Source: Acidobacteriaceae bacterium
Lineage (GTDB): Bacteria > Acidobacteriota > Terriglobia > Terriglobales > Acidobacteriaceae
Reading direction: 5' to 3'
Assembly (NCBI GenBank): GCA_027452245.1
Contig: DAIDGW010000043.1
Coordinates: 1 to 54,362 of the forward strand
Length of the DNA stretch: 54,362 nucleotides
The position numbers and the translations under genes are program-made. The notes beneath the pieces were generated by a model. The model had not been told where the DNA came from, made no database searches, and saw only the letters and a program-made list of their open reading frames with translations. Shown here in pieces: positions 1 to 54,362 of the stretch (its first letter is position 1; every line of letters begins with the position of its first letter).

Positions 1-234
1 CTCTTCTTCCGTGGTGAAGATCCGTACGCGCACCCCTCGCACTTTTTCTGTCGCAGCATCGCGTGGCAAAACGAACGTGGTTTCTGAAAGGTTCATCTCT
101 TTCGCCAGCGATTGCATTTTTCCGTCGCTCAGGTCGCTACCGTCCAGGAAAACCGCCAGCGAGTTCCCCTCCAGCGGCTTCGATGTGAACACATCCCACT
201 GCACCATCTGCAACCGTCGCTGATTTCGTCCCAT
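1..234 (-). CDS. PhzF-family isomerase, N-terminal fragment
   Basis: Partial gene running off the left edge; only the first 78 residues are visible. They read as the N-terminus of the PhzF phenazine-biosynthesis-like / diaminopimelate-epimerase-fold family: an early D-V-F-T-S-K-P-L-E-G-N-S-L-A-V-F segment, then the L-S-D-G-K-M-Q-S-L-A-K-E-M-N-L-S-E-T-T-F-V block holding the conserved glutamate of the family (NLSET). The start ATG at 234 is supported by a GGAG six bases upstream. Family members are cytoplasmic isomerases or epimerases whose substrate is mostly unknown outside phenazine pathways. No phenazine genes are visible, so a general housekeeping or unknown substrate is more likely. The family call is firm; the substrate is not known. 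Confidence 0.8.
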   Translation of the reverse strand, partial: MGRNQRRLQMVQWDVFTSKPLEGNSLAVFLDGSDLSDGKMQSLAKEMNLSETTFVLPRDAATEKVRGVRVRIFTTEEE

Positions 235-263
235 AACAATCTCCGTTCTATCTGTGCACTACC

Positions 264-331
264 CTGTCACCTCGACCCATGGTGATCCTGCGGCGCCAGC
301 CGAAGCATGAACCGCGGCAGGGAGACCTGCT
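264..331. repeat. Intergenic hairpin repeat, copy A
   Basis: Positions 281-301 match 1303-1323 at 20 of 21 bases (core GGTGATCCTGCGGC, one G/A change, then CCAGCC). Similarity continues loosely on both sides, with CTCGACC before and a GGAG-GACCTGC block after. In this copy the downstream arm of the hairpin is degenerate. It flanks the peroxiredoxin gene on the left, as copy B does on the right. It is probably a dispersed intergenic repeat of the REP type; no coding capacity. Confidence 0.6.
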
Positions 332-496
332 GTTCTTCAACAGCAGAGTTTTCGATCTCTCCCATGCAAACTCCCGATTGACACGCCGCTCAGGGCACTT
401 CTATCCTAATTGCGTGACTCACCTTCGTCCCGCCGGCGTGTGTTGTTGTATGCGTGCCTCGGCTTGTGGGTGAAGAGGAATCAACGTTTTCTTCCC

Positions 497-534
497 AACC
501 CACCCGTGACGAAATCGGGTGGGTTTTGCTTTTT
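497..534 (+). terminator. Intrinsic terminator upstream of the peroxiredoxin gene
   Basis: Perfect 9-bp stem AACCCACCC (497-505) with GGGTGGGTT (517-525), an 11-base loop and a T-rich tail (TTTTGCTTTTT). It points rightwards, yet no plus-strand gene lies upstream within the window. It may end an unannotated small transcript or act as a leader attenuator of the peroxiredoxin gene, whose start is 49 bases further on. Confidence 0.75.
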
Positions 535-582
535 ACGGGAAGATCCACCCATATCCACCATATTTTGAGGCGAGGAGACTTC

Positions 583-1272
583 ATGACTACCGCAGTCGAA
601 AATCAGGTTTACAGCATTCCCCGGATCAACGATATCGCGCCCGATTTCACCGCCGACACCACGCAGGGCAAAATCGACTTTCATGAATGGATTGGCGACG
701 GCTGGGCTGTGCTCTTTTCCCATCCCAAAGATTTCACCCCGGTGTGCACCACCGAACTCGGAACCATGGCGAGGTTGCAACCGGAGTTTGCCCGGCGCAA
801 CACGAAGATTATCGGCCTGAGCGTCGATCCTGTGGCCGAACACAAGCGTTGGGAGACAGACATCGAAGAGACGCAGGGCGCGAAGGTGAACTATCCCATG
901 ATCGGCGATCCGGAACTGAAAATCGCCAAGCTCTATGGCATGCTACCCGCTGAGGCTGGAGAAAGTTGCCAGGGCCGCACCGCTAACGATAACGCCACCG
1001 TACGCACGGTCTTTATTGTTGGCCCGGATAAGCGCGTGAAGCTGCAACTCGGTTATCCCATGGCTACTGGCCGCAATTTCGACGAAATTTTGCGCGTCCT
1101 CGACTCACTGCAGCTAGGAGTCAAACACCAGGTCGCGACTCCGGCCAATTGGAAGCCGGGAGATGATGTCATCATCAGCAGCGCGGTTTCTAACGAAGAG
1201 GCGATAAAGAAGTATCCGAACGGATGGAGGTCGCCCAAGCCCTACCTGCGGATCGTCGCGCAACCGAAGTAA
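583..1272 (+). CDS. 1-Cys (Prx6-type) peroxiredoxin
   Basis: A 229-residue peroxiredoxin of the AhpC/TSA superfamily, Prx6 branch, which reduces hydrogen peroxide and organic hydroperoxides in the cytoplasm. The peroxidatic cysteine is Cys55 in the PVCTTE motif, preceded by the HPKDFTP segment. A second cysteine (Cys128) is in ESCQGR. The long C-terminal part with GYPMATGRNFDEILRVLDSLQ and the NWKPGDDVII strand is typical of the 1-Cys group and matches its usual length of about 220 residues. A longer reading exists upstream, but the ATG at 583 has GAGGAG seven bases before it and starts where family members start. It stands alone, flanked by intergenic repeats, with a terminator hairpin in its leader region. 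Confidence 0.95.
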   Translation: MTTAVENQVYSIPRINDIAPDFTADTTQGKIDFHEWIGDGWAVLFSHPKDFTPVCTTELGTMARLQPEFARRNTKIIGLSVDPVAEHKRWETDIEETQGAKVNYPMIGDPELKIAKLYGMLPAEAGESCQGRTANDNATVRTVFIVGPDKRVKLQLGYPMATGRNFDEILRVLDSLQLGVKHQVATPANWKPGDDVIISSAVSNEEAIKKYPNGWRSPKPYLRIVAQPK

Positions 1273-1284
1273 ACCGTTGTCACC

Positions 1285-1352
1285 CCTGTCCTCTCGACCG
1301 AAGGTGATCCTGCGGCACCAGCCAACGGATCACCTCAATGGAGCGACCTGCC
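1285..1352. repeat. Intergenic hairpin repeat, copy B
   Basis: Second copy of the repeat at 264-331. Here the dyad is intact: AGGTGATCC (1302-1310) pairs perfectly with GGATCACCT (1327-1335) around a 16-base loop. It lies just after the peroxiredoxin stop codon and has no T-tract, so it looks like a REP-type element or RNA-stabilising hairpin rather than an intrinsic terminator. Confidence 0.65.
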
Positions 1353-1497
1353 CTGAAACGGCGCCAAGTTTAGGCTGTACAGCGCATTAAACCGCTGCCA
1401 TTAGAGGCTCAAGAAATGTGCGGCTGTACCCGCTCAGGGAAACATCGGCTGTATCCCCGTTCATGCGTCACTTCGGACCAAGTAAATAAACCACACC

Positions 1498-1749
1498 CTA
1501 CCCCTTCATGTGCCGTTTCATGAAGTCCCGCAGGACGCCATTCATGCGCGTCTGATACCTCCGCCCCTGCTTCTTGAACCAGGCCAGCACATCGGCGTCG
1601 ATACGCAGCGTGACCGGCTTCTTGATCGGCTTATACCATGCCATCATCTCCGCCATGGAGTACTTGCCGCCCCGGGTTTCATCCGCCACCGCCTGCAGGC
1701 TGATGGGCTTCTTTTTTCGCTTTACTTTGGTCTTTCGTTTGGTTGGCAT
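1498..1749 (-). CDS. Orphan BrnA-like antitoxin
   Basis: An 83-residue basic protein whose C-terminal half matches the BrnA antitoxin family: KPVTLRIDADVLAWFKKQGRRYQTRMNGVLRDFM, a ribbon-helix-helix-like DNA-binding segment. The first 15 residues are a lysine/arginine-rich tail. In known modules BrnA neutralises the RNase BrnT and represses the brnTA promoter. No brnT is visible on either side: the 110 bases upstream do not encode a BrnT C-terminus, and the selenocysteine tRNA follows on the other strand. It is therefore an orphan antitoxin or a stand-alone regulator. The reading frame stays open upstream to 1854, but the ATG at 1749 gives the normal family length. A second BrnA lies at 42456-42728. 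Confidence 0.7.
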   Translation of the reverse strand: MPTKRKTKVKRKKKPISLQAVADETRGGKYSMAEMMAWYKPIKKPVTLRIDADVLAWFKKQGRRYQTRMNGVLRDFMKRHMKG

Positions 1750-1837
1750 AGCATGAACTATAACTCCGTAAATACCGGGTTGCACTAACAAAATCTTTCC
1801 AAAGGAACTCTTTGTCTTTCCGGCTAGCCAGCCATGC

Positions 1838-1862
1838 ACATCTCCAGCTACCATGGAGATGT
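1838..1862. repeat. Perfect inverted repeat upstream of tRNA-Sec
   Basis: ACATCTCCA (1838-1846) and TGGAGATGT (1854-1862) form a perfect 9-bp stem with a 7-base loop, 16 bases before the tRNA. The following CTGTTTTCC is only weakly T-rich. It could be a terminator shielding the tRNA, or a protein-binding site; the sequence does not decide. Confidence 0.5.
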
Positions 1863-1878
1863 CTGTTTTCCGTGCGGC

Positions 1879-1976
1879 GGAAGCGCATGCGGTCCGGTGA
1901 TCGTCCCGGTCTTCAAAACCGGCGGGTGGCAGGCAATCCTGTCACCGGTGGGTTCGACCCCCACTCGCTTCCGCCA
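1879..1976 (+). tRNA. selC: tRNA-Sec (anticodon UCA)
   Basis: A 98-base tRNA with encoded CCA, far longer than a canonical tRNA. The acceptor stem GGAAGCG pairs with CGCTTCC, followed by G73 and CCA. The anticodon loop reads CTTCAAA (anticodon TCA) on a CCGGT/ACCGG stem. A long variable arm follows, then a T arm with GTGGG-TTCGACC-CCCAC. The 5' GGAAG, the TCA anticodon and the GGTTCGA block resemble bacterial selC closely. This tRNA is charged with serine, converted to selenocysteine by SelA and delivered by SelB at UGA codons with a SECIS element. No selA, selB or TGA-interrupted reading frame was found here, so its client proteins lie elsewhere. Confidence 0.93.
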
Positions 1977-2082
1977 AAATCCACCATCATCCTTGCCTCT
2001 TCAGTGACCATGGTCGCCATGACTATCGTCACCCTTTCTCGCCATGTAAGCCTCGAATACTTTAGTGGGCATTAATGTGTGA

Positions 2083-2108
2083 TCGCGATGTGTGTTCGCG
2101 ATGTGTGT
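2083..2108. repeat. Two exact 13-bp tandem copies
   Basis: TCGCGATGTGTGT occurs twice in direct succession (2083-2095 and 2096-2108), ending 39 bases before the start of the decayed secreted-protein gene. It may be a binding site or simple slippage product; no function can be assigned. Confidence 0.6.
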
Positions 2109-2147
2109 TGTAAACAATGCCAGCTCGGGTAAAGGAGAGTTCTCGCT

Positions 2148-2873
2148 GTGAAGCCGTTTCACCTGCTGCTCTTACTCGCGGTAGCGGTATCGGCGTATTC
2201 GCAAGAAAAGCCTCGCGTCTTCGTGCAAGGAAAAGGATCGGAGAACGTGAGCAGCCATGGCAGCGGCGTCGGCGGGCATCATTGGGGAGCATGGGGCTCC
2301 AAATCCACGATTGACCTCACGACGAGAGCATGGAAGTCACCAACGACCTGCAAAAGAACTGCCCCGGCGTCACGGTGACCATCAATGACTCCTACGCGGA
2401 TTACATTGTGATGATGAACCGTGAATCCAAGCAGAATCGAGGCTTGCTGCGCAGCAACAGCCAAGTTCAGGTTGCCAACAAGCTGGGCGACGTCCTCGGT
2501 TCCAACGCTACGCACACGGTGGGCGGCGCAGCCAAGGATGTGTGCCACCTGATTCTTGCCGATTGGCAGGAACACGGGCGGGCGTATCAATGTTCCGCAA
2601 CCCGCGGCGGCCCCCGCCCAAGCGCCAGCGGTTCAACCCGCGGTGCAATCTGCAGCTCAGCCCATGGTGTAACCTGCAGTGCAAACGACTGGGGCGCCTC
2701 AGGTTGTATCTGCGACGGCGACAGGCACCTAGGCTGAACCCACTTCGGCAACCGTTACAGTGCCGCAGCCGGAGACAGCCAGCGCCTCCTTAGCTGCCGC
2801 CGCCAAACGAGAGCAGCAGCGAAAAGCATGCCTGGCATTGGCGAAAGACAATCCAAGCATCGTTTGCAAATAG
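2148..2873 (+). pseudogene. Decayed gene for a secreted hypothetical protein
   Basis: Starts with GTG after AAAGGAGAG and encodes a clear signal peptide (MKPFHLLLLLAVAVSAYSQ) followed by KPRVFVQGKG. The frame then breaks near 2312-2317, and coding continues in another frame with HDESMEVTNDLQ, NDSYADYIVMMNRES and GGAAKDVCHLILADWQEHG. A second break near 2575-2586 returns to the first frame for a P/A/Q-rich tail ending in KREQQRKACLALAKDNPSIVCK. Two stops interrupt that tail (TAA at about 2670, TAG near 2730), each explained by one C-to-T change in a glutamine codon. Acidobacterial secreted proteins with this general layout exist, but their function is unknown. Two compensating frameshifts plus two nonsense codons argue for real decay rather than one sequencing error. 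Confidence 0.8.
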
Positions 2874-2895
2874 CCGATATACTGAACGCGAGGAT

Positions 2896-2930
2896 GGCTG
2901 CAGCAAACCGCTGCAGCCTTTTTCTATTTT
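2896..2930 (+). terminator. Intrinsic terminator after the pseudogene
   Basis: Perfect 9-bp stem GGCTGCAGC (2896-2904) with GCTGCAGCC (2910-2918), a 5-base loop AAACC and the tail TTTTTCTATTTT. It is well placed to end transcription of the pseudogene, 22 bases after its last stop codon. Confidence 0.88.
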
Positions 2931-3017
2931 CACCTGCTCTGCCTCGTCTGTCGCAATCGCAAGATTCCATAGCTTTCTGATACCATTCGTAACAACTTGC
3001 TTCGCTAGGAGCTCCCT

Positions 3018-4451
3018 ATGGGCCGGTTTATCAGCATTGCCATGTTGATCGTTCTGGCGGGAATGTGTGCGCTCAGTGCCTCGGCGAAGAGTAAATCCAA
3101 GTCCGCGCAGGACGCGGCAAACGATCCTAGACTGACAGGAGCCTTACGCCGTCCCGCAGATCACGGCTGGATTTACGTTCATCTTACGGGCACGCCCGCG
3201 CAAATCGGATTCCAGCATGGATATCTGCTAGCCCCTGAGATTGATGACATGCTCAAGGCGGAAACGCTCCTGATGACACGCGAAAATAATAAAGATTGGC
3301 AATTCTTCCGCGACGCCGCGCAGAACATGATGTGGCCGCACATCGAACAGCAATATCGCGACGAACTGCAAGGCATCGCCGATGGTGCGAATGCCGCCGG
3401 CGTGAAACTGGATGTCTGGGACGTGGTTGCCCTGAATGGCTCCAACGAATGGAGCTACTACGTCCAGCAATACAACAAAGAGCATGGAATCAAGTCCGTC
3501 GCATCGATTTCGACGGGGGAGCACTGCAGCGCATTCGTGGCGACCGGCAGCTATACCAAAGACGGCCGGGTGGTGATTGCGCACAACAACTGGTCGGAAT
3601 ATCTGGATGGCGAGCGCTCAATTGTTATTTTCGACATCGTTCCCGCCCAGGGCTTGCATTTCATTATGGACGGCTATCCGGGAGCCATCCATAGCGGCGA
3701 TGATTTCGGCATCAACTCGGCCGGCATCGTGATCACCGAAACCACGATTGATGGATTTTTCGGCTACGACGTAAAGGGCATTCCGGAATTCGTGCGCGCG
3801 CGCAAGGCGATGCAGTATTCGAAATCGATCGACGATTTTGCGCGCCTCATGGAAATGGGCAACAACGGCGGATATGCCAACGACTGGCTGGTCGCCGATA
3901 TCAACAAGAACGAGATCGCCAGCCTTGAACTCGGTCTGAAAAATGTCACCCTCGAGCGGAAGACCGACGGCTACTTCGTTAGCTCGAATTTCCCTATCAA
4001 TGAAAAGTTGGTGCGCGAAGAAACCGACTACGATGTGCACGATCCCAGCCTCAGCGCCAACGCGCGGCACATCCGCTGGGAGCAATTGATGGCACAGAAT
4101 CGAGGAACGATTGATTTAGCCGCTGCGGAACGATTCGAAAGTGATCATTACGATACCTTCGAAAAGAAAGTCGATCCCGATGAAAGATCCCTGTGTGGCC
4201 ACGTGGATCTTTCGCCACGTGGATCCGTATCGTGGCAACCTCCTTATGGAACTGCGGGAACGGTGCAGAACAAAGCCACCACTGCAGACATGGCGGAAAA
4301 GATGCAATTTATGGCCGCTGCCGGACACGCCTGCGGGATTGATTTCAAAGCTGCATCACACGTGCAGGCTCACCCGGAGTTTTCCTGGGAAAAAGATCTT
4401 CTGCGCGACATGAACTCGGAACCCTGGACGGAGTTCGAAGCCAGCAAATAG
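3018..4451 (+). CDS. Exported C45 / phospholipase B-like hydrolase
   Basis: A 477-residue protein with a signal peptide (about 1-23, ending SASA) and an Ntn-hydrolase fold of the C45 acyltransferase / phospholipase-B-like group. The GFQHG motif near 64-68 and EHCSAFVATGSYTKDGRVVIAHNNW are diagnostic: Cys170 is the predicted N-terminal nucleophile released by autocatalytic cleavage, and the H-N-N-W block after it is conserved. Family members hydrolyse amide or ester bonds of lipids or acylated compounds; the substrate here cannot be named. An AGGAG lies six bases before the ATG. The DNA contains an 11-base direct repeat (CCACGTGGATC twice near 4199-4225) inside the coding frame. It stands alone between two unrelated genes. 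Confidence 0.82.
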   Translation: MGRFISIAMLIVLAGMCALSASAKSKSKSAQDAANDPRLTGALRRPADHGWIYVHLTGTPAQIGFQHGYLLAPEIDDMLKAETLLMTRENNKDWQFFRDAAQNMMWPHIEQQYRDELQGIADGANAAGVKLDVWDVVALNGSNEWSYYVQQYNKEHGIKSVASISTGEHCSAFVATGSYTKDGRVVIAHNNWSEYLDGERSIVIFDIVPAQGLHFIMDGYPGAIHSGDDFGINSAGIVITETTIDGFFGYDVKGIPEFVRARKAMQYSKSIDDFARLMEMGNNGGYANDWLVADINKNEIASLELGLKNVTLERKTDGYFVSSNFPINEKLVREETDYDVHDPSLSANARHIRWEQLMAQNRGTIDLAAAERFESDHYDTFEKKVDPDERSLCGHVDLSPRGSVSWQPPYGTAGTVQNKATTADMAEKMQFMAAAGHACGIDFKAASHVQAHPEFSWEKDLLRDMNSEPWTEFEASK

Positions 4452-4475
4452 CAACTGGCAACCAGAACCCGCTAT

Positions 4476-4826
4476 TCAGCGGTGCCGCCGCCAACTCAGC
4501 CACATCCCCAATCCGACTCCCGCGAGGATGGCTCCCGCCAACTTCTTGCGGTCGCTAATTGGCACGAAGCGGGTTTGCTGATCGCTGACTTCCACTACAC
4601 CGATCGGAACGGCCCGTGCGCCACCACCCCCTCCGCCACCCTCCCCGCGCGTCCTGGAATCCCCGATGCCGCCGGCTCCCGCTCCTGCGCCATAGCCAAA
4701 AGCTATTTTTGCCACAGGAATCACGGTTTTGCCCTGGGCAGAAATGGGTTCGCCAAAGACCGCCTTTACGCTGGCTTCTCCTAGAATGCTTTCCTTCAGT
4801 GACTGCAGTAGTGCCAGGCTGCTCAT
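4476..4826 (-). CDS. GerW (YtfJ)-family protein with C-terminal membrane anchor
   Basis: A 116-residue protein. Residues 1-45 hold the GerW/YtfJ pattern (SVKAVFGEPISAQGKTVIPVAKIAFGYGAG), followed by a glycine-rich loop (GEGGGGGGGARAVPIGVVEV) and a segment ending FVPISDRKKL. Residues 96-112 are hydrophobic and end in RRHR, consistent with a tail anchor. YtfJ was described as a spore protein in Bacillus, but relatives are widespread in non-sporulating bacteria with unknown function. GGAG lies eight bases before the ATG. It is convergent with the C45 hydrolase gene and appears monocistronic. Family assignment is good; role unknown. Confidence 0.8.
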   Translation of the reverse strand: MSSLALLQSLKESILGEASVKAVFGEPISAQGKTVIPVAKIAFGYGAGAGAGGIGDSRTRGEGGGGGGGARAVPIGVVEVSDQQTRFVPISDRKKLAGAILAGVGLGMWLSWRRHR

Positions 4827-5198
4827 TGCAATGACTCCTTAAATTGGCCCCAGATCGCCTACACTATTCCATCGCTTGTCTGATGCACGCCAAGTATGTC
4901 AGATTCGAAGCACTCTGTTTCGATGATGGAAGGCGGGAGCGTCGCACGAAAAAAATACCTGCCATGGCGAACTTGCCTGAGTTTCAGGAAAAAAACTGCA
5001 AATGCGGCCTTTGCCGGGCAAACCGTTGCCTTATGGTCCTGCATCCAACCCACTGGTTGCCCCAATCATTGCGCCAGCACGACGGCACTCTTCCTGTGCT
5101 TCCGGTGACGTATCCTTAGCTTCAGCAGGTTGTTGTCTTCCGTGGGGTGACCGCAGGATTTCGGGGTAGTTGCGGCTTGAATTGATAGGCTTGGGGGA
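4827..5198. other. Intergenic region, nothing recognised
   Basis: Divergent spacer between the GerW-family gene and the exported hypothetical gene. Short open frames exist on both strands, but none has a ribosome-binding site, a recognisable motif or coding character. It presumably holds both promoters; no clear -35/-10 pair was found. Confidence 0.5.
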
Positions 5199-5915
5199 AT
5201 GTGGGGGATGAGGGTAAGAGAACGTGGCCTGTGTGGCGCAATACTGATTCTGGGGATCGTCGCTCAGGTCCACGCGCAGGGAAGGATTGATCCTTCCCTG
5301 CCGCCCTCTCCTGTGACCTTCACTCGCACGCTGCTTCTGTTTCCTGGGGTCGACACGGTAAAGGACCCGAACGCCGTACTACCCCCGCTTACCACTCGCC
5401 AGAAATTCTGGCTCTTCCGCCGCAGAACCTTCGATTATTCGCTTCCGATAGAAGCTGTAATGTTTGGCGGAGCGTCCCAATCGATCAATTACAGCCCGCA
5501 CTACGGGACGGGGCCCGATGCCTTTGGCAAGCGCGTCGCCTCCTACGCCGGCAGCATTGCGAGCAGCAGTTTTTTTACCGACGCGCTTCTGCCTTCCATG
5601 ATGCATCAGGACCCGCGCTATTTCCGTAAGGGACGCGGCTCATTCTTTTCCCGGGTCTTCTATGCGATTGAGTCGGAAGCTGTGACTCGAAGCGACTCCG
5701 GGAACATGACTTTCAACAGTTCCGGACTTCTGGGGTTTGGAATGTCGACGGCACTGAGCAACGCCTGGTATCCGCGCAGCAGCATCACTTTCTCAAGCAC
5801 GATGGAACGATACGGAATCAAGCTCGGAATCAGCGCTGCGCTGAACATCATGCGCGAGTTCGGGGGAACCCGCGAGAGCGAATCCATCCACATTGAACCG
5901 CCCCATACACAATAA
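5199..5915 (+). CDS. Exported hypothetical protein of acidobacterial type
   Basis: A 238-residue protein with an N-terminal signal peptide ending AQVHAQ. The recognisable body is PLTTRQKFWLFRRRTFD, YGTGPDAFGKRVASYAGSIASSSFFTDALLPSMMHQDPRYFRKGRGSFFSRVFYAI, and a final part with alternating hydrophobic residues. This layout recurs in secreted or outer-membrane-associated proteins of acidobacteria, with no known activity. Two starts are possible, ATG at 5199 or ATG at 5208 (MRVRERG); both follow G-rich sequence. It stands between divergent and convergent neighbours and seems to be a single-gene unit. No catalytic motif is visible. Confidence 0.7.
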   Translation: MWGMRVRERGLCGAILILGIVAQVHAQGRIDPSLPPSPVTFTRTLLLFPGVDTVKDPNAVLPPLTTRQKFWLFRRRTFDYSLPIEAVMFGGASQSINYSPHYGTGPDAFGKRVASYAGSIASSSFFTDALLPSMMHQDPRYFRKGRGSFFSRVFYAIESEAVTRSDSGNMTFNSSGLLGFGMSTALSNAWYPRSSITFSSTMERYGIKLGISAALNIMREFGGTRESESIHIEPPHTQ

Positions 5916-5923
5916 GGTTCCGC

Positions 5924-7768
5924 TCAATACGCCTGGAATATCAGTGCGCTACGCGCCGGAACGTTGGCGCTGACTTTGTCCCCCATGATGCGAGCCGATC
6001 CGTTGCCGAAGATCGTGTTGAATCCGTGCGCGTATTGCAGCGGCGTATCAAAAACCGGAATTTCAAGCGCGCGGGCCGAGTCAGCATTGTTGTAGACGAC
6101 GAACAGTGTCTCCCGCGGAAGTTGCCGCACAAACGCGTAGTAGGTATCGTCCCATCCGATATGCCATTGTTTACCGATGCGCAGCGCGGGATGATTCTTC
6201 CGCAAGGCAAGCAAAGATTGCACATGAGCATACACATCCTGCTGCTCAGGTGATCGACCTGCGGCGGTGAATGCGTTATGGGAATCTCCGGGAAAGCCGC
6301 CGGGAAAATCGCGCCGGTTATCCGGATCGTTTCCGCCCTGCATGCCGATCTCATCTCCCGCATAAATCTGCGGAATACCACGCATCGTCAGTAAGAGTGA
6401 AAACGCCGCCTTCAGCTTTGCCGGGCTGCTTCCCTCTTCGCTCACGAAGCGCCCATCGTCGTGGTTCCCGAAAAATGTAACCAGATTCTCGGGATGCTCG
6501 TACAACTCATCATCTCTGAGAACATTGATTAGCTTCTGCATCGGCGCGTTGCTGATGATCACGTCGCGCAAAGCTTGACAGAGCGGAAAATCGAAGACGG
6601 TCGAAGCGCCGCTGTCGATGCCGTCGAATTGCTTGCGCCCTCCCTCAAAAAAAGCGGTTATCGAAGGATCGGGGTCGGCCACTTCCGCCACGTCGTCCAT
6701 GTGCGGGTACACGGCATGCACCCGCGTATGCCAAGCGCTCCAGAACCTGCGAGAAGAATAAGGAAACGTGTCGAGGCGCAAACCATCGAGATGCGCCATC
6801 TCGGTCCACCAGAGTACGTTTTGCGATAGATAGTAGCCGAGTTCGGGGTCGTCAGGATCGAGATCGGGAAGTTTGTCGACAAACCATCCTTCCAGCGTAT
6901 TGCGGCTCTCGCGCCGAGGAGCATGGGGGTCCACCAGCCCCGCAAAAGAATAGGAAGGCTGCAAGTGATCGGCGGGAGTACCGTGAAACCACGTGGGTGT
7001 AGGTGGATCATTGACCCAAGGATGTTGCGGACCTGTATGGTTCGCAACAAAGTCGATCAGCACTTTCATGCCGAGCTTGTGGGCATCGGCGACAAGCGCC
7101 TGGTAATCGGCCATGCTGCCCATATGCTCGTCAACCGCATAGAAATCCACCACGTGATAGCCGTGATAATCGGAATCAGCATTCTTCCAGATCGGCGTAA
7201 GCCACAGCGTTGTAACTCCCAGATCGTGCAGATACCCGAGATGCTCGCGGATGCCGCGCAGGTCCCCGCCATGATATGCCTTTGGTTGATTGCGATCATA
7301 GATGCCCTTCGAGCCGGGCGGTTGATCGTTCGAAGGATCGCCATCGGCAAACCGGTCCGGCATAATCAGGTAAATGACATCATCCCGCGAGAACCCCTGA
7401 AAATCGCCGGCAGCGTCGGAACGGGCGAACAGTGGAACATCGAAGCTTGTCGATCCCGCGGGTACTATCAGTTGAAAGTGCGCCTTTCCTGGTTTTGCGG
7501 CTTTAGTGATTTGGAGATGGACAAAAAGGTAGTGACCGTTGCCGGAAGGATCTGAATCCAGCACTTCGACGCCCGGTGTGTGGCTCACTACCCGAACACC
7601 AGAAAATCCCTCGCCATTGAGCAGCAGGCTAAATTGCTGAGTGTAATTGATCCACCAGTTGGGCGGATCGATTTTGCGCACTACCGGGACCTGCGCAAAC
7701 GCAACGGAGCCGAGTAACAGAGAGACAAGGGCGGCCAGTAGCGCCCGGCTGGCGTGTGTGAGTTTCAT
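5924..7768 (-). CDS. Periplasmic GH13 alpha-amylase / cyclomaltodextrinase-type enzyme
   Basis: A 614-residue glycoside hydrolase of family 13 with a signal peptide (about 1-25, ending FAQ). Residues 27-118 form an Ig-like N-domain as in cyclomaltodextrinases and SusA-type neopullulanases (IDPPNWW, GEGFSG). The TIM barrel follows, with all landmarks: DRFADGDPSND, DFVANHTG, nucleophile Asp333 in DGLRLDTF, acid/base Glu362 in VAEV, and Asp437 in GNHDDGR. A short C-terminal beta domain ends the protein. It should cleave maltodextrins or cyclodextrins in the periplasm. The Oar-like receptor gene lies directly upstream on the same strand, separated by a long hairpin, and malQ and a sugar transporter are nearby. 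Expression with the receptor is likely but may be attenuated by that hairpin. Confidence 0.92.
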   Translation of the reverse strand: MKLTHASRALLAALVSLLLGSVAFAQVPVVRKIDPPNWWINYTQQFSLLLNGEGFSGVRVVSHTPGVEVLDSDPSGNGHYLFVHLQITKAAKPGKAHFQLIVPAGSTSFDVPLFARSDAAGDFQGFSRDDVIYLIMPDRFADGDPSNDQPPGSKGIYDRNQPKAYHGGDLRGIREHLGYLHDLGVTTLWLTPIWKNADSDYHGYHVVDFYAVDEHMGSMADYQALVADAHKLGMKVLIDFVANHTGPQHPWVNDPPTPTWFHGTPADHLQPSYSFAGLVDPHAPRRESRNTLEGWFVDKLPDLDPDDPELGYYLSQNVLWWTEMAHLDGLRLDTFPYSSRRFWSAWHTRVHAVYPHMDDVAEVADPDPSITAFFEGGRKQFDGIDSGASTVFDFPLCQALRDVIISNAPMQKLINVLRDDELYEHPENLVTFFGNHDDGRFVSEEGSSPAKLKAAFSLLLTMRGIPQIYAGDEIGMQGGNDPDNRRDFPGGFPGDSHNAFTAAGRSPEQQDVYAHVQSLLALRKNHPALRIGKQWHIGWDDTYYAFVRQLPRETLFVVYNNADSARALEIPVFDTPLQYAHGFNTIFGNGSARIMGDKVSANVPARSALIFQAY

Positions 7769-7780
7769 TGAGGTCAGAAC

Positions 7781-7818
7781 AAAATGGGGAATGCGGCATC
7801 GACCGCCTTCCCCATTTT
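7781..7818 (-). terminator. Long hairpin between receptor and GH13 genes
   Basis: AAAATGGGGAA (7781-7791) pairs perfectly over 11 bp with TTCCCCATTTT (7808-7818), and the loop can add GCGG/CCGC. The U-rich ends make it a plausible intrinsic terminator in either direction. On the minus strand it lies just after the receptor stop codon and 13 bases before the GH13 start, so it could lower GH13 expression relative to the receptor. Confidence 0.75.
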
Positions 7819-7821
7819 AGA

Positions 7822-10800
7822 TTAAAAGCTCACGCGGAACGTGAACTGGATCTCGCGTTGACTGTCGAAGCGGAGCGTGGTCACCTTTCCGAATCCTCCC
7901 CCATCGTTCAAGTTGCCATCCGCCTGATTGAATTGCGGCGTATTCATCATATTGAAAAAGTCGCCACGAAATTCACCCCGTACTCGCTCCGTGAAGTCGA
8001 AGGATTTGCCCGCACTGAAGTCGAGAGTCTTAATGCCCGCACCGTTGACGGGGTTTCTTGGCGTGGTGCCGGCTGCGAGGGGAGTATTGGAACCCGGAAA
8101 AGTCGCCGCCTTCTGGAAGGAAGCGGTCCTGAACCACTCCAGTGGGTTATTGGTCTGCACGATCGGTCCGACCAGGTCGGGACGCGTGCTGGGGTTGCTG
8201 CAATAATTGCAAACGATGTCGATCGGAAACCCGCTGGCAAACGTCAGAATGGGGCTGACTTGCCATCCACCCAGAACGGTGTTTACGACTGGGTTCCAGT
8301 TGCTGCCGAAGGTGCGACTGCGGCCGAAAGGCAGGTCGTAGATCGCATTCAAGACAAAACGATTCCGCACATCCAGATTCGAGTTTGCGCGTTCGCTGGT
8401 TTGCCAGGTATAGGGATCAATGACGTTGCCTCCGTAACGAAAATCGCTGTCGAAACCGGCCATTGTATTGTCGATCCCGTGCGCCCAGGTATACGAACCG
8501 GCGAACTGCAGACCGCGTGCCATGCGACGCTGAACTTGCGCTTGCAGCGAGTTATAGATGGAGTTCCCGCTGGTGTCATTGACCGGAACCGTGCCCAGTC
8601 CCGGGAAAGGATACACGCTCGGAGTGTCGTAATAAGGACGATTCACGTCGTAGAACGTGGAAAGGTGCGTGCCCTTCGTTCCCACATACGCCACACTTAC
8701 AGCTGTTTTCGGGTCAACCTGCTGTTCGACTTGCATGTTCCACTCCTGCACATTGGAAGTGGTGTCGTGCGGTAGCCAACCGGTCAGACTGACATTCTGG
8801 GGGTGAGTAAGACTGACGCCCGACAGGGTCTGCTTGCTTGGGAATCCGCTGGCGGTCAAGGTACCTAGATTGGGAGTTCCATTCGCGTTGGGTTGCGCCA
8901 AGCCGCCCAGAGTCAGCAGGTACCCCGGAGCGGTGGGGAAGAATCCATTGGCAGCCGTCGTTGCAAGGCTGTTGTTCTGGAATGAGTACGCCGCACTTCC
9001 GCCAAAGGGCGCGTTCTGCGACATCTGCTTATCAATGCCTTCGCGATCGATGAAGTAAAAGATGCCGTACCCTCCACGAACCACCGTCTTCTGATCGCCA
9101 CGCAGATCATAGGCAAACCCAAGGCGGGGCGCGAAGTCGTGCGTCGGGGTGGTTAACGTGCTCTTCGAAACTCCATTCTGCCCCGCTAGCAGGATGTGGC
9201 CGCTGGTCACATCGAAGTTCGCCATGCGGTTGTTGAGTTCCGTCGGCCAGGTGAACAGGTCGTAGCGGAGGCCAAGGTTCAAAGTCAAACGGCTGGACAC
9301 ACGGTAATCATCCTGACCGTAGAAGCCGTTTTCCCAGCTGCGGGTGTGAAAGTATCCGCTCGCAGGCCCCACTTGATAGTTATTGATCCAGCCCACCAGC
9401 ATGTCCGCCTGTTCAAATCCGGTGGACCATGGCGCCGACGAGTTTGCCTGGAAGAAGCCCTTACCAGCGATCGGATTGAAGAAATTCACCTGCCGCCAAA
9501 TCAGGTTCACGCCAAACTTGAAGGTGTGGCGCCCTTTGACCCAGGAGAGATTGTCCGCAAGCTGATACGTGTCTTCAGGAACGAAATAATCGCCGTAATC
9601 ACCCGTGTAGGAGATTTGGCTTCCGCTGTTTCCGATCAAAGCGCCTCCACCGAGCAGAGGGCTGGTGTTAGCGTTGGGAATGCCCAGGTTGGCGGAGAGC
9701 GGGGTCGCTCCGAAAGGCGGCTGGTACCCCAGGAACGAGCGCACATATCCAAGTCGCAGTTCATTGATCAGGCTCGCGCCGAAGATATGATTCTCTCCCA
9801 CAACTACGCTGCGCGGGTGCTGGAACTGATAGCCGGATCCGTAGCCCGCGGGAAGATCGGGCAGCTGGGAAGTGGTGATATCTAAATCCTGGCCGTAGCT
9901 GTATCGCGCGAACGCCTGATCGCTCGAACTGATGATGTAATCCAGCCGACCATCAAAATCGTTGTAGCGTTGCTGCTGGATTCGATTGGGCTGGTAGTTG
10001 CCTTCCACGCACACGCCGTTCGTAGATGCCAGATTGCAGCGCCGATCGGCGCCAGAAATGTTCGGCAGCGGGAACGCATTCAGATAGTTGAAGCCCGCGG
10101 AAATGAATTCTGACTTGTTGAACAGGTTGCCAGGAACGGGAACGCCCCCGCCGCCCGGGTACATGAGTTGAATACTGGACGGAGAATTCAGCAGCTCCGA
10201 GAAGTTCCCGGCGCGCTCCAGAGCGGTCGGCACCGTGATCGGGCCATCACTCAAAGGGAGCGACTGGCGCACTCCTTGATAGTCCCCGAAGATAAATAAT
10301 TTGTTCTTGATGATTGGCCCGCCCCCCGCGAACCCGAACTGGTTGCGGTGGAACAACGGCTTGGGAGTGGTGGGATCGAAATAGTTCGGACTGGCGTCCA
10401 GCGCACTGTTGCGTAGTTGCCAGAAAATAGTCCCGTGATAATCGTTCGTGCCGGACTTGTAGGTGGCATTCACGACCCCGCCGCCGGCGCGGCCATATTC
10501 CGCTGGCGCAACGTTGGTATCTACGCGGAACTCCTGAATAGCATCGGGGTTTACAAAGAATACGATCGTGTTCACCAGAGATTCGTTATTGTCGATACCG
10601 TCGAACAGAAAATTGTTTGCCTGCAGGCGAACGCCGTTTACGGAAAGAGCCGCCCCGCCGCTGGTGGCATAGCGAAAGGTTTCCGCCTGATTGCCTTGTC
10701 CAGTCTGGGTGTTTCCGGGTTGTCCACGAGTGACTCCGGGAACCAGGGCGGCAAGGTCAACGAAATTACGCCCGTTCAGCGGCAGGTTCGTGAGTTGCTG

Positions 10801-11211
10801 GCCAACCACCACATCACTGACGCTGGAAGTCGAAGTGTCGACGACCGGCGTCGCACTCGTGACCTCAATAGTCTGGCTCGCCGACCCCAACTGAAGCACG
10901 ATTTGCAGATTTACCACCTGCGCGGTCTGCAGCGTGACCTGGCGGGCGGTCTTTTCGAAGCCGCTCTGTTCCACTTCAACTCGATAGGACCCAGGATCCA
11001 GGGCCGGCATACTGAACAGGCCATCTCCATTCGTGTGTACGGTTACCGTCCGGGCGGTGCCCAAGTTCGTAATCGTGACCGGAGCATCCTGCACAACCGC
11101 ACCTTGGGCGTCGGTCACGGTTCCCTGAATCGTGCCCGCGCTGGACTGGCCGAAAGCGAAGCCATTCAGGCAAAGGATCAAGATCATCACGACGATAAAT
11201 TTGTTATTCAT
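7822..11211 (-). CDS. Oar-like TonB-dependent receptor
   Basis: A 1129-residue outer-membrane receptor. After a signal peptide (ending FAFGQ) comes a carboxypeptidase-regulatory-like domain at about 25-105 (GTIQGTVTDAQGAVV, GLFSMPALDPGSYRVEVEQSGF). The plug follows (LPLNGRNFVDLAALVPGV, NNFLFDGIDNNES, DAIQEFRVDTN, GGGVVNATYKSGTN), then a large beta-barrel ending in an aromatic residue (FTFRVSF). This architecture is greatly expanded in acidobacteria and is thought to import large substrates. Next to GH13, MFS and malQ genes, an alpha-glucan is the natural guess for the substrate. The frame is open 19 codons further upstream, but the ATG at 11211 follows GGAGGAAAC and begins the signal peptide properly. 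Confidence 0.92.
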   Translation of the reverse strand: MNNKFIVVMILILCLNGFAFGQSSAGTIQGTVTDAQGAVVQDAPVTITNLGTARTVTVHTNGDGLFSMPALDPGSYRVEVEQSGFEKTARQVTLQTAQVVNLQIVLQLGSASQTIEVTSATPVVDTSTSSVSDVVVGQQLTNLPLNGRNFVDLAALVPGVTRGQPGNTQTGQGNQAETFRYATSGGAALSVNGVRLQANNFLFDGIDNNESLVNTIVFFVNPDAIQEFRVDTNVAPAEYGRAGGGVVNATYKSGTNDYHGTIFWQLRNSALDASPNYFDPTTPKPLFHRNQFGFAGGGPIIKNKLFIFGDYQGVRQSLPLSDGPITVPTALERAGNFSELLNSPSSIQLMYPGGGGVPVPGNLFNKSEFISAGFNYLNAFPLPNISGADRRCNLASTNGVCVEGNYQPNRIQQQRYNDFDGRLDYIISSSDQAFARYSYGQDLDITTSQLPDLPAGYGSGYQFQHPRSVVVGENHIFGASLINELRLGYVRSFLGYQPPFGATPLSANLGIPNANTSPLLGGGALIGNSGSQISYTGDYGDYFVPEDTYQLADNLSWVKGRHTFKFGVNLIWRQVNFFNPIAGKGFFQANSSAPWSTGFEQADMLVGWINNYQVGPASGYFHTRSWENGFYGQDDYRVSSRLTLNLGLRYDLFTWPTELNNRMANFDVTSGHILLAGQNGVSKSTLTTPTHDFAPRLGFAYDLRGDQKTVVRGGYGIFYFIDREGIDKQMSQNAPFGGSAAYSFQNNSLATTAANGFFPTAPGYLLTLGGLAQPNANGTPNLGTLTASGFPSKQTLSGVSLTHPQNVSLTGWLPHDTTSNVQEWNMQVEQQVDPKTAVSVAYVGTKGTHLSTFYDVNRPYYDTPSVYPFPGLGTVPVNDTSGNSIYNSLQAQVQRRMARGLQFAGSYTWAHGIDNTMAGFDSDFRYGGNVIDPYTWQTSERANSNLDVRNRFVLNAIYDLPFGRSRTFGSNWNPVVNTVLGGWQVSPILTFASGFPIDIVCNYCSNPSTRPDLVGPIVQTNNPLEWFRTASFQKAATFPGSNTPLAAGTTPRNPVNGAGIKTLDFSAGKSFDFTERVRGEFRGDFFNMMNTPQFNQADGNLNDGGGFGKVTTLRFDSQREIQFTFRVSF

Positions 11212-11315
11212 GTTTCCTCCCATTTCGGGAATGGCTATGAGTGCGTTTTGAGATTTCTTGCAGAACAATTTTCTATTACTGATTACTCAAGATTTGCCCT
11301 GCATTACGAGCCGCT

Positions 11316-11337
11316 GCGTGTCGAATATCAGACACGC
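11316..11337. promoter_or_regulatory. Palindrome in the receptor/regulator divergent promoter region
   Basis: GCGTGTC (11316-11322) and GACACGC (11331-11337) form a perfect 7-bp inverted repeat with an 8-base spacer. It lies in the 265-base space between the divergent receptor and winged-helix regulator genes, a natural operator position for that regulator. A TTGCAG-rich stretch near 11415-11445 lies closer to the regulator start. The operator role is inference. Confidence 0.4.
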
Positions 11338-11476
11338 ACTCTAACGCGGCGAATAATGACTGCAAGTTTCGGGGCAAACCAGGGATTTGAGCGAAGTTTC
11401 CAGTAGGTTTTAAACAGTTGCAGCGGTAAAATATTGCAGTTGCTAGATGATACTTGCGCTGTTACTTCATTGTTAA

Positions 11477-12739
11477 ATGTCTCTTTCTCATGCGCTGCCG
11501 GCGAATTGCGAAGAACTCTTCCAACAAATAGATCGCATTATTAAAAGTCATAGTCTGCGAGCGTCGGAATCACTCTGCCGCCTATTGCAATATCTCGCAA
11601 AAGAAACGATTGAAAACCCCGACGGGCCCCTGAAGGAATATCAAATCGCAACAGAGGTGTATGGAAGAAACACCAACTTTGATCCGCAATCCGATTCAAC
11701 CGTCCGGGTCCAGGCCGGACGATTACGGGCCAAGCTTGCCGAATATTATGCGAATGAGGGTGCACACGATGTGATCGTGGTCACAATCCCCAAGGGAAAC
11801 TATCACCTGTCGTTTGAGGTGAAAGAGTTTCCGGCCCCCGCGATTCAGACTTTGCCACCCGGATCTCCGCGCAATGATTTGCACCCCCCGAGGCTTCCCG
11901 CGGCTTGGCAAGTCCTGGTGATCGCACTGGCAGTAGGTCTTGCCGTTTCTCTCACGATACTTGGAATTCTGCTTTGGAATACCAAGCCGGTTCCCAGTGC
12001 GGCCATGCCTTCCTCGGTGACCACAAGCCCCGGGCCGCTGGCGGAATTCTGGCGCCCATTTACCTCCGGCGCTGAAAAGTCCTGGGTCATATACAGCAAT
12101 GCGGCCTTTGTGGGGCGTCCCGAAACGGGAATGCGCTATCACACGGCCAAGGACGATCCGAGCGCCACCGTGTACGACCATTACACCGGGGTGGGAGAGG
12201 TTTTGGCGATCCATGCACTGGACGAGGTCTTCGACAGTCTGGGCCGTCATGTGCACGTAAAGCGCAGCAGCCTCTTCACACTCGATGACGCGGGTAATGC
12301 GAATTTGATTTTTGTGGGGTCGCCGTCGGAAAATCTTCCGCTTGCTGACATCCCCAGTACTCAACATTTTGTCTTCCAACGGGTGACTTCAGGACCCCGA
12401 AAAGGCGATCTGTCGATCGTCAACCATCAGCCAAGAGCGGGAGAAGCCGCAAGTTATTTGGCAACTCCGTCGGCCCAGCCATTGACCGATGATTACGCCG
12501 TGATCGGGTTCGTCCCCGGCAAAGATCCGGGATTGTCTGTAATGATCCTGGCGGGTACCACCACCTTCGGCACGCAGGGCGCGGTGGAATTCGTTTCCAA
12601 TCCCAAATCAGTTCAGCAACTGCTTGAAAACATCCCTGGATCTGCCAGGGAAATGCGCCCCTTTGAGGCTCTTTTGCACATCAGGATTGCCCGAGGCGTC
12701 CCGATCGGGACCGAGCTGGTGGCTTTGCGTCTGCGCTAA
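11477..12739 (+). CDS. Membrane-anchored winged-helix regulator
   Basis: A 420-residue protein. Residues 8-115 form the DNA-binding domain typical of acidobacterial ToxR/CadC-like regulators (LCRLLQYLAKETIE, LKEYQIATEVYGRNTNFDP, STVRVQAGRLRAKLAEYY, IPKGNYHLSFEV). A proline-rich linker leads to one transmembrane helix at about 144-167. The rest (about 170-420) would be periplasmic and resembles no enzyme known to me; it could sense a sugar or envelope signal. It is divergent from the Oar-like receptor and convergent with the transporter-malQ pair, so it probably controls the maltodextrin locus directly across the membrane. The start is the first ATG of the frame; the upstream sequence has little Shine-Dalgarno character. 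Confidence 0.82.
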   Translation: MSLSHALPANCEELFQQIDRIIKSHSLRASESLCRLLQYLAKETIENPDGPLKEYQIATEVYGRNTNFDPQSDSTVRVQAGRLRAKLAEYYANEGAHDVIVVTIPKGNYHLSFEVKEFPAPAIQTLPPGSPRNDLHPPRLPAAWQVLVIALAVGLAVSLTILGILLWNTKPVPSAAMPSSVTTSPGPLAEFWRPFTSGAEKSWVIYSNAAFVGRPETGMRYHTAKDDPSATVYDHYTGVGEVLAIHALDEVFDSLGRHVHVKRSSLFTLDDAGNANLIFVGSPSENLPLADIPSTQHFVFQRVTSGPRKGDLSIVNHQPRAGEAASYLATPSAQPLTDDYAVIGFVPGKDPGLSVMILAGTTTFGTQGAVEFVSNPKSVQQLLENIPGSAREMRPFEALLHIRIARGVPIGTELVALRLR

Positions 12740-12823
12740 CATTGGCGCGGTGTTTCACCACCGCGAATTTGGCTAGCTGCAGAGCGGCTTTGAGTCGCCG
12801 AGTACCCGAATCCTGAGTTCCGA

Positions 12824-14176
12824 TTAGCCCTTGCCCACGACCGCGGGTTCGGCAACTGACCCGGGTCTCTCCCGCACATCGTGAACATCTTCTACCCGGC
12901 GCATCAGCACGGCAGCCAGCAGGAAGAACACTCCGCCGGCAACCACCGCTGCCAGACGGTTGTTGTGTAGCAGGTGAAGCATGATCCACCCGAAAAAGAG
13001 CGACGCGGTAATTTCCGGAATCACAATGAAGAAATTAAATATCCCCATGTAGACGCCGACTTTCTGCTGCGGCAAGCATCCGGCAAGAATGGAGTACGGC
13101 ATGGCGAGCGTGCTGGCCCACGCGATTCCCACGCCGGTCATAGATAGCAGCAACAAATACTTGTCGTGAATGACCGCCACCGCGAGCAGCGCGATCCCTC
13201 CACAAATCAAGCACAGGATGTGTGTCATCCTGCGGCCCAGGCGGCGAGCCATAGCCGGCAGCAAGAAGGAAAATCCGAAACACACCAGCGAATACATTCC
13301 AAAGCAGACGCCCGCCCATTCCACCCCGGCGGAATAAAGCGCAGACACCGTATCGGGAGCCCCGAACACATTCCGCGCCACGGCCACCGGAAAATACAGC
13401 CACATACAGAACAGTCCTAACCAGGTGCAAATCTGCACCCATGCGAGCTGGCGCATGGTGCGCGGCATCTGGCGAATCGAAGCGAAGATCTCGCCCGCAT
13501 TGTCCATCAACCCTCGCCGCTGCAACTTCTGCCGCCGGAATTCAGCCAGATCTTCCGGCGGATATTCTTTCGTGCTGAAAATCGTCCACAGAACCGCCCC
13601 CAGAAATGCGGCGGCACCGATATAGAACGACAGCCGAACATTCAGCGGAATCTTTCCCGTGGCCATTCCGCGTCCGACATGGAAAACATTGATGAGCAAA
13701 TAAGGAAGCGCCGACGCCACCACCGCTCCGAGTCCGATGAACAGGCTCTGCATTGCAAATCCGCCTGTGCGTTGCGATTCAGGCAGAAGGTCGGCGACAA
13801 AGGCGCGGAAAGGTTCCATGCTGACGTTAATACAGGCATCGAGCACCCAAAGCAGACCCGCCGCCATCCACAGAGTCGAACTGCGCGGCATCAATATCAA
13901 CGCGCTTGAGCTTAAAATCGCGCCCGCCAAAAAATACGGCCGGCGACGCCCCAGCCCAGTCCACGTGTGATCGCTGGCGTGCCCGATAATTGGCTGGATG
14001 ATCAGCCCGGTCAGAGGCGCGGCTAGCCAGAGAATCGGAATCTGATCGGCGCGCGCACCCAGGTACTCATAGATGGCGCTCATGTTGGCCATCTGCAATC
14101 CCCAGCCAAACTGGATGCCGAGAAATCCGAAGCTCATGTTCCAGATCTGCCAGAAGCTGCGTGTAGGCTTTTCCAT
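12824..14176 (-). CDS. MFS sugar transporter (maltose/sucrose type)
   Basis: A 450-residue major-facilitator protein with about 12 hydrophobic helices. It opens WQIWNMSFGFLGIQFGWGLQMANMSAIYEYLGA and carries GHASDHTWTGLGRRRPYF, the cytoplasmic loop motif of the glycoside/SLC45-like sugar transporters. This branch includes maltose and sucrose proton symporters of the inner membrane. It lies 17 bases after malQ on the same strand, so the two are almost certainly co-transcribed. With the receptor and periplasmic GH13 enzyme, it completes a route of outer-membrane import, periplasmic cleavage, inner-membrane uptake and cytoplasmic processing. Substrate specificity rests on context. Confidence 0.88.
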   Translation of the reverse strand: MEKPTRSFWQIWNMSFGFLGIQFGWGLQMANMSAIYEYLGARADQIPILWLAAPLTGLIIQPIIGHASDHTWTGLGRRRPYFLAGAILSSSALILMPRSSTLWMAAGLLWVLDACINVSMEPFRAFVADLLPESQRTGGFAMQSLFIGLGAVVASALPYLLINVFHVGRGMATGKIPLNVRLSFYIGAAAFLGAVLWTIFSTKEYPPEDLAEFRRQKLQRRGLMDNAGEIFASIRQMPRTMRQLAWVQICTWLGLFCMWLYFPVAVARNVFGAPDTVSALYSAGVEWAGVCFGMYSLVCFGFSFLLPAMARRLGRRMTHILCLICGGIALLAVAVIHDKYLLLLSMTGVGIAWASTLAMPYSILAGCLPQQKVGVYMGIFNFFIVIPEITASLFFGWIMLHLLHNNRLAAVVAGGVFFLLAAVLMRRVEDVHDVRERPGSVAEPAVVGKG

Positions 14177-14193
14177 GAATTCACCGCAAATGT

Positions 14194-15720
14194 TTATCGA
14201 TCGTAAAGTGTGACCAACGACCGCAAACGCGCGCTCAACTCCTTATGTAGCTCTTCCCGTTGGTAACGCCACCTCCAATTCCCGCTGATCCGTCCCGGAA
14301 GGTTCATGCGTGCATCCGAGCCAAGACCCAGAACATCCTGCAAAGGAATGATCGCCACATCGGCAACGGAAGCCATAACCGTGCGGATCAATACCCAGTT
14401 GATCTCGGAATCGTCGTTGAAGCCCAGGTAAGCTCTGGCGAAGGCGTGCTCTTTTCTGACATCTTCGGCAGTGCGGATGGAATCCAGCGCCCCCGAACTG
14501 TTCCACCAGCCGACCGTCGTGTCATTGTCGTGCGTGCCCGTATAGGCGACGAGGTCCCGCGAATAATTATGTGGGCGAAATGAGGGCCCCTGCGGATCGT
14601 TGCCGAAGGCAAACTGCAACAAGCTCATTCCGGGCAAGTCGAACAAATGCCGCAGCCGCTCCACTTCCGGAGTAATGACCCCAAGATTTTCCGCCACGAT
14701 GGGCAACGATCCAAAGGCGCTTTGCAGCGCGGACAGAAACTTCTCCCCCGGACCTTTCGTCCATTTTCCATTCATGGCCGTTTTTTCCCCGCTCGGAACT
14801 TCCCAATAAGCCTCGAAGCCGCGGAAATGGTCGAGACGCACCAGATCGAACAGCGAAAACGACGTACGAAAGCGGTCGATCCACCACTGATATCCATTCG
14901 TGCCCAGAACGTCCCACCGGTAAATCGGATTCCCCCAAAGCTGTCCAGTCGCGCTGAAGTAATCGGGCGGAACACCGGAGATGATGGTCGGCGACCCGCG
15001 ATCATCCAGATAAAACAACTCCGGGTGAGCCCAGACGTCCGCGCTGTCATGCGCGACATAAATCGGAATATCGCCCATCAGGCGAATGGACCGCTGCGCG
15101 CAATATCTCTTTAATTTCTCCCACTGCCGGAAGAACTCAAACTGCCAGAACTTGTGTTCGCGAACCGCGGGCGCCAGCGTCTCTGAGACTCGCTGGATCG
15201 CCTCCGGCTTCCGTTGCCGGATGTCAGTGTCCCATGCCGTCCAGACCAGTTCTTCGTGCTCATCTTTCAGCGCCATGAATAACGCATAGTCATCCAGCCA
15301 GGCACCTGCCCTCTGGCAGAAGCGTTCGAACTCCGCCCGCTCCGCCTGCGAACCGTCAGAAAAGAACGCTCGCGCTGCGCGCTTCAGGATCGGTTTCTTG
15401 AACCGGATCACGGCCCCGTAATCGACCGTCTCCTCGGGGAAGGACGTCGATGCGTTCAGATCGGAGGCCTCCAGCAATCCCTGCTCGCGCATCGAATCAA
15501 GGCTGAGCAGCAATGGATTCCCGGCAAATGCCGAAAAGCACTGATAGGGAGAATCGCCATAGCCTGTGGGATTCGGCGGCAACACCTGCCAGAGCTGCTG
15601 TCCGGCGTCGGCCAGAAAATCGGCAAACTCGAATGCCGCTGGCCCGAGATCCCCAATCCCGAGAGGTCCGGGCAACGAAGTGAAGTGCAGAAGGATGCCG
15701 CTACAACGCGGTATTTTCAC
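14194..15720 (-). CDS. malQ: 4-alpha-glucanotransferase (amylomaltase)
   Basis: A 508-residue GH77 enzyme transferring maltodextrin segments and releasing glucose in the cytoplasm. It begins SGILLHFTSLPGPLGIGDLG and has GYGDSPYQCFSAFAGNP, the nucleophile region FDLVRLDHFRGFEAYWEVP, the acid/base region VAENLGVITPEV, and TGTHDNDTTVGWW. Length matches the usual 500 residues of bacterial MalQ. It is the first gene of a two-gene unit with the MFS transporter. No debranching enzyme or phosphorylase is present in the window, so the cytoplasmic pathway continues elsewhere. Confidence 0.95.
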   Translation of the reverse strand: MKIPRCSGILLHFTSLPGPLGIGDLGPAAFEFADFLADAGQQLWQVLPPNPTGYGDSPYQCFSAFAGNPLLLSLDSMREQGLLEASDLNASTSFPEETVDYGAVIRFKKPILKRAARAFFSDGSQAERAEFERFCQRAGAWLDDYALFMALKDEHEELVWTAWDTDIRQRKPEAIQRVSETLAPAVREHKFWQFEFFRQWEKLKRYCAQRSIRLMGDIPIYVAHDSADVWAHPELFYLDDRGSPTIISGVPPDYFSATGQLWGNPIYRWDVLGTNGYQWWIDRFRTSFSLFDLVRLDHFRGFEAYWEVPSGEKTAMNGKWTKGPGEKFLSALQSAFGSLPIVAENLGVITPEVERLRHLFDLPGMSLLQFAFGNDPQGPSFRPHNYSRDLVAYTGTHDNDTTVGWWNSSGALDSIRTAEDVRKEHAFARAYLGFNDDSEINWVLIRTVMASVADVAIIPLQDVLGLGSDARMNLPGRISGNWRWRYQREELHKELSARLRSLVTLYDR

Positions 15721-15937
15721 TCGCTAACAATACCCATATCCGCGCGCACTTCGCAATGCAGCAAAAGCATCAGCCTGAACCGAAGGATCGGAGACTGGTG
15801 CCTTCGTGCTACACCTGGTTTCCGATCCGAACCCCTTCCCAAATCGGGAAGAATGGCGGGCAGACCCCATACCTAGTTTCGCTCCGCTGCAAAGCGCGTC
15901 CGCTCCTCATCCGATGAGAGTTCTAGGAGTTACTTCC

Positions 15938-17929
15938 GTGATCTGCGGTACGAAGACGGCACAACAGACAAAGACGACAGAAGAAAAAAAGACCTTACGC
16001 GTCCTTCTGGTAGGTGAGAAAGAAGAAGATTATTTCCTGATACGAGATCTTCTCAGAACCAGCCAACCGGGCATCGACGCAAAACTCGAACACGCCACTT
16101 CCGTCGAGCAGGCGAAGCGCATGCTCTCGCAGCAGTCATACGGTCTGATTCTCTTCCACCACGATTCGGCGGATGATACCGCAGTACGGCAGTTGCAAGA
16201 GCAGTTCGATCGAGGCCTGTGCATCCCCTTCATTCTCCTGACCGAAATGGCGGATGAAGCGGCCGTGGCGCGCATTCTCGAAGCCGGCGCCTGGGACTGT
16301 ATCGAAAGAACCGAACTGAATGGCGCAACCTTCGGGCGCACCGTGCGCTGCACCACGGCTCTACAGGCCATGCGGGACAGCAAGCAGTCCGCCGAAGAAT
16401 CTTTGCGCAAGCTCTCACAGGCGGTCGAGCAATCCGACGACTCCGTGGTCATTACCGACCTGCAGGGCGTGATCGAATACGTAAACCCGGCCTTCGAGCG
16501 CCTGACCGGTTATTCCTCCGCCGAAGTGCACGGAAAGACTCCGAGAATCCTCAAATCGGGCCAACATGCTCCCGAATTTTACGAAGAGCTTTGGCACACG
16601 ATCCTGGCCGGCAAAGTCTTCCGGCGCATCGTCGTCAACCGCAAGAAAAACGGAAACACCTACTACACCGAGGAAAGCATCAGTCCGGTGCGTGATAGCG
16701 GCGGAGAGATCACGCACTTCATCTCGAACGGACGGGACCTCACCGAACGATTGCGCCTCGAAGCGCAACTGGTACAGGCACAAAAAATGGACGCGGTCGG
16801 CCGTCTGGCCGGCGGAGTGGCGCACGATTTCAATAACCTGCTGACCATCATCATCAGCTACTCCGAACTGGCGATGGACTCTGTGGTTCCCAACAGCCCT
16901 CTGGCCGCCAAACTCAGCGAGATCCTTTCCGCGGGAAAACGTGCGGCTGAGCTGACGCGGCAATTGCTGGCGTTCAGCCGCAAGCAACCGCAAACCCCGC
17001 GCTTCATCGATTTAAACCGTGTCGTACGGGAGATGACAGGAACGCTCCAAAGGCTGATGGGGGAAGACATCCAGCTATCGTTTGCTCCACGCGATGGTCT
17101 TAGCCGGGTGAGGCTCGATCCCGTGCAACTCGAACAGATTCTGATGAACCTCGCCGCCAATGCGCGCGACGCCATGCCCCAGGGTGGCTCCCTTCGCATC
17201 GAAACGTCAGAAGTATGTATCGGAGAGGCGTACATCCAGAAGAAGCCGGCCGTGATCCCCAAAGGACGCTACGTTCTGCTGGTGATCAGTGACAACGGGA
17301 ACGGAATCCCGCAAGATCAATTGCCCCACATCTTCGAGCCCTTCTTTACCACCAAACCCTCGGGCCAGGGAACCGGCCTGGGTCTGGCAACCGTGTACGG
17401 AATCGTGAAACAGAACGGAGGCTACATTTGGGTCTACAGCGAGCCGCAAATGGGCACCGTGTTCAAAATCTACTTCCCGTGCGCCGGACCGACCAACGCC
17501 ACGGGGCCGCAACCGCGGGTTCCATCGGCCATCCCGCAACGTGGCTCAGAGACCATCCTCCTGGTAGAAGACGAAGCTGCCGTGCGGCAGGCTACTGCTG
17601 AATACCTCGGCATGCAGGGATACAAGATCATCGAGGCAAAAGATGGCGTGGAAGCCAGGACAATCGCCGTCAAGTTTGATGCACAAATTCACCTGGTGAT
17701 CAGCGATGTCGTCATGCCCAACATGAGCGGAGGAGAACTCGTCCAGGAGTTGAAGTCGATTCTGCCCAACACCAAAGTGCTGTTCGTTTCAGGATATCCG
17801 GGCAAGACCGTACAAGACCACAACGTAGTCGACTTCGGCAGCAATTTCCTGCAAAAACCGTTTACCCTCCGGCAATTGTCCGACAAGGTCCGTGAAGTCA
17901 TCGACCAACCAGTTCCGCACCGCGAGTGA
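15938..17929 (+). CDS. PAS hybrid histidine kinase with degenerate N-terminal receiver
   Basis: A soluble 663-residue signalling protein. Domains from the GTG start: a receiver-like domain (about 18-140) with the acidic pair (EKEED) but histidine where the phosphoacceptor aspartate belongs (LILFHHD); a PAS domain (about 155-270); HisKA with H296 in GGVAHDFNNLL; an HATPase domain with N-A-N-A-R-D-A, DNGNGIP and GQGTGLGLATV boxes; and a C-terminal receiver with phosphoacceptor D590 (ISDVVMPNMSG). The frame is open to 15806, but GTG 15938 follows a well-placed GGAG. No transmembrane helix is visible, so it senses a cytoplasmic or PAS-bound signal. No partner regulator lies next to it. Substrates and targets are unknown. 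Confidence 0.87.
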   Translation: MICGTKTAQQTKTTEEKKTLRVLLVGEKEEDYFLIRDLLRTSQPGIDAKLEHATSVEQAKRMLSQQSYGLILFHHDSADDTAVRQLQEQFDRGLCIPFILLTEMADEAAVARILEAGAWDCIERTELNGATFGRTVRCTTALQAMRDSKQSAEESLRKLSQAVEQSDDSVVITDLQGVIEYVNPAFERLTGYSSAEVHGKTPRILKSGQHAPEFYEELWHTILAGKVFRRIVVNRKKNGNTYYTEESISPVRDSGGEITHFISNGRDLTERLRLEAQLVQAQKMDAVGRLAGGVAHDFNNLLTIIISYSELAMDSVVPNSPLAAKLSEILSAGKRAAELTRQLLAFSRKQPQTPRFIDLNRVVREMTGTLQRLMGEDIQLSFAPRDGLSRVRLDPVQLEQILMNLAANARDAMPQGGSLRIETSEVCIGEAYIQKKPAVIPKGRYVLLVISDNGNGIPQDQLPHIFEPFFTTKPSGQGTGLGLATVYGIVKQNGGYIWVYSEPQMGTVFKIYFPCAGPTNATGPQPRVPSAIPQRGSETILLVEDEAAVRQATAEYLGMQGYKIIEAKDGVEARTIAVKFDAQIHLVISDVVMPNMSGGELVQELKSILPNTKVLFVSGYPGKTVQDHNVVDFGSNFLQKPFTLRQLSDKVREVIDQPVPHRE

Positions 17930-18047
17930 CGGAAGTATTTGCGGGTCGCGTTGTGTGGAACCTTTGGGAACCCGCATCTTATAATGACAGTCGCTGTGGA
18001 GCTGTTCCAGTAAGCAACTTTCAATTCAGCATCTTCGGGCATAACCA

Positions 18048-19187
18048 TTGGCTCCTCTTGTAACGGCCGGGCTGCTGCTGATTCTGGCAGGCGGGATCGT
18101 CTATTCCCTGCTGTCGATTGTTGCCGCTCAGAGATACCTGGCGGTAAAGCCGGCGTCATTGGAAACAACCGAAGCCATCAGCGTTCTAAAGCCCCTCGCC
18201 GGCCTGGATCTCGATCTGGAATCGAACCTGCGCACCTTCTTCGAACAAAAATATCCGGCCTTCGAAATTCTGTTTGCCGTGCGCAGCATGGATGACACCG
18301 CCGTCCCCGTCGTCGAGAAGCTGCAAAGCGATTATCCGCATGTTCCCTCCCGGTTGATCGTTACCGGAGAGCCTCCCTACGCCAACGCAAAGGTTTACAG
18401 CCTGGACCGCATGCTGGCCGCCGCACAAAATGATCTGGTCATCATGAGCGACAGTGACATCCGCGTAGATGGGAATCTGCTCCCCACCGTGGCCGCAGAA
18501 TTTCAGGATTCACGTCTGGGCGTTGCCACCTGCCCGTACCGAGCGCTGCCCGGTCCCAGCTTCTGGTCCCACCTGGAAGCCACGGGAATGAATACCGATT
18601 TCTGGGGAAACGCTCTTGTCGCGCGGATGGTCGAGGGCATGCGTTTCGGCGTGGGACCGACGATTGCGGCTCGCCGCAAGGTTCTGCAAGCCATTGGCGG
18701 TTTCGACCGCTTAAAAGATTACTTGGCCGAAGATTTCATGATGGGAAAATTTGCCGCCGAGAACGGGCACGGCGTCATTCTTTCCTCATACGTGGTCGAA
18801 CATCACATCGGCAGCGCAACCCTGGGACAGAACATCGCGCACCGTTTACGCTGGACCCGCAGCACGCGCCGCTCGCGTCCACTCGGCTACCTGGGCCAGA
18901 TTTTCACCATGCCCTTGCCCATCGCGCTGCTGGCGTGGGTAGCGGCGCCGGCTTGGTGGCCAGTCATACTTTTTACGCTGGCGATCCGCGGCTTCGCCGC
19001 TTACACCATCTCGAAACGCGTGCTCGGAGCCAAACTCGACTGGCTCTTACTCCCTATCGAAGACGTGATGGCATTCCTCTCGTGGATGGCCGGATTCTTC
19101 GGCGACACCATCATCTGGCGCGGTCATCGTTATCGCCTCTTCGACGACGGACGCTTCGAACTTATTCGCTCTCCCCAGCACAATTAA
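18048..19187 (+). CDS. hpnI: HpnI-like GT21 glycosyltransferase, copy 1
   Basis: A 379-residue membrane glycosyltransferase of the ceramide-glucosyltransferase (GT21) / HpnI type. An N-terminal helix (about 5-27) is followed by the GT-A domain with the motifs SVLKPLAGLD, DSD (135-137), LAED (226-229) and HRLRWTR, the (Q/R)XXRW signature. Two or three C-terminal helices follow. HpnI adds N-acetylglucosamine to bacteriohopanetetrol in hopanoid synthesis, and acidobacteria do make hopanoids, but relatives glycosylating other lipids are equally possible. The start used is TTG with no strong Shine-Dalgarno site, so it is uncertain. A TATAAT box at 17980-17985 could be its promoter. It converges on a paralogue at 19220-20377. 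Confidence 0.8.
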   Translation: MAPLVTAGLLLILAGGIVYSLLSIVAAQRYLAVKPASLETTEAISVLKPLAGLDLDLESNLRTFFEQKYPAFEILFAVRSMDDTAVPVVEKLQSDYPHVPSRLIVTGEPPYANAKVYSLDRMLAAAQNDLVIMSDSDIRVDGNLLPTVAAEFQDSRLGVATCPYRALPGPSFWSHLEATGMNTDFWGNALVARMVEGMRFGVGPTIAARRKVLQAIGGFDRLKDYLAEDFMMGKFAAENGHGVILSSYVVEHHIGSATLGQNIAHRLRWTRSTRRSRPLGYLGQIFTMPLPIALLAWVAAPAWWPVILFTLAIRGFAAYTISKRVLGAKLDWLLLPIEDVMAFLSWMAGFFGDTIIWRGHRYRLFDDGRFELIRSPQHN

Positions 19188-19219
19188 CATTTCGCGAACG
19201 AATACTGCCAGGAATCCTC

Positions 19220-20377
19220 TCATTCCGGAAGGCGAATCAGCTTGCCATCTTTCAATTCAAAGCGAGCGCCACGCCACGTAATCGTATTTCCGGCGAAGCT
19301 GGCGATCCACACAAGGAACGCCATCAGATCGCGCAGCGGCAGCAGCCACAGTTGTGCTGGAACCTGCGAATCCTCAAGAATCGAAACCCCAACGATCCAC
19401 GCTTGTGAATAGCGGAGAAATAACGTAATCGCGAGCATGCCCCCCGCCCACGAAGCTCCTGCCGAGACAATCGCTCCGAGCACCGACCACATTAATCCGA
19501 AGGTGAAGATCAGGCCCAGGAATCCGCCCTTGCGCGAGTCGCGGATCGCTCTCGACCACCGCAACTGATGACTGAAGTATCCCGCGAAATCGTACGCAGG
19601 AAGATGCGTCTCGACCACACTGTCCGATAACACGACTTTTTGCCCCAGGTCGGCGATTCTCTTGCCGAGTTCGTAGTCGTCCGCCAGGTAATCGACAATC
19701 GTTTCGAATCCGCCAATCTTCCTCAGGTCCGAGCGGCGGAAGGCCAACGTTGATCCCAGCCCAAAGCGAATTTCCTCCAGCATCCCAGCCGCGAGCACGC
19801 CGGCGGAAAAATCAGTGCTGACGCCCAAGGCTTCCAATATCGAGCCCAATGAGTCTTCGGCAATCGCACGATACAGGCACGTCACCATGCCCGTTTGTTG
19901 GTCGGCCAAAGCTGGCACGACGCGCTGCAGGTAATCCGGGGCAACGCGGATGTCGCTGTCATTCACAATCAGGCATTCATATCTTGCCTGCGGAAGCATC
20001 TGTACAAGGTTGCTGACCTTGATATTTGTTCCGAGAATTTGCGGGCAAACGACCAGCCGAATGTTGATTCGCGGAAATTCACTCTGCAAGTCCTTCACGC
20101 TGGCGATCACCGGGTCGTCAGGATCGCTCACGCCGAAGATGATCTCGTACTCGGGATAGTCCTGCAGGCAATGGCTGCGGAAACTTTCGTAAATGCCGGG
20201 GTCGATGCCCTTGCATGGCTTGAGAATCGAAACCGGAGGCATTTGACCTGGACTTCCCGATCCCCGGTTGCGAAGGAAGGTCAGCGCCCCCCACATGCAC
20301 AGCCAGAAATAGCACCAGCTTGCTACCGTGCCGATCACGGCAACAATCTCCACGCAGCGGATGACGAGATGGATCAT
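19220..20377 (-). CDS. hpnI: HpnI-like GT21 glycosyltransferase, copy 2
   Basis: A 385-residue paralogue of the preceding gene, on the opposite strand. It has an N-terminal helix (about 5-35), VSILKPCKGIDPGI, NDSDIRV, a LADDYELG motif, HQLRWSRAIRDSR as the (Q/R)XXRW signature, and C-terminal helices ending GNTITWRGARFEL. The two copies share layout and all motifs but differ along their length, so they are old duplicates or two separately acquired members. This copy follows two ABC permease genes on the same strand (52-base gap) and may be the last gene of their operon. Acceptor lipid unknown; hopanoid or glycolipid synthesis is the likely field. Confidence 0.8.
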   Translation of the reverse strand: MIHLVIRCVEIVAVIGTVASWCYFWLCMWGALTFLRNRGSGSPGQMPPVSILKPCKGIDPGIYESFRSHCLQDYPEYEIIFGVSDPDDPVIASVKDLQSEFPRINIRLVVCPQILGTNIKVSNLVQMLPQARYECLIVNDSDIRVAPDYLQRVVPALADQQTGMVTCLYRAIAEDSLGSILEALGVSTDFSAGVLAAGMLEEIRFGLGSTLAFRRSDLRKIGGFETIVDYLADDYELGKRIADLGQKVVLSDSVVETHLPAYDFAGYFSHQLRWSRAIRDSRKGGFLGLIFTFGLMWSVLGAIVSAGASWAGGMLAITLFLRYSQAWIVGVSILEDSQVPAQLWLLPLRDLMAFLVWIASFAGNTITWRGARFELKDGKLIRLPE

Positions 20378-20429
20378 GCGATCGAGTGGCTATCCCGCAG
20401 AAAGTCTACAGGAGTCTCGGAAGAATGCA

Positions 20430-21689
20430 TCACTCGTACCGCAACGACTCAATGGGATCAAGATTGGCGGCTTTCCACGCCGGGTAGATGCCAAAGACGA
20501 GTCCCACGCCGGCAGCAGCGGCAAATCCGAACAAGGTCCAGAATGTCGACATGCTGGCGGGCAGCGATGGCCACAAGGCAGGAATAAGGACGACGATCAT
20601 CGCACCCAGCAAAACTCCGATCACGCCGCCGGTCGCGGTAAGAATGATTGCCTCCAGCGTGAATTGCAGCAGGATGTCGCGCTTCCGCGCTCCAATGGCT
20701 TTGCGAACCCCAATCTCCCGCGTTCGCTCCGTGACGCTGACCAGCATGATATTCATCACCCCGACACCGCCCACGATCAGTCCGACGCTGGAGATCGCGA
20801 ACATCCCAATGAACAGCATACCGGTGAGCTGATTCCAGACATCGGAAATCGAGTCCGAAGTAAAAACGGCAAAATTGTCGGGCTTATTGAAAGGCACCTT
20901 GCGGCGGCGGCGTAACAACTCGCGCACCTCGTCGATGGCTTTGGGAACATCGTCGTGCGACGTGGCTTTGATGCTGATCCAGTACTGCTTCAGCTCCGGA
21001 TGAAGCTTCTTCAGCGTGCTCAACGGAAACACAACTTTGTTATCTTCCGGATTCTTGCCCCCGCCGAATACCGACTTCACGCGTTCAACCGTGCCAATGA
21101 CCGTAAATAATTCACCTTCAATATTGACTTCTTTCCCGATGGGATTTTCGTTTCCAAACAATTCTTCCGCGGTATCGGCGCCAAGCAGCACCACCGCAGA
21201 GCGGTGGGCCTGGTCGAAATCGGTAAACCAGCGTCCGGAGGCGATCTGCAGGTCGAAGACGATTTGCGCCGAAGGCTGATCGCCTTCCAGAATCGTGTTT
21301 TTGGCTTTTTTGTCCTTATATTTGACGGCGAACGTACCCACGCCAAGCTCTGGCCGAAAGTATCGCAGCCCGGCAGTCACCGCTTTCACGTGCGGCAGGC
21401 TCGCGATTGCCAGCGCATCGTCGTAGGTAAGTTCCTTGCGGGTACGCATCTCTTCGGTGGGACGTCCGAAGGTGAAGGGTTGAAGATGAAACGCGAAAAT
21501 CACGTCGGAACCGATGCTGGAAACAATTGCGCGCACATTGTTGTCCAGGCCGCGCCCGATCGAAGACACGCTGATCACGACAGCGACTCCGATCACAACC
21601 CCCAGCACCGTCAGTCCCGAACGCAGCTTATTGCTGCGGATCGTATCCGTCGCCATCTGCACGATTTCGCGAAATTCATCTTTACGCAT
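20430..21689 (-). CDS. MacB/FtsX-type ABC permease 1
   Basis: A 419-residue permease of the MacB type. It has an N-terminal helix ([22 protein letters not shown]), a large periplasmic MacB-like domain (about 50-270) and three C-terminal helices forming the FtsX domain ([33 protein letters not shown]). The C-terminus [11 protein letters not shown] is standard for the family. Such proteins transmit ATP-driven movement to the periplasm to expel macrolides, peptides or lipoproteins. No ATPase subunit is present in the window. The frame extends to a TTG at 21728, but ATG 21689 gives the family start. It is the second of two tandem permease genes with 105 bases between them. Confidence 0.88.
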
Positions 21690-21794
21690 AACGCCAGTTG
21701 GTAATTCTGCGATTTTGTAATCTGGCAATCGAAAAACGACTCCCCGGGACTGCCGATTGCCCGATTACCAAATCACACAGTTACTCAATTCCTA

Positions 21795-23027
21795 TTACAG
21801 TTCAAATCTCAGCGCGGCAATGGGATCGAGCTGCGAGGCTTTCCGTGCCGGATACACTCCAAAAAACACTCCCACGCTCGCCGCCACCACCAAGCCGGCA
21901 GCTACAGCCCAGATCGGCGTCGCCGACGGCATCCCGACCAAGGCCGTAACCGTCTTCGCGAATCCGATGCCAAAGATAACTCCGAGCAGTCCCCCGACGA
22001 GCGCCAGCACCACCGACTCGACCAGGAACTGCAGCAGCACATCCTCGCGGCGAGCCCCGATGGCCTTTCGAATTCCGATCTCGCGCGTACGTTCCGTCAC
22101 CGCAACCAGCATGATGTTCATGATGACGATTCCACCCACAATCAACGAAATACACGCCACTCCAATCGTCGCCATGAAGAACGTGCTGCTGAAGTTTTGC
22201 CAGATCCCCAGCAGGCTGGCATTGGTTTCAATATCGAAGCTCTCTTCCGCGCCCGGACGGTCGTGCCGGTGCGTACGGAGGGCGACGCGGGCCTCGTCCA
22301 CTGCCTCGTCGAGCGCCGCTCCCGCAGAAGAAGCCTTCCCTGAGATGGTGACGCTCGCGGCGTGCGCGCCGTATTGCTTCAGGTAATCCGTAATCGGGAT
22401 CATCACATAGTTGTCGAGCGATTGCCCCAGAGTCTCGCCTTTCTTCTTGCCAACGCCGATGATCTGGTACTCCCAGCCGTCGATGCGAATCTCCTTCCCC
22501 AGAGGATCCACTCCCGGCATGAGATGGTTAACAATATCTGCGCCCACCACCACTACCGGAGACTTGTTTTCCATATCCGTCTCGTTCAACATGCGCCCCG
22601 CGCTCAGATCGGTGTCGTAGATCGGAGCCATGGAGGGCGTAATTCCCTGCACTGTCGTATCGCTGATCGATTGCTCCTCGTACTTCACATGGCCGGTGGA
22701 GTTGCGCAGTGCCGCGCCAACGTACTCGCAATGCGGACACGCGTCACGCACCGCCTCGTAGTCCTCCATCGTCAGATCTTTCCTCTTCTCTCCCTCCAGG
22801 TAGTGGTCCACGTTCGTGACCGCGGGACTGACCTTGAACATCAGGAAAACATCCGCCCCGAGATTGAAGATCTTCTCCGCGACATATCCATTGATGCCCG
22901 CGACGAATGTCACCACTGCGATCACGGCCGCCACCCCAATCACAATCGCCAGCACTGACAGCACCGATCTCAGCTTATTAGCCCAGAGCGACTGCAGCGC
23001 AATTCGAATGGATTCAACGATGTGCAT
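21795..23027 (-). CDS. MacB/FtsX-type ABC permease 2
   Basis: A 410-residue MacB-type permease, paralogous to the downstream gene. It begins VESIRIALQSLWANKLRSVLSVLAIVIGVAAVIAV, has a periplasmic domain of about 220 residues containing a CPHC pair near 95-98, and ends with the FtsX domain ([30 protein letters not shown]) and QLDPIAALRFEL. Tandem MacB permeases sharing one ATPase are common in acidobacteria. The missing ATPase must be elsewhere. Sixty-nine bases separate it from the DUF5985 gene upstream, so read-through from that unit is possible. The CPHC pair is unusual for this family and may be a disulfide. Confidence 0.87.
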   Translation of the reverse strand: MHIVESIRIALQSLWANKLRSVLSVLAIVIGVAAVIAVVTFVAGINGYVAEKIFNLGADVFLMFKVSPAVTNVDHYLEGEKRKDLTMEDYEAVRDACPHCEYVGAALRNSTGHVKYEEQSISDTTVQGITPSMAPIYDTDLSAGRMLNETDMENKSPVVVVGADIVNHLMPGVDPLGKEIRIDGWEYQIIGVGKKKGETLGQSLDNYVMIPITDYLKQYGAHAASVTISGKASSAGAALDEAVDEARVALRTHRHDRPGAEESFDIETNASLLGIWQNFSSTFFMATIGVACISLIVGGIVIMNIMLVAVTERTREIGIRKAIGARREDVLLQFLVESVVLALVGGLLGVIFGIGFAKTVTALVGMPSATPIWAVAAGLVVAASVGVFFGVYPARKASQLDPIAALRFEL

Positions 23028-23097
23028 AGAAAGCTACGATGGAGATTCCCCGCCCAACATTCTAAATGACCGGATGCTTGTGATCCTGTTCTCCAAA

Positions 23098-23361
23098 TCA
23101 GCGCGCGGTGCCGTAATTCTTGTACAGGATGGCAAACAAAATAAACAGGAAAGCCAGCAGGCGGACCAGGTAGATCCAGGGGCTGCCTTCATTCGGATGG
23201 GCAACGAACAGTAGGGCGACGCGGCCTGCTCCTTCGATGAAGAAGAACGCGGCGAAGGCGGCGAAGAGCGAATCCCGTGTGTCGCGCCAGAATTTCAGGA
23301 AGAAAACGCAGGCTACGAAAGAGAGCGCGCAAATGACCCCGAGCAGGAACGAGACTGCCAT
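23098..23361 (-). CDS. DUF5985-type small membrane protein A
   Basis: An 87-residue protein with three hydrophobic helices and an FLKFWRDTRDSLFAAFAAFFFIEGAGR middle segment, matching the DUF5985 pattern as I know it. It would sit in the inner membrane; no function is known for the family. It starts two bases after the stop codon of a similar gene and ends the three-gene unit of wHTH protein, DUF5985, DUF5985. Paired copies suggest a hetero-oligomer. Confidence 0.65.
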   Translation of the reverse strand: MAVSFLLGVICALSFVACVFFLKFWRDTRDSLFAAFAAFFFIEGAGRVALLFVAHPNEGSPWIYLVRLLAFLFILFAILYKNYGTAR

Positions 23362-23363
23362 AA

Positions 23364-23624
23364 CTAATTACTCTCCCAGATTAATCCGAAGAGCAGGAGC
23401 ACCATAGCCACCAGGTTGACCGACAGCCGAAGCAGATACAAATCGATCTCGGGATACACCACGAGATCCAGAAAAATCAGGAAATTGTTCAAGCCGAGGC
23501 CCAGGAAGCAGAGGCCGCTCCAAAGCAGAAGCTTCCTTCGTCCCCGCGCATAGCCGCGCAGCAGCAGCACCCCGCAGGCGAGCCCGATCAGTGCTCCGAG
23601 GATGTAGACGGCTGCGACCCCCAT
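23364..23624 (-). CDS. DUF5985-type small membrane protein B
   Basis: An 86-residue protein with three predicted helices (VAAVYILGALIGLACGVLLL, LLLWSGLCFLGLGLNNFLIFLDLVV and a last helix ending LFGLIWESN). The spacing and the RGYARGRRKLLLWSG loop resemble its neighbour A. The frame is open upstream, but ATG 23624 lies one base before the upstream stop codon, fitting translational coupling in a compact operon. The role is unknown; an inner-membrane location is clear. Confidence 0.65.
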   Translation of the reverse strand: MGVAAVYILGALIGLACGVLLLRGYARGRRKLLLWSGLCFLGLGLNNFLIFLDLVVYPEIDLYLLRLSVNLVAMVLLLFGLIWESN

Positions 23625-23625
23625 A

Positions 23626-24042
23626 TCAGTCCTTGTCTTTCTCCTTCTCTGATCTCTGTTTCGTGAAGCGGAAGGCCCGGGCAAAATCGCGAACCGCCGA
23701 TGAGGGCTTGGCGTGAATCAGCCGCGAGATGCGAATGATCTCCCGCCGGTAGGTCTCCTCTACCCGCCCCATAAAGCCATTGCGCGATTCGGAGTTCATC
23801 TCGTATCGAAATGACTCGGGCTGCCCGGGAATGACCGTGAGCAATTCCTTGCGGCTCAGGTCAAGCAGCAGGTTGCGCGTGTCGTCGGCCGGAATATAGA
23901 GGCGCTTGGCCAGATCTTCCGCCGTCCACGGCTTAGGACGATGCCGCCATACGAGTAGCAGCGCCTCCAGTTCAGGAACGCTGTCGATCTCCTCAGAGAT
24001 GAACTCGATCACATCGTCATCATTTTGGCCCGAATGCTGCAA
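23626..24042 (-). CDS. Small winged-helix-like protein
   Basis: A 138-residue protein. Residues 20-80 look like a winged helix: ELEALLLVWRHRPKPWTAEDLAKRLYIPADDTRNLLLDLSRKELLTVIPG. A helical stretch (FMGRVEETYRREIIRISRLIHA) and a charged tail follow. It heads the compact unit with the two DUF5985 membrane proteins, one base separating the genes. It may regulate that unit or sense through those membrane proteins. I do not recognise the family beyond the helix-turn-helix character. The start is the first ATG; no strong Shine-Dalgarno site is visible. Confidence 0.65.
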   Translation of the reverse strand: MQHSGQNDDDVIEFISEEIDSVPELEALLLVWRHRPKPWTAEDLAKRLYIPADDTRNLLLDLSRKELLTVIPGQPESFRYEMNSESRNGFMGRVEETYRREIIRISRLIHAKPSSAVRDFARAFRFTKQRSEKEKDKD

Positions 24043-24125
24043 TGGCGAACCCCAAGACCTCGCCAGTTGAATTCTCGACAGGGCCCCCCAGCCCCAGAAA
24101 GAACAGACCGCCTTCGAAATTCTAA

Positions 24126-24131
24126 TATAAT
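24126..24131 (+). promoter_or_regulatory. -10 box of the RNase P RNA gene
   Basis: A perfect TATAAT nine bases before the first base of helix P1, the right distance for transcription to start at 24141. No good TTGACA is present 17 bases further up, so the -35 contact is weak or absent. Confidence 0.6.
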
Positions 24132-24140
24132 TTCAAAGTA

Positions 24141-24689
24141 GGCAGCTGGACCGGACGGTCGCCCCGCCCATTCAGTAGGTTACGGTCAAGTTCCAACGCG
24201 ACTTACGGAATGGGCGGGGAGGAAAGTCCGAACTCCGCAGAGCAGTGTGCCGGATAACGTCCGGGAGCGGGTGGCTCATTCTAAATTTCGCTTGCGAAAT
24301 TTGGCGTGGGGTATTCCGCGACGGAAAGTGCCACAGAAAATATACCGCCCCGCTCATCCTGGCGGGATTCGCTCCACATGAGTGACTCTCGCGAGAATGG
24401 GCGGGGTAAGGGTGAAAAGGTGCGGTAAGAGCGCACCGCCGCCACAGTAATGTTGCGGGCAGGGCAAACCCCACACGGAGCAAGACCAAATAGGGAGGAA
24501 GTCCCGCCCATTCTGGCGCGAGCGACGTTGCATAGCCGCTCCCACGAGAATGGGCGGGACACGTGCCGGCTCGGTGCGTCAAACCTCCGGGTAGGTCGCT
24601 AGAGCCGCGCAGCAATGCGCAGCCCAGAGGAATGGCCGTCCCGTAGGAGCAATCCCGCGGACAGAATTCGGCTTACAGGTCCGGCTGCC
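24141..24689 (+). ncRNA. rnpB: RNase P RNA (class A), enlarged
   Basis: Catalytic RNA of RNase P, which trims 5' leaders from pre-tRNAs. The ends 24141-24152 and 24678-24689 form a 12-bp P1. All core blocks are present: GAGGAAAGTCCGAACTCC (24219-24236), GGTGAAAAGGTGCGGTAAG with GCGCACCG (about 24411-24438), AAACCCCACACGGAGCAAG followed by ACCAAATAGG (about 24466-24494), and GACAGAATTCGGCTTA near the 3' end. At 549 bases it is much longer than the usual 350-400. The extra length sits in peripheral helices built on one repeated arm: CCCCGCCCATTC (24162-24173) with GAATGGGCGGGG (24208-24219); 24348-24359 with 24395-24406 (one mismatch); and GTCCCGCCCATTCT (24501-24514) with 24547-24560. By order these are P3, P12 and the P15-P17 arm. 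Confidence 0.95.
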
Positions 24690-24848
24690 ACAAGCTATCC
24701 TATTTTCAGTCGCTTAGAAAATTGCCCCCTTTGATTGTCACGCCAGCGTGAGCTCTGCAACCGACCGCCTTCGTATGCGGTCTCTTCGCGGTACGATGGC
24801 AACCGCGATTCGAGAAGAAATCCCGACTTCAGAAATGATGGTGCATTC

Positions 24849-25862
24849 ATGCGAAAGCTGCTTCTAGTCTCCTTACTCGTAACGATCATGACAGCCCCGT
24901 CCAAGATTGAAGCTCGATCGTCGGTTCCAACTCTCAGGAAGATCGCAGAGTTCGATTTACCGGGTCCGGCCGGAAAACGTTTTGACTATCTGACTATCGA
25001 TCCCGACGATCACTATTTGATCTCTGCACATCTCGCTGCGGGGCAGACGTATGTGATCGATTTGCGCACGAATAGAGTTCTTGCAACAGTTGCGGACACT
25101 CCGGGCGCAGAAGGCGTCGAGTACATACCTGAATTGAAGAAGTTCTACACCTCGAACGCGGGCGACAACACAATTGGGGTGGTGGACTTGCGACAAATAA
25201 AGGTGGTCAAGAAGCTGCCGACCGAACGCAAGCCTGATGGAAGCGCCTATGCCGCTTCATTTCACAAACTGTATGTTTCAGACGAACGGGGAAAAGCTGA
25301 AGCGATCGTGGACGTGACCAAAGATGCGATCGTTAAGACTCTTCATTTCGATAGCGAGACGGGGATGCCTCAGTATGATTCGGTGGCTAAGAAGGTGTAT
25401 GTGAATTTGCAGGACCAGAACATTTTCGCTGTTATCGATCCCGCAACGGACGAAGTCATCGCCCGATATCCAGTGGGACGGTGCAAGGGCAATCACGGGA
25501 TGGCACTTGATCCCCAAAACCATCGTGCGTTTCTTTCGTGCGAAGAAAATGACCTGATGACGGTGTTCGATCTTGATGCGCACAAGCCCATTGCGTATCT
25601 CCCGATGGCAGATGGCCCGGATGTGATCAAGTTCGATTCTGGGCTACAGCGGATCTACGCAGCATGCTACAGCGGAGCCATTTCGGTGTTTCATCAAGAT
25701 GATCCGCAGCACTACGCTAAGGTTGAGGATTTCAAAGTTCAACATGCTGTACACAGCCTTGCAGTAGACCCGGAAACTCACCGCGTTTATACGCCAGAGC
25801 AAGAGGAGAACGGAAAGCCAGTAGCCCGTATGGTTGTCTATGAGGCGGTGACAGGAAAGTAG
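24849..25862 (+). CDS. Exported YncE-like beta-propeller protein
   Basis: A 337-residue protein with a signal peptide (about 1-22, ending IEARS) and repeated blades of the YVTN/YncE type. Examples are FDYLTIDPDDHYLISAH, VIDLRTNRVLATV, GVEYIPELKKFYTSNAGDNTIGVVDL, NIFAVIDPATDEVIARYPVG and ALDPQNHRAFLSCEENDLMTVFDLDAHK. Such propellers are ligand-binding or scaffolding proteins of the periplasm. The frame is open to 24735, just after the RNase P RNA, but ATG 24849 starts the signal peptide and is the sensible start. It has no clear operon partner. The exact role is unknown. Confidence 0.8.
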   Translation: MRKLLLVSLLVTIMTAPSKIEARSSVPTLRKIAEFDLPGPAGKRFDYLTIDPDDHYLISAHLAAGQTYVIDLRTNRVLATVADTPGAEGVEYIPELKKFYTSNAGDNTIGVVDLRQIKVVKKLPTERKPDGSAYAASFHKLYVSDERGKAEAIVDVTKDAIVKTLHFDSETGMPQYDSVAKKVYVNLQDQNIFAVIDPATDEVIARYPVGRCKGNHGMALDPQNHRAFLSCEENDLMTVFDLDAHKPIAYLPMADGPDVIKFDSGLQRIYAACYSGAISVFHQDDPQHYAKVEDFKVQHAVHSLAVDPETHRVYTPEQEENGKPVARMVVYEAVTGK

Positions 25863-26066
25863 GGATGTAGCCGCCTCCGTGCCGCGGCTTTCTCGGCGAT
25901 CATCGCGGCAGCACATGGTTCGCAGCTGGGGGCGGAAGTCAACTCAAGCTACTTCAAATGGGTGGGGTAGTCGTCCCAGCAATCTTTCCGGCAATGGGTC
26001 CTCGAATGCCGGAATTCGGCGAAAAGGCTACAATGGTGCGGGTTTCGAGTCAAAAAGAATTCCCGA

Positions 26067-27671
26067 ATGATCACGAAATACCCCCTCTCGCTCGCAGGTA
26101 AAGCTCTTCTGGCCCTCGGCCTGCTGCCCCCTCTGCTCACGGCACAGGTTCGTTCAAGACCAGTCACCAGTAACACCTCCAGCACAATCGGCGGAGACGC
26201 CAATCCCGCATCCCAGGTATGCGAAGCCAGACAGAATGACACGGTAGGGAAACTTCTGGCGTGTATTCAGCAGGACGCTTTATGGAACCATCTCACAGTA
26301 TTTCAGAAAATCGCTGATGAGAATCCTGGTCCCGGAGGTCATGGAAATCGCGATACGGGCACAAGCGGATATGTCGCTTCCGTGGACTATGTTGCCGCGG
26401 TGATGCGCCAGGCAGGGTATGTCGTGACCATCCAACCTTACCGCTACAGATATTCCGCGGTCATTGGAACGCCGCAATTGACTGTGTCCGGCAAAGCTTA
26501 TGCCTGGAATCATGATTGGTTTGTCGCTCGTCTTTCCGGTAGCGGTACCATCAGTGCCCCGATTGAGCCCCTCAGCGGTGCCGGCAATGGGTGTTTCGGC
26601 GGCGATTTCAAGGGATTCAAATCCGGAAGCATCGCTTTGCTCGAGCGCTCCGCCTGTTCGTATGACACACAAGTGGGAAATGCGGCTTCTGCCGGAGCCT
26701 CCGCAGTCGTTCTCTACAATCGTCCGGAAATCCACGGTTCGGAAGAGAATACATCGTGGGCGCCCGGAAGCAATGACGGTTCCGCCTTCCCCGCAAGACT
26801 CACTCGGCCGGCGGCAGTTCCAGTAATCGGTCTTGCCTCCTATCCTGTGGGCGCTGAATTGCTGGAAAAATACAACAGTGGTGACGCTCCGCTTCTGCGC
26901 CTCGACGTTCGCACGCAAGTCAGATCGGGAGTGGATTACAACTTGATCGCCGACTCGATTTTTGGCGATCCCAATCACGTCGTCGTCATAGACGCCCATC
27001 TCGATTCGATTTACGGCGCCGGCATGCTCGACAATGCTTCGGGGTCGACCACCATCCTCGAAATTGCCCGCAACCTGGCGAACACTCCCACCCGGAACCG
27101 CCTTCGCTACATCTGGTTTGGAGGCGAGGAAATCGGATTGCTCGGATCCGCATATTACACGACTCACTTGAACCAGGCTGAACGCGATCAGATCGTCTTC
27201 GATGTCGATGTGGACGTTACCGCCACTCCGAATTTCGATTACCTGGTGGCCGACCCGGCGGAGGCTTCGAATGTGAAACAATTTCCCAGGAATGTGGTTC
27301 CAGAATCGAAGCTTGGCAATAACTTTTTCGCACATTTTTTCCGCATTAACCGAGTGCCGTCGCTGCCGGCCTGGTTTGGCAATGACGGAACAGACTCGAA
27401 CTCCTTCAGCCTCATTGGCATCCCCAATACGGGCATCTTGACGCAACAGGATTGCTGCAAGACGGCGCTGGAGGTGCAAATCTGGGGCGGCTTCCCGGGA
27501 AATTATGAAGGCAACATCCCTAGCTTTAACGGCGGATGCGTTGATAATCCCCAGCGCTGGTGCGACAACCTTCCGAACAATGACCCCGCCGTGCTGGAAT
27601 TAGCCTCCAAGGCGGCCGCATACGTGACATTCAAACTTGCCAACTTCGACTTTCACGCCAATCAACCCTGA
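26067..27671 (+). CDS. Secreted M28-family zinc aminopeptidase
   Basis: A 534-residue protein with a signal peptide (to about 27). A protease-associated (PA) domain occupies about 155-280 (GCFGGDFKGFKSGSIALLERSACSYDTQVGNAASAGASAVVLYN). The M28 catalytic domain follows with zinc ligands and catalytic acids in order: DAHLDS (His311), GMLDNASG (Asp322) and GGEEIGLLGS (Glu354/Glu355). The C-terminus is cysteine-rich (CC near 470, CVDNPQRWC), suggesting disulfides and an extracytoplasmic place. M28 enzymes of this layout remove N-terminal amino acids from peptides. The ATG has no strong Shine-Dalgarno site. It appears monocistronic. Confidence 0.88.
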   Translation: MITKYPLSLAGKALLALGLLPPLLTAQVRSRPVTSNTSSTIGGDANPASQVCEARQNDTVGKLLACIQQDALWNHLTVFQKIADENPGPGGHGNRDTGTSGYVASVDYVAAVMRQAGYVVTIQPYRYRYSAVIGTPQLTVSGKAYAWNHDWFVARLSGSGTISAPIEPLSGAGNGCFGGDFKGFKSGSIALLERSACSYDTQVGNAASAGASAVVLYNRPEIHGSEENTSWAPGSNDGSAFPARLTRPAAVPVIGLASYPVGAELLEKYNSGDAPLLRLDVRTQVRSGVDYNLIADSIFGDPNHVVVIDAHLDSIYGAGMLDNASGSTTILEIARNLANTPTRNRLRYIWFGGEEIGLLGSAYYTTHLNQAERDQIVFDVDVDVTATPNFDYLVADPAEASNVKQFPRNVVPESKLGNNFFAHFFRINRVPSLPAWFGNDGTDSNSFSLIGIPNTGILTQQDCCKTALEVQIWGGFPGNYEGNIPSFNGGCVDNPQRWCDNLPNNDPAVLELASKAAAYVTFKLANFDFHANQP

Positions 27672-28296
27672 CGCCCATGAATGGGGCGCACTCCCCTGCC
27701 CACAATGAGACACTTGTCTCTATGTCCGTACCGCCAGTGATGTATGTACATTCGCATAGAGCGATTTAGAGACATCAAAACCTCGTCTAGGATGCCCATT
27801 GCGGAGGCTCCAGGGCCCCTGGGAGCGACGATCTCCGCCTCCACCACCCCAAGGGCCAGAAAGAGGCCAGAAATCGCCCTAGTGAGCAGTAAACCACGCC
27901 AGCGTCATTTCCACATATCCAAGTACATTTTTAAATGTATGTACGAATATCGCTTTGTATTTGCAACGTAAGGACTTACGCGATTTGCGCAATAGGAATA
28001 CGGGCGCCGGTGGCCAGCGCGGGCGCCCTCCCCCACCTCGGCAGCAGGATAAACAGCCTTCGAAAACGCCGAAGGCTGGACCACCCCCAGCCAGAACGCC
28101 CCTTGAGTTCCTGAGCTGCCTTAGAGCGCCGTAGCACCCCATAAGTTTTGCCTATCAGCAATAAAAATTACTCTTTGGACGGACTTCTCCCGTTCTGGCA
28201 AGCTGGGTCCAGTATCGCGAGGCAAGCTCTCCCCTTTTGCAAGGCCTGCTGCAGGCATAAGGCAGGCCTCGTTATTTTGCCTTCCGAAATTCTGGG
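27672..28296. other. 625-base intergenic region with short repeats
   Basis: No convincing gene. ATGTATGTAC occurs at 27740-27749 and again at 27935-27944, bracketing about 200 bases. GTACATTTTTAAATGTATGTAC near 27923-27944 is AT-rich and nearly palindromic. CAGCCTTCG and CGAAGGCTG form a 9-bp hairpin near 28051-28077. A GGGCGCC-rich dyad sits near 28002-28028. A terminator-like hairpin lies at 28242-28278. Short frames on the minus strand (up to 87 codons) are low-complexity and lack family features. It could be the remnant of a small mobile element; no terminal repeats and transposase were found. Confidence 0.5.
28242..28278 (+). terminator. Terminator-like hairpin before the cytochrome operon
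   Basis: AGGCCTGC (28242-28249) pairs perfectly with GCAGGCCT (28262-28269) and is followed by CGTTATTTT. The loop contains TGCAGGC, which can pair alternatively with the left arm (GCCTGC/GCAGGC). Placed 19 bases before the first start codon of the cytochrome operon, it may be an attenuator rather than the end of an upstream transcript. Confidence 0.5.
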
Positions 28297-29115
28297 GTGA
28301 ATGTGAATTCTGCAACCCGTCTCGCCGCGGGCAACCTCTGCCGACGCATGGCTGTCCTCAAAGCGTGGCTTCTTGCTTTGGTCATCAGCGGAGGTTGTTG
28401 CGGGATTTTCCTTTCCCCTCCTTACGCCCAAGGCGCTGACAAGCATCATCCGTCTTTGACATCTGTGCACGCCGAATCTGATTCCGCGCCCGGACAACGC
28501 GTCTTCATGGATGAGTGCGCAAGCTGTCACGGGCAAAATGCCGACGGCCGGTCTCCCATGGGTCCCAGCATGAACCCGCCCGCCTTCGATCTGACCGGCT
28601 TTGAGTTTTCCGAGACCTTCCTCTGGCGTGTCATTCGAGAGGGAGTTCCGGGAACCGAAATGCCGGCATGGCGTTCGCTGTCAGGAGAGGAAGTGCGTGA
28701 AGTCGTCGGTTACATCAGCAGCCTCGAAGATTCCAGCAGTCTGCCTGCGGATAAACAACTGGCTGATCCGGAGGTGCTGCAAGAAGCGGGACGGCGCGTC
28801 TATGCAATGCACTGCGTGCGCTGCCACGGCGTGAACGGTGATGGCCAAGGCCCCGAGGCCGCACAATATGTTCCCCGCCCTTGCGATTTCACGGTAATGC
28901 GCCCATCGTATGAGGCGGGCAGGCGCGTGATCCGAAATGGAGTGACAGGAAGCGCGATGCCAGGCTGGCCGCTGCTCACGGAGGCGGAGATCCAGGCGGT
29001 CACGCACTACATACGATCTCTATACCGCTGGCCGGAGCGCCATACTGAGTTGTCTCACAACAAACAGCAAAGCCTCGTCCACCACTCCAATGAGTTAGCC
29101 GCCAACCAACGTTAA
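28297..29115 (+). CDS. Exported dihaem cytochrome c (TsdB-like position)
   Basis: A 272-residue protein with an N-terminal hydrophobic segment (about 19-40) and two class I cytochrome c domains. Haem motif 1 is CASCH (Cys74, Cys77, His78), with a likely Met ligand in TEMPAW. Haem motif 2 is CVRCH (Cys173, Cys176, His177), with Met in SAMPGW. It would shuttle electrons in the periplasm. It is the first gene of a four-gene unit whose last gene resembles thiosulfate dehydrogenase TsdA; dihaem TsdB proteins, encoded beside tsdA in some proteobacteria, accept its electrons, so this is the functional guess. The start is GTG 28297 without a clear ribosome-binding site; ATG 28348 (MAVLKAWLL) is a good alternative. 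Confidence 0.85.
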   Translation: MNVNSATRLAAGNLCRRMAVLKAWLLALVISGGCCGIFLSPPYAQGADKHHPSLTSVHAESDSAPGQRVFMDECASCHGQNADGRSPMGPSMNPPAFDLTGFEFSETFLWRVIREGVPGTEMPAWRSLSGEEVREVVGYISSLEDSSSLPADKQLADPEVLQEAGRRVYAMHCVRCHGVNGDGQGPEAAQYVPRPCDFTVMRPSYEAGRRVIRNGVTGSAMPGWPLLTEAEIQAVTHYIRSLYRWPERHTELSHNKQQSLVHHSNELAANQR

Positions 29116-29132
29116 ATGCCAGAGGAGATTTC

Positions 29133-29840
29133 ATGAATAAAGCATCCCGCAGGTTCTTCATCGCTCAGGCCGCTACGGGAGTCGCGGCGCTGGCGAGCAT
29201 GGGTTCGACCGCAGAAGCGCAGCTGGTGTACCGAACTTCTGAATGGAAGATGAAAGATTTCAATTATCTTCTGCAATTACCCGCCCGATTCAAGCAGGTG
29301 TATGACGTTTCGAAGATCGCCGACGGGAGATTCCTGAACAACATCAAGAATTCCCTGAATGGCCTGGAGTTTGGCTTTGGCGTTCCCCAGACGCAGATGC
29401 AGATTATCGCGGGCTTGCATGGTCCGGCCAATATGCTGAATTACGACGACTACGTCTGGCAGAAGTACCGCGTCGGCGAGTGGCTCAACATCACCGACCC
29501 TGAAACCGGCAAACCCGCGCAGCGCAATGTGTTTTATCCCAGCAAGGCAGGCAAAGATTTGCATTACGCGTCGCAGGATCCGAACCAGGAGAACTCGTTG
29601 TATCAGGACACCAGCGTGCAAGCACTGCTCTCGCGGGGAGTGACCTTTCTCAGCTGCCACACCGCCCTGGAAGAACAGGCGCGCGGGTTGGTGAAGAAAT
29701 GGAGCCTGCCGCAAGCCCCGGAAGATGTGGTCAAAGACATCATGGCGCACGCCTATCCCGGAGTGCTGATCGTTCCCTCCCTGGTCGCGGCCCTGGCCGT
29801 GCTGCAAACCGAAGGTCACTACTCCTACATCACCGTCTGA
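29133..29840 (+). CDS. Tat-exported protein, DsrE-like
   Basis: A 235-residue protein with a twin-arginine signal (ASRRFFIAQAATGVAALASMG) and cleavage near AEAQ. The mature part has DVSKIADGRFLNNIKNSLNGLEFGF, QMQIIAGLHGPANMLNYDDY, then GVTFLSCHTALEEQARGLVKKW and a C-terminus with YPGVLIVPSLVAALAVLQTEGHYSYITV. The alternation of strands and helices and the single cysteine before a helix recall DsrE/DsrF-like sulfur-transfer folds, but similarity is weak. Tat export suggests folding before export or a cofactor. It follows the dihaem cytochrome by 17 bases, with AGGAG seven bases before its ATG, and precedes the binding protein by 10. The family call is tentative. Confidence 0.7.
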   Translation: MNKASRRFFIAQAATGVAALASMGSTAEAQLVYRTSEWKMKDFNYLLQLPARFKQVYDVSKIADGRFLNNIKNSLNGLEFGFGVPQTQMQIIAGLHGPANMLNYDDYVWQKYRVGEWLNITDPETGKPAQRNVFYPSKAGKDLHYASQDPNQENSLYQDTSVQALLSRGVTFLSCHTALEEQARGLVKKWSLPQAPEDVVKDIMAHAYPGVLIVPSLVAALAVLQTEGHYSYITV

Positions 29841-29850
29841 GGAGGCTGCG

Positions 29851-30813
29851 ATGACCGAGATGAATCAGCTATGGATTTTGGGTTCGATCTTGCTGCTGGG
29901 CTTGAGTACAGGGGCTGCGCAGCAGATGCCGCCCTGGAGCCAGGGAAAGAACAATCCCGCCGCCGACAAGGGCTTCGTGTTCCAGGTGAATGACGTTGAC
30001 AATGTCCCGGACCTTCATGGAAATCCGAACCATGCCCAACTGGTTCTCTTCGTTGGCGGCAATCAGTTCATGGTCCTGCCGGAGTTGGTGGCGCAGTTTG
30101 AGAAACTCCATCCGGAACTCAGCGGGCGGATCTTCTACGAGACCTTGCCGCCGGGAATCTTGCGGAAGCAGATCGCGCATCATGGCGCGATCACGCTGGG
30201 CAATCTGACGATCCAGGTGCAGCCGGATGTCTATCACGCCGGCGCCAGAGTGCTGGCGGAGATGCAGAAAGAGACGCAAGTCGAATCCAATGTCTCATAC
30301 GCCACCAATCAGCTGGAGATCATGGTGCACGCCGGCAATCCGCACCACATCAGTTCTCTGCGTGATCTAGGGCGCGATGAGATACGCCTCTCCATGCCCA
30401 ATCCGCAGTGGGAAGGCGTGGCCCGGCAGATCGGAGACTCTTTGCGCAAGAGCGGCGGCGATGAACTCTTCCGCAAGGTAATGGAAACAAAGGTCAAAGA
30501 TGGCAGCACGTACCTGACGCAGATCCATCACCGGCAGACGCCGATGCGCATTTTGAGCGGACAGGCTGATGCAGGCGTGACGTGGAGTTCTGAAGTTCGA
30601 TTTCAAGAGAGCGTCGGAAATCAGATTACCGGCGTCGAGATTCCAGCCAATGAGAACACGACGGCGGTTTACGCCGCCGGAACCCTGGCGAATGCGCCGC
30701 ACGCCGCCGCAGCCCGCTCGTGGATTGCATTTCTCACATCCGCGGAGGCGCAGACAATCTACCGCCGCTACGGATTTGGCCCGCCTCCCGCAAGAACAGG
30801 AGAGCAGAAGTGA
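29851..30813 (+). CDS. Periplasmic ModA-like substrate-binding protein
   Basis: A 320-residue protein with a signal peptide (ending TGAAQQ) and the type II periplasmic binding fold. Recognisable parts are LVLFVGGNQFMVLPELVAQFEKLHPELSGRIFYETLPPG, YATNQLEIMVHAGNPHHISSLRDLGRDEIRLSMPNPQWEGVARQIGDSL, LSGQADAGVTWSSEVRF and AAARSWIAFLTSAEAQTIYRRYGF. These resemble molybdate/oxyanion-binding ModA proteins. No ABC permease or ATPase follows, so it may deliver an oxyanion to a neighbouring enzyme or act as a sensor. GAGGAGG lies five bases before the ATG. Its end overlaps the next start (GTGA), indicating translational coupling with the TsdA-like gene. The ligand is unknown. Confidence 0.78.
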   Translation: MTEMNQLWILGSILLLGLSTGAAQQMPPWSQGKNNPAADKGFVFQVNDVDNVPDLHGNPNHAQLVLFVGGNQFMVLPELVAQFEKLHPELSGRIFYETLPPGILRKQIAHHGAITLGNLTIQVQPDVYHAGARVLAEMQKETQVESNVSYATNQLEIMVHAGNPHHISSLRDLGRDEIRLSMPNPQWEGVARQIGDSLRKSGGDELFRKVMETKVKDGSTYLTQIHHRQTPMRILSGQADAGVTWSSEVRFQESVGNQITGVEIPANENTTAVYAAGTLANAPHAAAARSWIAFLTSAEAQTIYRRYGFGPPPARTGEQK

Positions 30814-31622
30814 AGTTACGCCCGATGAGGAGCGTGTTGATCATACCGGCGGTTTGTGCTGCCCTGATTACCGGGGGATGCAGCCGCACAACTCCGGTCA
30901 CCCCGGTAAAGCAACAGCAGACGGAGGCGACAAACGACTGGAAGGCTCCTGACCCGGCGACGATCCCGGAGGGCCCCGCTGGCGAGAGCATCAAGCTAGG
31001 GCGGCAAATCTTCCTGAACACTCCGCGCTTTGCAGCCGCTTACGTCGGCAACCAGCTCAGCTGCAACGATTGCCACATCCAGGCCGGAACCGCTGCCTTC
31101 GCCGCTCCGGTGGTGGGCGTCCCCGGGCTGTTTCCGATGTACAGAGAACGAGCAGGCCGCGTGATCACTTTCGAGGACCGCATTCAGGAGTGCTTCACGC
31201 GCAGCGAGAATGGACGTCCGTTGCCGTACGCGAGTCCGGAATTGGTCGGTCTCGTGGCGTACATTCAGTGGCTTTCGCAAGGCGTACCCGCCGGACACGC
31301 TTTTCCGGGAAGAGGTTTGGTGAAACTTCCCGGATTGCATGGTGATGCGGTGCGCGGCGAAGCGATTTATGCAAAGCAGTGCGCGGGCTGCCACGGAAGC
31401 GATGGCGCCGGAACTCCGCCAATTCTTCCTCCAGTGTGGGGAGCGACGGCGTACAACGTCGGCGCGGGCATCAGCAAAGTCGAAAAGATGGCGGCGTTTG
31501 TGCAGCACAACATGCCGCAGAACAAGCCCGGCAGCCTCACTCCCCAGGAGGCGTTTGACGTCTCAGCCTACGTGGCCGGCAAACCTCATCCAGCTTTTAA
31601 CCAGAGATACGCGAAATACTGA
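30810..31622 (+). CDS. tsdA: Thiosulfate dehydrogenase-like dihaem cytochrome c (TsdA family), lipoprotein
   Basis: A 270-residue dihaem cytochrome. The N-terminus ends in a lipobox (LITGGC, Cys24). Haem 1 is CNDCH (Cys85, Cys88, His89). The segment FPMYRERAGRVITFEDRIQECFTRSENGRPLPY follows, with Cys128 43 residues after the first haem cysteine, which fits the position of the axial cysteine of characterised TsdA enzymes. Haem 2 is CAGCH (Cys191, Cys194, His195), followed by PPVWGATAYNVGAGISKVEKMAAFVQHNMPQNKP. TsdA joins two thiosulfates into tetrathionate, or runs in reverse, in the periplasm. The GTG start overlaps the preceding stop and follows AGGAG; ATG 30825 is an alternative. It is the last gene of the four-gene unit. 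Confidence 0.85.
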   Translation: MKLRPMRSVLIIPAVCAALITGGCSRTTPVTPVKQQQTEATNDWKAPDPATIPEGPAGESIKLGRQIFLNTPRFAAAYVGNQLSCNDCHIQAGTAAFAAPVVGVPGLFPMYRERAGRVITFEDRIQECFTRSENGRPLPYASPELVGLVAYIQWLSQGVPAGHAFPGRGLVKLPGLHGDAVRGEAIYAKQCAGCHGSDGAGTPPILPPVWGATAYNVGAGISKVEKMAAFVQHNMPQNKPGSLTPQEAFDVSAYVAGKPHPAFNQRYAKY

Positions 31623-31851
31623 AATCTTTCAAAAGCATTCTGCCCGGTAATTCTGACGCCGCTGTGGACGCACGAGCGTGGCCCGATTGAGAAGAACCGA
31701 TCCATCCCAGCAGGAGCACAGGTGAATGGACGTACCAGGGCTGAAACAACTTTATTTTCCCCGGTGCGGATAGTCACAAACTGGCGTGACAAGCGGCACA
31801 TCTTCCATCACAGAGCAAGGGTGAGAATCATGGACCGGCAGGAGAAAACCC

Positions 31852-33177
31852 ATGAAGAGAATCCTCATCCTGGGAGCCGCTGGCAGAGATTTTCATAATT
31901 TCAATGTTGTATTCCGCAACAATCCCGAATATCACGTAGTTGCATTTACTGCCACGCAGATTCCCGACATCGCCAACCGTAAGTATCCAGCAGCTTTAGC
32001 TGGCCAACTCTTATACCCAAACGGAATTCCCATCGTCGAAGAGAAAGATTTGGAGACGATCATCCAAGAGGAGAGGGTCGATAGTGTTGTTTTTTCATAC
32101 AGCGACATTTCGCATCAGAACCTGATGCATATTGCGTCACGTGTGATCGCCGCGGGGGTGGATTTCTGGCTGCTTGGAACTGAACACACTCAGGTCAAAT
32201 CGAAGGTTCCGGTAGTTTCTGTGTGCGCCGTTCGCACTGGATGCGGAAAGAGTCCGGTTTCGAGGCTGGTCGCGGCAGAACTGCGCAAGCAAGGCTGGAA
32301 ACCGGTGGTCATCCGGCACCCGATGCCGTATGGCGATTTGGAAGCCCAAGCCGTTCAACGCTTTGCGACGCTCGAAGACCTGACGCTGCAACAGTGCACA
32401 ATCGAAGAACGCGAAGAATACGAACCGCATATTCAGCATGGAACCGTGGTCTACGCCGGCGTGGATTACGAACGAATCTTGAGGCAGGCGGAGAAAGAAG
32501 CTGACGTCATCTTGTGGGATGGAGGCAACAACGACACGCCGTTCTATGTGTCGGACCTTGAGATTGTCGTGACGGATCCGCATCGGCCGGGACATGAAAT
32601 CTCGTACTTCCCCGGAGAGGTCAATCTTCGCCGCGCAAGGGTTGTGATCGTCAACAAGGTGGACACCGCGGTGCGGCAGAACGTGGAGACGGTGCTTCGG
32701 AATATTCATTACTGCAATCCCGAGGCGACGATCCTCGAAATGGCTTGCCGGGTATCGGTTCCCGCCCCCGGATTGGTAAAGGGGCAACGCGTGCTGGTGA
32801 TCGAGGATGGTCCCACGCTCACCCATGGCGAGATGCCATATGGGGCGGGAGTGATTGCGGCCAAGCGTTTTGGAGCGGCGGAACTAATCGATCCGCGGCC
32901 GTTTGCCGTGGGATCGATTCGCGGCACTTACGAGAGGTATCCGCACATGACGAACCTGCTGCCGGCGATGGGCTACAGCGAAGCGCAGCGGCATGAATTG
33001 CAGGAGACGATCAAGAACGTTCCTTGCGATCTGGTGCTGGTGGCGACGCCAATCGATTTGGCGCGCATCATGCACATCGACAAACCGAATCTGCGGGTGG
33101 GCTATGAAGTCGAAGACCTGACACGTCCGGGTCTGGCGGACATTCTGGCGCGGATGCAAGTGCACGCGGAGGTGTAG
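31852..33177 (+). CDS. Cyclic-2,3-diphosphoglycerate-synthetase-like P-loop protein
   Basis: A 441-residue cytoplasmic protein. Residues 1-110 form a Rossmann-like domain (KRILILGAAGRDFHNFNVVFRNN). A P-loop domain follows with Walker A CAVRTGCGKSPVSR (125-138), DGGNNDTPF (224-232) and NKVD (269-272), a SIMIBI-type layout. It matches the group of predicted GTPases annotated as cyclic 2,3-diphosphoglycerate synthetase, named after a methanogen enzyme. Bacteria do not normally make that compound, so the true activity is open. It heads a cluster with OTC, carbamate kinase, ATC and OAT; two bases separate its stop from the OTC start. AGGAG precedes the ATG by 9 bases. A chaperone-like, carbamoyl-phosphate-related or phosphotransfer role is possible. 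Confidence 0.82.
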   Translation: MKRILILGAAGRDFHNFNVVFRNNPEYHVVAFTATQIPDIANRKYPAALAGQLLYPNGIPIVEEKDLETIIQEERVDSVVFSYSDISHQNLMHIASRVIAAGVDFWLLGTEHTQVKSKVPVVSVCAVRTGCGKSPVSRLVAAELRKQGWKPVVIRHPMPYGDLEAQAVQRFATLEDLTLQQCTIEEREEYEPHIQHGTVVYAGVDYERILRQAEKEADVILWDGGNNDTPFYVSDLEIVVTDPHRPGHEISYFPGEVNLRRARVVIVNKVDTAVRQNVETVLRNIHYCNPEATILEMACRVSVPAPGLVKGQRVLVIEDGPTLTHGEMPYGAGVIAAKRFGAAELIDPRPFAVGSIRGTYERYPHMTNLLPAMGYSEAQRHELQETIKNVPCDLVLVATPIDLARIMHIDKPNLRVGYEVEDLTRPGLADILARMQVHAEV

Positions 33178-33179
33178 CC

Positions 33180-34151
33180 ATGCATGGGAAAGACTTCGTC
33201 TCCATTCGCGACTTTGCGCCGCCGGAGATTCAGTACTTACTTTTGTTGGGCCGGCAGATCAAGGCGGCGCCCGAGGCATACAGTCAGGCGCTCAAGGGCA
33301 AGACGCTGGCCATGATCTTCGAGAAGCCGTCGCTGCGAACCCGGGTCACGTTCGACGTTGGGATCCAGCAGCTTGGAGGGTTTTCTCTCTATCTTTCCCC
33401 GGCGGAGATCAATTTAGGGAAGCGCGAGTCGGTGTACGACGTGGCCAGAAATCTAGAGCGGATGGTGCAAGGCATCATGATCCGCACCTTCGCTCATGAG
33501 GTTGTGGCAGAGATGGCGCGGACGGCGCGAATTCCGGTGATCAACGGATTGACGGATTTCAGCCATCCCTGCCAGGCCATGGCGGACTTCCTGACGATTT
33601 GGGAAATCAAGGGGCACGTCGAAGGACTGAAAGTCGCCTTTGTCGGAGACGGAAACAACGTCGCACACTCGCTGATGTTCACAGGGGCGCAACTCGGGGC
33701 AGACGTTTGGGTGGCGACGCCGGAGAAGTACGAACCAAAAGCGGATGCGGTTGCATGGGCAAAACAGCACGCGCGTGAAACCGGCGGCGACTGCCACACC
33801 ACGCAGTCTGCGGAAGATGCGGTTCGCCGGGCAGATGTGGTCTACACCGACGTGTGGGCGAGCATGGGCCAGGAACAAGAGACTGCGGAGCGCAAGCGAA
33901 TTTTCAAAGAGTATCAGGTAAACAAGAAGCTCTTTGCTTGCGCCAAAAGCGACGCCATCTTCATGCACTGCCTGCCCGCGCACCGGGGAGATGAAGTTAC
34001 GGATGAAGTGATTGATTCCGGCCAATCCGTGGTCTTCCAGGAAGCAGAAAACCGGCTGCACGCACAAAAGGCAATCATGCTGGAGTTGATGAAAGACGTG
34101 CCGGTGGGCCCGAAACATCCGGAGATTGTTCCGGAACTGGTGCATGCCTGA
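33180..34151 (+). CDS. argF: Ornithine carbamoyltransferase
   Basis: A 323-residue transcarbamylase interconverting ornithine plus carbamoyl phosphate with citrulline plus phosphate. Carbamoyl-phosphate site: SLRTR (51-55) and HPCQ (129-132). Ornithine site: DVWASMGQE (225-233) and HCLPAHRG (263-270). Length fits both anabolic ArgF and catabolic ArcB, and the sequence alone does not separate them. Carbamate kinase follows immediately and no argininosuccinate genes are present, which favours the catabolic direction (citrulline phosphorolysis). It starts two bases after the P-loop gene stop, so the pair is tightly coupled. The leucine in place of threonine in the STRTR motif is a mild deviation. 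Confidence 0.93.
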   Translation: MHGKDFVSIRDFAPPEIQYLLLLGRQIKAAPEAYSQALKGKTLAMIFEKPSLRTRVTFDVGIQQLGGFSLYLSPAEINLGKRESVYDVARNLERMVQGIMIRTFAHEVVAEMARTARIPVINGLTDFSHPCQAMADFLTIWEIKGHVEGLKVAFVGDGNNVAHSLMFTGAQLGADVWVATPEKYEPKADAVAWAKQHARETGGDCHTTQSAEDAVRRADVVYTDVWASMGQEQETAERKRIFKEYQVNKKLFACAKSDAIFMHCLPAHRGDEVTDEVIDSGQSVVFQEAENRLHAQKAIMLELMKDVPVGPKHPEIVPELVHA

Positions 34152-34161
34152 CGGAGCGTCC

Positions 34162-35160
34162 ATGAGAACAATGCTGCTGGCCGTGGGCGGCAACTCGCTG
34201 ATCCGGGCCGGCGAAAAGGGTACGGTTGCCGAGCAGTTTGCGAATGCACGGCGCACTGCGTCGGAGATCGTCAAACTGCTTCGCGCGGGATATCGGATCG
34301 TGTTGACCCACGGCAACGGACCCCAAGTGGGGGCGGCACTCCTGCGCTCGGAACGTGCGGCGAGCCAGGTACCCAGCCAGCCTTTGGACGTGTGCGACGC
34401 CTGCACCCAGGGAGAGATCGGCTACATACTGCAACAGTCTCTGAATGCTGAACTTAGAGCTGCGAGCCTGAATGTGGAAGTGGCGACGGTCCTGACGCAA
34501 TGCGTTGTGTCGCTGGATGATCCAGCGATGAAAAATCCCACGAAGCCGATTGGGCCGTTCTATTCCCAGGCCGATGCCGAGCAGCGCAAAGCACAATTCG
34601 GCTGGCAGATTGTCGAGGACGCGGCCAGAGGGTACAGAAGAGTCGTGCCTTCGCCCGATCCGCTGGAAATTGTTGAGCTTCCGATCATCTGCGACCTGAT
34701 TGAAAAGGGGGTGCTCGTGATCGCATGCGGAGGAGGAGGAATTCCAGTGGCGTGGAGCGACGGGCATTTGCAGGGCGTGGAGGCGGTCATCGATAAGGAC
34801 CGCGCGTCCGCCCTGCTGGCTAACCGCATCGCTGCCGATCTGTTCGTGATCTCAACCGACACCGATTACGTCTATCTCAATTACAAGAAAGGCAATCAGC
34901 GGCCATTGCTGATGGTTGGATCGCATGAACTGCGGGAATATGCCGATGCCGGCCACTTCCCTGCGGGAAACATGTGGCCGAAGGTGGAATCGGCGCTGCG
35001 CTTCCTGACGAATAGCGGACGCGAGGCGATTATCACCTCCGACGTAAACCTGTGCAGCGCGGTTGCGGGAAAAGCGGGAACGCACATCGTGTATGAGGCA
35101 GAGGCGGCCGCCGCGGAGCATGAAGAGAAGCGAATCTATCTGCCGGTGGGAGGGAGATGA
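34162..35160 (+). CDS. arcC: Carbamate kinase
   Basis: A 332-residue amino-acid-kinase-fold enzyme that makes ATP from carbamoyl phosphate and ADP, releasing ammonia and CO2. Motifs: LLAVGGNSLIRAGEKGT at the N-terminus, LTHGNGPQVGAALLRSE, ACGGGGIPV and VIDKDRASALLA near the middle, and STDTDYVYLNY. The frame is open into the end of the OTC gene, but ATG 34162 has GGAG five bases upstream and gives the family start. Carbamate kinase acts mainly in catabolism (arginine deiminase, agmatine or purine breakdown). No arginine or agmatine deiminase is encoded here, so its carbamoyl phosphate would come from the OTC reaction on citrulline, or from a gene elsewhere. Confidence 0.93.
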   Translation: MRTMLLAVGGNSLIRAGEKGTVAEQFANARRTASEIVKLLRAGYRIVLTHGNGPQVGAALLRSERAASQVPSQPLDVCDACTQGEIGYILQQSLNAELRAASLNVEVATVLTQCVVSLDDPAMKNPTKPIGPFYSQADAEQRKAQFGWQIVEDAARGYRRVVPSPDPLEIVELPIICDLIEKGVLVIACGGGGIPVAWSDGHLQGVEAVIDKDRASALLANRIAADLFVISTDTDYVYLNYKKGNQRPLLMVGSHELREYADAGHFPAGNMWPKVESALRFLTNSGREAIITSDVNLCSAVAGKAGTHIVYEAEAAAAEHEEKRIYLPVGGR

Positions 35161-35163
35161 TTC

Positions 35164-36132
35164 ATGGATCGCGAAGCGTTAACTCAGACGAATCCCCGCA
35201 AGGAAGCAGGCAAGCCCACGGAAAAACTCAGGCACGTCATTGAGTCGCAGCAATTCACCGTGCCCATGTTGATGGAGTTGTTCGATCGCTCGCGGGGCAT
35301 GGAGCGGCTGGTCGCGCGCGGCGGCTCGCTGGAATATCAGAACCGCATCATGGCGACGTTGTTTTACACACCGTCGACGCGCACCCGCCTTTCCTTTGAG
35401 GCGGCGATGCACCGGCTGGGCGGCCGGGTGATTTCCACCGAACACGCCCGCGCGTTCTCCTCGGAGATCGAGGGAGAAGATGTAGAAGACACCATCAAGA
35501 TCATCGGCAGCTACTCCGATGTGATTGTTATCCGGCATCATGAAGAAGGCGGAGCGAAACGCGCGGCGCATGCATCCTCTGTGCCCGTGATCAATGCTGG
35601 TGATGGAGAAGGAGGCCAGCATCCGACGCAGGCCCTGCTTGACCTGTACACGATTTACCGGGAGCGTCCGCTGGATGGCCTGAGCGTAGCCATCATTGGC
35701 GCGCTCGACAAGGGGCGCACCGCGCGATCGCTGGCGTATCTGCTGGCGAAATTCGAACGCGTCAAGATTTTCTTTGTCAGCCCTCCGGAACAGCAGATGA
35801 AGCAGGACATCCTCGATTATCTGAACGAACACGCCGTGCTCTACGAAATGGAGTCCGACATTGACCGGGTGATCGGCGAAGTGGACGTCGTGTACCAGAC
35901 GCGGATCCGGCCGCACCCCCACCTGGAGAGCGCAAGCGTTCACCAATTTGCGATCCACTCGGCCACGCTGCCAAAGATGAAGCCGGACGCGCTGATTCTG
36001 CACCCGCTGCCGCGCACGGTGGAGCTGGATCGTTCGGTCGATCAGGATCCGCGCGCGTTGTATTTCCGGCAGGCGATGAATGGACTGTTTGTCCGCATGG
36101 CCCTGCTGACGATGTTGCTGGAAAAAGATTGA
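35164..36132 (+). CDS. pyrB: Aspartate carbamoyltransferase
   Basis: A 322-residue transcarbamylase with the carbamoyl-phosphate motifs STRTR (71-75) and HPTQ (153-156), followed by the aspartate-side region [10 protein letters not shown] and the HPLPR motif near residue 280. It condenses aspartate with carbamoyl phosphate to carbamoyl-aspartate, the first committed step of pyrimidine synthesis. It lies three bases after the carbamate kinase stop, inside an otherwise catabolic cluster, without pyrC, carA or pyrI nearby. It may be the only pyrimidine ATC of the organism or a second copy devoted to this cluster. A related carbamoyltransferase with another acceptor cannot be excluded, though the motifs favour ATC. 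Confidence 0.85.
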
Positions 36133-36151
36133 TTTGACTGAGGAGAGATTC

Positions 36152-37396
36152 ATGCCAACTGACCTGATCCACGAAGAACGCCTTCATACCCACGATTTCG
36201 TCGAACTGGAGAACGAATTCGGAGCGCACAACTACAGCCCGCTGGACGTGGTCATTGACCATGCGGAAGGCTGCTGGGTGCATGATGTCGACGGAAAGCG
36301 ATATCTGGACTGCCTGGCGGCGTATTCGGCGGTGAACCAGGGCCATTGCCATCCGAAAATTCTGAAGGCGTTGGTGGAGCAGGCGGGCAAGGTCACGCTG
36401 ACCTCGCGTGCCTTCCGCAACGATCAGCTTCCGCTGTTCTACAAGGAACTCCATGAGCTGACGGGGTATGACATGGCTCTGCCGATGAATACGGGAGCCG
36501 AGGCCGTGGAAACCGCAGTGAAGACGGCGCGCAAGTGGGGTTATGAGGTGAAAGGGATCCCCCACGACCAGGCTGAAATCATCGTTTGCGATAACAACTT
36601 CCACGGACGGACAGTCACGATCGTCAGCTTCTCGACGGAACGGCAATATCGCGAGGGATTCGGGCCATTCACGCCGGGCTTCAGGACGATTCCCTTCGGA
36701 GATGCGCGCGCGCTCGAAGATGCGATCACCCCTAACACGTGCGGCTTCCTGGTTGAGCCCATTCAGGGCGAGGCGGGAATCATCGTTCCTCCGGCGGGTT
36801 TTTTGAAGCAGGCCGCCGAAATTTGCCGTCAGAATCGAGTGCTGCTGATGGCGGACGAGATCCAGTCAGGTCTGGGCCGCACCGGCAAGCTGTTCGCGTA
36901 TATGCATGAAGGGATCAAGCCGGATGTGCTGATCGTCGGGAAAGCATTGGCTGGCGGCTTCTATCCGGTATCGGCCATCCTGTCGTCGTGGGAAGTGCTG
37001 CGCGTCTACAAGCCGGGCGATCATGGCAGCACATTTGGAGGGAATCCGCTGGGATGCGCGGTGGCTCGCGCCGCCATGCGGGTACTGGTGGAAGAGAAGC
37101 TGGTGGAGCGCTCGGCGGAACTGGGGGCATACTTCATTTCGCTGCTAAAGACGCTTCACAGCGCGGAGATCAAAGAAGTCCGGGGAAAAGGATTGTGGAT
37201 TGGAATTGAGTTGGGCGGGCCGGCGCGTCCCTACTGCGAAGCGCTCAAGCAGGAAGGCGTGCTGTGCAAGGAAACGCACGATCACGTGATCCGGGTGGCG
37301 CCGCCGCTGGTGATCCAGCGGAAAGAAATCGATTGGGCGTTTGAGCGTATCCGCCGGGTGCTTGAGAAGGCGCCGAAGCACCCGCACAAGCACTGA
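36152..37396 (+). CDS. rocD: Ornithine aminotransferase
   Basis: A 414-residue class III PLP aminotransferase. Key features are [18 protein letters not shown], the [18 protein letters not shown] block, FHGRT, Asp235 in [10 protein letters not shown] and the PLP lysine Lys264 in [11 protein letters not shown]. The [11 protein letters not shown] and NTGAEAVE signatures are those of ornithine-oxo-acid transaminase rather than acetylornithine transaminase. It turns ornithine plus 2-oxoglutarate into glutamate semialdehyde plus glutamate. A TTG at 36134 would extend it by six codons, but ATG 36152 has GAGGAG upstream. In this cluster it would consume the ornithine released by OTC, giving glutamate or proline. 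It is the last gene of the unit. Confidence 0.92.
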
Positions 37397-37491
37397 GAGG
37401 ACAGGGGCTGGCCCGAACTCGAATCGCTAGGTAACCTCCAGTGCATCGGCGCTGCACGCAGGCGTGTCGCCAAAACGAGTTCCTCACGAGT

Positions 37492-37520
37492 TTGACAGTT
37501 CCGGCAAGCTCCGGTTGAAT
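37492..37520 (+). promoter_or_regulatory. Sigma-70-like promoter for the DUF6800-type gene
   Basis: TTGACA (37492-37497), a 17-base spacer and TTGAAT (37515-37520), about 85 bases before the small gene. The -35 is perfect and the -10 matches four of six bases. It follows the end of the OAT gene by about 95 bases. Confidence 0.5.
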
Positions 37521-37603
37521 GTAAATGGAAGTGTTCACGCGGCAGTAACCGCCGCAGATTCCAATCAACATCGGTATCACAATACTAAGTTCAGGAGCCC
37601 TCT

Positions 37604-37777
37604 ATGTCCGCACCGAGCCGCCGGCCCGAGATTCGGCGCCGCCGCACCCGCAAAGATAAGATTGTTCAACTTCGCAAGCGCCTTGCCGCTGCCAAGACCG
37701 ACGCCGACCGGCAACGGATCCAGGCGAAACTGCACAAGCTCTCGATTGCATCCCCGGGACAACCTCTGCTGAAGTAG
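37604..37777 (+). CDS. Small basic DUF6800-like protein
   Basis: A 57-residue, strongly basic protein with EIRRRRTRKDKIVQLRKRLA followed by a helical region ending KLHKLSIASPGQPLLK. The E-I-R-R-R-R core, the R/K-rich helix and the short C-terminal segment resemble the DUF6800 family; nucleic-acid or ribosome binding would suit the charge, but nothing is proven. AGGAG lies six bases before the ATG and a sigma-70-like promoter lies upstream, both supporting a real gene despite its size. It ends one base before the stop codon of the convergent GT4 gene. Confidence 0.7.
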   Translation: MSAPSRRPEIRRRRTRKDKIVQLRKRLAAAKTDADRQRIQAKLHKLSIASPGQPLLK

Positions 37778-37778
37778 G

Positions 37779-38972
37779 TCAGGCGACTCCGCTTCGAAGA
37801 TTTGCGCCGTTTGGAGTCGAGTCTGGCTCAGACTTTCGCGGCGCATAACCGACTTTCTGATAGACGTCGAGAATGCGGCGAACCGATTTCTCCCAGGAAA
37901 ACTTCGCCGCCTGCTGGTAGCTGCGCTCCTTCATGCGGTCGCGAAGAGCCTTGTCTACAAGGACGCGGTGAATCGCCCGCATAATCTCAAAGACATTTTC
38001 TGGATTCACCAATACGGCCGCATTGCCCACGACTTCGGGAAGAGAGGAAACATTCGAGGCGATGACGGGCGTGCCGTGCGCCATGGCTTCGAGCGGCGGC
38101 AATCCGAAGCCTTCATAAAGCGAGGGGAAGACGAATACCTTTGCCTGGTCGTAGAAAATCCGCAGCACCTCGATGGGCACGAATCCCAGGAAACGGACGT
38201 CGTTCTGCACGCCGCTGCGCACGACCGTCCTGCGCAGATCGGGATTGCCGGAGAGATCGTCGCCAATGATGATGAACTTCAGATCGCTATAGAGGGCATC
38301 CTTTTCGAGTTCGGCTTTCAGGGCAGAGAATGCCTCGATCATGCGGGCGACATTTTTGTGGGCGCTGATGCGGCCGGCGTACAGCAGAAAGGGATAATTC
38401 ACCTGATAGCGCTGCGCGATGAGTTCACGATCGGCGCGGCTTGCGTGTCCGTGGAGAAAGCGTTCGTCAATGGCGTTATAAACGACTTCGATTTTGTCGG
38501 AGGGAATCCCGAATAGCTTTTCCATCTCACTCTTCGTAAATCGCGACACGGCGAAGATGCGCGCCGCTCTGCCCAGGACGCGCTTGGTCAACTGCAAGTG
38601 GGCGGACCGCAATAACGCGCCCTGCTCGCGGGAGCGCGACAGGTGCTCCAGCATATCGTGCACCGTCATGACATAAGGACAGGGCAGAAACCGGGGAACG
38701 GCAAATAGATTCGGAATGTGTACCAGGTCGCATTGCAGGTGGCTGAGGGCTTCGCGGAATTCACGATACCCGGTGATCGTGCGTTCCGGCGAGAGGATGG
38801 GGATCGTCTGGAAATTCGACGGAAGTTCGCCAATCTCGTGGATACGGGTGGGCGGGCCAATGAGAAAAAACTGATCGGTACGGTCCAGACGGCCCAGCGT
38901 CCTGACGACGTTGCGGATATAGGTTCCGACGCCGAACTCGGTCATCCGGCGAATGTCGATTGCGATCCTCAC
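37779..38972 (-). CDS. GT4-family glycosyltransferase
   Basis: A 397-residue glycosyltransferase of the GT-B fold, family 4. The N-domain begins [23 protein letters not shown] (glycine-rich acceptor loop) and includes TVHDMLEH. The C-domain carries [27 protein letters not shown] and the family signature [25 protein letters not shown] with the EGFGLPPLE retaining-enzyme motif. Such enzymes build exopolysaccharide, O-antigen or glycolipids in the cytoplasm. No sugar-nucleotide or polymer genes neighbour it. It is a single gene, convergent with the DUF6800-like gene. Donor and acceptor are unknown. Confidence 0.88.
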
Positions 38973-39057
38973 CGAGTGAATTTAATCACAGAGGACGCAA
39001 GGAGCACAGAGGAATTCACTAAATCCCGAGATACGGGATCACAGATTCTGGCTGAAA

Positions 39058-40347
39058 TTAAGCCCTCACTTCGGCCTGAGCCTTCGCCCGGCGTTCGGCA
39101 TAGAGCGGGAAGGCCTCGCAGAGTTCGAGCACCTGCTTGCGGGTCCGGGAGAGCACAGGCGCATCGGCACGGTGCAGCAGGACTGCGGCGATCCAGTGGC
39201 CGATTTGCCGCATCTCCGCTTCCTTCATGCCGCGCGTGGTCATGGCGGGCGAACCGATTCGGATGCCGCTCGGCTTGAGCGGAGGGTTGGTATCGAACGG
39301 AATTGCGTTCTTGTTCACAGTGATGGCGGCTTCTCCCAAGGCCTTTTCCGCCTCGCTGCCCAGCATGCCTTTCGAGAACACGTCGACCAGCATCACATGA
39401 GTGTCGGTACCGCCGGAGATAATGCGGAATCCTTCATCGGCGAGCGTCTGCGCCAATATCTTGGCATTGGCAACAACCTGCCGCGCATAGTCGCGGAACT
39501 CGGGTTGCATGGCTTCGTGGAAGCAGACGGCTTTTGCCGCCATGATATGCACTAGCGGGCCGCCTTGCATGCCGGGGAAAACAGTTTTGTCGATGGCCTG
39601 GGCAAATTCGGCTTTCGAGAGGATCATGCCGGAACGCGGGCCGCGCAGAGTCTTGTGGGTGGTCGAAGTGACGATGTGGGCGTGCGGGACGGGCGAAGGA
39701 TGGGCGCCGCCGGCAACCAATCCGGCAAAATGCGCCATGTCGACCAGATACAGAGCGCCGACCTTGTCGGCAATTTGCCGCATGCGGGCAAAGTCGATGA
39801 TCCGAGGATAAGCGCTGCCGCCGCCGATGATCAGTTTGGGGCGCTCTTTTTCGGCAAGCTGCTCAAGGGCGTCATAGTCGATCGTCTCAGTCTCTTTGGT
39901 AACGCCGTAAGGAACAATCTTGTAGGTCTTGCCGGAAAAGTTGAGGTGATGGCCATGGGTGAGATGTCCGCCATGCGCCAGGTTAAGGCCAAGGATGGTG
40001 TCACCGGGTTGCAGCACGGCGGCATAGGCTTCCATGTTGGCTTGCGACCCGGCGTGGGGTTGAACATTGGCATGCTCTGCGCCGAATAGCTGCCTGGCGC
40101 GATCACGGGCCAGGTTCTCGACCACGTCGGTGAATTCGCATCCGCCGTAGTAGCGCTTTCCGGGATAGCCCTCCGCGTATTTGTTCGTGAACACCGATCC
40201 GGCGGCTTCGAGCACGGCCTCGCTGACGAAATTTTCGGAAGCGATCAATTCCAGCCCATCATGCTGGCGGCGAGTTTCGTTATCGATCGCGGCCGCGATT
40301 TGCGGATCGGTTTCAGACAGCGGGCGGTACATCGCAGGTGTTTTCAT
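39058..40347 (-). CDS. glyA: Serine hydroxymethyltransferase
   Basis: A 429-residue PLP enzyme interconverting serine and glycine with tetrahydrofolate, the main source of one-carbon units. Landmarks are [31 protein letters not shown], the [13 protein letters not shown] segment with the PLP-contacting histidine, and the PLP lysine Lys232 in [16 protein letters not shown]. Length is normal. Its ATG overlaps the stop of the upstream GNAT gene by four bases (ATGA), so it is the third gene of a translationally coupled operon. That placement is unusual, as glyA is often monocistronic. Confidence 0.97.
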
Positions 40348-40823
40348 GACGTTTTCCCCGGATTGACGTAGACATCGGGCCGATGCAGTTCCATGTACCG
40401 GTCAGGTTTTGTGACCGGAGTAAATCCAGATTTGGCGTAAAGGCCGTGCGCATCGCGCGTCAGCAGGATCCAGCGGCGAAGATTCTGCAGCGCCGGATGC
40501 TGCCTGATGCACTGCATCAGCCACTTGCTGAGTCCCTGGCCGCGGTGCGCTTCCAGTACAAATACGTCGCCGAGATAAGCGACGGTAGCGAAATCGCTGA
40601 CCACGCGCGCAAAGCCTACCTGATGGCCGTCCCTATCATAAATCCCAAAGCACAAAGAATGCTCTATCGATCGCTGGACGACGACTCGCGGGATACCTTT
40701 AGCCCAATAGCAGTTGGTCAGGAAATTATGGATCACGTCGACGTCGAGCCGACTGGGATCGGTACTGACGAGGAATTCGCCGCGATGATGCTCCTGGATT
40801 TTCAGCGGGTCTGGCATTACCAT
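40344..40823 (-). CDS. GNAT-family N-acetyltransferase
   Basis: A 159-residue acetyltransferase of the GNAT superfamily. It contains the strand-loop-helix CoA-binding motif [30 protein letters not shown] (R/Q-x-x-G-x-G pattern in HRGQGLS) and a C-terminal [19 protein letters not shown]. It starts inside the last codons of the hydrolase gene (7-base overlap) and its stop overlaps the glyA start. Substrates of such stand-alone GNATs range from amino acids and antibiotics to proteins. The tight coupling to glyA hints at an amine metabolite, but that is guesswork. Confidence 0.88.
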
Positions 40824-41929
40824 GCCGTCCGCATGAATGACGCCAATTGCCAGCCATCGATGTACTTGAATGGCGTCTCGCCGGTGGTGTAGTGGCCGCA
40901 GGGCAACGCAACTACTCTGTAGTCGAGTTGGTGGCGGGCAAATTCAGCTACTGCCTGACGCGAAAATTCTGGCAAGAACGTCAGATCGTATTTGGCGTAG
41001 ATGATCAGCGACTTCTTCGGCCAGCGCGCGAACTGCTTGAAAAATGCCATGGGACTGATAGCCATCCAGGACTGGCGCAAGCGCTCGAGGTCAATCTCGG
41101 TTTCGAGTCCCTGGCGGATGTGGCGCGTAGATTGGCCGTGCCAGACGACGTCGGCAAAATATGTGGAGGCATGATTGAAGGCGGCCACGCGAATGCGCGG
41201 ATCGTGCGCGGCGGCGATAAATGCATAGCACGACCCGAGGCTTGTGCCGAGGATGCCGAACCTGGAGTATCCCTGCTGCTCAAGCCAGTCCAGACAGCAG
41301 CGAATGTCGATGACGCCCTGGCGCACGGCGTCGAGTGTGCGTCCGATGTTGGCGGAAACGGCGTAGTCGGCGCGGCGCGTTTCTCTGGGCATGCGGATGT
41401 CGTGATACGGCATGCTCAAGCGAAGCACAGCGATGCCCAGCATATTCAGAATGCGGCAGAGGCTGTTATAGGCAATGGCGTCGGCGTTCCAGTGCGGCAG
41501 CAGGACGATGGCGCGGCGTCCTTGCGCGGGAAACCAGCGTGCATTGACGACGTTGTTTTCCGGATACGGCGTCTTCACCGGTGAGGTGAAGCGCAGAAAC
41601 TGCCCGCGCTTGCCTTGAACCTGCGCCTCCAGTTTGGGATCGGGAACTTCGCGGGTCGAAAAGACTTGAATTTCACGCTCTTCGAGGCGGAAGTCACTTG
41701 GCTTGAGGTAGGAGTAGAACTCGTCGCTGGCGGCGACGATGCGGCGATTGAAATCGAGCAGGAACTTGCCCGGGTCAGCGATCGACTGACCGGGGCGCCA
41801 GCCGTTCTGGCAGGGCCAGGATTGGGCAAACTCGGTGCCCCATTCGAGCGGACGGACGACACGATTGTTGTCGACCGAGGTGAGGCGGTGCTCCCAATCG
41901 TACATCCACTGTGCGTAGCGCGAAGGCAT
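40817..41929 (-). CDS. Alpha/beta-hydrolase family protein
   Basis: A 370-residue protein. The C-terminal two thirds have the alpha/beta-hydrolase core: AIVLLPHWNADAIAYNSLCRILNMLGIAVLRLSMPYHD, nucleophile serine in GILGTSLGSCYAF, KSLIIYAKYDLTFLPEF (acid strand) and ALPCGHYTTGETPFKYIDGW (histidine). The first 120 residues are a separate tryptophan-rich region (QWMYDWEHRL). No signal peptide is seen, so it is cytoplasmic. It opens the hydrolase-GNAT-glyA operon and overlaps the GNAT gene by seven bases. Substrate unknown; the oxyanion motif LPHWN is not one of the well-known types. Confidence 0.8.
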   Translation of the reverse strand: MPSRYAQWMYDWEHRLTSVDNNRVVRPLEWGTEFAQSWPCQNGWRPGQSIADPGKFLLDFNRRIVAASDEFYSYLKPSDFRLEEREIQVFSTREVPDPKLEAQVQGKRGQFLRFTSPVKTPYPENNVVNARWFPAQGRRAIVLLPHWNADAIAYNSLCRILNMLGIAVLRLSMPYHDIRMPRETRRADYAVSANIGRTLDAVRQGVIDIRCCLDWLEQQGYSRFGILGTSLGSCYAFIAAAHDPRIRVAAFNHASTYFADVVWHGQSTRHIRQGLETEIDLERLRQSWMAISPMAFFKQFARWPKKSLIIYAKYDLTFLPEFSRQAVAEFARHQLDYRVVALPCGHYTTGETPFKYIDGWQLASFMRTAW

Positions 41930-42231
41930 GGTGACTTTTTAGTTTAACAAGCGAATCCGGCGGCGGCAGGCGTTTCGCAGGGAAAGGCCAGAAGCGGCTC
42001 GCAATCGGGGCAAGGGAGCATTGAAAGGAAGCGGGATAATATAGACCTCCGGCGGGCCAATGGGTTCGCTCTTCGAATTGCGAAGGCGCCCGCTTGTTTC
42101 CCAAAATGGCTTGGGTTTAAAGATTTTTGCCCCGGACTGCTTGTCAGCCATCTCCTTACTGTCCCATCGTATGCGTTGAGGTATCAGCTTCGAGCGAGTT
42201 GTCTGTAACTACAAGTGGAGTTACACTTCAA
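41930..42231. other. Divergent spacer before brnTA
   Basis: The 302-base space between the hydrolase gene and the brnT remnant. A TATAAT-like box near 42036-42042 could serve either direction. The palindromic operator of brnTA is at 42204-42225. Short minus-strand frames here lack coding features. Confidence 0.5.
42204..42225. promoter_or_regulatory. Palindromic operator of the brnTA module
   Basis: TGTAACT (42204-42210) and AGTTACA (42219-42225) form a perfect 7-bp inverted repeat with an 8-base spacer, ending seven bases before the brnT ATG. A second dyad, AAGTG/CACTT, overlaps it. BrnA antitoxins are known to repress their own promoter, so this is the expected binding site. The ribosome-binding site (GTGGAG) lies inside the palindrome. 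Confidence 0.6.
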
Positions 42232-42511
42232 ATGAGATTCGAATGGGACGCATCCAAGAATCGGGCCAACGTCAGAAAGCACGGCTTCGACTTTGCGGAT
42301 GCAGTGGAATCCTGCTGGTTCGGCCTGACCTCCGGGAAGAATATGGGGAGAAGCGCTGGGTTGGAATCGGCGCAACTCACGGGCGGACAGCAGTGATTGT
42401 ATTCACGGAGCAGTACCTGATGTTATTCGAATCATTTCTCTTCGAAAGGCCAACCGTGAAGAGCGCGCACAATACGCAAAAGCGATCCAGGACATCCTGG
42501 AAGCGGGTTGA
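42232..42511 (+). pseudogene. brnT: brnT toxin gene with two frameshifts
   Basis: A remnant of a BrnT-type RNase toxin. The N-terminus reads MRFEWDASKNRANVRKHGFDFADAVE, a clear BrnT start. After about residue 26 coding moves to another frame for LLVRPDLREEYGEKRWVGIGATHGRTAVIVFTE. Near 42400-42420 it moves again to VIRIISLRKANREERAQYAKAIQDILEAG and stop (TGA 42509-42511). All conserved blocks survive, only spread over three frames, and the first break also seems to have lost a few codons (the F-D-G region of typical BrnT). The toxin cannot be made as one protein. The downstream brnA overlaps its end in the normal way. Confidence 0.83.
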
Positions 42512-42728
42512 TTCGTTACGCGACGAGGAGATCGATTACTCCGAGGGTCCTCGGCTGGGCCCGGAATTCTTCGCCGAGGCGATGGTATGGCCGGGACGCA
42601 AGAAGCAGATTACGCTGAGGATCGATCCCGACGTGCTCGATTTTTTTCGCCAGCAAGGACGCGGCTATCAGACGACAATCAATGCCATCCTTCGCCGGTA
42701 TGTGGAAGCGCGCAAGCGGCGGACGTGA
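42456..42728 (+). CDS. brnA: BrnA-type antitoxin
   Basis: A 90-residue antitoxin. The C-terminal part KKQITLRIDPDVLDFFRQQGRGYQTTINAILRRYVEA is the BrnA DNA-binding segment, and SLRDEEIDYSEGPRLGPEFF is the toxin-contacting region seen in the family. The most likely start is GTG 42456, with AAGG upstream, overlapping the end of brnT by 56 bases. A much longer open frame reaches back to 42243, but its first part is brnT sequence in the wrong frame. The gene is intact although its toxin is broken, as if antitoxin or repressor activity were still useful. It ends directly against the alr stop codon. Confidence 0.82.
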   Translation: MKSAHNTQKRSRTSWKRVDSLRDEEIDYSEGPRLGPEFFAEAMVWPGRKKQITLRIDPDVLDFFRQQGRGYQTTINAILRRYVEARKRRT

Positions 42729-43898
42729 TCAGCTCACATACCGGCGGGGGACGCGCTTGGAGATGTTGCAGAGAATTTCGTAGGGAATGGTATTAGCCAT
42801 GCGGGCGTGATCGGAGGCGTCGACCGTGAGTCCATCGGAGGAACCCAGAAGGATGACTTCATCGCCGACAGAGACTCCGGGGATGCCGGTCACATCGGCC
42901 AAGGTCAGATCCATTGAAACGCGGCCGACGATGGGTGCGTACTGGCTGCGGGCGATCACGCGACCGCGGTTGGAAAGCTGGCGATTATATCCATCGGCAT
43001 AACCGACGGGAAGCACGGCGATCTGTGCCGGAGCCTTGGTGACGTGGGTTCCTCCGTATCCGAGAGGCTGATTCGGCGGGAGATTCCGCAGGGAGACAAT
43101 GCGGGTCTTCCAAGTAAGAATCGGGTTCAGCCGCAAAGTCCCATTGCTGCTCTCGCGCCCGGCACGGTGGAAGGGGAGGTGATAGCCGTAGAGCGCGATG
43201 CCGGGCCGGACCATGTGATTCCAGGTGTCGCGGCGAGAGAGGATCGCGCCCGTATTGGCCATGTGCACAAGTTTCGGCTCGATTCCGGCTTTGCGAATCA
43301 GTTCACGTGCGGATTGGAATCGAGACTGTTGTTCCAAGACGGAGGGTGCGTCCATGACTTCGGAGGAGGCAAGATGAGTCGAGAGTCCTTCGACAACGAT
43401 GTGTTTTGCGTTTCTGATGGCGGCAAGCATGGCTGGAAACGCCTCGATTGCGACGCCGAGCCGTCCCATACCGCTATCGATCTTGAGATGTACTGGATGT
43501 GGGCCGCTGCCGAGTGAACGAGCAGCTTTATCCAGGGACTCGATGTGCCAGGGTTCCCAGACCGTGGGCGTGAGGCGCAGCCGGGCAATTTCGGTTTCCT
43601 CCCCGTGCCAGAAGCCGGTCATCAGCAGAATGTTGGCGCGAATGCCCGCGTCGCGCAGGGGAATAGCTTCGTCCAGGCAGGTGACGCCCAGCCATGTGGC
43701 GCCCTCGGCTTCCAGCGCACGCGAGCATTCGAGGGCGCCATGTCCGTAGGCATTGGCCTTGACGACGGCGCAGACCGTCACATCGGAGCCGACATGATTC
43801 TGTATTGTCCGGAAATTCTGCCGGAGGGAGGAAAGAGAAACCTCCGCCCACGTGGGGCGGGTTGCCGTGCGATTCAGGATTTCAGCGGTTCCTGCCAT
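42729..43898 (-). CDS. alr: Alanine racemase
   Basis: A 389-residue fold-type III PLP enzyme giving D-alanine for peptidoglycan. The PLP lysine is Lys47 in VCAVVKANAYGHG. The KIDSGMGRLG segment and THLASSE follow, and the catalytic tyrosine region is PLGYGGTHVTKAP, with IVGRVSMDL further on. The open frame extends ten codons to 43928. I prefer ATG 43898 because a TATAAT (43908-43913, minus strand) sits eight bases before it, which would allow a leaderless or very short-leader transcript. Neither start has a Shine-Dalgarno site. It converges on brnA without a gap. Confidence 0.95.
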   Translation of the reverse strand: MAGTAEILNRTATRPTWAEVSLSSLRQNFRTIQNHVGSDVTVCAVVKANAYGHGALECSRALEAEGATWLGVTCLDEAIPLRDAGIRANILLMTGFWHGEETEIARLRLTPTVWEPWHIESLDKAARSLGSGPHPVHLKIDSGMGRLGVAIEAFPAMLAAIRNAKHIVVEGLSTHLASSEVMDAPSVLEQQSRFQSARELIRKAGIEPKLVHMANTGAILSRRDTWNHMVRPGIALYGYHLPFHRAGRESSNGTLRLNPILTWKTRIVSLRNLPPNQPLGYGGTHVTKAPAQIAVLPVGYADGYNRQLSNRGRVIARSQYAPIVGRVSMDLTLADVTGIPGVSVGDEVILLGSSDGLTVDASDHARMANTIPYEILCNISKRVPRRYVS

Positions 43899-43945
43899 TG
43901 AGGCGATTATAGCCGCGTGCAGCTGCATGCTCGGTGACGCACGCG

Positions 43946-44668
43946 TTACTGCCTACTCAAGGAGAAATTGACGGTGATCTGCGTTTCTACCTCTACCGGT
44001 TCTCCGTTCAGCACATACGGCCGATAACGCCACTGGCGTACGGCATCGAGGGCGGCGGTGACCAGCACGGGGTGACCGGAGATAACGCGCAGGTTTTCAA
44101 TTGAACCGTCCTTGCTGATGGTAGCTGCCAGTATCACCGCGCCCTGAATTCGCGCACTGCGCGCGAGCGGCGGATATACCGGCTGAACTTTGCGAATCAA
44201 GTCGCCTTCGCTCATATGCGAAATGCGCACAGGATGAGGCTGCACGTGCGGCGGCGGTAGAGGAACAGGCTGTCCCGTGGACCACAGCGCGTAAGGAACA
44301 GCGGGGCCCGTGCGAGACCCAGTGTCGCCGGGAACGTACGGCCCATCGCCAATCTGCGGTGGAGGGACATCGTCCTGGACAATGCGAATACCGATCGGAA
44401 TGCTGAGAGGCATGATGATTCTGCCATTCAGCATGTTGCCGAGAAGATGCGAGGGTGAGTGTGCAATTTCGGGCGGGCGTCCGGGAGGTACGGTCAATAC
44501 GGTTGGCGTGCCCACTGGCCTTAGAAAGGGGAGGGCTACGGGACGGATCAAGGGAACAATGATCAATGCTCCGGTAACCAATGCCTGAAAGGTGAATGAT
44601 GCGATGGTGGAATAGCTGCGGCGCGAACGTTGGGCCCAGGAAGTATCCCGAATGCTATCGGCGAACAT
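43946..44668 (-). CDS. tonB: Energy transducer TonB
   Basis: A 240-residue TonB-family protein. A cytoplasmic N-tail (SWAQRSRRSYST) precedes one transmembrane helix (about 22-45). A proline-rich periplasmic stretch follows (VPPPQIGDGPYVPG, PVPLPPPHVQPHPV), then the C-terminal TonB domain (IRKVQPVYPPLARSARIQGAVILAATISKDGSIENLRVISGHPVLVTAALDAVRQWRYRPYVLNGEPVEVETQITVNF). It would pass proton-motive energy to outer-membrane receptors such as the Oar-like protein at 7.8-11.2 kb. ATG 44668 has CAGGAGGACACC upstream and is preferred over a longer frame. A terminator separates it from the OmpH genes, so it has its own promoter. Confidence 0.9.
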   Translation of the reverse strand: MFADSIRDTSWAQRSRRSYSTIASFTFQALVTGALIIVPLIRPVALPFLRPVGTPTVLTVPPGRPPEIAHSPSHLLGNMLNGRIIMPLSIPIGIRIVQDDVPPPQIGDGPYVPGDTGSRTGPAVPYALWSTGQPVPLPPPHVQPHPVRISHMSEGDLIRKVQPVYPPLARSARIQGAVILAATISKDGSIENLRVISGHPVLVTAALDAVRQWRYRPYVLNGEPVEVETQITVNFSLSRQ

Positions 44669-44738
44669 GGTGTCCTCCTGCAGAGGTAGCGGCTGCTGAA
44701 ATGGACACCCGGGAGGAGCAGGCTGGAGCCCTCGCAAG

Positions 44739-44768
44739 AAAAAATAAAGGCCGCTAAAATTGCGGCCT
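44739..44768 (-). terminator. Intrinsic terminator after the OmpH/Skp genes
   Basis: On the minus strand AGGCCGC and GCGGCCT form a 7-bp stem with loop AATTTTA, followed by TTATTTTTT. It lies 33 bases after the stop of the second OmpH/Skp gene and ends the bamA-ompH-ompH unit. Confidence 0.85.
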
Positions 44769-44801
44769 GTCAGGAACCTTTCTAGTTTTCAGGTGTCACT
44801 C

Positions 44802-45476
44802 CTACTTCGGAGTCCCGCTGGATGACGAAGGCTTCCGGGCAGCCGGGTGAGTGGAAGAGGGCTTAGGTGCTGCGGGTCCCGGTGCCGCCACCCCCGATTG
44901 CGCGTTGTAGGCATCGACAACATCCTTCGTGATGTCGATGGTTGGGCCATACCAAAGCACCGGGCTTTGGGGCCAGGTCTTGGAGGTGTCCATAATCAGG
45001 CCAAACCCATTGGACTGCGCGTACTTCACGACCAGGGGAGCCATCTTCTTCAAGATGCGCTGGGCAATCTCGTTCTGCTGATTTCCAGCGTCATCCTGGG
45101 CGTCCTGCACGTCCCGATCGAAAATCTTCTTCTTCGATTCGATCTGCTGTACAAGCGCGCTGCGGGCATCGTCGTTCAGTTTGTCGCCTTGAGTTTGCAG
45201 TTGCTTTTGCAGACTCTGGAGTTCATCGTTTTGGGACTTGAGCTCGTTCTGCTTGGGTTCAAGCTTCTTCTGCAGAGCCTCGAAATCGCGGCGGCCTTCA
45301 TTGGTGTTGATGATTGCCTGTTCGATATTGATGGTGCCGACACGCGTACCGGCGCTAGCTCCGGTGGAGGGTGCAGGGCCAGATCCGGTGCCGGCCGCAG
45401 CTGGAAGGGTCTGGGCCAGTGCCGTGATCGCGACGAAGACCGCAGGCAGCGCAAACGTTTTCAGAGCATTTTTCAT
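44802..45476 (-). CDS. OmpH/Skp-family periplasmic chaperone, copy 1
   Basis: A 224-residue exported protein with a signal peptide (ending TALAQ). The Skp/OmpH domain is VGTINIEQAIINTNEGRRDFEALQKKLEPKQNELKSQNDELQSLQKQLQTQGDKL, a long coiled coil, then IAQRILKKMAPLVVKYAQSNGFGLIMDTSK and the strand VLWYGPTIDITKDVVDAYN. A P/S/A/K-rich tail of about 30 residues ends the protein. Skp binds unfolded outer-membrane proteins and hands them to BamA, whose gene lies upstream on the same strand. A paralogue precedes it by 27 bases. Confidence 0.9.
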   Translation of the reverse strand: MKNALKTFALPAVFVAITALAQTLPAAAGTGSGPAPSTGASAGTRVGTINIEQAIINTNEGRRDFEALQKKLEPKQNELKSQNDELQSLQKQLQTQGDKLNDDARSALVQQIESKKKIFDRDVQDAQDDAGNQQNEIAQRILKKMAPLVVKYAQSNGFGLIMDTSKTWPQSPVLWYGPTIDITKDVVDAYNAQSGVAAPGPAAPKPSSTHPAARKPSSSSGTPK

Positions 45477-45503
45477 CGATTCGGTTAAACCCCTTTTGGG
45501 AGA

Positions 45504-46217
45504 CTACTGAGGCGCCTGAGTTGATTTTGAAGTTGGAGTCTTGCTGGCCGGACTGTGCCCGGTTGCCGGCTTGGGAGCAGCAGGCTGCGCGGCGGCCGGT
45601 GCAGCGACCCCCGATTGCGTATTGTAAGCCTCGACCACGGACCGGGTGATATCGACGCCCTCACCCGCCCACAGTACGGGACTCTGCGGCCAAGGGTTTG
45701 AAATATCCACGATCATCGCGATGTTGTTTTCCTGCGCATACTTCACGATCACGGGCGCCATTTTCTGGAGGATACGCTGAAAGATTTCCTTCTGCTGATT
45801 GCCGGCATCCTCCTGGGCATCCTGCACCGCGCGATCGAAGGATTTCTTCTTGCTCTCGATCTGCTTCTGTAAATTCGACAACGCTTCCGGATTCAGCTTG
45901 TCCTGCTGGGTCTGCAGCTGCTTTTGCAGCGATTCCAGCTCGTCATTCTGGCTCTTGAGCTCAGTCTGCTTGGGCTCAAGCTTTTTCTGGAGGGCGTCGA
46001 AATCGCGGCGGCCTTCATTGCAGGCGAGGACCGCCTGTTCGATGTTGATGGTACCTAGCTTCGTGCTCGACGAAGCGGCAGGAGAGGAACTGGTAACGCC
46101 GGGAGCAGCCGGCAGAGGCGTACTGGATGGGGCGGCCGGGCTAGCGGTTTGCGCGAGCGCCGACATTCCGACGCAAAGCGCACCAGCCATAAAGATTCGC
46201 AGAAACTTGCGGGTCAT
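45504..46217 (-). CDS. OmpH/Skp-family periplasmic chaperone, copy 2
   Basis: A 237-residue paralogue of the neighbouring gene. The signal peptide ends SALAQT. The domain GTINIEQAVLACNEGRRDFDALQKKLEPKQTELKSQNDELESLQKQLQTQQDKL and IFQRILQKMAPVIVKYAQENNIAMIVDISNPWPQSPVLWAGEGVDITRSVVEAYNTQSGVAAP are nearly the same as copy 1, showing a recent tandem duplication or conversion. Three starts are possible: ATG 46217, TTG 46226 (better GGAG spacing) and ATG 46244. It is the second gene after bamA, 286 bases away, so it may have its own promoter. Confidence 0.9.
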   Translation of the reverse strand: MTRKFLRIFMAGALCVGMSALAQTASPAAPSSTPLPAAPGVTSSSPAASSSTKLGTINIEQAVLACNEGRRDFDALQKKLEPKQTELKSQNDELESLQKQLQTQQDKLNPEALSNLQKQIESKKKSFDRAVQDAQEDAGNQQKEIFQRILQKMAPVIVKYAQENNIAMIVDISNPWPQSPVLWAGEGVDITRSVVEAYNTQSGVAAPAAAQPAAPKPATGHSPASKTPTSKSTQAPQ

Positions 46218-46503
46218 GGGATTCAACTGAACTCCTTGGAACATGGTTCCGGGAATGAACTTCTAATTCTTCGCAGATGCTTTCTGCTCAATGCTTGGCC
46301 GCACCGATGAGGTTACGCCAACCTGGCTGTCGTCGGGAGACGCAATCGATGCCAGCTATACACGCCGAAGCTGCGGGTGTACGTTCCACCCTCACCAGTT
46401 CCCTGCAATGGCGTGAATCAGAAACATTATAGATTTGCCGCTGGTGGCCGTCAAACGCAATGGTGGACATTTTCTCCGCCCGGAATTCCGCCGCCAGACA
46501 GGC

Positions 46504-49389
46504 CTAGAACGTCGTGGCCACGGTGAACCGGAACGTCTTCCTGGGCTCTCGCAGCAGGTATTGGGGCGAGTAAATGGTCTTCGCCTGATAGTAGGTATAG
46601 TCGCCGGCTGCGCCTGTCGGGAACATGCCGCGCGTAATCGGAATCGGCGACGATGTGTATCGATCGAGCCGTACCGGGTTATAGGCCCAGTAGATTCGGA
46701 ATGGCGCGTTGATGACCGGCAAGAACATCTGCAATTCCAGTCCCATAGACATACGAGGCTGCCAGTTGCCCGGTCCCTGCTGTAACTGGTTCTTGGGAGG
46801 TGGATTCAGAACGGTGCCGGGGGTGCAACCTGACGAGGTGGTGATGTCCAGCGAGGGGCAGCCAAACTGGGTGCTGATCAACTGGCTGTATTGAACCTGG
46901 GCAATCTGTAATTGCGACGGCCGCAGAATTGGATTCAGTCCGGCATCCATAAATGGAGCCAACGCCACAGGGCCGAAGATCGTGATTCGATATTCCAGGT
47001 TGCTGGTAAGGCTGAAATCGCCTCCGGGGAAGACAATCTGATCCACAGGTATGGGAACCGAGACGGCGCCGCGGCCGGCATTGGCTGGATCCCTCAACAC
47101 GGGAGTGCCATCCGGGTTTCGCAGAGTGATGGAGCCGGCACTGGGTAGAAAGGCAACGGGGGAGATCGAGCGGATGTCAAATCCGCGGATGTCGTTTTCG
47201 CCACCCATGTAGAAGCGCTGAAATGGAGGCGCAACCAAGCCGCCAAAGCCCGAAATGAAGGAACCCTGCACATTGAACCCGAGTGCGTTCCGGTTGTTCT
47301 GCATGGGCATGAACTGCTTGTATTGCACAATGGGGCGAATCGAATTGATCGTTCCGCCGAGACCCGCGATTTCGGCTCCCGCGGTGAACTGATGCCCGTG
47401 GTGAGGCGAGATTCCGCTGTCGAGCGTATTGAACGAGAAGTTCGGGAAAATCTTGCTGGTGATGATGCCAATCAGTGCGTTAGGGCCCGAAATTCCGCGG
47501 AAGGCCATGTATTCGAACAGGGTCTTGGAAGCGTTGCTGAGCGCGATCATCGAAGAACGATCAAACGAATACGTCACACCAACTCTTTTGAAAGAACGGT
47601 GCAACGGGTAGCTCAGCGAGGTCGTAAACCCGGCGCTAGATTGCGTGTAATTCTGCAGGTTCTGGAGGATGGCCTGCGACAGGTTGACGGCTTGTCCAGT
47701 GAACAGCGAATACTGCTTCGCCTGGTTGAAGCTCATCTTGTTGCCGTAGACGGTGAACCCGAACTGCAGCGGGCGATCGAACATATACGGCTGGGTGAAG
47801 CCAAACAGAATACTGCGGGCCAGGTTTCCCAGGCTGACTTGGACCTGCAGGGTTTCGCCCAATCCCAGGAAGTTGTTGGTGGTGTAGTTCAGTCCGACGA
47901 AAGCGCCTTCCAAGCCGCTCACACCGCCATTCAGTCCGATGCTGTTCTTGCCCTTTTCGTGCACTTTCAGCGTCAGATCGACGGTGCCATTCTTTTCATC
48001 AAGTTTTTTCTGTGTGGTATCCGGATCATCCGGTTTCAGCTGATCGAAATAAGAGAGCTGATTCAGGCGGAGCAAGCTCAGTTCCCACAGACGGGAGTTG
48101 TAGACACTCCCTTCTTCAAGCGCTAATTCGCGCCGAATAACCTTGTCGCGGGTGGTTGTATTTCCTTCGAACTCGATGCGGCGCACAAAGAACTGCTTGC
48201 CCTCGTCCACATCGATTTCAAGATAGGCCAGCTTTTTGTCATCGTCGAAGGTGGTATTGGGGACCGGCGTGAAATTGATATAGCCAAATTCACCGTAGGC
48301 CTTGCGCATATTCTCCAGCCCCTTGGCAATCTTCTGGCGGCTGAAAGTATCGCCGTCTTTGAGGGGGAAGAGATTGCGCAACGCCGCGGTATTCGTAATC
48401 GCTTTGTTGCCCTTGAACGTAATTTTCCCGAGGCGGTAGCGGTCTCCTTCTTCAATCGGCATCGTGATATCGACCGCCTTGCCGGCACCCTTTTGCAGCA
48501 GTGGAATATGGAACCCGGGACGCCCGGTGTCATGAATCTGGGTTTTGGGATCGTTCACGACAACTTTGAAGTACCCGCGGTTCTGATACTCGGCACGCAC
48601 CCGCTCGGTGTCTTCTTCCAGCTTTGTCGCATCATAGGTCCGCGCGAAGATGTCTTCCAGAAAAATGGAGTGTGGAACTCCGATGGGCCGGAGATTCTTC
48701 ATGGCCGCACGCAAAATGCGGCTCTTCACGTGGGCGTTGCCCTGGAAGATGATCTTCCCGACCTTTACCTTTGGACCCTCTTTGATCACGAAGGTGATGC
48801 CGACGGCTGCCGGAGGAATTTGGCGAATTTCGGTGCGGATGGTGGCAAACTGGCGACCGTGCTCCGCCAGGAGTCCTTTGATCGCGACCTCGGCCTTTTT
48901 TACGCGCGTGGGATCGTACTGACTCTCCACGGAAAGGCCAACCTTGGCTTCCTTGAAGCGATCGAGAATATCGCTGGTTGAGATCGAGCTTATGCCCAGA
49001 TAGTTGATTTCACGAATCGTCGGCTTTTCTTTGACCTGGAAGATGACGCGCCAGCCTTTGGGCGTCTGCTCACGCAGGATCTTGATGTCCTGAAAATAGC
49101 CGGTGTTCCACAGGGAGTTGAAATCGCGCTCCAGGCTAGCTGGATCGTAAATGTCCCCGGGCTTGGTGAAAATCCGGGCCCGGATGGTATCCGCGGGAAT
49201 GCGGCGGTTTCCCGTAATGCTGATCTCCGAGATGACGTCGCTCTGTGCCCAGGAATGTCCCACCCCGATCAGCAGTACCAGCAGGAGTAGCGCTGCGCTC
49301 GATCTCACCATGAAAAGCAGCGGGTTCTTGCGCCAAATGGGGCGAGGTGCGCGGAAGTTTGCGTATTTCGACGCTGGACCTCCGGGCAC
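46504..49389 (-). CDS. bamA: Outer-membrane protein assembly factor BamA
   Basis: A 961-residue Omp85 protein. A signal peptide (about 27-49, ending SWAQ) is followed by five POTRA domains (from ISEISITGNRRIPADTIRARIFTKPGDIYD through IEFEGNTTTRDKVIRRELALEEGSVYNSRL). The C-terminal 16-strand barrel contains the lid-lock region YMGGENDIRGFDIRS, and the protein ends in phenylalanine (FRFTVATTF). It is longer than the proteobacterial protein (about 800 residues) through insertions in POTRA 3 and barrel loops. It folds and inserts outer-membrane proteins, including its own client receptors. The start is GTG 49389 or the internal ATG near 49311 (MVRSSAALL), which begins the signal peptide more neatly. 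The OmpH/Skp chaperones follow. Confidence 0.94.
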   Translation of the reverse strand: MPGGPASKYANFRAPRPIWRKNPLLFMVRSSAALLLLVLLIGVGHSWAQSDVISEISITGNRRIPADTIRARIFTKPGDIYDPASLERDFNSLWNTGYFQDIKILREQTPKGWRVIFQVKEKPTIREINYLGISSISTSDILDRFKEAKVGLSVESQYDPTRVKKAEVAIKGLLAEHGRQFATIRTEIRQIPPAAVGITFVIKEGPKVKVGKIIFQGNAHVKSRILRAAMKNLRPIGVPHSIFLEDIFARTYDATKLEEDTERVRAEYQNRGYFKVVVNDPKTQIHDTGRPGFHIPLLQKGAGKAVDITMPIEEGDRYRLGKITFKGNKAITNTAALRNLFPLKDGDTFSRQKIAKGLENMRKAYGEFGYINFTPVPNTTFDDDKKLAYLEIDVDEGKQFFVRRIEFEGNTTTRDKVIRRELALEEGSVYNSRLWELSLLRLNQLSYFDQLKPDDPDTTQKKLDEKNGTVDLTLKVHEKGKNSIGLNGGVSGLEGAFVGLNYTTNNFLGLGETLQVQVSLGNLARSILFGFTQPYMFDRPLQFGFTVYGNKMSFNQAKQYSLFTGQAVNLSQAILQNLQNYTQSSAGFTTSLSYPLHRSFKRVGVTYSFDRSSMIALSNASKTLFEYMAFRGISGPNALIGIITSKIFPNFSFNTLDSGISPHHGHQFTAGAEIAGLGGTINSIRPIVQYKQFMPMQNNRNALGFNVQGSFISGFGGLVAPPFQRFYMGGENDIRGFDIRSISPVAFLPSAGSITLRNPDGTPVLRDPANAGRGAVSVPIPVDQIVFPGGDFSLTSNLEYRITIFGPVALAPFMDAGLNPILRPSQLQIAQVQYSQLISTQFGCPSLDITTSSGCTPGTVLNPPPKNQLQQGPGNWQPRMSMGLELQMFLPVINAPFRIYWAYNPVRLDRYTSSPIPITRGMFPTGAAGDYTYYQAKTIYSPQYLLREPRKTFRFTVATTF

Positions 49390-49525
49390 AAGAAGGTTCT
49401 CCGAATGAAAGCGAAAAGGAATCGCTGCGACCTCAGGCTCTGGGATTTAGGAAAACTGTCATTATACGGTAGAGAGTTCAAAAGCGTCCAAGGTGCAAGT
49501 TTCTTCTCTGCCCCAATATGCTTCC

Positions 49526-51649
49526 TCACGCTTGCTGGGAGAGCTCTACTTCAACCAAGACGGAATAAAACGTAGCCGAGTTGCCCATGTCGCTAAGTTT
49601 TTCTGATGTGAGCGTGTTGATGCTCTGTGAATTTTTTGAGAGCCTGGCCCAGTTCAAACGCGCGGCCACGACTCCCGGCTGCACAGCGCCATTCACCTTG
49701 GCCAACAACTCAACTGCGCCACGATGATTGAACACGCGCACGGGGCATCCATCCTGAATTCTGCGCGGTTCGGCGTCTGCCGGATGAATCTCCAAAATTC
49801 CCGGTTGCTCCAACTCCGCAACGGAAGACACATTGCAGAAACTGGAATTTAAGAAGTTATCAGATTTGCGGGCGAGCAGTTCGAGCGGCCATGCCTGGCG
49901 CCGGGTTCCGTGTCTCGATTCCTCCGGCGGATCAAAATTTGCAACCGGATCCAAGCCTTGCGCTCTTAATGTTTCGCTGTAAAGTTCGGCTCTCCCCGAA
50001 GGCGTGCGGAAACCGCCCTTGGCAAAGGGAAGAAATTCTTTCGCGGACTGGCTGGCATCGTCTGTTCTTGCACCTGCAAAGTTCAGACGCACCCAGGATT
50101 TTTTCTGCAACCAATCGCGATCAATGCCATCGAGCCATGGGTTTCCGCTCTTCAGGGCCAAGTCCATCATCTCATCAATCGTCTGTTGGAAGCACTCTTC
50201 CTCGAAGCCCATCTTCTCGGCCAGACTACGGAACACTTCAACATTGGAACGGCACTCCCCGAGAGGCTCGATCGCCTGGTCAGAAATCTGCAGGTAATAG
50301 TGTCCGTATGCCGTCTGCAGGTCGCGGTGCTCGAAGAAAGTCGTGGCTGGCAGAACGATATCGGCATAATCCGTCGTGTCCGTAAAAAATTGTTCGTGGA
50401 CGACGGTGAACAGATCCGGCCGCTGCAATCCACGAATCACTTCGTTGTGATTCGGGCAGACTGCGGCAGGGTTAGAACCGTACACGAAGAGCGCCTGAAT
50501 GGGAGGATCGGAGAGATGGTTCAAAGCCTTCCCCAGTTCAACCATGTTCACCACGCGAGCCGTACGGCCCAAAGCAGCGTTCATCAGATCAGGACGCTTC
50601 AGGCCTTGGCTGTTCAGACCGAAGGCACCGCTGGTCGAGAGTTGCAAACCGCCGCCGAGTTCTTTCCAGGATCCCGTGGTGCATGGCAGCATCACGATGG
50701 CTCGAGTGGCCATACCGCCTGATTGAGATCGCTGCACGCCGTAGTTGAGACGAATGGCCGCGGGGCGGATTGTGGCATACTCGCGCGCCAGTCTTCGGAT
50801 GTCAGCCGCCGGGATGCCTGTCCATTGCGCCACGCGCTCCGGCGGATACTCCTTCACCTTCTCCCGGAGATGTTCAAAACCAAGCGTGTACCTGGCAATG
50901 TAGTCGGGATCGTGGAGGTTTTCCGCAATGATGACGTGCATCACGCCCAGCGCAAGCGCGGCGTCGGTTCCGGGATTGATCGGCAGATACCAGTCGGCAC
51001 AGGCTGCCGTGCGCGTGCGATAAGGGTCGATCACCACCAGCTTGGCGCCATTTCTCCGCGCCTCGGTGATGAACGGCCACAGATGCACGTTATTGCCGTG
51101 AATATTCGAAGCCCAGGCGATGATGTAACGCGAACGGCGAAAATGCTCGGGGTCGGTGCCGAGCTTAACCCCCAGGACGGATTCCAGACCGGCTTCGCCA
51201 GCGGAAGAGCAGATTGTTCGCTCGAGTTGGGACGCGCCCATGCGATGAAAGAAGCGGCGGTCCATGGAGCCACTATTCAGAGTGCCCAATGTCCCACCGA
51301 ATGAATATGGAAGAATCGCCTCGCTGCCGAATTCCTGAACGATCTGGTGGAATCGCGCGGTAATCTCTTCCAGGGCTTCATCCCAGGAGATACGCTGCCA
51401 TGCGGCATTTTGGGGACCGGACCCTGTTCCTGCTCCCTTAGACGCGAGGCGGCGCATGGGGTACAGCACGCGGTCGGGGGAATAGACACGGTCCAAATAT
51501 TTCGCCACTTTCGCGCACAAAAAACCGCGCGTCACCGGATGTTCCGGATCGCCCTGGATCTTGGTTGCGCGTCCGTTCTCGACCGTGATCAACACCGCAC
51601 AGGCGTCAGGACAATCGTGCGGACAGGCGGCGTGAACAGTCTGCTTCAT
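49526..51649 (-). CDS. Molybdopterin oxidoreductase with N-terminal 4Fe-4S site
   Basis: A 707-residue catalytic subunit of the DMSO-reductase superfamily. The [4Fe-4S] motif is C-x3-C-x3-C at 9-17 (ACPHDCPDAC) with the fourth cysteine at 44 (GFLCAK). Molybdopterin-guanine-dinucleotide regions follow (SWDEALEEITARF, WASNIHGNNVHLWPF, VIDPYRTRTAACADWYLPINPGTDAALALG, FVYGSNPAAVCPNHN, DTTDYADIVLPATTFFEHRD), and a C-terminal dinucleotide-binding domain near 600-700. No signal peptide and no in-frame TGA are present, so it is cytoplasmic and not a selenoprotein. No electron-transfer subunit lies next to it, so partner and substrate are unknown. Confidence 0.9.
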   Translation of the reverse strand: MKQTVHAACPHDCPDACAVLITVENGRATKIQGDPEHPVTRGFLCAKVAKYLDRVYSPDRVLYPMRRLASKGAGTGSGPQNAAWQRISWDEALEEITARFHQIVQEFGSEAILPYSFGGTLGTLNSGSMDRRFFHRMGASQLERTICSSAGEAGLESVLGVKLGTDPEHFRRSRYIIAWASNIHGNNVHLWPFITEARRNGAKLVVIDPYRTRTAACADWYLPINPGTDAALALGVMHVIIAENLHDPDYIARYTLGFEHLREKVKEYPPERVAQWTGIPAADIRRLAREYATIRPAAIRLNYGVQRSQSGGMATRAIVMLPCTTGSWKELGGGLQLSTSGAFGLNSQGLKRPDLMNAALGRTARVVNMVELGKALNHLSDPPIQALFVYGSNPAAVCPNHNEVIRGLQRPDLFTVVHEQFFTDTTDYADIVLPATTFFEHRDLQTAYGHYYLQISDQAIEPLGECRSNVEVFRSLAEKMGFEEECFQQTIDEMMDLALKSGNPWLDGIDRDWLQKKSWVRLNFAGARTDDASQSAKEFLPFAKGGFRTPSGRAELYSETLRAQGLDPVANFDPPEESRHGTRRQAWPLELLARKSDNFLNSSFCNVSSVAELEQPGILEIHPADAEPRRIQDGCPVRVFNHRGAVELLAKVNGAVQPGVVAARLNWARLSKNSQSINTLTSEKLSDMGNSATFYSVLVEVELSQQA

Positions 51650-51702
51650 GGATCGTTTGATTATATGGTTTGTTTGAGATCCGCCCCAGTCCCGTCATAA
51701 AT

Positions 51703-51733
51703 AAAAAACGGGCGGCTTTCTTGCAGCCGCCCG
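51703..51733 (-). terminator. Intrinsic terminator after the DUF4382 lipoprotein gene
   Basis: Minus-strand CGGGCGGCT pairs perfectly over 9 bp with AGCCGCCCG around a 7-base loop, followed by TTTTTTATTT. It lies 22 bases after the lipoprotein stop and ends that transcript before the oxidoreductase gene. Confidence 0.9.
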
Positions 51734-51754
51734 CGGTCAAGGATTCTTGGCCGT

Positions 51755-53161
51755 TTATTGTCCCGCCGGAAGTACGCGAACGTGTCCCGCAATGACTAGG
51801 GGCTGGCCGTTAAGCGGATTCTTGAAAACCAGCCCGCGCGAAACCAGGTTCGGTGTGCCCGCCGCAGCGAGGCCGGAAAGACCGTTGATGTTCTCGAAAT
51901 CCGTGAGATTTCCGGTGTAAACAGTGAACGGTCCGCCGGCGGCATAGCTCATCAAGGCGTCATTCTGCATCAGGAACGAACCTTGATTGCCGGAGGTGAT
52001 GCTCACGCTATTGGCGACCAGCGTTCCAAATACTCCCTGACGCCGCAACGAAACCATATCCGGCGTGAAAGCGCCTCCCGAAATGTTGCCGCCGATGAAA
52101 ATGCGTTGCCCGACCACCAGCGATGACTCGTTGAACACTTCCGAAAGCAGCCAATTGTCGAAGAAGCAAACGTCGTAGTTACTGACGCCACTCAGGTTGA
52201 TGGTTTGAACCGTGTCGACCGGAATCACGCCAGACGTGCCCAGTTCTTCCCCAACCCACATGGTCACGGAGGTGACCGGCCCTGAAGCCGGATTGACCGC
52301 CAGCACTCGTCCGGAGATGAAGGCCTTATCGGTGGTGATCAGTTCCACCCAGCCTGCCAGGATGCTGCCGTCGGCTTGCACAGTTCCAACCACCGAGACC
52401 ATCGCATTCGCCGTGAGCGTTCCGAGGCTGTTGCTGCCGTTGTATTGCGTGCTGGAGTTGACATCAATCGTTCTGGGCACGCCGTACGGTCCCTGCGTCT
52501 GGAAAGAATTGCCCGATGTATTCACGGTTACGATATTGCCGGTGAAATCGGTAATCTGCCCCACGGCAGCGGATGCGGAAACTGCTGAGACATTGATGAT
52601 CGGATTGATCGTGCCCGTCATTTGGCCGCTGCTGTTGGTCGCGAGCGAATCGCGCAGATTGAAATCGATGTGCAGGCCCACAAGGCCATTGCTGCTCACA
52701 ACCAGCGGTGCTCCCGTGGGAAACGGCACGGTAACGGTGGTTTGCGAGAAAGAACCTGTCAGAGTCTGTGCGGATGGCGGCGTCGTGGTCATATCCACAT
52801 AGCTGATGACCGGTGCCGGCTTCGCATTCTCAAACGTGAAGGTCACGCTGTTGTACGTGCCTTGCGGAACGGTGTTGAACGCGAGCAGGGTGCGAAGTCC
52901 CATCAGGCGGGCGAAATCGACAGCTTCAGGCGATGAAAGTGCGTTAACCGTCGAAGATCCATTGTTCAAAGTGATCTGATCGATGGTCACATTGAAGCCC
53001 ACAACTGCGGATGCGGGGGCATCTTCGCCGGTCACGAACATTGGTCCCGTCGTAGCGTTCGGCGAAGGAGCCGATTTGGAACCATTGCTGCTGCCGCAAG
53101 CAGCCGTAACAACCAGGGCCGCGAGCAGAGAGAGCACAGACATGGCGCGTTTCATCGACAA
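51755..53161 (-). CDS. DUF4382/DUF5666-type lipoprotein
   Basis: A 468-residue lipoprotein with lipobox VTAAC (Cys21) and a Ser/Asn-rich linker. Residues 50-190 resemble DUF4382: AVVGFNVTIDQITLNNGSSTVNAL, DFARLMGLRTLLAFNTVPQGTYNSVTFTFENA and a GLHIDFNL strand. The rest is a run of beta strands with DUF5666-like repeats (VGQITDFTGNIVTVNTSGNSFQTQG, DVNSSTQYNG, VGTVQADGSILAGWVEL, ISGRVLAVN). Such proteins are common in acidobacteria and may be surface or periplasmic carbohydrate- or ion-binding modules; no activity is proven. It is a single gene with a strong terminator. Confidence 0.82.
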   Translation of the reverse strand: MSMKRAMSVLSLLAALVVTAACGSSNGSKSAPSPNATTGPMFVTGEDAPASAVVGFNVTIDQITLNNGSSTVNALSSPEAVDFARLMGLRTLLAFNTVPQGTYNSVTFTFENAKPAPVISYVDMTTTPPSAQTLTGSFSQTTVTVPFPTGAPLVVSSNGLVGLHIDFNLRDSLATNSSGQMTGTINPIINVSAVSASAAVGQITDFTGNIVTVNTSGNSFQTQGPYGVPRTIDVNSSTQYNGSNSLGTLTANAMVSVVGTVQADGSILAGWVELITTDKAFISGRVLAVNPASGPVTSVTMWVGEELGTSGVIPVDTVQTINLSGVSNYDVCFFDNWLLSEVFNESSLVVGQRIFIGGNISGGAFTPDMVSLRRQGVFGTLVANSVSITSGNQGSFLMQNDALMSYAAGGPFTVYTGNLTDFENINGLSGLAAAGTPNLVSRGLVFKNPLNGQPLVIAGHVRVLPAGQ

Positions 53162-53336
53162 GCTCCTGAAAGTCGACTCTGAGGAATTCTCGACTCGGAG
53201 GGTGAAACCCGGCCCGGGATGCGGAGTTTCGCTACGAGGTGCGCGCCGGCACCACTGGGAAGTACACGAAGGTAACCAAGAGTAACGTGCGGCGGGAGGG
53301 ACTACGGGCGGAATCAGATGACTCCGTCCGCAGAGT

Positions 53337-53924
53337 TTATTTCAATTCCAGGACTTCTCTTTCCTTGGCCTTGCTCATCTCTTCCATCTTTTTGATTTCA
53401 TCGTCCGTGAGTTTCTGGATCTCGTCGAGCGAGCGTTTTTCGTCGTCTTCGGTGATCTTCTTGTCTTTCATCGCCTTCTTGATGGCGTCATTGCCGTCAC
53501 GACGGATGTTGCGAACGGCCGTGCGATGCTCTTCGAGAATTTTGTGCAGGTGCTTCACCATGTCCTGACGACGCTCCTGCGTGAGCGGTGGAACAGGCAC
53601 TCGGATCATCTTGCCGTCGTTCATGGGATTCAGCCCCAGGTCACCGCCGCGGATGGCTTTTTCGATGGCCGCGAGCTGAGAAGGATCAAAGGGTTGCACC
53701 GTGATCAACTGCGCTTCTGGCGCATGCACCTGCGCCACCTGGTTCAACGGCATCTGCGAACCATAAGCCTCGACGGTCACGCCGTCGAGCATGTGCACCG
53801 AAGCCCGGCCGGTGCGCGTCGCCGCCATCGCTTTGCGAAAATCTTCTACTGCTTTTTCCATCCGGGACTTCAGTTGTATGTAGGTATCTTTCAGCCCGGG
53901 GATTCCTGCCATTGTCGCTGGCAT
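53337..53924 (-). CDS. frr: Ribosome recycling factor
   Basis: A 195-residue RRF that with EF-G splits the post-termination ribosome. It has the helical hairpin ends KSRMEKAVEDFRKAMAATRTGRASVHMLDGVTVEAYGSQMPLNQVAQV and RVPVPPLTQERRQDMVKHLHKILEEHRTAVRNIRRDGNDAIKKAMKDKKITEDDEKRSLDEIQKLTDDEIKKMEEM. It carries about ten extra N-terminal residues compared with E. coli; ATG 53912 (MAGIPGLKD) is an alternative start. It lies downstream of pyrH, the usual bacterial order. Confidence 0.97.
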   Translation of the reverse strand: MPATMAGIPGLKDTYIQLKSRMEKAVEDFRKAMAATRTGRASVHMLDGVTVEAYGSQMPLNQVAQVHAPEAQLITVQPFDPSQLAAIEKAIRGGDLGLNPMNDGKMIRVPVPPLTQERRQDMVKHLHKILEEHRTAVRNIRRDGNDAIKKAMKDKKITEDDEKRSLDEIQKLTDDEIKKMEEMSKAKEREVLELK

Positions 53925-54106
53925 CGTCAGCTCCGTTTCACTGCAGACTCAAAACGAAAGATTATAAACCAGTCGTGCGCTACAAGCCGCTAGCTTCCAG
54001 CGCCGGGTTTGAGGGTTGCGACTCCGGACCCGTTGTCACTCCGAGCAGCGCGAGGAATCTCCCTTTACTTTGAGCTTAGAACTCGGGACTCAAGACTTGC
54101 AGCCCA

Positions 54107-54362
54107 CTACGCACTGACCATCGAGCCGATCTTTTCGCCCGTGACTACGCGGCGGATATTGCCGCGTTCGTTGAGATTGAAAATGATGATCGGAAGATTG
54201 TTGTCTTTGCACAGACTGATGGCGGTTGAATCCATGACCTTCAAGCCTTGCTGCAAAACGTCCATGTAGGTGATCGCGGTGAATTTTTTCGCGGTTTTCA
54301 CCAGCATGGGATCGGCATCGTAGATGCCATCGACCTTGGTGGCTTTCAGGATGGCATCGGCC
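54107..54362 (-). CDS. pyrH: UMP kinase, C-terminal fragment
   Basis: Only the last 84 codons are inside the window; the gene starts beyond 54362. The visible part reads [18 protein letters not shown], then [58 protein letters not shown]. This is the C-terminal half of bacterial UMP kinase, with the [18 protein letters not shown] and F-N-L signatures. The enzyme phosphorylates UMP to UDP in the cytoplasm. The pyrH-frr order is conserved in bacteria; 182 bases separate them here. Confidence 0.95.

What the first reader, a model, noticed from the sequence alone, without database searches (positions are those of the whole stretch)
24141..24689. RNase P RNA in which three peripheral helices share the same inserted arm
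Seen: three inverted-repeat pairs in one RNA use the same core, CCCGCCCATTC with GAATGGGCGGG (24162-24173/24208-24219, 24348-24359/24395-24406, 24501-24514/24547-24560). The second pair differs by a few bases but keeps most pairing. The RNA is 549 bases instead of about 350-400. Known: class A core blocks are all present, and by order the arms fall in P3, P12 and the P15-P17 arm. Inference: one sequence has spread inside the gene, by gene conversion or by a short mobile hairpin, while the catalytic core stayed intact. Six mutually complementary segments also raise a misfolding problem the cell must solve, or they allow alternative folds. I know of no described case.
Basis: partly seen in the sequence, partly recalled or inferred. 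Interest (0 to 1): 0.78.

Follow-up and report, generated by a model that had tools for sequence, protein, structure and literature searches.

The report
Copied hairpins in RNase P RNA
In some soil acidobacteria the RNA enzyme that trims transfer RNAs has grown long hairpins on up to three of its outer helices, all built on the same 11-letter stem, and in one relative a whole hairpin appears to have been copied from one helix to another inside the same gene.

Summary
The window carries a full-length class A RNase P RNA gene (24143-24691, 284 bits) whose P3, P12 and P16/17-junction arms share CCCGCCCATTC/GAATGGGCGGG. The genus is Candidatus Sulfotelmatobacter. Twelve of 39 genus genomes with a detected rnpB carry such arms at one to three of these sites; most others have short hairpins there. 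Searches of 45 genus genomes with exact hairpin patterns and a covariance model found the arm only in rnpB; a looser pattern added a weak look-alike in one 23S rRNA. So it is not a dispersed repeat. In genome G013 the P3 and P12 arms match at 88 of 96 columns while relatives keep different arms at the two sites: one arm copied inside the gene. The inner stem drifts with compensatory changes; the outer 11 pairs are nearly frozen (1 double change in 297 cells). Interiors of nine inserts in six relatives match dispersed repeats: hairpins nested in hairpins. Best reading: palindromic arms spread among rnpB helices by intragenic copying and are tolerated like rRNA intervening sequences. The copying mechanism and the frozen core are unexplained. 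Misfolding is not predicted.

The parts
24143..24691 (+). class A RNase P RNA gene (rnpB)
   Evidence: RF00010, 284.3 bits, full model 1-367
24162..24219 (+). P3 arm, CCCCGCCCATTC/GAATGGGCGGGG; interior of the second subtype (TTC..CGGAA type)
   Evidence: R1 57.9 bits (this arm is in the model)
24348..24406 (+). P12 arm, CCCCGCTCATCC/GAATGGGCGGGG; interior like the P12 arms of G030, G008 and G005
   Evidence: R1 59.3 bits (this arm is in the model)
24501..24560 (+). arm in the P16/P17 junction (P16.1-like), GTCCCGCCCATTCT/AGAATGGGCGGGAC
   Evidence: R1 64.5 bits (this arm is in the model)
24262..24322 (+). lengthened P10 arm (P9-P11 stretch 100 nt against 67 in most relatives); its 5' strand carries CTCATTCT
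24126..24131 (+). TATAAT, likely -10 box of rnpB; the same box stands at a like distance in many relatives (read by eye, not counted)
   Evidence: sequence

Best explanation
This is a working-looking class A RNase P RNA in which one palindromic arm has been copied between peripheral helices of the same gene. Shown: (1) the P3, P12 and P16/P17-junction arms share an 11-bp outer stem; (2) in this genus the arm was found only in rnpB, apart from a weak look-alike in one 23S rRNA; (3) in genome G013 the P12 arm is a near copy of the P3 arm; (4) the changes seen in the arms are those that keep an RNA helix; (5) some relatives' arms hold genome-dispersed repeats inside. Inferred: copying works by template switching or gene conversion between neighbouring hairpins of the gene, which would explain why it stays inside rnpB and why whole distal stems are replaced rather than inserted into loops. 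Also inferred: the RNA tolerates the arms as rRNA tolerates intervening sequences, possibly with trimming by RNase III. The near-frozen outer 11 bp are not explained by copying alone and suggest either recognition of that sequence or that it serves as the homology used for exchange.
For: Full-model match. Arms in 12 of 39 genus genomes with detected rnpB (39 of 45; arms; G044 was not fetched and the rnpB of G015, G018, G024 and G029 is incomplete). Confinement: the pattern CCCATTCTGGN{10,40}GAGAATGGG has 7 matches in 45 genomes, all in rnpB; all R1 matches at E<=1 in 45 genomes lie at rnpB loci of 12 genomes; in 73 sources (839 kb) R1 at E<=5 finds only rnpB and the 23S look-alike. Intragenic copy: G013 P3 against P12 88 of 96 columns, while G008 P3 resembles G013 P3 and G008 P12 resembles G030 P12; G013 groups with G030 in the rnpB-core tree (99/86) and G008 with G030 in the rpoB tree (97/96; G013 is not in that tree). 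Cross-site likeness also between G001b P3 and G005 P12 (score 16 against a shuffled maximum of 9) and between G000 P16 and G039 P12 (14 against 11). RNA helix: in 13 of 27 arms the inner 8 pairs all show changes on both sides; over the whole 19-pair structure, which was predicted on the same alignment, 93.9% of cells pair against 36-52% when partners are slid. In 27 arms 13 of 15 one-sided core changes keep pairing, with 11 C>T on the 5' strand against 1 G>A on the 3' strand (related rows). Nesting: 9 of 53 inserts match an 825-kb sample of three genomes at E<=0.01.
Against: Only one recent copy event is clear-cut, and it rests on one draft contig. For the window's own P3 arm no other arm's interior scores above the shuffled maximum. 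Copying within a gene predicts that the outer stem would differ between lineages, yet 281 of 297 cells are unchanged, also in G001b and G016, which keep a single arm of this kind. The Peribacteraceae rnpB arms and the 23S look-alike fit a mobile element better. In neither tree do the arm-bearing rows form one clade: the label needs 3 changes in the rpoB tree and 5 in the weakly resolved rnpB-core tree. The genus-wide model search used strict filters: it did not list the 23S look-alike that the same model scores at 34.5 bits, so weak dispersed relatives could have been missed. A relaxed half-arm search gave 283 matches against 122 for the reversed control and was not pursued. No junction signature was proved. 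All genomes are drafts; G001 and G025 hold two rnpB loci each.
Confidence: 0.52

Rival explanations
1. A mobile palindromic element (intervening-sequence-like) inserts at tips of hairpins of structured RNAs; the shared 11-mer is its terminal inverted repeat, kept by the recognition needs of an unknown enzyme. Copies elsewhere are lost because only RNA hairpins tolerate them.
For: Outer 11 bp nearly frozen while the interior drifts; a look-alike in a 23S hairpin of G030 where G023 and G017 have short helices; a Peribacteraceae rnpB with two such arms and a third copy elsewhere in that genome; dispersed repeats nested in some arms.
Against: No dispersed copy seen in 45 genus genomes or in 839 kb. 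The 23S look-alike is weak: 34.5 bits, E 7.9e-4 in 839 kb, and the looser pattern that found it gave 5 non-rnpB places against 10 for the reversed control. At P3 and P12 the filled sites read as replacement of the distal stem, with no remnant of the short stem on either side (by eye). No enzyme was searched for.
Confidence: 0.25
2. The arms are a functional module: a protein or RNA binds the 11-bp stem, and up to three copies are kept by selection.
For: Sequence conservation beyond pairing; pairing kept in the transcribed sense.
Against: Arms come and go between relatives: all three sites in 4 of 12 genomes, one site in some, short remnants at P3 in G007, G042 and G030. 27 of the 39 genus genomes with detected rnpB show none (some of these rnpB are incomplete). 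No partner known.
Confidence: 0.13
3. Convergence or artefact: GC-rich peripheral stems that look alike by chance, or misassembly.
For: Draft genomes; two of 1000 shuffles reached 4-5 copies of an 11-mer; short words up to 12 nt are shared in one rnpB without the arm (G058).
Against: Separate assemblies of 12 genomes share the arms; shared words are at most 9 nt in 36 of 37 rnpB rows without the arm; covariation of the inner stem.
Confidence: 0.03

Closest known systems
Intervening sequences (IVS) of bacterial 23S rRNA, e.g. Coxiella burnetii helix 45 (PMC4990558; abstract and passages read)
   Same: Extra sequence with complementary ends at a peripheral helix of an essential RNA; G030 has an arm of similar design in its 23S rRNA, at the place I take from recall to be helix 45.
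   Different: Here the RNA is RNase P RNA, three sites share one arm, the window's inserts are 56-57 nt (too short for an S23p-like ORF), and RNase III excision is untested.
STRR repeats in RNase P RNA of heterocystous cyanobacteria (Vioque 1997; only the title seen, in a reference list; paper not held)
   Different: By its title those are short tandem repeats; here palindromic arms at three separate helices, not found elsewhere in the genome.
REP/BIME and Rickettsia palindromic elements (recalled; one search gave a listing only)
   Same: Palindromic units; interiors of some relatives' arms match genome-dispersed repeats.
   Different: The outer arm itself is not dispersed.

Membership tests
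Bacterial RNase P RNA, class A | full-length match to the RF00010 model above the gathering score | tested here: met
   284.3 bits against 100, positions 1-367
rRNA-type intervening sequence (IVS) | sits at the distal part of a peripheral helix, with complementary ends | tested here: met
   predicted fold
rRNA-type intervening sequence (IVS) | excised by RNase III without rejoining, leaving a fragmented RNA | not testable with these tools
   no RNA data
rRNA-type intervening sequence (IVS) | lies in rRNA | tested here: not met
   in rnpB; a weak look-alike in the 23S rRNA of G030
STRR-type RNase P repeat | short direct repeats in tandem | tested here: not met
   copies 187 and 153 nt apart, in inverted pairs; the tandem-repeat finder was not run
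Dispersed palindromic element (REP/RPE type) | many copies across the genome | tested here: not met
   own genome: 5 of 10 exact 11-mer sites are in rnpB, the other 5 have no exact partner in their 3-kb loci; genus searches, and 839 kb
Gene-converted or template-switched repeat | two sites in one genome more alike than either is to its counterpart in relatives | tested here: met
   G013 P3/P12 only; not seen among the three arms of the window's own genome

The most novel reading that the evidence does not exclude
A hairpin parasite specialised on structured RNA genes: a palindrome with an 11-bp recognition stem that copies itself from helix to helix within RNase P RNA and occasionally into 23S rRNA, found in at least two phyla (Acidobacteriota and Peribacteria), collecting other repeats in its interior and lengthening one RNase P RNA to about 830 nt.
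Probability: 0.12. Interest if true: 0.85.

Novelty: new variant of a known kind. Interest (0 to 1): 0.6.

Why it matters
How extra sequence enters essential structured RNAs and spreads there is poorly understood. Here one genus gives sites with and without the arm, partial losses, nested repeats and one readable copy event inside a single gene, so the order of steps can be followed. It also gives RNase P RNAs (473 to 832 nt in 11 arm-bearing genus rows) that reach beyond the 250-550 nt stated in a paper that scanned 2772 genomes (PMC7191817, passages read), and a simple test of how much peripheral change the ribozyme tolerates.

Tried and rejected
Dispersed mobile hairpin in the own genome: rejected; five further exact 11-mer sites lack an exact partner in the fetched loci. 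Relaxed half-arm search (2 mismatches): 283 matches against 122 for the reversed control; the excess was not pursued, because the list was cut and pairing was not tested. A second arm family (CGCTGYCGCTSTSARYGCTTGT, up to 3 mismatches) gave no more matches than its control; within one mismatch it occurs only in rnpB of G001, G016 and G030. The degenerate pattern CCGCYCNTTYN{25,55}RAANGRGCGG gave five non-rnpB places against 10 for the reversed control: the contexts of three (G044, G015 and one of G037) were printed and look alike, the second of G037 was not looked at, and the fifth is the 23S one. Of 34 sites of the 13-mer GAGAATGGGCGGG in 45 genomes 19 are in rnpB; of the other 15, 14 were checked and have no partner within 200 nt upstream, G005:C266 was not fetched. 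Misfolding between arms: not predicted. Three hairpin-repeat patterns tried on the 825-kb sample found no hairpin copies of two of them and scattered single words of the others. Of the 14 stretches found by an exact scan of the genome collection, 7 are rnpB of this genus, one lies in a Peribacteraceae rnpB and six were not explained (contexts and open frames). A paper on insertions in rRNA genes of CPR bacteria (PMC11270868) was searched for RNase P, rnpB, Peribacter, palindrom and H45: no occurrence. In one search one row (G008 P3) was cut one base out of register; one search corrects it. G008 and G015 were skipped by the segmenter; G008 was added by hand, G015 left out (run of N). 23S places were found in only 5 of 45 genus genomes, and none in the window's own, so the 23S comparison is thin.

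Full report
What is there. The window holds one class A RNase P RNA gene at 24143-24691. P10 is also lengthened (100 nt against 67 in most relatives for the P9-P11 stretch). The genome has 6.23 Mb in 274 contigs; five of the genus records found by an exact scan are titled Candidatus Sulfotelmatobacter or, in one further case, Acidobacteriaceae bacterium SbA1 (one search lists six Sulfotelmatobacter records and one SbA1 among the rnpB hits).

Relatives. Of 101 genomes searched, 90 have an rnpB match; in the genus 39 of 45. I fetched 60 regions and read the segments; G044 was not fetched, and the rnpB of G015, G018, G024 and G029 is incomplete. In most genus members P3, P12 and the junction hairpin are short; G002, G019 and G031 have one longer arm of another kind. 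In 12 genomes (G000, G001, G005, G007, G008, G009, G013, G016, G025, G030, G039, G042) one to three of the sites carry the arm: all three in G000, G005, G009 and G025. G007, G042 and G030 keep short P3 stems that look like collapsed arms (by eye). None of 28 rnpB loci from other genera matches the arm model R1. G001 has two rnpB loci, one with and one without the arm, and two rpoB places; G025 has two rnpB loci, both with arms. The rpoB tree of 20 genomes puts six of eight arm-bearing rows in one fork (67/89, weak); G000 falls just outside it, and the rpoB copy used for G001, which may belong to either strain, groups with rows without the arm; the label needs three changes. The rnpB-core tree of 49 rows is poorly resolved and needs five.

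Confined to rnpB. The 11-mer occurs ten times in the own genome, five of them in rnpB; the other five have no exact partner in their 3-kb loci. The hairpin pattern has 7 matches in 45 genomes, all in rnpB. A covariance model of 13 arms finds only rnpB loci at E<=1 in 45 genomes, with strict filters, which also missed the 23S arm below; and in 839 kb of fetched sequence only rnpB and that 23S arm at E<=5. The 23S arm, CCGCCCTTTCTGG..CGAGAAAGAGCGG, sits between positions 1218 and 1219 of RF02541 in G030, which I take from recall to be helix 45; G023 and G017 have short helices there. Its score is weak (34.5 bits, E 7.9e-4 in 839 kb), and the pattern that found it gave five non-rnpB places against 10 for its control, so its weight lies in its place, not in its likeness. 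Helix 45 is where Coxiella's IVS lies.

Spread inside the gene. In G013 the P3 and P12 arms match at 88 of 96 columns. G008 has a P3 arm of the same kind and a P12 arm like that of G030. The simplest account is that the P3 arm of a common ancestor overwrote P12 on the G013 line. Interiors also cross sites between genomes: G001b P3 is nearest to G005 P12 (score 16, shuffled maximum 9) and G000 P16 to G039 P12 (14 against 11), whereas G000 P3 has no match above the shuffled maximum. Other arms persist at their site: the junction arms of G005, G009 and G025 are 82-89% alike in aligned interior columns and match the other arms of the same genes no better than shuffled sequence. Apart from its own second copy, the G025 P12 interior aligns best with the reverse complement of the G013 arm (score 18 against shuffled maxima of 7 to 13), which hints at inversion.

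Two layers of constraint. In 13 of the 27 arms the inner eight pairs all show changes on both sides, whereas the outer eleven show none (structure predicted on the same alignment). Over all 27 arms the outer stem has 1 double change in 297 cells; 13 of 15 one-sided changes keep a pair, and C>T on the 5' strand outnumbers G>A on the 3' strand 11 to 1 (rows are related, so not independent). That asymmetry is expected if the transcript must fold. As a control, short P3 stems in 18 distinct sequences show both-side changes at 4 of 10 pairs. Arms were recognised by their core, which favours conserved cores somewhat. Copying within a gene does not by itself keep the outer stem the same between species; this is the weakest point of my reading.

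Nested repeats. Of 53 long inserts (47 from the genus, 6 from other genera), 9, in G001, G008, G013, G016, G030 and G039, match an 825-kb sample of G000, G007 and G030 at E<=0.01, best E from 1e-3 to 7.5e-36. The G030 junction arm interior matches nine places over 107-131 nt at 75-89% identity. None of the window's four inserts does. The longest gene, in G016, is about 832 nt by my anchors; Rfam's own match there spans 755 nt.

Outside the phylum. An exact pattern scan of the collection of 84,980 species genomes found 14 stretches: seven rnpB of this genus and one at the 3' end of a Peribacteraceae rnpB (69.6 bits, below the gathering score), whose P3 arm is CCCCGCTCATTCT..GAGAATGAGCGGGG. That genome has another copy elsewhere (L201). 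The other hits are unexplained. Whether this is common descent, transfer or convergence is open.

Fold. The predicted fold of the 549-nt RNA is -280.2 kcal/mol (z -10.0), with all three arms local and expected pairs between arms that round to zero.

Literature. Ten searches of the open-access library gave in their listings no paper on repeated arms of this kind in RNase P RNA; STRR in cyanobacteria was seen only as a title.

Noticed in passing
window 1879-1972 +: Selenocysteine tRNA gene (RF01852, 68.8 bits), so the organism probably makes selenoproteins.
   Followed up: no
L055 (G016:C370): RNase P RNA gene of about 832 nt, with the arm in P3 and long arms of a second family in P12 and P16 that match dispersed repeats.
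   Followed up: partly
L193 5801-6350: Peribacteraceae rnpB below the Rfam gathering score, with CCCGC(C/T)CATTCT arms in P3 and near the 3' end, and a CCCGCCGAAGCC..GAAGGCGGG hairpin whose like also lies upstream at 5599.
   Followed up: partly
L206, L212, L221, L224 (G103): In another acidobacterium, CCCGCCC(A/T)TTC hairpins sit inside repeats of the TCATCCTGAGCG type: palindromes nested in palindromes (by eye).
   Followed up: partly
L041 and L042 (G001); L061 and L079 (G025): Two different rnpB loci in one assembly; in G001 one with and one without arms, with two rpoB places too, pointing to a mixed bin.
   Followed up: partly
window 24262-24322; L043, L050, L055, L073: P10 arms of several genus members share GTGGC(C/T)CAT(T/C)CT or close to it, a fourth peripheral helix with a related motif (by eye).
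   Followed up: partly
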